A DNA stretch of 42,163 nt from an uncultured bacterium (GCA_903888625.1 CAISUD010000045.1:1-42163), one strand, 5' to 3'; shown: positions 1 to 42,163, numbered from the stretch's first letter. Notes: generated by a model from the sequence alone, not told the origin. Made by a program: numbers and translations.

Positions 1-1002
1 AATTCAGAAAAAAATGTAATAACAATATCGAATCTTTGCAAGTCTTTTGTTTTTCAAGTAAAAAAGCAAAACGCTGGATGGTTTAAAAACTTGTTTTCTA
101 GTGATAAAAAAAACATAAAGGCTGTTGAAGATATTTCATTTGAAGTAAAAGAAGGCGAAAGAGTTGCTTTTATTGGGCCAAACGGGGCTGGGAAATCGAC
201 TACCATTAAGATGCTTACTGGTATTTTATTTCCAACTTCTGGTAGTATAAATATTTTGGGATTGGACCCATCGAAGAATAGAAAGAAATTAGCCTATCAA
301 ATTGGCACAGTTTTTGGACAACGTTCTCAACTACTACCTAATTTACCATTAACTGATTCTTTTGAATTTTTTGGGGTAATGTATGATATGTCTAATTTAC
401 AAATTAAAGAACGAACAAAAGAACTTATAGCTTTATTTGATTTAACTGAGTTTATTGATCAACCAGTTAGGAAACTTTCACTTGGCCAAAGAATGCGAGC
501 AGAAGTTGCTGTTTCTTTAATTCATAAGCCCAAAATTATTTTTTTAGATGAACCAACTATTGGTCTTGATATTGTGGCAAAAAAGGCTCTTCGGGATTTA
601 TTATTAAAAATAAATGAAGAAGAAAAAGTTACAATATTTTTGACCTCACACGATGTAGGTGATATAGAATCAATTTGTGATAGAACTATGATTATTAATC
701 ATGGAGTAGTGGTAAAAGATTTACCAACGGCAGATTTAGCAAAATCTTTTTTGATTGAAAAGAATATTGATCTTATCCCAAAAACTTTTTTCAATAATTT
801 TCCAGATTTACCAGTTGGTATAAAATATTCTCTACAAGAAAAAAATAAGTTAACAGTTAGGGTTGATATAAATAAAATAAACGTACAAGAAGCATTAAAA
901 AAACTACTTGATATTTTTGAGGTCGAAGATATTGATGTATATAATACAGAACTTGAAACAGTAATTAGGCATATTTATGAAAGCAATTCGTCTACCAAGT
1001 AA
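1..1002 (+). CDS. ABC-2 type transporter ATP-binding protein, 5' partial (frame open from base 1)
   Basis: Walker [10 protein letters not shown], signature LSLGQRMR, Walker [14 protein letters not shown]-loop TSHD; frame 1 stays open upstream of the listed TTG at 91 ([16 protein letters not shown]...), so the gene starts outside the window. COG4586-like ATPase. Confidence 0.93.
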
Positions 1003-1777
1003 AATTTTAAAAACACTTACAAAAGATCGGATGCATTATCCAGAAAGATTAATAGTGGATACTCTTTCTGTTGTCGCACGATTTGGAGTATTAATTATTC
1101 TTTATTCTTATGTTTTTAAAATTAATGGTGGATCAATAAATAATACGACTTTTGTAACTGCTGCATGGAGTATGTTTTTTTACTTTTCTTTTATGATTTT
1201 AGGCTTGAGAAGTATTTCCAAGTATATAATGCAAGATGTTAAAACTGGAAATGTTGAGGTTTTATTTAGTAAACCAATATCTTATATGTTTTATAGATTT
1301 TGGTGGCAGATAGGTTTAGGGTTATATTCATTCATTATTATTACAATAGTTGGTGGGCTGTCTCTTTATTTAGCGATAGGTTTTCCTAGTACTTTTACTT
1401 CTTCCATTTTTCTTTTTACAGTACCATTTATATTTTTAGGTGGAGTTGTTCTTTCCCTTATCTTATATGGAATTGTAGGACTTCTTGCTTTTTGGATACA
1501 AGATATAAATCCAGTTTTTTGGATTGTTGATAAGGCTGTGATGATTCTTGGTGGATCTTATTTACCCGTTGCTTTATTTCCTCTTATTATGTACAAGATT
1601 GCTTTATATAGTCCGTTTGGAGCATCTCAGTTTTTAACACATAGTGTCTATGAATCATGGCAGGTGAATTGGTATGAATTATTTAGTATTCAGTTTTTTT
1701 GGATTATAATTTTGGGATTCACTCTTTATTTAATGTTTAGAGGGGCCAAGAAAAAAGTTTCTGTAAATGGAGGTTAA
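977..1777 (+). CDS. ABC-2 family transporter permease (COG4587-like)
   Basis: Hydrophobic multi-TM protein overlapping the ATPase 3' end; typical gene order for this exporter type. Confidence 0.8.
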
Positions 1778-2582
1778 TTATTTAAATTTTATGAAAGAAA
1801 TTAAATTCGCTTTATATGCGATAAAAAAGAACTTACAAAATAGTGCTGAATTAAAAACGAGTTTTTTAATGAATGTTTTTGGTATGGCTATTAACAATAC
1901 TGCTTTCATTATAATTTGGGTATTTTTTGTTAAAACAGTTGGTGTTATTAATGGATGGACGGCTGCGGATATAATAGGTTTATTAGGTTTTACAACAATT
2001 TGTTTTGGGATAGTCTTATCAGTAGGAGATGGGCTTAGAAGACTTCCTGACCTCGTTTCTTCTGGGTCTTTTGATCGTTTTTTGCTTTCCCCAAAAAATT
2101 TACTTGTTAGAATTGCAACTTCTTCTTTTGGTTCATCTGCTGTGGGCGATATGATTTTTGGCGCCGTTTGTCTAATTTTTTATGGAATTTTAATTCAAGC
2201 AACTTTATACCAAGTTTTACTCATTATTTTTCTTATTATAATTGCAACAATTATTTTCTTATCTTTAGTTATAATTATTCATTCAACCAGTTTTTTATTT
2301 ACAGACTCTGATCAAGTGACACTTGGAATTTTTAATTTTTTTCTTACCCCTTCTTTATTCAACGGTGGTGCATTTCACGGGTTAATGAGAGTTTTCTTTA
2401 TGTTTATTGTCCCTTCACTTTTAGTGGGTACTATCCCTGTCGAAATAGTCAGAGATGTTTCTGTAAGTAAATTAATTTTAATTATTATCTTGTCAGTATT
2501 TTGGTTTTGGCTTTCTATAAAAATATTTAATAAGTGTGTTAAAAAATATGAGAGTTCAAATTTTATGACTTTTGGGCAATAA
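1767..2582 (+). CDS. ABC-2 family transporter permease (COG3694-like); start may be 1791
   Basis: Multi-TM, overlaps the previous permease; second permease of an ATPase-permease-permease operon. Confidence 0.8.
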   Translation: MEVNYLNFMKEIKFALYAIKKNLQNSAELKTSFLMNVFGMAINNTAFIIIWVFFVKTVGVINGWTAADIIGLLGFTTICFGIVLSVGDGLRRLPDLVSSGSFDRFLLSPKNLLVRIATSSFGSSAVGDMIFGAVCLIFYGILIQATLYQVLLIIFLIIIATIIFLSLVIIIHSTSFLFTDSDQVTLGIFNFFLTPSLFNGGAFHGLMRVFFMFIVPSLLVGTIPVEIVRDVSVSKLILIIILSVFWFWLSIKIFNKCVKKYESSNFMTFGQ

Positions 2583-2596
2583 TATTTAAAATAACT

Positions 2597-3241
2597 ATGC
2601 AAAAAGAAAAGAAAAATTTAATAATAATACACGGGCTTGCTCAAAAGAAGAAACAATTCAATAAAATAATAGCCTCTTTGGAGGATAGTTACAATGTTTT
2701 TTATTTTGATTATTCTTGTCAAAAATCTTTAGAATCTCAGATAAATTATTTACTTGATTTCATTATTAAAAACAAGATAGAAGAAGCAGATTTTATCACT
2801 TCTAGTTTTGGTGCTATTATTTTCAGGATTTTTTATTCAAGAAGAAATTGTGTGGTGGGGGGGGTGGTAGAGGTTGGACCAGTAAATCAAGGATCTAAAA
2901 TTTTGGAGAAAGTTTTTAAATTTAAATTTATTGGTAATTTATTTTTAGGTAAAATCGTTTTTGATTTTTTATTAAATAAAGATAAAATATTAGAGCTTGA
3001 GTTACCAAAAAATATTGGAGTTATTGCTGGAAACAAAAGATTTTCTTTTCTATTTCCAGAATTATATATCACTAATCTTATTACAAATGCAAAGAATTCT
3101 GATGGAAAAGTTTTCGTAAATGAAACAAAATTTAATGGAATGTCTGATTTTCTTTTGGTAAATGAGTGTCATAACAATTTATTATTTAATAAAATTGTAA
3201 TTGAAAAAACTAAAGATTTTCTTGAAACTGGGCATTTTTAA
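2597..3241 (+). CDS. Alpha/beta-hydrolase (lipase-like) protein
   Basis: N-terminal LIIIHGLAQKKKQF oxyanion-type motif; degenerate nucleophile elbow TSSFGA; late His in NECHNNLLF. Confidence 0.65.
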   Translation: MQKEKKNLIIIHGLAQKKKQFNKIIASLEDSYNVFYFDYSCQKSLESQINYLLDFIIKNKIEEADFITSSFGAIIFRIFYSRRNCVVGGVVEVGPVNQGSKILEKVFKFKFIGNLFLGKIVFDFLLNKDKILELELPKNIGVIAGNKRFSFLFPELYITNLITNAKNSDGKVFVNETKFNGMSDFLLVNECHNNLLFNKIVIEKTKDFLETGHF

Positions 3242-3266
3242 AATACACAGGCGTTGCCTGTGTATT
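3242..3266. terminator. Perfect hairpin AATACACAGGC-GTT-GCCTGTGTATT (GGYNTTGCC-core family)
   Basis: 11-bp perfect inverted repeat with a 3-nt loop directly after the hydrolase stop codon. Confidence 0.75.
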
Positions 3267-3369
3267 AGAAGATTGGGCCGTTGTCTAGCCAGCCTAGATA
3301 GATGCCTAGGGTAATAAAGATAAGCAATAGAATGGTTAAAACCCAGTATTTTTTATTTATTTTTTTCAT
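3265..3369 (-). CDS. Candidate 34-aa single-pass membrane microprotein MKKINKKYWVLTILLLIFITLGIYLGWLDNGPIF
   Basis: Manual translation of the minus strand; Lys-rich N-terminus followed by a TM helix; TATAAT just upstream; hairpin at its stop. Not in the ORF track. Confidence 0.55.
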   Translation of the reverse strand: MKKINKKYWVLTILLLIFITLGIYLGWLDNGPIF

Positions 3370-3434
3370 TCCTTAATTATACCAAATATTGGAAAAAAGC
3401 CATTTTTGTGATATATTTTAAATAATAATAAATT

Positions 3435-4163
3435 ATGACAAAAGAGATTCAAAAAGATTTATCTGTGACTCCAGGTAGAGAGCATCCGCTTTCTATTGTT
3501 ATTAATGATGCAGTAAAAGTATTTATTGACCTAGGTTTTGAAGTAGCGGTGGGGCCTGAAATGGAAGATATTTGGCATAATTTTGATGCCTTAAATGTCC
3601 CCAAAGATCATCCAGCTCGAGACATGCAAGATACTTTTTATATAAAAGGAGAAGATGGGAAGCTTTTACGAACGCACACCTCAAATGTTCAAATTAGATA
3701 TATGGAAGAATTTGCAAAGAGTGGCAAGAAGCCACCCTTTGCTATTATTTCTGTAGGTAAATGCTTTCGAAATGAAGCTACAGATGCGACCCATGAAATG
3801 CAGTTTCACCAAATTGAAGGTTTGATGGTTGGCGAGAATATTTCGATGGCTAATCTGAAAGGAATTTTGTCGCATTTTTATAAAAAAATGTTGGGGGAAG
3901 ATACGAATCTTCGTTTTCGTCCTAGTTTCTTTCCATTTACCGAACCATCAATCGAGTTTGATTTGAAATATAAAGGGAATTGGATTGAAATGGGTGGGGC
4001 AGGGATGGTGCATCCGAAAGTGCTAGAAAATTGTGGAATTGATTCGAATAAATACCAAGGTTTTGCTTTTGGTCCAGGGCTTGAAAGATTGATGGTTATA
4101 AAATATGTGATGCCCGATATCCGTCCAGCTTATCACGGCGATTTACGATTTAATCAAATTTAA
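3435..4163 (+). CDS. pheS: Phenylalanine--tRNA ligase alpha subunit (short form)
   Basis: Class II motifs: GFEVAVGPEMEDIWHNFDALNVPKDHPARD, GKCFRNEATDATHEMQFHQIEG, GFAFGPGLERLMVIKY. Confidence 0.96.
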   Translation: MTKEIQKDLSVTPGREHPLSIVINDAVKVFIDLGFEVAVGPEMEDIWHNFDALNVPKDHPARDMQDTFYIKGEDGKLLRTHTSNVQIRYMEEFAKSGKKPPFAIISVGKCFRNEATDATHEMQFHQIEGLMVGENISMANLKGILSHFYKKMLGEDTNLRFRPSFFPFTEPSIEFDLKYKGNWIEMGGAGMVHPKVLENCGIDSNKYQGFAFGPGLERLMVIKYVMPDIRPAYHGDLRFNQI

Positions 4164-4166
4164 AAA

Positions 4167-5975
4167 ATGAAAATATCTTACAATTGGTTGCAAAATTATT
4201 TTGAAGAAAAGTTGCCAGCACCAGAAAAAATTTCTGAGGGAATTATTTTTCATTCTTTTGAAGTAGAGTCTCTCGATAAACTCGAGACCTTCGGTAAAGA
4301 AGATTGGGTTTTTGATATAAAAATTTTACCAGACAGGGCGCATGATTGTCTTTCTCACTTTGGAATTGCAAAAGAAATATCGATGATTTTTGATTTGAAA
4401 ATTAAAGACAAAGTTTATAAAAATTTTGAACCAAAGAAAACTTGTTTAAAGATAGAAGTAAATGACGAAAAATGTTTACGATATATGGGACGAATTATTA
4501 AAAATGTGAAGATAGGACCAAGTCCAGCTTGGCTTAAGGAAAGACTAGAGGCTATTGGTCAGAAATCTATTAATAATATTGTTGATGCAACAAACTTTGT
4601 AATGTTTGATCTAGGTCAGCCAATCCACTCTTTTGATTTAGATAAATTAGCCAGCCCAAAAATAATTATTCGAAATGCCAAAGTTGGTGAGAAATTAACA
4701 ACTCTTGATAAAAAAGAGATAAATTTAGACGAGTCAATTTTAGTAATTGCTGACGAAAAAGATCCATTGGTAATTGCTGGAATCAAGGGTGGGACCAAGG
4801 CAGAAGTAGACAATAATACAAAAAATATTATTATTGAAGTTGCTAGTTTTAACCCAACGACGACAAGAAAGACCTCTAAAAAAATAAACATTTATACCGA
4901 TGCTGTAAAAAGATACGAGAATGAAATCTCTCCAGAGCTATGCGAAAAAGCTATGCAAGCAATTTCTGAAATGATTGAAATGTTAGCTGGGGGAGAAGTG
5001 GAAGATATTGTTGATGTCTATAAGAAAAAATCAGAATCAAGGACAGTAGTAGTTTCAGTAGACTATATCAACAAAAGATTAGGTTCAGATTTTTCTAAAG
5101 AAGAAATAGAAAGTGTTTGGCAGAAATTGAATTTTGAATACGAAGAAAAGTCAGGAGAATTTGAAATAAACATCCCATATTTACGACTTGATTTAGTTGG
5201 TCCAGAAGATTTAACCGAAGAAGTGATTCGAATTTTGGGTTATGATAAATTAATAGAAAAATTACCTGAAATAAAAACTGAGACAAAAATTGCTGAGGGT
5301 TTTTCTAAAATGCTTTGGGCTCGCAGAAAATTTTTAGCAGATGGTTATTCGGAAGTGATGACTTATACTTTTCGAGATAAAGGAGAGGTCGAAGTTCTAG
5401 CTTCAGCATCAGACAAAAAATTCTTGCGAAATAATTTAGCTGATGGATTACAAGAAAGTTTTAAATTAAATAAAATAAATTTACCACTATTGGAATTATC
5501 GGAAGTAAAGATTTTTGAAATTGGGACTGTGTTTTTCAAAGATAGAGAAGAAATGCACGTAGCCTATAATGAAAAAAATCAGTTTAAAGAAATGACGTTA
5601 GAAGAATTTTGTAAATTAAACAGGCAAGACCTGTTAAAAGAACAGGCCTTGCCTGTTGGAGAAAAAATATCTAATACTGGAAAGAAATTTAAACCATGGT
5701 CAGTCTACCCATTTATTTCAAGAGATGTAGCAGTTTGGGTGCCTGAAGGGGAAGATTCAGATAAATTAAAAAAAATACTGATTGAAAATGGGACCGAGCT
5801 TTTGGTTCGTGAACCATATATTTTTGATTCCTTTACCAAGGAAGACAGAACCTCTTATGCCTTCAGACTTGTTTTTCAGTCGTATGATAAAACTTTAACT
5901 GATGAAGAAGTAAGTGAAATAATGGCTAAAATAAGCCACAAAATAAGTGAAAATTCAAGTTGGGAAATTCGATAA
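4167..5975 (+). CDS. pheT: Phenylalanine--tRNA ligase beta subunit, apparently lacking the EMAP/tRNA-binding OB domain
   Basis: B3/B4 region (INNIVDATNFVMFDLGQPIHSFD), B5 domain, C-terminal FDX-ACB domain (FISRDVAVWVPEG...). Confidence 0.95.
   Translation: MKISYNWLQNYFEEKLPAPEKISEGIIFHSFEVESLDKLETFGKEDWVFDIKILPDRAHDCLSHFGIAKEISMIFDLKIKDKVYKNFEPKKTCLKIEVNDEKCLRYMGRIIKNVKIGPSPAWLKERLEAIGQKSINNIVDATNFVMFDLGQPIHSFDLDKLASPKIIIRNAKVGEKLTTLDKKEINLDESILVIADEKDPLVIAGIKGGTKAEVDNNTKNIIIEVASFNPTTTRKTSKKINIYTDAVKRYENEISPELCEKAMQAISEMIEMLAGGEVEDIVDVYKKKSESRTVVVSVDYINKRLGSDFSKEEIESVWQKLNFEYEEKSGEFEINIPYLRLDLVGPEDLTEEVIRILGYDKLIEKLPEIKTETKIAEGFSKMLWARRKFLADGYSEVMTYTFRDKGEVEVLASASDKKFLRNNLADGLQESFKLNKINLPLLELSEVKIFEIGTVFFKDREEMHVAYNEKNQFKEMTLEEFCKLNRQDLLKEQALPVGEKISNTGKKFKPWSVYPFISRDVAVWVPEGEDSDKLKKILIENGTELLVREPYIFDSFTKEDRTSYAFRLVFQSYDKTLTDEEVSEIMAKISHKISENSSWEIR
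5619..5657. repeat. Paired palindromic element in pheT CDS: AACAGGCAAGACCTGTT-AAAAG-AACAGGCCTTGCCTGTT
   Basis: Two 17-bp near-palindromes forming an inverted pair (16/17 match); encodes NRQDLLKEQALPVG in frame. Confidence 0.85.
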
Positions 5976-6000
5976 AAAGGTAGTTTTTTGCTTTATTTTC

Positions 6001-6016
6001 TGCTATAATATATAGA
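6001..6016 (+). promoter_or_regulatory. Extended -10 (TGCTATAAT) 7 nt before the gyrB ATG; leaderless candidate
   Basis: TG-C-TATAAT at 6001-6009, ATG at 6017. Confidence 0.6.
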
Positions 6017-8080
6017 ATGGCTAAAGAAAAAGAAGTTAAAAATGGACACCATTACGATGCTTCTGATATTTCTGTTTTGGAAGGGTTAGACCCTGTTCGT
6101 CGTCGCCCTGGAATGTATATTGGGACAACGGGTCCGGAAGGACTGCACCATTTAATTTGGGAAATTTTTGATAACTCTCGCGATGAAGCGATGGGTGGTT
6201 TTTGTGATGATATTGAAGTTGTACTTTTGCCAGGGAATCGGATTCGAGTAGCCGATAACGGCCGAGGAATTCCAGTTGATATTCATAAAAAAACAAAAGT
6301 GTCGGCCTTGGAAACTGTGATGACGACTTTGCACGCTGGAGGAAAATTCGGTGGAGAAAATAGTGGATATAAAGTCTCTGGAGGACTCCACGGTGTCGGA
6401 GCTTCTGTGGTGAATGCCCTTTCTGTTTTTTGTCGAGCCGTAGTTTACAAAGACGGCGGAATTTATTTTCAAGAATATTCACAAGGTAAGAAAAAAGGTG
6501 CAGTCAAAAAAGTTGGTTCTACCAAAATGCATGGCACGGTCATTACTTTTGAACCAGATATAGAAATTTTTAAAGAAATTAAATTTGATTTTAATACTAT
6601 TGTCAGTCATATTCGTCAGCAAGCTTATTTAGTTCGAGGTTTGAAAATTTTAATAATTGATGCGAGAGGCTACGAAGGCAAGATTGATGATGGCAGTGTA
6701 TTTTATTTTAGAGAATTAGGTTTAGAACTTCCTTCCACTTCTTTTTATTTTGAAGGCGGACTTATTTCTTTAATTAAATATTATAATAAATTTCAAAAGC
6801 CAATTCACAATCATATTTTTTATATTCAAAAAGAATTGGACAATGTAGCTGTCGAAGTTTCTTTGCAATATGTCGATGATATCGTCGATAGGATTATTCC
6901 TTTTGCCAACAATATTTACACTGGAGAAGGAGGCACACACGTGACTGGTTTTAAAACTTCTTTGACTCGAACTCTAAATACTTATTGCAAAAAAAATGAA
7001 ATGATGAAAGATTCCGAAGGAGGCTTTACTGGAGACGACGTCTTGGAAGGTCTGACCGCCGTGATTTCTGTCAAATTACCTGAAATTCAATTTGAAGGAC
7101 AGACCAAAGCGAAGCTTGGCAGTGTGGAGGCTCAAAGTGCAGTCAATACGGTCTTTGGCGAGGCTTTTGCTAGCTTTCTGGAAGAAAACCCTGATGACGC
7201 AAAATCTATCATAAACAAGTCAATTTTGGCCTTAAAAGCTCGAAAAGCTGCCAAGGCTGCCAAGGATTCTGTGCTTCGTAAGGGTGCTTTGGAAGGGATG
7301 ACTTTGCCCGGGAAATTAGCCGATTGTCAAAGTAAAAGTGCGGAAGAATCAGAATTATTTATTGTAGAGGGAGATTCGGCTGGTGGTTCAGCTAAACAAG
7401 GTCGCGATAGACGTACTCAAGCAATTTTGCCACTCCGCGGTAAAATTTTAAATGTTGAACGAGCTCGTATTGATAAAATGCTGGCTTCAAAAGAAGTTAA
7501 ATCTTTAGTGATTGCGATGGGCACATCTATCGGAGATACTTTTGATATTTCAAAAATGCGTTATCATAAAATGATTATTGCCACCGATGCCGACGTGGAC
7601 GGAGCGCACATTAGGACACTACTTCTTACTCTTTTTTATAGGTATTTTCGACCAGTAGTTGAAGCGGGATATATTTATATTGCTCAACCACCACTTTATA
7701 AAATAAAAAAAGGTAAAGAAATTTCTTATGCCTATTCAGATGAAGAAAGAAATAAAATTGTCGGCAAAGGTGCCGATGTGAGTGAAATTGAAAACTTAGA
7801 TGATCAGACTGCTACAGCCGAAACTGAAGCAGATGCCGAAGAAGAAATAAAAAAACGACCAAACAAAATTCATATTCAAAGATATAAAGGTCTCGGAGAA
7901 ATGAACCCGGAAGAACTTTGGGAAACAACTATGGATCCAGAACATCGCATTTTGAAAAAAGTAGATATAGGTGATGCCGAAGAAGCCAATAAAGTTTTTG
8001 ATATTCTAATGGGCTCCGAAGTCCCTCCAAGAAAATCCTTCATTCAATCAAATGCTAAATTAGCAAATATTGATATCTAA
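6017..8080 (+). CDS. gyrB: DNA gyrase subunit B (type IIA topoisomerase ATPase subunit)
   Basis: VLEGLDPVRRRPGMYIG, VADNGRGIPVDIH, GGLHGVGASVVNALS, VEGDSAGGSAKQGRDRRTQAILPLRGKILNVE, QRYKGLGEMNPEELW. Confidence 0.95.
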   Translation: MAKEKEVKNGHHYDASDISVLEGLDPVRRRPGMYIGTTGPEGLHHLIWEIFDNSRDEAMGGFCDDIEVVLLPGNRIRVADNGRGIPVDIHKKTKVSALETVMTTLHAGGKFGGENSGYKVSGGLHGVGASVVNALSVFCRAVVYKDGGIYFQEYSQGKKKGAVKKVGSTKMHGTVITFEPDIEIFKEIKFDFNTIVSHIRQQAYLVRGLKILIIDARGYEGKIDDGSVFYFRELGLELPSTSFYFEGGLISLIKYYNKFQKPIHNHIFYIQKELDNVAVEVSLQYVDDIVDRIIPFANNIYTGEGGTHVTGFKTSLTRTLNTYCKKNEMMKDSEGGFTGDDVLEGLTAVISVKLPEIQFEGQTKAKLGSVEAQSAVNTVFGEAFASFLEENPDDAKSIINKSILALKARKAAKAAKDSVLRKGALEGMTLPGKLADCQSKSAEESELFIVEGDSAGGSAKQGRDRRTQAILPLRGKILNVERARIDKMLASKEVKSLVIAMGTSIGDTFDISKMRYHKMIIATDADVDGAHIRTLLLTLFYRYFRPVVEAGYIYIAQPPLYKIKKGKEISYAYSDEERNKIVGKGADVSEIENLDDQTATAETEADAEEEIKKRPNKIHIQRYKGLGEMNPEELWETTMDPEHRILKKVDIGDAEEANKVFDILMGSEVPPRKSFIQSNAKLANIDI

Positions 8081-8082
8081 AA

Positions 8083-8541
8083 ATGAAACTAAGTGAGGTA
8101 ACAAAAAAATATTGGGAAGAAAAAGATTATAAAGATTTAGATAGTGCTAAAACAATAGCCGATTTGTATATGATAGCTCTACGAATAATTGATAGAATGC
8201 CAAAACCTTTAGTACAAGTTTGTGGACCCATCGCAGAAACTGGAGGATTAGGTTCAGTTGAAGCTAATTTAAATCTTTTTTGTAATACAGTTATTGATTT
8301 GCAAAATAAAGGTTTGAATGTTTTTGATCAGATGTTTTTTGAAAAATTATTTTTAGATTTTTATCACAAGTTACCAGATAAAGAATTTGTTAAAAAAATA
8401 CTTAACGATTTTTATTTGCCAATATTTGAGTCTGGAGTAGTTACTAAATTTTATTTTATCCCAAATTGGGAATCATCTTCAGGTGCAAATTGGGAACATG
8501 AAAAAGCAAAAGAGCTTGGAATAGAAATTAATTATTTATAA
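8083..8541 (+). CDS. Hypothetical protein; C-terminus resembles DUF4406/nucleoside deoxyribosyltransferase-like proteins
   Basis: Intact ORF 3 nt after gyrB; C-terminal FIPNWESSSGANWEHEKAKELGIEI pattern. Confidence 0.6.
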   Translation: MKLSEVTKKYWEEKDYKDLDSAKTIADLYMIALRIIDRMPKPLVQVCGPIAETGGLGSVEANLNLFCNTVIDLQNKGLNVFDQMFFEKLFLDFYHKLPDKEFVKKILNDFYLPIFESGVVTKFYFIPNWESSSGANWEHEKAKELGIEINYL

Positions 8542-8569
8542 AAATACATAGGCATTGCCTATGTATTTT
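8541..8569. terminator. Bidirectional terminator hairpin AAAATACATAGGC-ATT-GCCTATGTATTTT
   Basis: Perfect 13-bp stem between convergent genes; GGYNTTGCC core. Confidence 0.85.
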
Positions 8570-9084
8570 TACTTTAATAGTTTCAACATTATTTTTGGCC
8601 ACCTAATGTGTCCATTTTTTATTTCTTGATGAAAAAAAGTTATCATTAATTGTTTTGGTTCGTCAGTGTATGGGCAATGTATTATTTTAGGCCATCTTTT
8701 TTTATACCAAACACCAATATTATCATGTTTAATATCACAAGCACCACCGTGTGGGTCTTTTTGTATGAAAAAAATTTGACTTACACGATTTGTGACTGAA
8801 ATCCCTAAACATTGGATACATGGTTCGAGAGTGCTATAAAGTTTTATAATTTTATTTTGGTTGTGGGCTTTATGAAGCAATTTAGCATTTTTGTATATTA
8901 ACATATTTTCTGCATGGTTTGCATAAGATTTTTCTTTTTTTATTTCATTTCCAGCTACATCAATTATTTTATTATCAATAACCAAGACAGCACCAACTGG
9001 AAAATTTCTATGTTTAAATGTTTTTTTAGCAGTATCAATAGCTAATTCAAAACATTTTTTATCAAAGCTTGTTAATTTTTGCAT
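8569..9084 (-). CDS. Cytidine/deoxycytidylate (TadA-like) deaminase family protein
   Basis: HAENMLIY and LEPCIQCLG (HAE / PCxxC zinc motifs). Confidence 0.85.
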   Translation of the reverse strand: MQKLTSFDKKCFELAIDTAKKTFKHRNFPVGAVLVIDNKIIDVAGNEIKKEKSYANHAENMLIYKNAKLLHKAHNQNKIIKLYSTLEPCIQCLGISVTNRVSQIFFIQKDPHGGACDIKHDNIGVWYKKRWPKIIHCPYTDEPKQLMITFFHQEIKNGHIRWPKIMLKLLK

Positions 9085-9090
9085 AATATT

Positions 9091-10821
9091 TTACAAACTC
9101 TTTTCAGAGATTTCCTTTTTAAGTTTTGAGATTAAATCTAGTGTTGTGATATTTTCGGTTTTTTCTTTTCGTCCTTCGACAGTTAGCGTTTCAGAATCTT
9201 TTTCTTTGTCACCAATCACCACTAAGTAGGGGACTTTTTGCATTTTAGCATTGCGGATTCTTTTACCCAAGGATTCATTGGAAGCATCTAATTCTGTTCG
9301 GATGCCAGAATTTTTTAATTCTTTATAAACTTTTTCAGCATATTCACCTTGCTTTTCACTAATCGGCAAAACGACAACTTGCACTGGCGAGAGCCAGAGG
9401 GGGAAGGCACCAGCAAAATGTTCAATAATAATACCAATGAAACGTTCTAATGAACCATAAATAACTCGATGGATTACAACTGGAGTTTTCTTTTTTCCAT
9501 CTTTGTCTGTATACTCGAGTTCAAATCTTTTTGGTTGTTGAAAATCAAGTTGCATTGTACCCATTTGCCAATCTCGGCCGAGAGCGTCTTTCATAATAAT
9601 ATCAATTTTTGGTCCGTAAAAAGCACCGTCGCCTTCTGCTACAGAATATTCTTTACCAGATTTTTCTAAAACATTCCTTAATGCTTGTTCGGCTTTTTCC
9701 CAACTTTCGATATCGCCCATAAAACTTTCTGGACGAGTTCCTAAGCGAAATTTATATTCTAAATTAAAAATACCGTAAAAATCTTTACAAATTTTCATAA
9801 TATTTTCGTATTCACTTTCAATCATTTCCTCGGTAATGTAGTTGTGTGAATCATCTTGTTGAAAAGATCGACAGCGGAGAAGGCCATTCAAAGTACCAGA
9901 TCTTTCATAGCGGTGTAATCGATCAGTATCAGAAAGTCGCAAAGGTAAATCTTTATAACTTACTTGCATTGATTTAAAAACAATCATAGCATTTGGACAA
10001 TTCATCGGCTTGATGCCATAAATTTCATTTTCTCCCATATTAGCGATAAACATATCGTCTTTGTAATGGTCCCAGTGGCCAGAAATTTTCCAAAGTTCAG
10101 CTTTATTGACGAGAGGGCTCGCAATTTCTTGATAACCTAATTTTTCGTGTTCTACCCGCCAGTAATTTTCTAATTCTTTATATAAAATTAAACCCTTTGG
10201 CAACCAGTAAGGCATACCCGGGGCAGTTTCATGGAACATTAAAAGTCCGAGTTCACGTCCTAATTTTTTGTGATCCCTTTTTTCCGCTTCTTCTCGCAAA
10301 TTTAAATAATTTTCAAGTTCTTCTTTTGTTTCAAATGCGAGTCCGTAAATACGGGTAAGCATTTTATTTTTTTCATCTCCTCGCCAATATGCTCCGGCGA
10401 TGCGGTCGAGTTTGAAAGCATCAGTTTTTATTTCTTTGCTAGGATTTTCTAAATGTCCACCGCGACAGAGGTCAGTAAATGAGCCAGAAGTATAAAAAGT
10501 TATTTTTTCATTTTTGTCTTTTAACCCATCTATCAATTCTGTTTTGTATTCGTTACCCCCAAAATATTTTTTAGCTTCTTCAAAAGTTTTTTCTTCAACT
10601 GTAAATTCTTTCCAAGTTTTTAAAATTTCTCGCATTTTCTTTTCAATTTTTGGAAAGTCTTTTTCGGAAATGGGGGATTTAAGATCAAAATCATAATAAA
10701 AGCCATTTTCAATCACTGGGCCGATGGTCACTTTTGTCTCTGGATAAATTTCCAAGACCGCTGCCGCTAATAGATGCGCTAAAGAGTGTCTTAAATTGTG
10801 CAATTTATCATTATTTTCCAT
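9091..10821 (-). CDS. thrS: Threonine--tRNA ligase lacking the N-terminal TGS domain
   Basis: Starts directly at HNLRHSLAHLLAAAV; RCRSFQQDDSHNYI, VIHRVIYGSLERFIGIIIEH, anticodon-binding domain. Confidence 0.95.
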   Translation of the reverse strand: MENNDKLHNLRHSLAHLLAAAVLEIYPETKVTIGPVIENGFYYDFDLKSPISEKDFPKIEKKMREILKTWKEFTVEEKTFEEAKKYFGGNEYKTELIDGLKDKNEKITFYTSGSFTDLCRGGHLENPSKEIKTDAFKLDRIAGAYWRGDEKNKMLTRIYGLAFETKEELENYLNLREEAEKRDHKKLGRELGLLMFHETAPGMPYWLPKGLILYKELENYWRVEHEKLGYQEIASPLVNKAELWKISGHWDHYKDDMFIANMGENEIYGIKPMNCPNAMIVFKSMQVSYKDLPLRLSDTDRLHRYERSGTLNGLLRCRSFQQDDSHNYITEEMIESEYENIMKICKDFYGIFNLEYKFRLGTRPESFMGDIESWEKAEQALRNVLEKSGKEYSVAEGDGAFYGPKIDIIMKDALGRDWQMGTMQLDFQQPKRFELEYTDKDGKKKTPVVIHRVIYGSLERFIGIIIEHFAGAFPLWLSPVQVVVLPISEKQGEYAEKVYKELKNSGIRTELDASNESLGKRIRNAKMQKVPYLVVIGDKEKDSETLTVEGRKEKTENITTLDLISKLKKEISEKSL

Positions 10822-10873
10822 ACTTCTCTATATTATCACATTTTAAATAATTTGCATTTTAAAATAAAAAGAG

Positions 10874-10888
10874 TATACTATCTTCATT
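10874..10888 (+). promoter_or_regulatory. -10 TATACT 9 nt before the rpmF ATG
   Basis: TATACT at 10874-10879; ATG at 10889. Confidence 0.5.
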
Positions 10889-11122
10889 ATGGTAGTACGA
10901 ATGAGACATACAAAATCGCATACAGCCAACAGGCGTTCACATCATGCTTTAAAAAGCACTAATTTTGTGAAGTGCGAAAATTGCAAAGAATTGAAAAAAG
11001 GGCATACAGTCTGCTCGGCTTGTGGTTTTTACCGCGGAATGAAAGTTATTGATTTGATCAAAAAGATAGAAAAGAAGCAAAAGAAAGAAAAAGCAAAAAA
11101 AGCAGAATCAAAATTGAAATAG
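10889..11122 (+). CDS. rpmF: 50S ribosomal protein L32
   Basis: MRHTKSHTANRRSHHAL...CENC...CSACGFYRGMKVI. Confidence 0.93.
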   Translation: MVVRMRHTKSHTANRRSHHALKSTNFVKCENCKELKKGHTVCSACGFYRGMKVIDLIKKIEKKQKKEKAKKAESKLK

Positions 11123-11196
11123 GCATTAGGAAACTAGGCGTTAGGCATTAGCTAAATTAAAAAGCTAGAGCCTAAGGCCTAATAACTAGAGCCTTA
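11120..11196. repeat. Imperfect ~75-bp palindrome built from (T)TAGGC(G/C)TTAGGC units
   Basis: Left arm AGGCATTAGGAAACTAGGCGTTAGGCATTAGCT; reverse complement of right arm AGGCTCTAGTTATTAGGCCTTAGGCTCTAGCT. Confidence 0.75.
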
Positions 11197-11219
11197 AAAT
11201 TTTTAAAAAATTTTAAATT

Positions 11220-12149
11220 ATGGCAAACAGGCACCTTTCCAGATCAATAGTTCTACAAACCCTTTTTGAATGGGATTTCTTGTTTTCGGAAGAAAAAAAG
11301 ATTTGGACTAATGAAGAAGTAAAAGATGCATTAAATAGAAATTTAAAAGAATTCGCTCCAGGCTTGGAAGACGATGCTTTTGTGAATTCTTTAACTGAAC
11401 AAGTTTTCAAAAAACGTGAAGTTATCGATGAGATTATCGGCAAGGCAGCGCCTGAATGGCCGATAGATAAAATTTCAGTTGTCGATAGAAACATTTTAAG
11501 AATTGGCTTAGTAGAACTTCTTTTTAGTGATCGTAATCAAGTGCCACCGAAAGTGGCCATCAATGAAGCTATCGAACTGGCTAAAACTTTTGGTGGAGAA
11601 AATTCTAGTAAATTTGTGAATGGTGTCCTAGGAGCTGTCTATAAAGAAATCGGTGAACCAGGTAAAGATGAAAAAAGTAAAAAGAAAAAAGTACTAGATG
11701 AGCCAGTTGATATTACAAAATTGCCAGTAGAAAAAAAGGGTGGGGCACTCGTCTATGCAAAAAAAGGTAACAATTTTTATTTTGCCATGGTGCATGATGT
11801 TTTCGGTTATTGGACGATAGCCAAAGGCAGTATTGAAGAGGGAGAAAATGAAGAACAAGCAACAATTCGAGAGGTAAAAGAAGAAATTGGCTTAGACATT
11901 GTTATCAAAAATAAACTTGGTCAAAATGAATATATCGCTAAACATCCCGAGCAAGGAAAAATTTTAAAGAAAGTGACTTACTTTTTAGCCGAGAGTGAAT
12001 ATAAAGAATTAGTTTTAAAAGATTCTGGTGGACTCGATGGAGCTCGTTGGTTTCAGCTTTCTGAAATTCCAGAACTTCGTATTTATAACGATATTATTCC
12101 TCTTATTACCAAAGCCATTGAAATAATTTCAAAACAAAAAAATGATTAA
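11220..12149 (+). CDS. nusB: NusB domain fused to a C-terminal Nudix hydrolase domain
   Basis: NusB-like RHLSRSIVLQTLFEWDF...DRNILRIGLVELLF...VAINEAIELAKTFGGENSSKFVNGVLG; Nudix box GSIEEGENEEQATIREVKEEIGL. Confidence 0.88.
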   Translation: MANRHLSRSIVLQTLFEWDFLFSEEKKIWTNEEVKDALNRNLKEFAPGLEDDAFVNSLTEQVFKKREVIDEIIGKAAPEWPIDKISVVDRNILRIGLVELLFSDRNQVPPKVAINEAIELAKTFGGENSSKFVNGVLGAVYKEIGEPGKDEKSKKKKVLDEPVDITKLPVEKKGGALVYAKKGNNFYFAMVHDVFGYWTIAKGSIEEGENEEQATIREVKEEIGLDIVIKNKLGQNEYIAKHPEQGKILKKVTYFLAESEYKELVLKDSGGLDGARWFQLSEIPELRIYNDIIPLITKAIEIISKQKND

Positions 12150-12837
12150 CTTTGCAGATTTTGAGAAAAAAACAAAAATAGTTTTCAAAGACAAAAACTT
12201 ATTGAAACAAGCTTTTATTCATCGTTCCTATATTAATGAAAATCCTTCAGCTGGGCTTTCACATAACGAACGTTTGGAATTTTTAGGTGATGCAGTGCTA
12301 GAACTTATCACGACTGATTTTCTTTATAAAAAATATCCAAATTATGCTGAAGGTGAATTGACGGCTCTTCGCTCGGCTTTGGTAAACGCGATTATTATTT
12401 CCGAAGTTGCAAATAAGGCTGGAATGAATGATTTTCTTTTACTTTCGAAAGGCGAAACCAAAGATACTGGTAAAGCCAGACAATATATATTAGCTAATAC
12501 CTACGAAGCCTATGTCGGAGCGGTGTATTTAGATCAAGGTTATGATGTGGCTAATCAATTTATTACCAAAACGCTTTTGCCACATACAGATGAAATTGTT
12601 TCTAAAAAATTATGGCGGGATGCAAAAAGTTTAGTTCAAGAAAAAGCTCAAGAGTATGTCGGTTTTACTCCAGCATATCGAGTTCTGCACGAAACAGGTC
12701 CGGATCACGACAAACATTTTACTATCGGAATTTATTTTGGTGGAGAATTAATTGCTGAAGGTAAAGGTAAATCAAAACAAGAGGCTGAACAATCTGCCGC
12801 CATGGCCGCCTTAAAAATGAAAAATTGGTTGGATTAA
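12142..12837 (+). CDS. rnc: Ribonuclease III
   Basis: HNERLEFLGDAVLELI signature; C-terminal dsRBD (KGKSKQEAEQSAAMAAL). Confidence 0.95.
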   Translation: MINFADFEKKTKIVFKDKNLLKQAFIHRSYINENPSAGLSHNERLEFLGDAVLELITTDFLYKKYPNYAEGELTALRSALVNAIIISEVANKAGMNDFLLLSKGETKDTGKARQYILANTYEAYVGAVYLDQGYDVANQFITKTLLPHTDEIVSKKLWRDAKSLVQEKAQEYVGFTPAYRVLHETGPDHDKHFTIGIYFGGELIAEGKGKSKQEAEQSAAMAALKMKNWLD

Positions 12838-12838
12838 T

Positions 12839-15076
12839 ATGCGCTTAAAGAACTTAGAAATTAATGGTTTTAAATCTTTTCCCAAGAAAACAAACTTGGA
12901 TTTTAAGAGTCCGGTAGTTTGTATTGTCGGTCCAAATGGTTCTGGAAAATCCAATGTAGTGGAGGCTATTCGTTTTGCTCTCGGTGAACAATCTATCAAA
13001 TCAATGCGAAGTAAAGCCGGGGCTGATCTTATTTTTAAAGGTTCCAAATATTTACCAAAAGGTTCTAGAGCTAGTGTTGCTATTTATTTTGATAATGCAG
13101 ATAAAATTTTTAAACTTCAAAATGAAAATGGTGAAAATATAAATTTAGATTACGATGTTGTTTCTGTTGCTCGAGAAGTTTATGCTGATGGACTAAATAA
13201 ATATATTTTAAATGGCACCGAAGTTCGTTTGAAGGACATTAATGCACTACTGGCTTCGGTCAATATCGGTTCCTCTGGGCACCATATCATTTCACAAGGA
13301 GAGGCCGATAGAATTTTAAATGCCTTACCAAAAGATAGACGTGAAATGGTTGAAGATGCCCTCGGACTTAAAATTTATCAATATAAAATAAAAGAAACAG
13401 AAAGAAAGCTCGAGCGGACGACAAACAACATGAAAGAAGTTTCATTACTTCGCAGGGAAAATGCTCCGCATCTAAATTTTTTAAAAAAACAAGTAGAGAA
13501 ATTTGAAAAAGCGAAAGAGATGAAAGTTGAACTTTTAGAACTTTATCGCGAGTATTTGAAAAAAGAAAGTATTTATTTAGAAAAAGAAAAAACAAGTTTA
13601 TCAACTGACAAGAAGAAAGTCATAGCCGAACTTGAAATTGTCAAAGAAAAAATTTCTACAAATCCAGACGACAATCTTGTTATTGAAAATGAAAAAACAA
13701 ACAATCTACGAGCTTTAGAAGAGAAAATTTCTAAAATTCGAATGGTTAAAAATGAGCTTGAACGTAAGCTCGGCAGAATCGAAGGAATGATCGAGATGGA
13801 AGAAAAAAGGACAGTTAAACCAGAAAGATCAGAAAATGTCTCAATTCAAAGAGAAGAATTAGAATCTTTCTTGAAAGAAATGAACGAATATTTAGAAGAG
13901 GCAATCTATATCGATGTATTGGAAAACATTGCTCCAGTTTTGGGGAAGGTGCGAGATATTTTAAATAGATTTTCAAGAAATTTTAATCAAACAGACAACA
14001 CATCAATTTCTGATTCACAGATTGAGAATTTGAAAAATACTGAAAGAGAAGTGCAAAATGAAATAGATAAAATTGAACTAGAAGAAAAAAATATTTTTAC
14101 TTCCATAGAAAATTTAAAAAATGAAATTAATCAAGAGATAGAAGTAAATAGAGATAAAGAAAGAGAGAAATACACTTTTAAGGTGAAATACGGAGAACTT
14201 TCTTCTGCCTTGAATATTATTTTAGTAAAAGAAGAAAATTTGACTCGAGAACTGGAAATTTTTGAAAATGAAATAAAAGAAGGTGCTGGTTTTATTGGTT
14301 CAGAAATTTTAAGTTATAAGAATTTTGAAATTGTGGAAGAATTAATTAATAAGAGTAAACAAGAAGAAAACAGAAGAAGAATTGAGAGAATTAAAATAAA
14401 ATTGGAAGATGTCGGAGCTGGTGGGGGAGGAGATTTATTGAAAGAATTTGAAGAAGCCAATGAGCGAGATCAATTTTTAGCTAAAGAATTGGAAGATTTG
14501 TCTTTGAGTATTGTATCTTTGCGTACTTTGATGACTGATTTAAAAGAAAAGATTGATGTTTTGTTTAAAGAGGGGATTAAAAAAATCAATGTTGAGTTTC
14601 AAGAATTTTTCGCACTTATGTTTGGTGGAGGTACTGGGTCTCTCAATATTGTCACTGAACAAAAAAGAAAGAAAACAGACGATGAAGAGGGAGTTGAAGA
14701 AGACGATGATACTCCACCAGAACAAGGAATTGAAATAAATGTTTCTTTACCTCACAAAAAAGTAAAAGAATTGCAATCCCTTTCTGGAGGCGAAAGATCA
14801 CTCACTTCAATTGCGCTTCTTTTTGCTATGTCGCAAGTGAACCCCCCACCATTTTTAGTCTTAGATGAAACCGATGCTGCCCTTGATGAAGCAAATTCTA
14901 GAAAATATGGTGATATGCTCGAAAAACTTTCCAAGCGTTCTCAACTCGTTGTGGTCACTCACAATCGTGAAACCATGTCTCGTGCTGGCGTCCTTTATGG
15001 TGTCACCGTCGGCGCCGATGGAGCCTCCAAGCTCCTTTCCGTCAAATTCGATGAGGCTACTGCGATTGCAAAATAG
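12839..15076 (+). CDS. smc: Short SMC-family ATPase (745 aa)
   Basis: GPNGSGKSNVVEAIRFALGEQ (Walker A), LSGGERSLTSIALLFA, PPFLVLDETDAALDEAN (Walker B), coiled coil between. Confidence 0.9.
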   Translation: MRLKNLEINGFKSFPKKTNLDFKSPVVCIVGPNGSGKSNVVEAIRFALGEQSIKSMRSKAGADLIFKGSKYLPKGSRASVAIYFDNADKIFKLQNENGENINLDYDVVSVAREVYADGLNKYILNGTEVRLKDINALLASVNIGSSGHHIISQGEADRILNALPKDRREMVEDALGLKIYQYKIKETERKLERTTNNMKEVSLLRRENAPHLNFLKKQVEKFEKAKEMKVELLELYREYLKKESIYLEKEKTSLSTDKKKVIAELEIVKEKISTNPDDNLVIENEKTNNLRALEEKISKIRMVKNELERKLGRIEGMIEMEEKRTVKPERSENVSIQREELESFLKEMNEYLEEAIYIDVLENIAPVLGKVRDILNRFSRNFNQTDNTSISDSQIENLKNTEREVQNEIDKIELEEKNIFTSIENLKNEINQEIEVNRDKEREKYTFKVKYGELSSALNIILVKEENLTRELEIFENEIKEGAGFIGSEILSYKNFEIVEELINKSKQEENRRRIERIKIKLEDVGAGGGGDLLKEFEEANERDQFLAKELEDLSLSIVSLRTLMTDLKEKIDVLFKEGIKKINVEFQEFFALMFGGGTGSLNIVTEQKRKKTDDEEGVEEDDDTPPEQGIEINVSLPHKKVKELQSLSGGERSLTSIALLFAMSQVNPPPFLVLDETDAALDEANSRKYGDMLEKLSKRSQLVVVTHNRETMSRAGVLYGVTVGADGASKLLSVKFDEATAIAK

Positions 15077-15080
15077 TTAT

Positions 15081-15245
15081 TGACTTTTTATTACTGTGTG
15101 CTATATTTACATAGTATTTTGTACCTTAAAAATATCCATATTTTGTTTTTGTCTGGCTTCTTGGATGTCAAATTAATTGGTTTCTAAAGAGCTGGACAGT
15201 TGTCTTGCGAATAAAAAATATTCAAAAACATAAAAACAAAACATT
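15081..15245 (+). promoter_or_regulatory. Promoter (TTGACT ... TATATT) and ~130-nt structured leader, copy A
   Basis: Shares promoter and TTGTACCTTAAAAATATCCATATTTT block with copy B at 15862-16036; TGTCTGGCTTCTT/AAAGAGCTGGACA stem. Confidence 0.6.
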
Positions 15246-15659
15246 ATGAAGAAATTAATTTTGTTAACATTGGTGTTCTTAATACTAATGTTTAAAGTAA
15301 ACGCACAGACTTCAACTAAACCAAAAGCAGAATTAACTAAAAGTAACATTGAAGCCATGGAAAGTATTCTTAAATCTGAAAAAGAATCTCAGAAGTATTA
15401 TCTGAAATTAATTAAAAAAGCTGAGAAACTTTTAAGAAAACATCCAAATGCAATTTTTGTAAATTGTGCCGGAGCTTACGGATTTGGTTTGTTGTCTCAA
15501 ATCAGTGTTAATTATGCTGTAATTGCAATGCAACTCATTATTCCTGAATTGAATAATGAAACAAAAGCAAAAGTTCAAAAAATAGTTAACGAAATTAACT
15601 GCGAATATGAAGTAAATACAAAACTTTTAAACAAGCTAAAGGTATTAGGAGGAGGATGA
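15246..15659 (+). CDS. Small hypothetical secreted protein (signal peptide MKKLILLTLVFLILMFKVNAQ)
   Basis: Intact ORF with signal peptide, own promoter-like region and 3' terminator. Confidence 0.7.
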   Translation: MKKLILLTLVFLILMFKVNAQTSTKPKAELTKSNIEAMESILKSEKESQKYYLKLIKKAEKLLRKHPNAIFVNCAGAYGFGLLSQISVNYAVIAMQLIIPELNNETKAKVQKIVNEINCEYEVNTKLLNKLKVLGGG

Positions 15660-15681
15660 AAATAACGAAAAGTAATTTTAT

Positions 15682-15713
15682 AAAACCGTTGTGCAACGTG
15701 CAACGGTTTTTTT
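15682..15713 (+). terminator. Rho-independent terminator AAAACCGTTG..CAACGGTTTTTTT
   Basis: 10-bp stem followed by a T-run. Confidence 0.88.
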
Positions 15714-15861
15714 ATACAAATTTCTCTATCCTCTTATCAGTGAAAGATAGACTACTAACTAATCTCAAAACTTTATAGAGTCCTACTGGCAAGGAGATTT
15801 AGATTGTTGTGTTTGTAAAACCTTAGGTGATTCCAAGCTATTGAACCATTACGTTTTCCTT

Positions 15862-16036
15862 GACTTTTAACTTTAAATATGCTATACTTAATATAGACCT
15901 TGCACCTTGAAAATACTCATGTTTTTGATTTTTTGACATTAGATTATTGGATTTTTTCAGCTTATTTTTTTAAGTGATTTGGAAAAATTCAATAATCTAA
16001 CCAAATAAATTTTTAATAAACAAAAAAATCAAAATT
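15862..16036 (+). promoter_or_regulatory. Promoter (TTGACT ... TATACT) and ~140-nt structured leader, copy B
   Basis: CCTTGCACCTTGAAAATACTCATGTTTTT block as in copy A; long stem TTAGATTATTGGATTTTTTC / GGAAAAATTCAATAATCTAA. Confidence 0.6.
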
Positions 16037-16378
16037 ATGAAAACAACAATCAGCAACAAAGAAAAATTCAACGAAATTTACAAAAAAGAAAATCGTTGCG
16101 AGACAGCTGGTCTCGGAGTAATGAAACTGTTAATCTGCTTATTTGATTTCTCTTTATTGATACTGGGAATGAGAATGGCAGAAAATGAAAGTAATCCACC
16201 TATAATTCGTTTTGCAGGTGCAATACTTGTATTAGCAGTGGGCATTATTTATGTAATTGTAAATGTAAAATATTTGTCTTCTGGTGGATGGAAAATCGGA
16301 AAATTTTTATTTAAAATTTTGATCAAAAATGAAGAATTCAAATTTTACAACGATTACAATACTGGAGTGATCAAATAA
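16037..16378 (+). CDS. Small hypothetical membrane protein
   Basis: Two hydrophobic segments; own promoter-like region. Confidence 0.65.
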   Translation: MKTTISNKEKFNEIYKKENRCETAGLGVMKLLICLFDFSLLILGMRMAENESNPPIIRFAGAILVLAVGIIYVIVNVKYLSSGGWKIGKFLFKILIKNEEFKFYNDYNTGVIK

Positions 16379-16454
16379 TCAAAAAAACCATTAAGAAAGT
16401 TAATGAAGAGGGCATGACGAATAACGTTGTGCCCTTTAATTTTACCAATTTTTA

Positions 16455-18389
16455 TTACGGAGTGAGTTTTTTAATCGTCTCAAATTTTATTTTTTCTTCT
16501 TTGCCTTCGATTAGTTTGTCGGGCTGGAAAAATCGAGTTAATTTAACTGTATCTTTTTTTATAAACAAACCTCCATCTTTATATAATTTCATTTCTAACA
16601 ACATTCCTTGCATGGTATTTTTTGAAAAGCTTTGATCAAAAATAAAGTTGCCAAGTGAGTAAGCGATAAACCCATTTTTGTAAACTTCTGTATCTTCGAC
16701 AACATGCGGATGCGAACCAATAATAATTTTGGCTCCATCGTCTATCGCTTTATGAGCTAGATATTCTTGGCGAGCATTATGTTTTGTTTGATATTCAATT
16801 CCGAAATGGAAAGAGACAACTAAATCATCAACTTGTTTGGCTGCATTTTGAATAATCGTATCGAAGCTTGGGTCACTAGCGAGTAGTAGTCCGGCAGTAT
16901 TATCAGTGGCTGACATGCCATCAGGCCCGACATCCGAGAAAGCTAAGTAACCAACTTTTATTCCATTTTTTTCTATGATAGTCGGTTGTTTTGCCTCCAT
17001 CAAATTATTACCTCCTCCGGTATAAGCAATTTCATTTTCTTTCAAACGAGCTAGGGTATCTATATAAGCATTTATACCCCAATCACCGACATGATTGTTG
17101 GCAACCGACAAAACATTAAAGCCAGCTCCGACGAGAGCGGGGATGACCGAAGGATCCATTCTGAATGAATATAAATTATGTTTATCTTGTCCAAGATTTG
17201 AAACAGGACCTTCTAGGTTGGCAAAAGCAATATCAGCACTTTCAACTACGTCTAAATTTTTAAAAAGTTGGGAATAGTCTCCATTGAAATTTTTATTGAC
17301 TGAATTTTTTACTCCGCGATCAAGCATTATATCTCCACCAAATAACAAAGTCACAAAACTAGGTGTTGTATCTATAGTACTTTCTTCTTTGTTTTTTACC
17401 CAAGCAAGATTTGCATCTGTTTCTTTTCCATAATAAATATTTTTATTTAAATAATCATAAATGCTACTGACATCTTTTAATCTATCTGGACTACGTAGAA
17501 CGATAATCACTAGATTGCGATTGCCAGTTTCAGAAAGGGGTAGAGTAAAAATAGATAAAGCTGTTTGTAGGGCATGGCTCGTATAGCCCCTTTTGCCACC
17601 GAGATATCCGGGGAGGTCTAAAAATTGAGAAGTATTAAACCAAGTTTGATTTTTATTGTTGTAACTTTTATCAGTAGTTTTTTCTAGTAAGTCGGATTTT
17701 TCTGTTTTTAAATATTTAGCAAATTTAAAAAGATCAGAAGCCGTTGATTGATTTAGGGCAGAAAGACCACTTGGGTCAGCAAAAGAAGTAGCCGACATTC
17801 CTAAGTCCTGGACTTTTTGATTCATCTCATTAATGAAGGTTTCTCGGCCAGAATTTTCAGCTAGTACTTCAGCAGCATCATTACTTGATTCAAGTAAGAG
17901 GGGATAAATTAAATCACTAATTTTAATTTTTTGTCCTAAATGCAATTCGCCATTTTCACCTTCAGTGTTTAAGGCTCGAGCAGAGACTTTAGTTAGTGCA
18001 TTTTGATCTTGATTTTCAGTGGAAATGGTCGCTGTAAAAAGTTTTGAAACAGAAGCAATCGGATATTTTTGGTCAATGTTTTTTTGTAAAATTATTTCAC
18101 CAGTATCTAAATCTCCGACTAAAAAACTTTCCGCTTTTACGTTTGGTTGTTTATTTGGATTTTTTATAAAGTAAAATTCTGTTGGGGCAGAGTTATTTAT
18201 TTGCCCTTGACCTATTTGGACTGGTGAAAAATTATTAGCAGAGTTTTGATTTTGGCTTATTGGTTGGTAGCCGAAACTTTTAAAAGCGAGTGAGGCAATT
18301 AAAATACCAAAAATAACAAAAGCTACAATCCAGAAAAAATGTTTTAATTTAAATTTTTGTCCGTTGGTCATTATTTCTAAATATAGCAT
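16455..18389 (-). CDS. D-alanyl-D-alanine carboxypeptidase (S11-like) fused to a CapA-family metallophosphatase-like domain
   Basis: SVSK (SxxK), SSN, KRG in place of KTG; then LLFGGDIMLDRGV, ANLEGPVS, SVANNHVGDWG, GSHPHVVEDTEVY typical of CapA. Confidence 0.88.
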   Translation of the reverse strand: MLYLEIMTNGQKFKLKHFFWIVAFVIFGILIASLAFKSFGYQPISQNQNSANNFSPVQIGQGQINNSAPTEFYFIKNPNKQPNVKAESFLVGDLDTGEIILQKNIDQKYPIASVSKLFTATISTENQDQNALTKVSARALNTEGENGELHLGQKIKISDLIYPLLLESSNDAAEVLAENSGRETFINEMNQKVQDLGMSATSFADPSGLSALNQSTASDLFKFAKYLKTEKSDLLEKTTDKSYNNKNQTWFNTSQFLDLPGYLGGKRGYTSHALQTALSIFTLPLSETGNRNLVIIVLRSPDRLKDVSSIYDYLNKNIYYGKETDANLAWVKNKEESTIDTTPSFVTLLFGGDIMLDRGVKNSVNKNFNGDYSQLFKNLDVVESADIAFANLEGPVSNLGQDKHNLYSFRMDPSVIPALVGAGFNVLSVANNHVGDWGINAYIDTLARLKENEIAYTGGGNNLMEAKQPTIIEKNGIKVGYLAFSDVGPDGMSATDNTAGLLLASDPSFDTIIQNAAKQVDDLVVSFHFGIEYQTKHNARQEYLAHKAIDDGAKIIIGSHPHVVEDTEVYKNGFIAYSLGNFIFDQSFSKNTMQGMLLEMKLYKDGGLFIKKDTVKLTRFFQPDKLIEGKEEKIKFETIKKLTP

Positions 18390-18445
18390 AAAAAATTTGT
18401 TTTTTCTTTAAAAACCTCACCTTTATATTCATGTAAATTTAGAAT

Positions 18446-18568
18446 CACCTCACCCCCGACCCCTCTCCAGAGTACTGGAGAGGGGATAAATTTACTGGTT
18501 TATTTGTATGTATTGTATTTCCCCCCCCTCGCCAGTACTCTGGAGAGGGGGATTAAGGGGGTGAGGTG
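18446..18568. repeat. ~123-bp composite palindrome (CACCTCACCCCC ... GGGGGTGAGGTG), MITE/REP-like
   Basis: 12-bp perfect terminal inverted repeat with internal inverted copies of CCTCTCCAGAGTACTGGAGAGG; C8 run. Confidence 0.85.
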
Positions 18569-18590
18569 TATTTTGAAGTATCAAGCAACC

Positions 18591-18599
18591 TGTGGATAA
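18591..18599 (-). promoter_or_regulatory. Perfect single DnaA-box-like 9-mer (TTATCCACA)
   Basis: TGTGGATAA on the + strand. Confidence 0.35.
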
Positions 18600-18604
18600 C
18601 TTTC

Positions 18605-18635
18605 TTGACGTGCAGAGAGAGAGAGAGAGTATTAT
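18605..18635 (+). promoter_or_regulatory. Promoter with (AG)8 microsatellite spacer: TTGACG-19 nt-TATTAT
   Basis: TTGACG 18605-18610; (AG)8 18614-18629; TATTAT 18630-18635; ORF start at 18675. Confidence 0.55.
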
Positions 18636-18674
18636 TAGGGTATTAAAAATTAATCACGCCAATGGCGAAAATAT

Positions 18675-18947
18675 ATGGAAGGACCAAATAAAAGTACAAT
18701 TGAAGATGAAAGTGGAATGGAAAATTTTGAAAAATCAAAACTTTTTCAAAAATTAAAAGATGGAAGTACAAAAGAAATTAATCTAGCGGTTGATTTAAAT
18801 GGTAATGGTCTAAGTGTTTCTGGAGGAGAACTTGATCCAAATTGTATATCTGTGTGGGTAACAAATCTTTCTGGTAAAAAGTTATCTTCTTTGGAACAAA
18901 GAGCAATTATTGAAGCAATTAAAAAAGGAGGGCATCTTGATATCTAG
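18675..18947 (+). CDS. Small hypothetical protein (90 aa)
   Basis: Intact ORF, promoter upstream, hairpin downstream. Confidence 0.6.
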   Translation: MEGPNKSTIEDESGMENFEKSKLFQKLKDGSTKEINLAVDLNGNGLSVSGGELDPNCISVWVTNLSGKKLSSLEQRAIIEAIKKGGHLDI

Positions 18948-18969
18948 GCTAAAAATTTTTTTAAAATCT

Positions 18970-18998
18970 AAAAACACAGGATAGTCCTGTGTTTTTTT
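18970..18998. terminator. Terminator AAAAACACAGGATAGTCCTGTGTTTTTTT
   Basis: Strong stem with T-run between convergent genes. Confidence 0.85.
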
Positions 18999-21069
18999 AT
19001 ACCAACCCATAATCTATTGTTTTTCTTTCTAAATCAACCGTTTTAACTTTTATTTTTAAATTATCACCAAGTCGGTATTTTTTGTGTTTTTTCTGTCCGA
19101 CTAATTCCATTTTCTTTTCATTAAAAACATAAAAATCATCCGCTAAATCTCGAAGGCGAATTAGGCCTTCACACTTTGTTTCTTTTTCTTCTACATAGAT
19201 ACCCCAATCAGTCAGGCCGTTTATGATGCCAGTGAAAGTTTGTCCGATGCGGTGCGACATATATTCGACTTGTTTGTATTTAATAGAAGCTCGTTCTGCA
19301 TCGCTAGCCCTTTTTTCTTGATCGGAAGAAATTCTAGAAATTTTTTCATATTCTTCTAAGCGTTCTTTACCGATTTTTTTACCAGCTAAATAATCACTCA
19401 AAAAACGATGCACTAGTATATCTGGGTAACGTCGAATTGGGGAAGTGAAGTGAGTGTAATATTGAAAGGCCAAACCATAGTGACCAATATTTTTTGTAGA
19501 ATAGATTGCTTTGGCCATTGAACGGATTACAGCTTTATGGACTGTGTCTTTTTTATTTTCATCTAAAAGATTTTTTAAAATATTATTTATTTCATGAGCA
19601 GGGATAACACCATTTTGGAGAGATATTTTATAGCCGAGGCTACGCAAGAAAAAGGCTAGGTCTTCAGTTTTTTCTTTGCTTGGTAAATCGTGGACTCGAT
19701 AAACAAAAACCCCAGCATCCTTTTTTATGCCTTTAGAAATTACTTCAGCTACTTTTTTATTTGCTAGGAGCATAAATTCTTCAATCAATTTATTGGATTC
19801 ACCCCGTTCTTTTTTGATTACTTTAATTGGCGTACCTTTTCCATCAAGCACAAATTTTACTTCTTCTTGGTCAAGTGAAATAGCACCACTCGCAAATCTT
19901 TCCTTGGTCATTTTTTTGGCTAAATTATTTAAGATAGAAAGTTCGAGATGGAAAGGTGCATTAATTTTATTAATACTTTTTTCAGCTTCTTCATATGTAA
20001 ATCTTTTATCTGAATGAATGACAGTGCGTCCAAACCACTCACTTTTTACTTTGGCATTTTTGTCAATTACAAAAACTGCGCTCATAGTGAGTCTGTCTTT
20101 ATTTGGCACTAAACTGCATAAATCATTAGAAAGAGTTTCTGGCAACATTGGAATTGTTCGATCAACTAAATATACCGAGGTACCACGTTCTCGAGCCTCA
20201 TTGTCGAGGGCACTACCAACTTTTACATAATGTGAAACATCGGCAATATGTACGCCTATTTCGTAGAGTTCTTCTCCGCCTTGTGGAGGAGGGGTGCCCT
20301 TTAGGGCGGGGTGGTGATTTTTTGGATTACCACCTCCAACCTCCTCCTTGTTAAAGGAGGAGAGCTTTCTAAATGAAATTGCATCATCGAAATCTTTGGC
20401 ATCAGATGGGTCGATAGTGAAGGTAAGAGTCTGGCGAAAATCTCTTCTATTTTGATAATCTTTTTGTTGTATTCCATTTTCTTTTATTTTTTTTGCTTCA
20501 TTTTCTGTTTGACTAGCCAAATTTGAGTCGAATCCTTTTTCAATTGCTATAGCTTGCATCTCGACATCATTACTCCCAGGCTTGCCTAAAACTTTTAGAA
20601 CTTTTCCCTCTGGGGCCTTTTTGGGATCAGACCATGAAATTATTTTTACAAAAACTTTTTGACCAATTTTAGCACCACTCAACATTTTTTCCGGAATTAA
20701 AATATCGGTATACATTTTCGTATCATCTGGTTTGAGAAAAAAAATTTTGGACCCAGAGGTCTTGCCTCTTTGAAGAGGCAAGACCTCTAAATTTTTTTCC
20801 TCTTCTAGCACTCCCACAAAATTATTTTTGGCTCGAGAAATTATTTTTACTATTTCCCCAGTTAATCTTTTGTCTTTTTTGGCATGTAGTTTGACCTCGA
20901 CTGTGTCTCCATGTAAAGCAGTATTTAGGTCATGAAAATCTATTTCAATGTCATCCTCGTATCCTTCAATTTTTACATAACCTGTGCCTTTGGCTGAGAC
21001 TGAAATAATACCTTCAAGTTTTGGGGGCATTTTTTTAGATTCTTTCTTCATTCTTCTAATATACCACAA
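18997..21069 (-). CDS. rnr: Ribonuclease R / RNB-family exoribonuclease carrying two in-frame palindromic insertions
   Basis: TIDPSDAKDFDDAISF, GVHIADVSHYVKVGSALDNEARERGTSVYLVDRTIPMLPE, C-terminal S1 domain. Confidence 0.95.
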   Translation of the reverse strand: MWYIRRMKKESKKMPPKLEGIISVSAKGTGYVKIEGYEDDIEIDFHDLNTALHGDTVEVKLHAKKDKRLTGEIVKIISRAKNNFVGVLEEEKNLEVLPLQRGKTSGSKIFFLKPDDTKMYTDILIPEKMLSGAKIGQKVFVKIISWSDPKKAPEGKVLKVLGKPGSNDVEMQAIAIEKGFDSNLASQTENEAKKIKENGIQQKDYQNRRDFRQTLTFTIDPSDAKDFDDAISFRKLSSFNKEEVGGGNPKNHHPALKGTPPPQGGEELYEIGVHIADVSHYVKVGSALDNEARERGTSVYLVDRTIPMLPETLSNDLCSLVPNKDRLTMSAVFVIDKNAKVKSEWFGRTVIHSDKRFTYEEAEKSINKINAPFHLELSILNNLAKKMTKERFASGAISLDQEEVKFVLDGKGTPIKVIKKERGESNKLIEEFMLLANKKVAEVISKGIKKDAGVFVYRVHDLPSKEKTEDLAFFLRSLGYKISLQNGVIPAHEINNILKNLLDENKKDTVHKAVIRSMAKAIYSTKNIGHYGLAFQYYTHFTSPIRRYPDILVHRFLSDYLAGKKIGKERLEEYEKISRISSDQEKRASDAERASIKYKQVEYMSHRIGQTFTGIINGLTDWGIYVEEKETKCEGLIRLRDLADDFYVFNEKKMELVGQKKHKKYRLGDNLKIKVKTVDLERKTIDYGLV
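20272..20363. repeat. GGAGGAGGGGTGCCCTTTAGGGCGGGGTGGTG element inside rnr
   Basis: 39 bp (20284-20322) identical to 39886-39924; encodes SSFNKEEVGGGNPKNHHPALKGTPPPQGGEE in frame. Confidence 0.9.
20755..20788. repeat. Paired palindromic element in rnr: AGAGGTCTTGCCTCT-TTGA-AGAGGCAAGACCTCT
   Basis: Perfect 15/15 inverted repeat; same architecture and core as the pheT element. Confidence 0.88.
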
Positions 21070-21083
21070 AGATTGTGTTTTGT

Positions 21084-21117
21084 TTGCATTTTAAAGTGTT
21101 TGTGCTAATATAGAAAT
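21084..21117 (+). promoter_or_regulatory. rpsP promoter TTGCAT-16-TAATAT with leaderless start
   Basis: TTGCAT 21084-21089, TAATAT 21106-21111 preceded by TGC, ATG at 21118. Confidence 0.6.
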
Positions 21118-21426
21118 ATGTTAAAAATAAGATTACAAAGAATAGGCAGGAAGAACGACCCAGCATTTCGGGTAGTTTTAACTGACTCAAAAAATAGCAC
21201 CAAGAGTGGCAGATTTTTAGAAATAGTCGGTACTTATAATCCAAAAGCGGGGGAGACAAAATTTGAGACTGAAAGAATAAAATATTGGATGGGGAAAGGC
21301 GCCAAGCTTTCCGATACAATGCACAATTTTTTAGTGCATGAAAAAGTCATTGAAGGCAAGAAAAAGAATGTTTTGCCAAAAAAGAAACCTACCTTAAAGA
21401 GAAAAGAGTTGAAGGCTAAAAAATAA
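21118..21426 (+). CDS. rpsP: 30S ribosomal protein S16
   Basis: MLKIRLQRIGRKNDPAFRVVLTDSKNSTKSGRFLEIVGTYNPK. Confidence 0.96.
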   Translation: MLKIRLQRIGRKNDPAFRVVLTDSKNSTKSGRFLEIVGTYNPKAGETKFETERIKYWMGKGAKLSDTMHNFLVHEKVIEGKKKNVLPKKKPTLKRKELKAKK

Positions 21427-21499
21427 TCCTGTATAATAGAAAAGCAGTTGCTTTTAGTCGAAACACTGCACTCCATTAAAAATATTTATCTAAGAAACT

Positions 21500-21835
21500 A
21501 TGCAAGACGCTGACAAGATATTTCTAGAATACGTAGTCAAAGCTCTCGTTGATAATCCGAACGATGTTAAAATCGATCGTACTGTCGATGAAATGGGCGT
21601 GCTCATTAGTTTGACTGTTAATCCTGCCGACATGGGTAAAATCATTGGTCGCATGGGCAATACAGCTAAAGCTATCCGCACTCTTCTCCGAGTTATCGGG
21701 ATGAAGAATAATGCTCGTGTAAATCTAAAGATTAACGAACCAGAAGGAAGCGAAAGACCAGCAAGACCAGAAGGTTTTGCTCCAAGTTCAACAAAAACTG
21801 TTGACCAAGCAATGGAAGACTTAAAGGGAATCTAA
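21500..21835 (+). CDS. khpA: KH-domain RNA-binding protein KhpA-like
   Basis: VNPADMGKIIGRMGNTAKAIRTLLRV (GxxG KH motif); located after rpsP. Confidence 0.9.
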   Translation: MQDADKIFLEYVVKALVDNPNDVKIDRTVDEMGVLISLTVNPADMGKIIGRMGNTAKAIRTLLRVIGMKNNARVNLKINEPEGSERPARPEGFAPSSTKTVDQAMEDLKGI

Positions 21836-21844
21836 ATTGATAAA

Positions 21845-21886
21845 AATGAAAAACCACGCTATAGTAATATAGTGTGGTTTTTCATT
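21845..21886. terminator. Long hairpin directly before trmD (attenuator/terminator candidate)
   Basis: AATGAAAAACCACGCTATA-GTAA-TATAGTGTGGTTTTTCATT. Confidence 0.75.
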
Positions 21887-21888
21887 TT

Positions 21889-22632
21889 ATGCGTTTTCAT
21901 GTAATTACAATTTTCCCGGATATTTTTGATTCATATTTAAATGAGTCGATTTTAGGGCGGGCGATAAAGGAGAAGAAAGTTTCAGTCAAATTTTACAATC
22001 CTCGAGATTTTATTAAAGACAAGAAAGGAAATGGATATAGACCAGTTGATGACAAACCTTACGGTGGTGGTCCTGGCATGGTGATGCGAGCCGAGCCAAT
22101 TTTGAAGGCAGTAGAAAAAGCAATTTCGGTTGCTCAGAAATTTTCTTCATGTCCTCGGATCTCCTCGCGAGTACACTCGGCCAGACCATTCAGAAAACTT
22201 CCGAGCAACCTCGAAATAATCAATTTCGTACCCAGTGCTGAAAAATTTACAACTGCTTTTGCTAAAAAAGTTTCTAAAAAATATACTGACATAATTTTAA
22301 TTTGTGGACGCTATGAAGGGATTGATGCAAGGGTTGATAAAATTTTAAAAACAAAGCAACTTTCAATCGGGGATTATGTAGTGACTGGTGGGGAATTACC
22401 AGCTATGATTTTGATAGATTCCATTGCTCGTCAGATTCCTGGAGTGCTTGGTAAATACGAATCCTTAGAAGAAGAACGAATATCTTCTAGTGAAGTTTAT
22501 ACTCGTCCTGAAATTTTAAAATATCCCTTCGGCAAAGCTCAGGGTAAAACAAATAAAAGCTACAAGGTGCCAAAGGTTTTACTTTCCGGCAACCATGCTA
22601 AAATAAATGAATGGAAGGGAGGTTTGCACTAG
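21889..22632 (+). CDS. trmD: tRNA (guanine-N1)-methyltransferase with palindromic insertions; ORF track start 21874 lies in the hairpin, 21889 preferred
   Basis: MRFHVITIFPDIFDSYLNESILGRAI, YGGGPGMVMRAEPI, LICGRYEGIDARVD, IGDYVVTGGELPAMILID, VLLSGNHAKINEWK. Confidence 0.95.
   Translation: MRFHVITIFPDIFDSYLNESILGRAIKEKKVSVKFYNPRDFIKDKKGNGYRPVDDKPYGGGPGMVMRAEPILKAVEKAISVAQKFSSCPRISSRVHSARPFRKLPSNLEIINFVPSAEKFTTAFAKKVSKKYTDIILICGRYEGIDARVDKILKTKQLSIGDYVVTGGELPAMILIDSIARQIPGVLGKYESLEEERISSSEVYTRPEILKYPFGKAQGKTNKSYKVPKVLLSGNHAKINEWKGGLH
22124..22216. repeat. ~93-bp palindromic element inside trmD (TTTCG(AG)GTTGCTC... arms)
   Basis: Left TTTCGGTTGCTCAGAAATTTTC, right GAAAACTTCCGAGCAACCTCGAAA (2 mismatches plus a 2-nt bulge). 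Confidence 0.82.
22525..22547. repeat. CCCTTCGGCAAAGCTCAGGGTAA element inside trmD
   Basis: Matches the CCCTTCGACAGGCTCAGGGCAA repeat type found in dnaG; encodes PFGKAQGK. Confidence 0.75.
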
Positions 22633-22649
22633 GCAAGACCTAGTGCAAA
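22623..22649. repeat. Palindrome TTTGCACTAGGCAAGACCTAGTGCAAA overlapping the trmD stop codon
   Basis: Near-perfect hairpin with the GGYNTTGCC core (reverse complement); supplies the TAG stop. Confidence 0.85.
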
Positions 22650-22686
22650 TACATATATAAGCGATAGCGTAAATATGTAAATAAAA

Positions 22687-22721
22687 AAAATCACAAAAGT
22701 TTTTAGGCTTGTTGTGATTTT
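22687..22721. terminator. Terminator hairpin AAAATCACAA ... TTGTGATTTT
   Basis: 10-bp perfect stem between convergent genes. Confidence 0.6.
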
Positions 22722-23094
22722 AAGGGATTTTTTCGCTTGCTAATTTGTTAGCATCTCTTAACGTTTCTTTAAATGCCAACACAATTAATTTATTAAGCTT
22801 CCATTTATATAGACATAGTCTATATTTAAACGGAGTACGAGTTAAAATTTGAATATTATTTTTATCCAAATTTTGTACTTTTACACAAACATCAATTCGT
22901 TTATAACAAAAAAATAAATGTTTGAAACCGTAAACATAGAAATAAATTTCTATGCCTTCTTCTTTTTCTATAATTCCTTCATTAGAGAAACCTTTAATCA
23001 TTAGTTTCATCTTTATTAATAAATTAGAAAGAATTATATTTTTTAAATCTTTTGGGTTTAACCAAAGATTATAATATTCTGTTTTTGTTTTCAT
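22720..23094 (-). CDS. Hypothetical protein (124 aa)
   Basis: Intact ORF filling the trmD-rpoB interval; no recognised motif. Confidence 0.55.
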   Translation of the reverse strand: MKTKTEYYNLWLNPKDLKNIILSNLLIKMKLMIKGFSNEGIIEKEEGIEIYFYVYGFKHLFFCYKRIDVCVKVQNLDKNNIQILTRTPFKYRLCLYKWKLNKLIVLAFKETLRDANKLASEKIP

Positions 23095-23163
23095 AGTGCT
23101 GTTTTTTTTCTTGAGTATATCACAGGGCTACCAAATAGCGAGGAGGAGTATCCACATAGTTCC

Positions 23164-23337
23164 TTGACTTTGAATTTCGAATGTGTATACTATACTCACT
23201 GCTTGATTGAGTTTTGACTGAATGCCTATATATTATAAGGTTTTTAACTTAATCAAAATCTAAACAAATCTTAAGAAAAATGCTTCAAAAGAGTTTTATG
23301 AGCGTTTTCTTTTCGTTTTTTAGAAAAAACACTATTT
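23164..23337 (+). promoter_or_regulatory. rpoB promoter TTGACT-16-TATACT and ~140-nt leader with hairpins
   Basis: TTGACT 23164-23169, TATACT 23186-23191; stem TTGATTGAGTT 23203-23213 / AACTTAATCAA 23246-23256. Confidence 0.6.
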
Positions 23338-26300
23338 ATGCAAAATATAAATAAGCGTCCAAAGAAGTATTTTTCTCGTTATAAAAAGCCATTAATAAAA
23401 TTTCCTAATTTAATCGAAGCTCAAGTCAAATCTTTTAAATGGTTAGTCGAAGAAGGGATCAAAGAAGTTTTTAAAGAATTTTCTCCGATTTCAGATTATT
23501 CTGGAAAGAAATTTCAGCTTGATTTTACTTCTTTTACGCTCGGTGAACCAAAGAGTGATGAAAACGGGTCCAAAGTAGATAAACTTTCTTACCAGGGAGT
23601 TTTGAAAGCTAGAGTAAAATTGACTAATAAAATTTTGGGCACTGTCAAAGAGCAAGAAATTTTTATGTCTGAAATTCCATTGATGACAGCTCATGGAACT
23701 TTTATCATCAACGGAGTTGAAAGAGTCATCGTCCCTCAGCTTGCTAGATCCTTTGGAGTTTTCTTTACTGAATCCGAAAGCAAGGGTAAAAAATATTTTG
23801 GCGCAAAAATTATTCCAGCTCGCGGAGTTTGGATTGAAATCGAATCTGAATCCGATGGGGCTATTTATATTCGTATCGACAAGAAAAGAAAATTCCCAGC
23901 CGTCACTTTGCTAAGAGTAATGGGATACCATACCAATGAAATGATCGAAGAAGCTTTCAGAAAATATGCCAAAGAATTTTTAAATGGCCAGCCGGAAGCA
24001 AATCTAAATTGGGAAGAAACTTTGAAATCATGTTTTTCTAAGGATTCTGCAAAAACTATTGAAGATGCTTATGTTGAAATTTATAAACGTCTACGAGACG
24101 GAGATATGGCTACTGCTGAGAATGCAAAAGAATTTATCAATTCATTATTTACTACGGAAAGGTATGACATTTCTCCAGTTGGAAGATTCAGATTCAATGG
24201 CCGTTTCAACAAGCCTTCGGATGAGACAGAACTGGCTCGTCGAACAATTTCTAAAGAAGATTTGTTAACAGTTTTGATGAATATCATTCTTTTAAATAAT
24301 ACTCCAGGTGCTAAGGCTGATGATATTGATCATTTAGGACAAAGACGAGTTCGTTTTGTCGGTGAAATGCTTCAATATAAAATTCGTACTGGAATGATGC
24401 AAATCAAAAGAAATATTCAAGACCGAATGTCGACAATTGATGTCGATACTGCAATGCCGATTCATATTATTAATCAAAGGCCACTACAAGCCCGTATTAA
24501 AGAATTTTTCACCACCAACCAGCTTTCACAATTTATGGCGCAAGAAAATGTGTTGTACGAGATAGAGCATTTGCGTACTTTGTCGGCTCTTGGTCCTGGA
24601 GGTCTCACTCGAGAACGCGCGGGACTTGAAGTGCGGGATGTGCATCCTTCTCATTATGGCCGAATTTGCCCAATTCAAACTCCAGAAGGTCCAAACATTG
24701 GTCTTATTTTACACTTGGCAACATATGCTAAAATAAATGATTTTGGGATTATTGAAACTCCTTATATTAAAGTTAAGAACGGACAAATTACTGGAGAAAT
24801 TGTCTATTTAAATGCTCTTGAAGAAGAAAAATATAATATTGCTCATTCTGGAATCCCTTATGATGAAAATGGGAAAATTACTGAAGACAAAGTTGAAGCT
24901 AGAATGAAAACTAACCCAGGCATTATTAATAAAAATGAAATTGATTTTATTGATGTAGCTGCTAATCAAGCTTTTTCAATCGCCACATCAATGATTCCAT
25001 TTTTAGAACATGACGATGCCAATCGAGCACTCATGGGAAGTAGTATGCAGAAACAAGCTGTACCTTGTGTTTCTCCTGAGGCACCACTTGTTGCAACTGG
25101 AATGGAAGAAATGGCTTCAATAGATTCAGGCAGATTGGTTATAGCTTCCGAAGAAGGAGTTGTCAGTTATCTTGATGCGAAAAAAATAATAGTTAAAAAT
25201 AAAGAAGGGAAAGATAAAACTTATCCACTTGTAAACTTTTTGAGAAACAATAACTTTGCTGTTTTTCATCAACGTCCATCAGTGAATGTTGGCGATAAAA
25301 TTAAAAAAGGAGACATTTTAGCAGATACTTCAAGTACTGCCGGTGGACAAATAGCACTTGGACAAAATATTTTTGTTGCCTTTTTGTCTTGGTCTGGTCT
25401 AAACTACGAAGACGCTATTGTGATTTCAGAAAGATTAGTTAAAAATTCTAAATTTACTAGTGTCTATTTAGAAGAATTTATTTGTGTAGTTCGAGATACA
25501 AAACTTGGACCCGAAATAACCACTCGGGATATTCCAAATGTTGGAGAAATTAAATTAAAAGATTTAGATGAAGATGGAATTGTTCGAGTTGGAGCAGAAG
25601 TTAGAGAGAATGATATTTTAGTTGGTAAAATTACACCAAAAGGGGAGACCGAACTTACTCCAGAAGAAAGATTGCTTCGTTCTATTTTTGCTGAAAAAGC
25701 TCGAGATGTGAAAGATACTTCACTTCGAGTTGAACACGGAAAACGTGGAAGGATTGTTGGAGTAAAAATCTTTTCTCGAGATTTGGGACATTCTCTAGAA
25801 GCTGGAATTATTAAAAAAATTGTAATTGAAGTTGCTCAAATTAGAAATGTTTCAGTTGGAGATAAACTTTCTGGTAGACATGGAAATAAAGGTATTATTT
25901 CAACTGTTCTACCTGAAGAAGATATGCCATATACAAAGGATGGAATCCCAGTTGATATTGTTCTTTCACCACTTGGTGTGCCTTCTCGTATGAACTTGGG
26001 ACAAATATTAGAAATGCATCTTGGTATGGCTGCTAATACTTTGGGTTATCAAGCTATTACCCCTCCATTTTTAAGTACCAAGCATGATGAAATAAAAGAA
26101 GAATTAGTAAAAGCTGGATTGCCCGAAAATGGTAAAGTAAAACTTTTTGATGGACGAACAGGAGATTCTTTTGGGCAAGATATTGCTGTCGGTTATATGT
26201 ATATGTTGAAATTGCACCACATGGTAGAAGACAAGATTCACATGCGTTCAATCGGACCGTACTCTCTCATTACCCAACAACCACTTGGTGGTAAAGCTCA

Positions 26301-26556
26301 AGGTGGAGGACAGAGATTCGGAGAAATGGAAGTCTGGGCACTTGAAGGTTATGGCGCTGCTTATACTCTTCGTGAAATGTTAACAATTAAATCTGATGAT
26401 ATTCTAGGTCGATCTGCTACTTTTGATTCCATTATTAAAAATGAACCGATTCGACCACCAAATTCCCCGGCTTCATTTAATGTGATGCTTAATTATTTGC
26501 GAGGACTTGCTCTCGATGTAAACTTGAAAAAGTTTGGGGATGTGAGTAATAATTAG
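23338..26556 (+). CDS. rpoB: DNA-directed RNA polymerase subunit beta
   Basis: Characteristic RpoB motifs ([63 protein letters not shown]). Confidence 0.98.
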   Translation: [1072 protein letters not shown]

Positions 26557-26577
26557 TAAAAATAATTTATAAAATAT

Positions 26578-29500
26578 ATGAAAACATTAAACACAACTGA
26601 TTTTGATTACATTACACTGAAGCTGGCTTCACCTGAACAAGTCAAGGAATGGTCTTATGGGGAAGTTACTAAGCCAGAAACTATCAACTATCGTACAGGC
26701 CGATCTGAACGCGGAGGTCTTTTTGACGAGAAAATTTTCGGTCCAGAAAAAGATTACGAATGTTACTGTGGAAAATATCGTAGAATTCGTTATAAAGATA
26801 TTATCTGCGAAAAATGTGGAGTTGAAGTTACTAGATCTATTGTTCGTCGAGAAAGAATGGGGCATATTGAGCTTTCTACTCCAGTTGCCCATATTTGGTT
26901 TTTGCGAGGGGTGCCTTCTCGAATGAGTATTCTTCTTAATATTCCTGTTTCTGATCTAGAAAAAGTTATTTATTTTGCTGGCTATATCATCACTAAAGTT
27001 TATGAAGATGAAAAAGAAAAAATTCTTGAAAATCTAAATAAAGAATATAAAGCAAAATTAAAAAATTCAGCCGATGATGAAACCCGTGAAAAATTAAAAG
27101 ATTTATTTTCTAGTACTAAAAAAGAGATTGGAGAAATTTATGAAGGAAAGGTTTTGAATGAAATTTCTTTCCATCATTTTTCTTTAAAATACGGTATTTG
27201 TTTTGAAGCCAATATTGGTGCCGAAGCGATTTATTCTATTTTCAAAAATCTTGATTTAAACAAGCTTAAAAAACATACGGAAACTATGCTTGAAAAAGCT
27301 AGTACGATTGAAAAAGAAAAATTACAAAAAAGACTTTCTTTGATTCGAGCGATGACTTATGCGAACGTTAGGCCTGAATGGATGTTTTTGACCAATATTC
27401 CAGTTATTCCACCAGTTCTTCGTCCGATGGTAGCCTTGGATGGTGGCCGACATGCAACCAGCGATTTAAACGATTTGTATCGTCGAGTTATCAACCGAAA
27501 TAATCGTTTGAAAAAATTGAAAGAAATAAATGCTCCAGATGTAATCTTACGAAATGAAAAAAGAATTATTCAAGAAGCAGTGGATGCACTTATCGACAAC
27601 TCTATCGCCAAACAAAATGATAGTGTGGCAATGAGTCAATCTCAAAAAAGAGCCCTAAAATCTTTGTCAGATAATTTGAAATCAAAACAAGGATTGTTCC
27701 GTCAAAATTTGCTTGGTAAACGAGTAGATTATTCTGGTCGTTCAGTAATCGTTGTTGGTCCACAACTTAAGCTTAATCAATGTGGTTTGCCAAAACATAT
27801 GGCTCTTGAACTTTTCAAACCATTCGTAATTTCTAAAATTTTATTGGCTGAACTCGCTTTCAATATTCGTGGAGCCAATAAATTGATTGAAGAACGAACA
27901 CCAGAAGTTTGGGCAATGTTGGAAGAAGTTATTTTGGGTAAATATGTTTTGTTAAACCGAGCACCAACTTTGCACCGACTTGGAATTCAAGCTTTCAATC
28001 CAATTCTAATTGAAGGAAATGCTATTCAAGTGCATCCGCTTGTTTGTCAGGCTTTCAATGCTGACTTCGACGGAGACCAGATGGCTGTCTATGTGCCATT
28101 ATTAGAAGAGGCACAAAAAGAAGCCAGAGAATTAATGGCTTCAAATAAAAACTTATTAAAACCACAAAATGGTGATCCGATTGTGCATCCAAGTCGAGAT
28201 ATTGTGCTTGGAGCTTATTGGATGACGAAACATGTCGATGGAGAACTTGGTGAAGGGAAATATTTTTCTAGTCCCAACGTAGCTATCACCGCACATGACT
28301 ACGGAGTAATTTCTCTTCGAGCTAAAATAAAAGTTTTAGCTACTGATAATCATAAATATAGAAAATTTAATGAAGGTATTTTTGAAACTTCAGTCGGCAG
28401 ATTGCTTTTCAATAGTATTCTACCTGCTGATTTTTCTTATGTGAATGATGAAATGACTGTAAAAAGATTATCTAGTTTAGTTGATGAACTTATTTTGCAC
28501 TACGGAGTCGACCAAACTCCTCCAATCTTGGATAAGATAAAGAATTTTGGCTTCAAATATTCAACTGTTTCTGGTACTACTTGGGGGCTTGATAATATCA
28601 AAGTGCCAGTCGAAAAAGCAAAAATTATTGCTGATAGTAAAAAAGCTGAAGAACAAATTCTCGGTCAATGGAATGATGGACTTTTGTCAGAAGATGAAAA
28701 GTATCAAAAAATTATTGAAATCTGGACTCAAGCTAAAAAAGATTTGGAAAAAGTTTTGCCTCAAACTCTGGATAAAAATGGTTCAGCTTTTGACTTACTT
28801 ACCTCTGGTGCTAGAGGTTCGATGGGTCAATTAGTGCAGATGACTGGAATGAAGGGTCTTATTCAAAACAACCAAGGAAAAACTTTGGAATTTCCAATTA
28901 TTCCTTGTTATCACGAAGGACTTTCTCCAATTGAATATTTCGTTACTACTCACGGAGCTCGAAAAGGTGCTTCAGATACTGCCTTAAACACTGCTAAAGC
29001 TGGATATTTGACTCGTCGATTAGTAGATGTATCACAAGATGTAGTTATAACTGAAAAAGATTGTGGAACTAAAGAAGGTAAAATTGTTGGACGTGAAAAT
29101 ATCTCTGGGATTGAAATTCCACTTTCAAAAAATATTCGAGGTAGAATTTTAGCTAGTGATTTGAAAGATGAGGATGGAAAAGTAGTTTACAAAAAAGGAT
29201 TTTTAGTTACCAAAGAAGAAGCGTACACTATTGAAGGTATGGGCTTTAAAGAAGTCTTTGTCCGTTCTCCTTTAACTTGTCGAACTGTCCACGGAATTTG
29301 TCAGATGTGTTACGGACTCGACTTAGGTAGAAATCGTTTAGTTGATTTAGGGGAAGCTGTTGGTATTATCGCTGCTCAAGCTATCGGTGAACCTGGAACT
29401 CAGCTTACACTTCGAACTTTCCACGCTGGAGGTGTTGCTGGAACAGATATCACGACAGGTTTGCCCAGAGTTGAAGAAATTTTTGAAAGACGAATTCCAA

Positions 29501-30195
29501 AGAGTCCAGCAGTTGTCTCGGCTACTGATGGAGAAGTCTTTGAAATTAAAAATGGAGAAAAAGATAAACTTATCAAAGTTCTTTCTGATTCAAAAATGGA
29601 TGGCAAAAACAATGAAATGGAATATATTGTTTCTTTCCCTCGAACTCCAATTGTTAAAGTTGGAGAAAAAGTTAAAAAAGGTCAATTGCTTACCGATGGT
29701 TCAGCTGACATTGCAGAAATTTATAAACTGGGCAACAAAGAAATGGCTGAGGAATATATCATTCGAGAAATCAATAAAGTTTATGAACTTCAAAGTGCTT
29801 CGATTTCTAGAAAGCATACCGAAATAATTATTCGTCAGATGTTCTCTCGCCGACGGATTAAAGATGCCGGAGAAACAAATTTCTCTGTCGGAGATATTGT
29901 AGAAAATACAGCTTTAATTGAAGAGAATATGCGAGTTGCTAAAATCAAAGGGGATGATACTTCTCTACTAGCTAAAGGAGAAACTATTGTCCTTGGAATT
30001 ACCGAAGTCTCACTTCGAACCAAGAGTTGGCTTTCAGCTGCTTCTTTCCAAAATACCAATAGAGTGTTGATTGAAAATGCTGTTAAAGGGGGAGTAGATT
30101 ATCTAAGAGGTTTGAAAGAAAATGTTATTATTGGACGCCTTATTCCAGCTGGTACTGGTTTTCAAGGAGACAAAATTATTCCGGAGATAGAATAA
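26578..30195 (+). CDS. rpoC: DNA-directed RNA polymerase subunit beta'
   Basis: [60 protein letters not shown]. Confidence 0.98.
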
Positions 30196-30197
30196 GC

Positions 30198-30220
30198 ACT
30201 GAGAGGCCTTGCCTCTCAGT
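30198..30220. repeat. Perfect palindrome ACTGAGAGGC-CTT-GCCTCTCAGT between rpoC and the zinc-ribbon gene
   Basis: 10-bp stem, GGYNTTGCC core. Confidence 0.85.
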
Positions 30221-30229
30221 AAAAAAATT

Positions 30230-31981
30230 ATGGCAAACAGCGAACAAAAAGTATGCCAGAACTGCAAAAAAGACTTCATCATTGAGTCGGAGGATTTTAA
30301 CTTTTACGAAAAAATAAAAGTTCCACCTCCGACTTTTTGTCCGGAGTGTCGACAAATGCGTCGTATGAGTTTTCGTAATGAACGAATTTTATATAAAAGG
30401 AAATGCAGTAAAACCGGCAAAGATATTATTTCAATTTTTTCTGCTGATTCACCCTATAAGGTTTATGATCGTGTATATTGGGATAATGGTGATTTTGATG
30501 TGATGGATTCTGGTCGTGATTTTGATTTTTCTCGTCCATTTTTTAAGCAGTTTAAGGAATTTATGCTAGATGTTCCTTGGCCATCTCTTCGAGTGGGTAG
30601 TTCTGAAAACTGTGATTATAACAATGATATGAGCCGTTCAAAAAATTGTTATCTCTGTTCCAGAACTCATTTTTCTGAAAATATGCTTTATACTTATAGA
30701 GGAAATAAATCTAGAAGTTGTGTTGACTGTTATCAAGTTTTTAAGGGTTCTGATTTGCTTTACGAATGTGTTGAGTGTATATGTTGTAACAATAGTAGTT
30801 ATTTATATTTTTGCGAGAACTGTGCTAGTTCTAGCTTTCTTTATAATTGCAAAAATTGCCTCGATTGTTTTATGTCTAGCAACCTAAGAAATAAGCAATA
30901 TTTTTTTAAAAATCAACAATTATCAAAAGAAGAGTATGAAAAAAGAGTTTCGAGATTTTATTTAGGTTCATATATTATTAAGGGAAAAGCGATAAAAGAA
31001 TTTGAGGATTTAAATAAAAAAACAATAAGAAAATATTTAAATATTAATAATTCAGTAAATTCTACCGGAGACAGTATAATTAATTGTAAAAATAGTTTTT
31101 CTTGTTTTAATGTTAAATCTTGCGAAAATGTGCGATATCTTTGGGATGTGATGGATTACAAAGATTCAATGGACGCATATAGTGGAGGAAGAAATAGTGA
31201 ACTTATATATGAGTGTACCGCTACCGCTGCTGCTTATAATTGTTTTTTTAATCGAGGAGCCTCTGATTCAAGTGATATTTTTTATTCTATTTCTGTAAAA
31301 AATTCTAAAAATTTATTTGGATGTATTAATTTAGATAATAAAGAATATTGTATTTTTAATAAGCAATACACAAAAGAAGAGTACGAATATTTAACTGGAA
31401 AGATTATTGAGCATATGAGAAAAACAGGAGAGTGGGGAGAATTTTTCCCAATGGAATTGTCTATGTTCCCATATAACGATACAATTGCCCAGGAATATTA
31501 TCCAATGACAAAAGAAGAGGTAATAAAAAGAGGATTAATTTGGCAAGATCCGGACACAAAAAATTATAACATCACAATAAAAAGTGAAGATTTGCCAGAC
31601 GATATAGAAGACGTGAAAGAAGAAATTACTAAAGAAGTAATTGGTTGTGCGCATTATGGAAGTTGTAAACATGGTTGCTCTACTGCTTTTAGACTAATTC
31701 CGCGCGAAATTGAATTTTATAAAAGAATGAATTTACCATTGCCACACCTATGTCCTAATTGTAGACACTATGTAAGGTTTGGAAAACTAAATCCACTTAA
31801 ACTTTGGCATAGAGAATGTCAGTGTGCTGGAATAAAATCAGACAATAACAATTACCAAAATTTAGCTAGTCATTATTTGCATGGAGAAGAACATTGCCCA
31901 AATGAATTTGAAACCAGTTATGCACCAGACAGACCAGAAATAGTTTATTGTGAAAAATGTTATCAACAAGAAGTATATTAA
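30230..31981 (+). CDS. Large Cys-rich zinc-ribbon protein, CPR-type family of unknown function (copy 1; ORF track start 30209)
   Basis: CQNCKKDFIIESEDFNFYEKIKVPPPTFCPECRQMRRMSFRNE; many Cys dyads; C-terminal CPNCRHYVRF and CEKC. Confidence 0.85.
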   Translation: MANSEQKVCQNCKKDFIIESEDFNFYEKIKVPPPTFCPECRQMRRMSFRNERILYKRKCSKTGKDIISIFSADSPYKVYDRVYWDNGDFDVMDSGRDFDFSRPFFKQFKEFMLDVPWPSLRVGSSENCDYNNDMSRSKNCYLCSRTHFSENMLYTYRGNKSRSCVDCYQVFKGSDLLYECVECICCNNSSYLYFCENCASSSFLYNCKNCLDCFMSSNLRNKQYFFKNQQLSKEEYEKRVSRFYLGSYIIKGKAIKEFEDLNKKTIRKYLNINNSVNSTGDSIINCKNSFSCFNVKSCENVRYLWDVMDYKDSMDAYSGGRNSELIYECTATAAAYNCFFNRGASDSSDIFYSISVKNSKNLFGCINLDNKEYCIFNKQYTKEEYEYLTGKIIEHMRKTGEWGEFFPMELSMFPYNDTIAQEYYPMTKEEVIKRGLIWQDPDTKNYNITIKSEDLPDDIEDVKEEITKEVIGCAHYGSCKHGCSTAFRLIPREIEFYKRMNLPLPHLCPNCRHYVRFGKLNPLKLWHRECQCAGIKSDNNNYQNLASHYLHGEEHCPNEFETSYAPDRPEIVYCEKCYQQEVY

Positions 31982-31983
31982 AT

Positions 31984-33648
31984 ATGAAAAACGAAACAAA
32001 AAATTGTCAAAATTGTAAAAAAGATTTTGTTATCGAACAAGATGATTTTTCTTTTTATGAAAAGATGAAGGTACCAACACCTTTAAATTGTCCGACTTGT
32101 CGTCAACAACAACGGATGCTTTTTAGAAATTTTAAAACCTTATATAAACGACCCTCAAGTAAAACAGGGAAAATGATAATTTCTATGTATAATCCAGATG
32201 TTCCTTTCCCAGTTTGGGATATTGCTGAATGGTGGGCAGATGATTGGAGTGCAGAGGATTATGCATTAGATTTAGATTTGTCTTTACCTTTCGTTAAGCA
32301 ATTAGAAGAACTTTCCAATAAAATTCCACGTTTTTCTATTATGAATACAAAATGTGAAAATTCTGAGTATTCTAATATGGCATTCGCTTCAAAAAACTGT
32401 TATTTAATCTTTGGTTGTGTCGAAGATGAAAATTGTGATTATGGGCATGTAGTTTGGTATTCAAGAGATAGTGTAGATAATTTATATTTAAATAAATCTG
32501 AATTGTGTTATGAATGTATAGATTGCCTTAGTTGTAATAAATTATTTTATTCACAAGAGTGTGAGTCTTGTGCAGATTCTATAGGTCTTTATGATTGTCG
32601 AGATTGTATAAATTGTATTGGTTGTGTTGGTTTACGACACAAGTCTTTTTGTATTTTCAATCAACAAGTTACAAAAGAGGCTTACCAGGAATTTTTAGAA
32701 AAATATCCAATCAAAGATGAAGCAAGCAGAATTTATATTTTAAATAAAAGAGAAGTGCTAAGAAAAAAAATGCCAGCGCGTTCTGTTTTTGGTTCTCATA
32801 ATAATAATGTTTCTGGGGATCATATTTATAATGCTCATAATATACATGAATCTTTTGATGTTAAGGGTGGAGAAAATAGTAAATATGCTTATACTGCGGA
32901 TAAACCTATTGAATCTTACGATTTAACTTTTGCGGTAAAGGATGATTATTGTTATCAAGTTTTGACTTGTCTTAATAGTAATAATTTGATTTCTTCACAC
33001 CTTACACACGATTCTAGTTATGTTTATTATTCTCAATTCTGCTTTAATTTACAAAATTGTTTTGGTTGTTTAGGGTTACGAAATAAGGAATATTGTATTT
33101 TAAACAAAAAATATGCAAAAGAAGAATATGAAAAATTAGTTTCACAAATTATTGAAAATATGAAACAAAATGGTGATTGGGGAAATTTCTTTCCAATTTC
33201 GATGAGTCCATTTGCTTACAATGAATCAATTTCCAATGAATATATGCCACTTTCAAAAGATGAAGCACTACAACAAAATTTCAAATGGCGAGATAATATT
33301 CCGTATACAACAGGTCAGGAAAATTGCACTTATGATGAATTGCCAAAAAACCCTATAGAATATGAGGAGAAAACTCTTTTAGGGAAAATATTAAAATGTG
33401 AAGTATGTGATAAAAATTATCGTTTTATCGGGCGGGAAATAGTTTTTTATAAAAGAATGAATTTATCTTTGCCTTCCAAATGTTTCAATTGTCGTCATCA
33501 AGAAAGAATGAATATGCGAAATCCAAGAGTTCTTACGGAAACAAAATGTGCGTCGTGTGGTAATCTAACAGAAACAACTTATCCAAAAGAAAAACATAAT
33601 CAATATAAAATATATTGTGAAGATTGTTATAAACAAGAAATAAATTAA
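31984..33648 (+). CDS. Large Cys-rich zinc-ribbon protein, paralog of the upstream gene (copy 2; ORF track start 31957)
   Basis: CQNCKKDFVIEQDDFSFYEKMKVPTPLNCPTCRQQQRMLFRNF; collinear with copy 1. Confidence 0.85.
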   Translation: MKNETKNCQNCKKDFVIEQDDFSFYEKMKVPTPLNCPTCRQQQRMLFRNFKTLYKRPSSKTGKMIISMYNPDVPFPVWDIAEWWADDWSAEDYALDLDLSLPFVKQLEELSNKIPRFSIMNTKCENSEYSNMAFASKNCYLIFGCVEDENCDYGHVVWYSRDSVDNLYLNKSELCYECIDCLSCNKLFYSQECESCADSIGLYDCRDCINCIGCVGLRHKSFCIFNQQVTKEAYQEFLEKYPIKDEASRIYILNKREVLRKKMPARSVFGSHNNNVSGDHIYNAHNIHESFDVKGGENSKYAYTADKPIESYDLTFAVKDDYCYQVLTCLNSNNLISSHLTHDSSYVYYSQFCFNLQNCFGCLGLRNKEYCILNKKYAKEEYEKLVSQIIENMKQNGDWGNFFPISMSPFAYNESISNEYMPLSKDEALQQNFKWRDNIPYTTGQENCTYDELPKNPIEYEEKTLLGKILKCEVCDKNYRFIGREIVFYKRMNLSLPSKCFNCRHQERMNMRNPRVLTETKCASCGNLTETTYPKEKHNQYKIYCEDCYKQEIN

Positions 33649-33650
33649 TT

Positions 33651-35396
33651 ATGAATTCACCGGTACAAAAAATTAAAGAACGATTATCTATTGAAGAAGT
33701 AGTTTCTTCTTATTTGAAATTGGAAAAAGTTGGTTCGAGTTTAAAGGCTCGGTGTCCTTTTCACAATGAAAAAACCGCTTCATTTTTTATTTCAAATGAT
33801 AGAGGCAGTTATTATTGTTTTGGCTGTGGTGCCAAAGGTGATATTTTTTCTTTTGTGGAAGAATTTGAGGGCTTGGATTTTAAAGGCGCCTTGAAGTTGT
33901 TGGCAGAACGAGTCGGAGTCGAACTCGAAAATTATAATCCAGAAAACGAAAGTGAGAAAGAAAAATTGTATCGTGCGATGGAAGAGTCCACAAAGTTTTT
34001 TGAAAATAATTTAGTAACAAATATTGACGTACTTAAATATTTAAAAGATAGAGGCCTAGAAGATAAAACAATTAAAAATTTTAGAATTGGTTTTGCCAAG
34101 GCCGATTGGCGAGAGCTTTATAATTATTTGAAAACTAAAAACTTTACCGATCATGAAATAGAATTGGCTGGGCTAGCTAAAAAACCAGATGATAAAAGCA
34201 AGGCCATGTATGATCGTTTCCGCGGACGAATAATGTTTCCAATTTCAGATTCTAGTGGGCGAGTGATAGCTTTTTCAGGAAGAATTTTTGAAGACCCTTC
34301 GACAGGCTCAGGGCAAGTGAAAGACCAGGCCAAATATTTAAATAGTCCAGAAACACCAATTTTTAGTAAAAGTGCAGTTTTGTATGGCCTTGATAAAGCG
34401 AAAGACTCTATTCGTAAAAATAATTTTTCTATATTAGTGGAAGGGCAATTTGATTTAATACTGTCACATCAAGCTGGATTTCGAAATACGGTGGCTACTT
34501 CTGGCACGGCACTATCAGATTCAACTATTTCTAAAGAGAATGTTGTTTCCAATTTAGGTTTGATTCGTAGACTTTCTGGCAATATTGTACTTGCTTTTGA
34601 TGCAGATCGTGCAGGTTATAATGCAATTAATCGAGCAAGTAAGATTGCTTTATCCTTTGGCATGGATGTGAAAGTGGCAGAAATAGCTGAGGGGATAGAT
34701 CCAGCAGATCTGATCTCAAAGAATGGCAAAGAAGCTTGGCATGAAGCTATTAAAAATTCAAAACACATTATAGAATTTCTTTTAAATAAAACTTTGAAAG
34801 ATTTTGCCAATGATACTCGTAAAGCTGGCAGAGAAATTAAAGACAAAATATTACCCTATGTGAGTTCGCTTGAGAGCTCGATTGAAAAAGCTCATTTTAT
34901 AAAAATTATTAGCAATAAATCTGGAATTTTAGAAAATGCACTTCTGGAAGATTTGAAAAAAGTTGAAGTTTTGGAAAAAAATGAAAAAAAAGATATAGAG
35001 ATTGCCAAAGTTAATGTCGAGAAAAAATTAAGAAAAGATCCGATTGAACGTAGATTGCTTGGGATTGCCTTTTGGCAAGAAGGGAAAAAGAATCAAAAGA
35101 TAGACCCGCTGGTAATTTTTGAAAAGTTAAAAAAAGTTAAAGATTTTTATGAACAAGTAAAAGACGATTTAATCTATGAAGCCGAAGAGTTTTACTCTAA
35201 TGATGAAAATTTAGAACGAGATGTCAAAGAAATGTTATTTAATCTCGAAGAAGAATATTTAAATGAAGAATTAATAAAGTATATGTTAGAGTTAGAGAGG
35301 TATAAAGGGCAGAGCCAAGAGATAGAAATTTTGAAAAAGATAAATGAAATTAATAAGCAAAAAGAAAATATTAAAAATAGTCGTCAAAATAAATAA
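33651..35396 (+). CDS. dnaG: DNA primase
   Basis: CPFHNEKTASFFISNDRGSYYCFGCGAKGDIFSFV zinc finger; TOPRIM LVEGQFDLILSHQAG, AFDADRAG. Confidence 0.96.
   Translation: MNSPVQKIKERLSIEEVVSSYLKLEKVGSSLKARCPFHNEKTASFFISNDRGSYYCFGCGAKGDIFSFVEEFEGLDFKGALKLLAERVGVELENYNPENESEKEKLYRAMEESTKFFENNLVTNIDVLKYLKDRGLEDKTIKNFRIGFAKADWRELYNYLKTKNFTDHEIELAGLAKKPDDKSKAMYDRFRGRIMFPISDSSGRVIAFSGRIFEDPSTGSGQVKDQAKYLNSPETPIFSKSAVLYGLDKAKDSIRKNNFSILVEGQFDLILSHQAGFRNTVATSGTALSDSTISKENVVSNLGLIRRLSGNIVLAFDADRAGYNAINRASKIALSFGMDVKVAEIAEGIDPADLISKNGKEAWHEAIKNSKHIIEFLLNKTLKDFANDTRKAGREIKDKILPYVSSLESSIEKAHFIKIISNKSGILENALLEDLKKVEVLEKNEKKDIEIAKVNVEKKLRKDPIERRLLGIAFWQEGKKNQKIDPLVIFEKLKKVKDFYEQVKDDLIYEAEEFYSNDENLERDVKEMLFNLEEEYLNEELIKYMLELERYKGQSQEIEILKKINEINKQKENIKNSRQNK
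34295..34317. repeat. CCCTTCGACAGGCTCAGGGCAAG repeat inside dnaG
   Basis: Encodes PSTGSGQ between IFED and VKDQAKYLNSPETPIF; same type as in trmD. Confidence 0.82.
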
Positions 35397-35405
35397 ACTA
35401 ATAAT

Positions 35406-36626
35406 ATGAAAAAAATAAAGAAAACAAAAAAAATAATAAAAGCCAAAAAGAAAGTAAAAAAAGTTGTTAGAAAAATAGCGACTAAGAAAACAAAAAAGGC
35501 TGTTAAAAAGATTGTAAATGTCAAAAAGTCGCCTATAAAAAAACTTTCTATTACTGAAAAAAAAGTAGAAGTTTTATCGAAACTTTCTGATGAACTGGTA
35601 GAAAAAGGGAGAAAGAGAGGCTTTATCACTTATGATGAAATTTTAAAAACTTTTCCAGATATCGAAAACAATATTTTATTTTTGGACGAACTTTATGAAA
35701 AATTTGCAGTGGCTGGAATTGATGTTTTGGAAGGAGGGAATTTGCTTAATTTAGATAATGATTTAACAGATAAAGATTTAAATAAATCTCCAATTCATGA
35801 TTCTATTCAGATGTATTTGAAGGAAATAGGCCAGTATCCACTTATTTATGCGGCCGATGAAAAAGATTTAGCTAAAAGAATCGAGCAAGGAGATGAAGAA
35901 GCAAAGAACTTGTTGGCTCGAGCCAATTTGCGTTTAGTGGTTTCTATTGCTAAAAAATATGTTGGAAGAAGTGCTGATTTAACTTTACTTGATTTAATTC
36001 AAGAAGGGAATTTGGGTTTATTTAAAGCTGTTGAAAAATTTGATTGGACGAAGGGTTATAAATTTTCTACTTATGCTACTTGGTGGATTCGTCAATCTAT
36101 CACTCGAGCATTAGCCGATCAATCGCGTACGATTCGTATTCCGGTGCATATGGTGGAGACAATTTCGAAATATAAACAAGCTTACAGAAGACTTTCTCAA
36201 GATTTGGGCCGAGAGCCGTTAGCTGAAGAAATTGCTACGGAAATGGGAGTGGAGGTAGAAAAAATTCATATTATTGAAAATATTTCTCAGGAAACAATTT
36301 CTCTTGAACAACCAGTTGGAGATGATGACGACAAATCTACTCTCGAGAATTTTATTCCCGATGATAAAATTTTGCGTCCAGATCAAGAGTCTTCTAGACG
36401 AATTTTATCAGATCAAATCAGAGAAGTGCTCGGTGAACTTAATCCAAAAGAAAGAAAAATTTTAGAAATGCGTTATGGACTGGTAGACGGCATTCAACAT
36501 ACTCTAGAGAGAGTAGGGGAAGAATTCGGAGTCACTCGAGAACGTATTCGCCAGATTGAAGCCAAAGTTCACGACAAACTCCGCCAGCACGAAAAAATCG
36601 CAAGACTAAAGAATTATTTTGATTAA
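35406..36626 (+). CDS. rpoD: RNA polymerase primary sigma factor with Lys-rich N-terminal tail
   Basis: [75 protein letters not shown]. Confidence 0.96.
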
Positions 36627-36636
36627 AAACCAAAAA

Positions 36637-36675
36637 CCCCCTCTCCTTAATAAGGAGAGGGGAAAGGGGTGAGGT
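36637..36675. repeat. CCCCTCTCCTTAATAAGGAGAGGGG hairpin plus AAAGGGGTGAGG tail
   Basis: Perfect palindrome; same composition family as 18446-18568. Confidence 0.8.
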
Positions 36676-36700
36676 TCTCCAGGATTTAAATTAAAAAAAT

Positions 36701-36729
36701 GACTAGGTATAAAACCTAGTCGTTTTTTT
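36701..36729 (+). terminator. rpoD terminator GACTAGGTATAAAACCTAGTCGTTTTTTT
   Basis: 8-bp stem plus T7. Confidence 0.88.
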
Positions 36730-36739
36730 ATGTGTCGTT

Positions 36740-37426
36740 TTATTTCAAAGCAGCATCGATTTTTGCAGTAACATCAGCTAGAGGATAAGCACCATTGATT
36801 TCACTTACAACTTTACCATCTTTCAAGATGAAACTGTGTGGTGTGCCGTTGACTCCAATTGCAGCACCTTCAGCAGTTGAATCTTTTATCGCTTGGGTGT
36901 ATTTTCCAGAGTCTAAACAAGTGTTAAATTGATCAGTATTGAGACTTAAAGTTTTAGCAAAAGCTTTTAAATTTGTATCAGAAAAATTTCCTTGATTCTC
37001 TCCATTTTGGTGAGTGAAAAGATAATCATGATATTGCCAATATTTTCCTTGATCATTGGCACAGCTAGCGGCTTCGGCAGATTTTTCTGATTCAGGCCCT
37101 AAGAAAGCAAAATCTCTATAGACATAAGCAATTTTACCAGTTTCTACATAATTTTTCTCGATTGGTTGAATAGTCCCAGAAAAAAATCTACCACAGTAAG
37201 GGCATTGAAAATCAGCATATTCAATCATAACTACTTTTGAATTTGGATTACCTTGAATAAAATCAGTAGAAGAAACTGGTTTTATAGTAGCTGGTGCTTC
37301 TGTCCCAGGTTTTGGTGTAGGGGCAGTTGGAACTTTTGTTTTACTTAAAAAAACAGCTCCAGCAATGACTGCTCCAGCGATAATAATGGCGATAGCGATA
37401 CTTAATTGATTTTTTTTATTTTCCAT
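36740..37426 (-). CDS. Membrane-anchored DsbA/thioredoxin-like disulfide oxidoreductase
   Basis: N-terminal TM; ADFQCPYCGRFF (CPYC); GVNGTPHSFILKDGK. Confidence 0.9.
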   Translation of the reverse strand: MENKKNQLSIAIAIIIAGAVIAGAVFLSKTKVPTAPTPKPGTEAPATIKPVSSTDFIQGNPNSKVVMIEYADFQCPYCGRFFSGTIQPIEKNYVETGKIAYVYRDFAFLGPESEKSAEAASCANDQGKYWQYHDYLFTHQNGENQGNFSDTNLKAFAKTLSLNTDQFNTCLDSGKYTQAIKDSTAEGAAIGVNGTPHSFILKDGKVVSEINGAYPLADVTAKIDAALK

Positions 37427-37538
37427 TGTGTAATTTTAATTACTATTAATATCTCTATTGTAGCACATTTTTTTAGATATGCTATAATTTATATATTATA
37501 AGTTAAGTAACTCGCTTTGGCGAGATCAAATTAAAAAT

Positions 37539-37811
37539 ATGCATAAAGATAAAAAGTGTAGAGGTTTAAGAGTTGCTAAGTGGTTGCTAATCATTGGTGG
37601 TATCAACTGGGGATTAGTCGGGATTGGGATGATTATGGGGGCCAGTGTAGTTTCTTGGAATCTTATTCATGCGATTCTTGGTGGGGTACCAGCCCTAGAA
37701 GGTATTATTTATGTTTTGGTAGGCATCGCCGCAATCATGAAAATCTTTGGTTGCAAATGTAAAGGTTGCAAGGCTGGAGGGGTAGAAGAAAAGAAAGAAG
37801 CAAGTATGTAA
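37539..37811 (+). CDS. DUF378 family small membrane protein
   Basis: WLLIIGGINWGLVGIG...LVGIAAIMKIFGCKCKGC. Confidence 0.85.
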   Translation: MHKDKKCRGLRVAKWLLIIGGINWGLVGIGMIMGASVVSWNLIHAILGGVPALEGIIYVLVGIAAIMKIFGCKCKGCKAGGVEEKKEASM

Positions 37812-37826
37812 TTTAATACTATTTTT

Positions 37827-37868
37827 GCAAAAATTCTATCGTTTTTGGACGATGGGATTTTTGCTTTT
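37827..37868 (+). terminator. Terminator GCAAAAATTCTATCG..CGATGGGATTTTTGC
   Basis: 15-bp stem with wobbles, T-run. Confidence 0.75.
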
Positions 37869-37901
37869 TAGGCTTAAAAATGGTATCATAAACAGAATTA
37901 T

Positions 37902-39179
37902 ATGAACATAATGTATGGGATAATCTACGTTTTTATCTTTTTGTCTGTGTATGTGCAAGTTTTTTTCCTAGTCACTTTTTTAGAAAAAAAGAAACAAATT
38001 TTAGTTCGGACTAAACCAATTGAACTTAAAGAATATCCAGGGGTCACAATTATTATTCCTTGTTATGGTGCAGAAAAAACAATCACCGGGACGATAATTT
38101 CTCTCCTCGATCTTGATTATCCAAAAGATAAACTTAAATTAATTATTGTTGATGATGGTAGTAAAGATAATCTTTTAGAAGTAATTGAAAAGTTTAAAGA
38201 AAACGAAAACATTAAAATTCTGCATAAAAAAAATGGTGGCAAATATACTGCTGTTAATATGGGACTCGAAGTGACCGAGACGCCATTCGTTGGTTGTCTC
38301 GATCCAGATTCTTTTGTCGATTCTCAAGCTTTAAAAAGAATTATGACTTATTTTTATGATGAGGAAACGATGGCAGTTGCTCCTTCGATGATAGTAAGCA
38401 AGCCAAAAAATATTATTCAAGGAGCCCAAAAAGCAGAATACGATATGGCAGTTTATAATAAAAAAATGTTGGCTTTTTTGGGTGGAATCCATGTTACCCC
38501 AGGACCTTTTTCAATTTTTCGCAAGAAAGTTTTTGATGATTTAGGTCCTTTTCGACATGCCCATAATACTGAAGATCAAGAAATCGCTCTTCGGATGCAT
38601 GAAAATCATTACAAAATTGAACACTGTCCGGATGCGTATGTTTATACTGTTGTTCCGAATACTGTTAAAACATTATATCGCCAGAGATTACGCTGGATTT
38701 ATGGTTTTATTCGCAATGCCTTAGATTACCGCAGGCTTTTCTTTAAAAAGAAATATGGTCATATTGCTTTTTTTACTTTGCCTTCAGGAATGATTTCTAT
38801 CCTATCAGTGATTTTTTTATTTTCAATGATTTGTTTTAATTTCATCAATTTTATTATCCATAAGATAACTTTGATCTCTGTAGTTGGTTTGCATAATGCT
38901 TTTTTTAATTCCCATTTTGATTTCTTTTTCTTTAATACAAAAACGATAGTTTTTATTTCAATAATTTTATATACTTCAGTTATTTTTTCACTCCTTATTG
39001 GACGAAGAATGTTGGAGGGCAAGTTTCGAGTGTCCTTCGATATTTTTTATTTTATGATTATTTATAGTATAATTTCGCCGTTTTGGATTCTCAAGGCAAT
39101 TTTTAATGCCACTAGATCTAAAGAGTCGAGTTGGACTCGGGAGATAGATAAAAGGGAAGGCAAAACAGTGCCACAATAA
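37902..39179 (+). CDS. Family 2 glycosyltransferase, membrane-associated
   Basis: VTIIIPCYGAEKTITGTI, IIVDDGSKDN, CLDPDSFVD, RQRLRWIYG; C-terminal TM segments. Confidence 0.9.
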   Translation: MNIMYGIIYVFIFLSVYVQVFFLVTFLEKKKQILVRTKPIELKEYPGVTIIIPCYGAEKTITGTIISLLDLDYPKDKLKLIIVDDGSKDNLLEVIEKFKENENIKILHKKNGGKYTAVNMGLEVTETPFVGCLDPDSFVDSQALKRIMTYFYDEETMAVAPSMIVSKPKNIIQGAQKAEYDMAVYNKKMLAFLGGIHVTPGPFSIFRKKVFDDLGPFRHAHNTEDQEIALRMHENHYKIEHCPDAYVYTVVPNTVKTLYRQRLRWIYGFIRNALDYRRLFFKKKYGHIAFFTLPSGMISILSVIFLFSMICFNFINFIIHKITLISVVGLHNAFFNSHFDFFFFNTKTIVFISIILYTSVIFSLLIGRRMLEGKFRVSFDIFYFMIIYSIISPFWILKAIFNATRSKESSWTREIDKREGKTVPQ

Positions 39180-39180
39180 A

Positions 39181-39870
39181 ATGCAAAAACAATTTGATTG
39201 GAAAAGGTATGTTATAGTTTTTTTTATCACTGTATTTTTATTTTTGACAGCTTTGTATGTTAGTAATTATTTTAGTAATAAAAAATTGGATCAATTGAAA
39301 TCTATTCAAGATAATATTTCGATTGATGTACTTTCCTCAGAAACTCAATATTCTTTACTTTCAGAACTTTCCTGCAAGAATGTTTCTGATTCAGTGCTTT
39401 CTAGCGAGCTGACAGATCTAGGTAATAAATTAGAATGGAGTGATCAGAATTTAGGCAATACGACAGAAGTAGATTATTTAAAAAATTATTATTCATTACT
39501 TGAAATTAAAGATTATTTACTGGCGAAGAAAATTTCTTCAACTTGTGGAGTAAAATCTGCTTTCATTTTGTATTTTTATACCACGGCCCAAAATTGTAGT
39601 GAATGTGAAAAACAGGGGATAGCTCTTTCTTCACTTCGACAAAAATATCCAGAATTAAAGGTTTATTCTTTCGATTTTAATACTAATCTTTCCGCTGTTA
39701 AAGCAATGTTGGCTATCTATAAAATCAAAGATACCGCTCTGCCAGCTGTCGTTATCAATGATGAACTCTTAACTGGTTTTCAAGGCATAGACTCTCTAGA
39801 TACCAAAATCAATGATTCCTTTAAGCTCCAAACCTTGCAAACCCTGGTCCCAAAGACTGGGAAGAAATAG
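39181..39870 (+). CDS. Membrane-anchored thioredoxin-fold-like protein (CSEC)
   Basis: N-terminal TM; FYTTAQNCSECEKQG ... DTALPAVVINDELLTGFQG. Confidence 0.65.
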   Translation: MQKQFDWKRYVIVFFITVFLFLTALYVSNYFSNKKLDQLKSIQDNISIDVLSSETQYSLLSELSCKNVSDSVLSSELTDLGNKLEWSDQNLGNTTEVDYLKNYYSLLEIKDYLLAKKISSTCGVKSAFILYFYTTAQNCSECEKQGIALSSLRQKYPELKVYSFDFNTNLSAVKAMLAIYKIKDTALPAVVINDELLTGFQGIDSLDTKINDSFKLQTLQTLVPKTGKK

Positions 39871-39875
39871 AGTTT

Positions 39876-39924
39876 CCCCTCCTTATGGAGGAGGGGTGCC
39901 CTTTAGGGCGGGGTGGTGATTTTT
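39876..39924. repeat. CCCCTCCTTATGGAGGAGGGGTGCCCTTTAGGGCGGGGTGGTGATTTTT element abutting tRNA-Thr
   Basis: 39 bp identical to the rnr insertion at 20284-20322. Confidence 0.9.
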
Positions 39925-39925
39925 G

Positions 39926-39998
39926 AGCCGGCACGAGGATTCGAACCCCGGACATCCACTTTACAAAAGTGGCGCTCTACCAACTGAGCTATGCCGGC
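39926..39998 (-). tRNA. tRNA-Thr(TGT)
   Basis: Cloverleaf: acceptor GCCGGCA/TGCCGGC, anticodon stem-loop CCACT-TTTGTAA-AGTGG, GGTTCGAATCC T-arm; CCA not encoded. Confidence 0.95.
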
Positions 39999-40034
39999 AA
40001 TATTATATTTTAACTTTCTAACTATAACATACTT

Positions 40035-40451
40035 TTAAACTTTTTCCTTCTCTTCTTCGATAACTTTATGTTTAATCTTTTTCAATTTGTGTTTGTATTC
40101 AGAAACTTTTTTAAGGAAAGAAGAGGCTTCGCGTTTTTCTGGCTCGCTCCCAGTAGAAATTTTATTTTTTCTAAACTTTTTATTTATTTTAGTTTTAGTT
40201 TCATGATAGACTTTTTTGATAACTTTTGAAGAACGGACAGAAAAGCGAATAATTTCTACCAAAACTATATAGCCAAATTGTTGGCTTTTTTTAACGATGA
40301 TATGCTTTAATTCTTTAAAATCTTTTGATTCAATTAAAACTTGCTCATCCAACAAGACTACTGGTTCTTGTTGAAGAACAACTAGTTTTCTACCGAGCAT
40401 AAAAATCATTCCGAGAAGTGAGGCAAAAAATAAAATTATAAGAGTATACAT
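40035..40451 (-). CDS. Hypothetical membrane protein with Lys-rich tail
   Basis: N-terminal TM, basic C-terminus; follows tsf. Confidence 0.65.
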   Translation of the reverse strand: MYTLIILFFASLLGMIFMLGRKLVVLQQEPVVLLDEQVLIESKDFKELKHIIVKKSQQFGYIVLVEIIRFSVRSSKVIKKVYHETKTKINKKFRKNKISTGSEPEKREASSFLKKVSEYKHKLKKIKHKVIEEEKEKV

Positions 40452-40473
40452 ATTTAAAATTTTAACAAATTAA

Positions 40474-41253
40474 TTAAATTGAATAACGTTTAATTTCCTT
40501 GATGGTAGCCTTGGCTTCAGTCAATAGTTGCCCGATTGTTTTGTCACCATTCTTGATGAAAGGTTGATCGACTAAGGTTTTCTCTTTGAAATAGGTATTT
40601 ATTTTACCATCCAACATTTTCTTTTTAATTTCTTCTGGTTTATCGATACTAGCAACTTCTTTCTGGAAAATTTCTTGCATTGTTTTTCTAGCTTCAGCAG
40701 TGATTTCTGTTTCAGACATATATTCTGGTTTCATAGCCGTGATATGCATTGCGATATCTCTTGCTAACTCTGTATTTCCACCTTCTAGCGATACAACTAC
40801 TCCAGATTTATTGTTATGAATATAATTTCCTAAAACAGGACCTTCTACAACATAAACTTCACCTAATTGAATATTTTCACCAGTTTTTTGAATGATAGGA
40901 TCGATTAAATCTTTGGCAGAATTCTTCATATTCTCGACTCCATCTTTGAAAGCAAGATCAGTTAATTTATTAAGCAAAAAAACGAAGTCTTCATTTTTAG
41001 AAACGAAATCAGTTTCACATCGAAGTGCAAGTAGCACCGATTTATTATTTTCAGATTTAATCATCACCGCGCCATCTTTAGCATTGCGGTCGGCTTTTTT
41101 AATAGCGATATCAGAACTAGTTTTCTTTAAGATAGCCAAGGCTTTATCCATTTCGCCTTCGGCTTCTTCTAGGGCACGCTTACACTGCATTACCGAGATG
41201 CCAGTTGCATCTCTTAATTCTTTTACTAATTCGGTTGTAATAGTTTTTGACAT
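40474..41253 (-). CDS. tsf: Translation elongation factor Ts
   Basis: VKELRDATGISVMQCKRALEEAEGEMDKALAILKK; LALRCETDFVSKNEDF. Confidence 0.96.
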   Translation of the reverse strand: MSKTITTELVKELRDATGISVMQCKRALEEAEGEMDKALAILKKTSSDIAIKKADRNAKDGAVMIKSENNKSVLLALRCETDFVSKNEDFVFLLNKLTDLAFKDGVENMKNSAKDLIDPIIQKTGENIQLGEVYVVEGPVLGNYIHNNKSGVVVSLEGGNTELARDIAMHITAMKPEYMSETEITAEARKTMQEIFQKEVASIDKPEEIKKKMLDGKINTYFKEKTLVDQPFIKNGDKTIGQLLTEAKATIKEIKRYSI

Positions 41254-41279
41254 ATATTTAAATAAATTAGTTTTAAGAC

Positions 41280-41984
41280 TTAATTTTTGGACATTTGTCC
41301 AGATTTATAAGCGTTAACAATTGCATTAACGAAAAACTTAATGGATGGAATACCAGTGTCGTTGCCGATGATAGGATAGTCTATACCTTTTATGTTTGAA
41401 TCAGAATTCATCAAACTAATAACAGGGACATTTGATTTTCTAGCTTCAGTGGCTGAAATGTGTTCGGCTTTAGCGTCAATAATAAAGATTGCATCTGGAG
41501 CTTTCTTTAAAGAAAGGAGGCCAGTGTAATATTTTGCTAATTTTTCCATTTTTTTAGCCATTACGACGCGTTCTTTTTTGGTGTATTTTTCAAGTTCACC
41601 ACTCTTGTGGTCTTTTTGGTAAGTTTCAAGCTCAGCAATCCGTTTTTTTATTTCAGTGAAGTTACTCAAGGTGCCTCCAATCCAGCGTTCAGTGACATAC
41701 GGCATATTTAGGGCTTCGGCCGAGCTTTTCATGATTTCTGCTGCTTCCGGCTTAGTACCGACGAAAAGGACTATTTTGTTTTTAGAACCTAAATCTTTGA
41801 TAAATTCTACAGCTGTATCGAGCATTTTGGCTGTCTTTTCAAGGTCGATGATATCGGTCTTGTTTTTGGTGGTGTATATAAAAGAAGAGACAGATGGGTG
41901 TCTTCTTGTTTTGGAGTAGCCATAATGGACTCCAGCTTTAAACATTTCTTCAACAATTCCTTCCTTTTTTTCTATTTTTTGCAT
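41280..41984 (-). CDS. rpsB: 30S ribosomal protein S2
   Basis: MFKAGVHYGYSKTRRHPSVSSFIY, VTERWIGGTLSNF, DAIFIIDAKAEHISATEARKSNVPVISLMNSD. Confidence 0.96.
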   Translation of the reverse strand: MQKIEKKEGIVEEMFKAGVHYGYSKTRRHPSVSSFIYTTKNKTDIIDLEKTAKMLDTAVEFIKDLGSKNKIVLFVGTKPEAAEIMKSSAEALNMPYVTERWIGGTLSNFTEIKKRIAELETYQKDHKSGELEKYTKKERVVMAKKMEKLAKYYTGLLSLKKAPDAIFIIDAKAEHISATEARKSNVPVISLMNSDSNIKGIDYPIIGNDTGIPSIKFFVNAIVNAYKSGQMSKN

Positions 41985-42029
41985 AGTGCCATTCTAGCAA
42001 AAACCCCATTTTTTTGCAAATTTTTGTAC

Positions 42030-42082
42030 AGTTAACCATATGGGGTGACAGTTTGATAGAATTGGGGTGACAAAGGTTAACT
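42030..42082. promoter_or_regulatory. Operator-like array: AGTTAACC ... 2x TGGGGTGACA ... GGTTAACT
   Basis: 8-bp perfect inverted repeat flanking two identical 10-mers 22 bp apart, between divergent genes. Confidence 0.55.
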
Positions 42083-42118
42083 ATTAATATTTTAAAGGGC
42101 GAAAGCCTAAAACAATAT

Positions 42119-42163
42119 ATGGCAAACAAAAACCAAAGGTGTGCATACGAATCAAAAGTCAGA
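42119..42163 (+). CDS. Start of an unidentified CDS (MANKNQRCAYESKVR..., partial)
   Basis: Open frame from ATG to the window end; too short to identify. Confidence 0.35.
   Translation, partial: MANKNQRCAYESKVR

Follow-up and report, generated by a model that had tools for sequence, protein, structure and literature searches.

Patescibacteria encode homologues of VirD4, of which 5,713 have been counted in 2,918 genomes, 148 of them near virB4, and exaptation of these homologues for other functions has been left open (PMC12102498). VirD4 and TrwB are ATPases of the coupling-protein class (T4CP) that serves type IV secretion; HerA translocases are known from HerA–NurA, SIR2–HerA and HerA–DUF4297. 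As a precedent for zinc-binding adaptors on motors of the VirD4 type, the ATPase DotL of the Legionella coupling complex carries DotN, a metal-binding adaptor. Here we describe a family of Cys-rich proteins whose recurrent neighbour across the phylum Patescibacteria is a VirD4/TrwB-like ATPase, rather than the RNA polymerase or primase genes beside which we encountered it.

The window, meaning the whole stretch of DNA analysed (G000:C45, 42,163 bases), belongs to a Nomurabacteria-type genome of 0.90 Mb that is 97% complete. On one strand it carries rpoC, ORF A, ORF B, dnaG and a sigma-70 gene, in that order (Table 1). ORF calls and full-length homology bore out the original prediction of two collinear paralogs between rpoC and dnaG; they measure about 555–590 aa, and the word "giant" used for them there is generous at about 580 aa. 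ORF A and ORF B are homologous end to end at 40% identity, and this full-length similarity, together with 15 further stretches of the same genome that match the family (E 5e-143 to 4e-40), places their homology far beyond chance. Depending on the start codon, ORF B overlaps the end of ORF A (start at 31957) or begins 2 bp downstream of it (31984); start codons are uncertain throughout, and ORFs were called by simple rules on draft contigs, with one genome per species.

Table 1. Features of the rpoC–dnaG region in window coordinates; zinc-binding modules and solenoids are predicted.
Feature	Position	Strand	Remarks
rpoC, left flank	26578..30195	+	context only
ORF A, predicted double zinc-finger / double beta-solenoid protein	30230..31981	+	583 aa (ATG); 590 aa from TTG 30209
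ORF A N-terminal zinc ribbon + basic stretch	30230..30409	+	C9, C12, C37, C40 invariant; zf_Tbcl-like
ORF A Cys-rich solenoid block 1	30587..30925	+	residues ~120-232; pLDDT 60-65; CxxCFxxxxLRNKxYxxxNxxxSKEEY-type cap ends block
ORF A solenoid block 2	31067..31372	+	residues ~280-381; pLDDT ~95; homologous to block 1; cap FGCxxLxNKxYCIxNKQYTKEEY
ORF A C-terminal double zinc finger	31637..31978	+	ribbon homologous to N-terminal ribbon, plus CxxC-type finger
ORF B, paralog of ORF A	31984..33648	+	554 aa; 563 aa from ATG 31957
ORF B N-terminal zinc ribbon	31984..32163	+	zf_Tbcl match E 2.3e-4, below cut-off
ORF B C-terminal double zinc finger	33397..33645	+	33526-33636 vs PF23477 / TIGR04272, below cut-off
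dnaG, right flank	33651..35396	+	context only
sigma-70 gene	35406-36626	+	

The N-terminal Cys motif, the middle of repeated Cys dyads and the C-terminal Cys motif that had been read from the sequence were all present. An AlphaFold model of ORF A (mean pLDDT 88, pTM 0.89), based like our conservation values on a 98-sequence alignment, arranges the protein as a zinc ribbon, a first solenoid, helices, a second solenoid, a linker and C-terminal fingers, and supports the suggested solenoid in the middle, in the form of a beta-solenoid, with the higher pLDDT in block 2. Profile comparison matched the N-terminal to the C-terminal ribbon (99.1% probability, E 4e-19) and solenoid 1 to solenoid 2 (99.95%, E 8e-38). 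Because ribbons and solenoids are thus internally repeated, the protein reads from end to end as one finger unit, two solenoids and a second finger unit. Each solenoid is closed by a CFGCxxLRNKxYCIxNKQYxKEEY-type cap, and the extreme C-terminus is a second finger type (PF23477/TIGR04272, CxxC-x17-CxxC), whose spacing also follows the first ribbon, as C59xxC62-x17-C80xxC83, in about half of the family. Conservation is concentrated in the ribbons, in the solenoid cap and in the final 23 residues (entropy 0.8–1.5 bits per position), and the solenoid faces vary between subtypes (2.3–2.8 bits). Twelve cysteines (C9, C12, C37, C40, C473, C483, C508, C511, C530, C556, C574 and C577) are kept in 97–100% of the 98 sequences, and YCEKCYQQEVY at the end of ORF A is among the best-conserved stretches of the family. 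Family proteins contain a median of 35 Cys and no evident transmembrane helix. The Cys pairs and weak zf_Tbcl/PF23477 matches agree with the earlier reading of these paralogs as zinc-finger proteins, with zinc binding predicted from the Cys pattern and the predicted fold.

Searches of known families left most of the protein unmatched. No Pfam, NCBIfam, PHROGs or PADLOC family covers the whole protein or its solenoids, a search of PDB sequences returned one insignificant match, and Foldseek found no match to the ORF A fold in PDB or BFVD at E<=1e-3. The closest named families are the Cys-pair modules PF23477 (zf_Tbcl_2/TIGR04272) and PF13451 (zf_Tbcl), called "probable" zinc fingers by Pfam, which weakly resemble the terminal modules of the family and cover less than 15% of its proteins. 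The window proteins scored 17.8–21.5 bits against these two models (Pfam gathering cut-offs 24 and 27), some congener copies exceeded the PF23477 cut-off, and at E<=1e-3 PF23477 matched 8 of 40 family members and PF13451 matched 5. For the solenoids, the best matches were left-handed beta-helix proteins (gamma-carbonic anhydrase, LpxD and GlmU), which on non-significant Foldseek values (E >= 0.03) and TM-scores of about 0.1–0.2 are not homologous. We found no description of the family in the open-access literature, and a search for the database label "CaiB/BaiF family protein" on such CPR genes did not find it. Sequence, profile and fold searches support the original prediction that the family is frequent in CPR genomes and has no assigned function.

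In the source genome we detected 17 matching stretches, corresponding to 16 genes (one of them split in two) at 13 places on ten contigs. These copies make up about 3% of its DNA, within a genus range of about 0.2–5%. Among the 13 other congeners, ten had 7–28 matches, G010 had a single full copy, G009 only a remnant and G152 none, and the family was absent from all eight genomes sampled from other taxonomic families of the same order. The closest public sequences came from Nomurabacteria, Staskawicz-, Lipton-, Jorgensen-, Giovannoni-, Sungi-, Kaiser- and Kerfeldbacteria and other Patescibacteria; of the named records in the top 79 loci, nearly all belong to Patescibacteria lineages, and we found the family only in this phylum. 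One record (L044), titled Burkholderiales, is probably mis-binned; it has neighbour genes and a 79% identical copy in common with a genome from Nomurabacteria.

The copies within a genome are not duplicates of one another. Among 113 full-length copies from 12 genomes, none of the 685 within-genome pairs exceeded 60% identity, compared with 81 of 5,643 between-genome pairs, and the nearest relative sat in another genome for 101 of the 113. The tree mixes members from distant classes, with ORF A grouping with L205 (support 1.0) and ORF B with L074 and L064 (1.0) and L199 (0.96). Some subtypes stay in place, such as the copy between rluA and rplS (six or seven congeners) and that between murE and murD, and others move; arrays and truncated or frame-broken copies are frequent. 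Orthologue pairs gave dN/dS of 0.05–0.14, solenoids included, indicating purifying selection. The family is thus an old, constrained, non-redundant and relocating set of genes, on which strongly reduced genomes still spend DNA. At this dN/dS, a hypervariable or antigenic repertoire was not supported within subtypes. Two scans of viral contigs revealed no homologue of the family, and we rejected a viral origin.

Within the window's genus, many copies lie between or around the genes of one cluster, rpoA–rplQ–rplM–rpsI–grpE–dnaK–ATPase1–ATPase2–dnaJ, in which the two ATPases are paralogs. In the source genome this cluster is on another contig (G000:C39), in the order dnaK, family gene, ATPase1, family gene, ATPase2, dnaJ. 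Both ATPases are VirD4/TrwB/HerA-like by Pfam, and phmmer matched ATPase1 and a distant array ATPase to TrwB (2e-5). A predicted model of ATPase2 (pLDDT 76, pTM 0.79) had TrwB (E 2e-9) and the Legionella coupling complex (8e-9) as its top Foldseek matches, followed by HerA (9e-8); its matches to TrwB-type ATPases span E 2e-9 to 1e-7, at probability 1.0 and TM of about 0.5. ATPase1 carries the PF23477 finger (E 2.6e-11), the type found at the C-terminus of the family proteins, in 13 of 13 genus members tested; a similar finger occurs in the ATPase of the non-carrier G225, and the distant array-linked ATPases do not have it. The ATPases contain no evident transmembrane or hydrophobic segment (maximum 19-residue KD about 1.1), and we saw no channel gene consistently near the ATPase or family loci.

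This association extends well beyond the genus. ATPases also adjoin family genes at other Paceibacteria loci, and carriers belonging to other classes have between one and five family genes next to an ATPase of about 745 aa, located after the array in 8 of 12 distant loci and, in the other four, before it or opposed to it. Six loci also have a TrmB-type regulator, in reverse orientation and inside or next to the array; five of these regulators were confirmed by Pfam. The 13 distant carriers each encode a near full-length ATPase homologue, which all 19 distant non-carriers lack (Fisher 3e-9, for genomes that are not independent samples and a threshold of >= 646 bits set after seeing the data, at the weakest carrier). 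In 12 of these 13 carriers, no more than 5 kb separates the ATPase from a family gene, where random placement would give 1.8 (P about 6e-11). The contrast holds among closer relatives: within f79 the ATPase was found in 4/4 carriers and 0/4 non-carriers, and within f68 in 2/2 carriers and not in the one non-carrier, which is congeneric with a carrier. G172, whose only trace of the family is a broken fragment, scored 600 bits. Adjacency is far from universal, as the next non-family gene is not an ATPase for 237 of 320 copies, including the window pair, and two congeners (G009, with its remnant, and G152) keep the ATPase without an intact family gene. We also asked about clade structure: ATPase-flanked copies do not form one special clade (66 label changes against a mean of 73.5 and a minimum of 64 in 200 shuffles). 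Overall, the family and the ATPase are likely functional partners.

We tentatively favour, at a little short of an even chance, the explanation that the family proteins are exchangeable substrates or adaptors of this orphan VirD4/TrwB/HerA-like motor. This reading joins a handle that is constant at both ends, combining a zinc ribbon with a CxxC-type treble-clef finger, to the subtype-specific double beta-solenoid between them and to co-inheritance with a coupling-type motor. The zinc-finger handle would dock on a hexameric ATPase, and the solenoid would be either the cargo itself or a grip for a particular client. For the window pair, the motor would be the one encoded elsewhere in the genome, beside dnaK–dnaJ. 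The family genes are gained, lost and relocated into housekeeping operons, where they may be co-transcribed with their neighbours. Architecture, non-redundancy, relocation, purifying selection, linkage and co-inheritance are computed results, and we infer from them the docking, the cargo or adaptor role and what is moved. A classical secretion role is disfavoured because the ATPases have no membrane anchor and no linked channel. It is possible, if unlikely, that Patescibacteria have a new system built on a soluble coupling-type ATPase and a large repertoire of double-zinc-finger/double-solenoid proteins that serve it. This repertoire, non-redundant and horizontally exchanged, would be delivered to, or take cargo from, the host cells that these reduced symbionts rely on. 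That the genes are non-redundant, selected, moving and co-inherited with an ATPase suggests a function relevant to the symbiont lifestyle.

The main rival keeps the motor and changes its task: a HerA-like DNA translocase would handle nucleic acids or act in defence, with the family proteins as nucleic-acid-binding specificity or sensor subunits made of basic zinc ribbons and a variable solenoid, forming a defence-like repertoire that is patchy and relocates. The ATPase2 fold also resembles HerA–NurA and SIR2–HerA structures, the ATPase weakly matches the PADLOC mad8/HerA models and has no transmembrane segment, and the family's N-terminal ribbon is basic, with a median net charge of +4 across 70 residues, all of which is consistent with this idea, as are the patchy presence and high copy number of the genes. 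However, over its full length the protein is slightly acidic (median −3), the family proteins have no PADLOC match at E<=0.1, and no nuclease or effector domain shows consistent linkage. Selection inside subtypes is purifying rather than diversifying, and scans of the viral contig collection found no homologue, so we regard this role as unlikely.

Family proteins could instead be chaperone or metal-homeostasis accessories, Cys-rich stores of zinc or another metal or redox-sensitive holdases tied to GrpE/DnaK/DnaJ and CutA1. Their high Cys content fits, 67 of the 136 copies in congeners share a stretch with grpE, dnaK, dnaJ or ATPase genes, the only G010 copy follows grpE, and CutA1 (PF03091) flanks 13 copies in 7 loci. 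Yet the arrays of carriers in other classes keep the ATPase beside them and not the chaperones, so the chaperone linkage may just reflect where the ATPase lies in this genus, and we demoted the idea of a chaperone partner that the grpE–dnaK–dnaJ nest had raised. A metal store would also have no need of 16 or more non-redundant subtypes. We regard this role as unlikely, and somewhat less probable than one in nucleic-acid handling.

Copies at different places in close relatives, common arrays and truncated copies, and a range of 0 to 28 matches per congener could also point to selfish mobile genes, of a transposon or homing kind, that move through operons and bring the cell no benefit. We consider this very unlikely: such spread would leave near-identical copies within genomes, of which there are none, whereas the genes are under purifying selection, are syntenic at some sites such as that between rluA and rplS, and are co-inherited with the ATPase. 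The family has no recombinase or nuclease match and no terminal inverted repeats surround the window pair, and a transposon or homing element was rejected on the lack of near-identical copies and inverted repeats and on dN/dS.

The position in the window had suggested a link to transcription or replication. Synteny with rpoC and dnaG is not conserved: the two genes lie about 20–95 bp apart with nothing between them in at least six congeners (G001, G003, G004, G007, G010 and G012), other DNA separates them in three (G005, G006 and G008), and G002 has a broken family remnant directly before dnaG. Intact members do occur at this site in L096, between rpoC and dnaG, and in L101, before dnaG. They belong to other subtypes, however, the L096 member being closest to a copy on G000:C15 (60%) and the second L101 member to one on G000:C60 (61%). 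Three relatives come closest to ORF A (70%, 70% and 66%): one in an array next to purQ, one in a pair that neighbours transporter genes, and one following scpB. For both ORFs the nearest orthologues adjoin unrelated genes, and other copies adjoin rplS, murD, murG, purQ, scpB, grpE and others. One site thus takes different subtypes and one subtype takes different sites, and the rpoC–dnaG position is incidental, one of the landing sites. The family lies elsewhere in most genomes, with 16 copies at 13 places in this one and rpoC and dnaG adjacent without them in most congeners. This is the outcome that the original prediction had named as its refutation, and a transcription or replication factor linked to RNA polymerase or primase is hardly credible, even counting the members and the remnant found at the site.

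If the substrate or adaptor reading is true, the family is a candidate substrate set for the orphan VirD4-like ATPases of the phylum. It offers these ATPases (PMC12102498) a concrete partner, and turns a hypothetical protein into a testable two-component hypothesis. Compared with known systems, the partner ATPase has the fold and sequence signature of the T4CPs of type IV secretion; it differs from canonical VirD4, which is membrane-anchored, in having no evident transmembrane anchor, and from T4CPs in its linkage to Cys-rich genes and, in ATPase1, a C-terminal zinc finger. Like the HerA translocases it is a soluble ATPase with a significant fold match, but HerA ranks below TrwB in that match and we saw no linked NurA, SIR2 or DUF4297 gene. 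The motor is of a known kind, and the family and its pairing with that motor are new.

Genes of the Cys-rich double zinc-finger/double beta-solenoid family end in a segment encoding a conserved tail, CYQQEVY-stop, within which an ATG, GTG or TTG lies in another frame (for example, at window positions 31957-31981). The next gene uses the frame of this triplet in 82 of 182 close pairs, against 61 expected (P 0.001), and this excess raises the possibility of translational coupling between a family gene and its successor, or of starts being called within the tail (MLSARS...). A degraded family remnant directly 5' of dnaG in genome G002 (locus L115, G002:C5), where the tail reads CEKYYQQEVY, shows that a member was lost there at the same site upstream of dnaG that the pair occupies in the window. 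The rpoC-dnaG gap of genome G007 carries, without any family gene, TAAAAAATT and a hairpin similar to that preceding ORF A (see table).

Features in the window and at locus L178
Feature	Position	Context
Perfect hairpin CTGAGAGGC-CTT-GCCTCTCAG, then TAAAAAAATT	window 30196-30230	between rpoC and ORF A
Palindrome-like insert TTCGACAGGCTCAGG	window 34290-34325	within dnaG
Gene with PaaX_M (Cas2-like) domain	L178:7746-8288	reverse-oriented

Thirteen family copies, at seven loci from several lineages (L072, L073, L079, L100, L052, L058 and L150), are flanked by a CutA1-like gene (PF03091 match at L100, E 2.7e-18), possibly a second, metal-related partner of the family. In many congeners, a reverse-oriented PaaX_M gene separates dnaK from the grpE-side family copies. 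Many genomes without the full family (G046, G142, G110, G216 and others) encode stand-alone proteins of ~90-150 aa consisting only of the end-type finger unit, which may be ancestors or remnants of the family. On a contig titled Burkholderiales (JAMPXW010000002.1), family genes occur together with DnaJ and the VirD4/TrwB/HerA-like ATPase2, and one of these family genes shares 79% identity with a copy in the Nomurabacteria-type genome G003; this record is probably mis-binned or mislabelled.

The insert in the window's dnaG is translated in frame as DPSTGSGQV; palindrome-like and in-frame, it resembles REP-like coding repeats.
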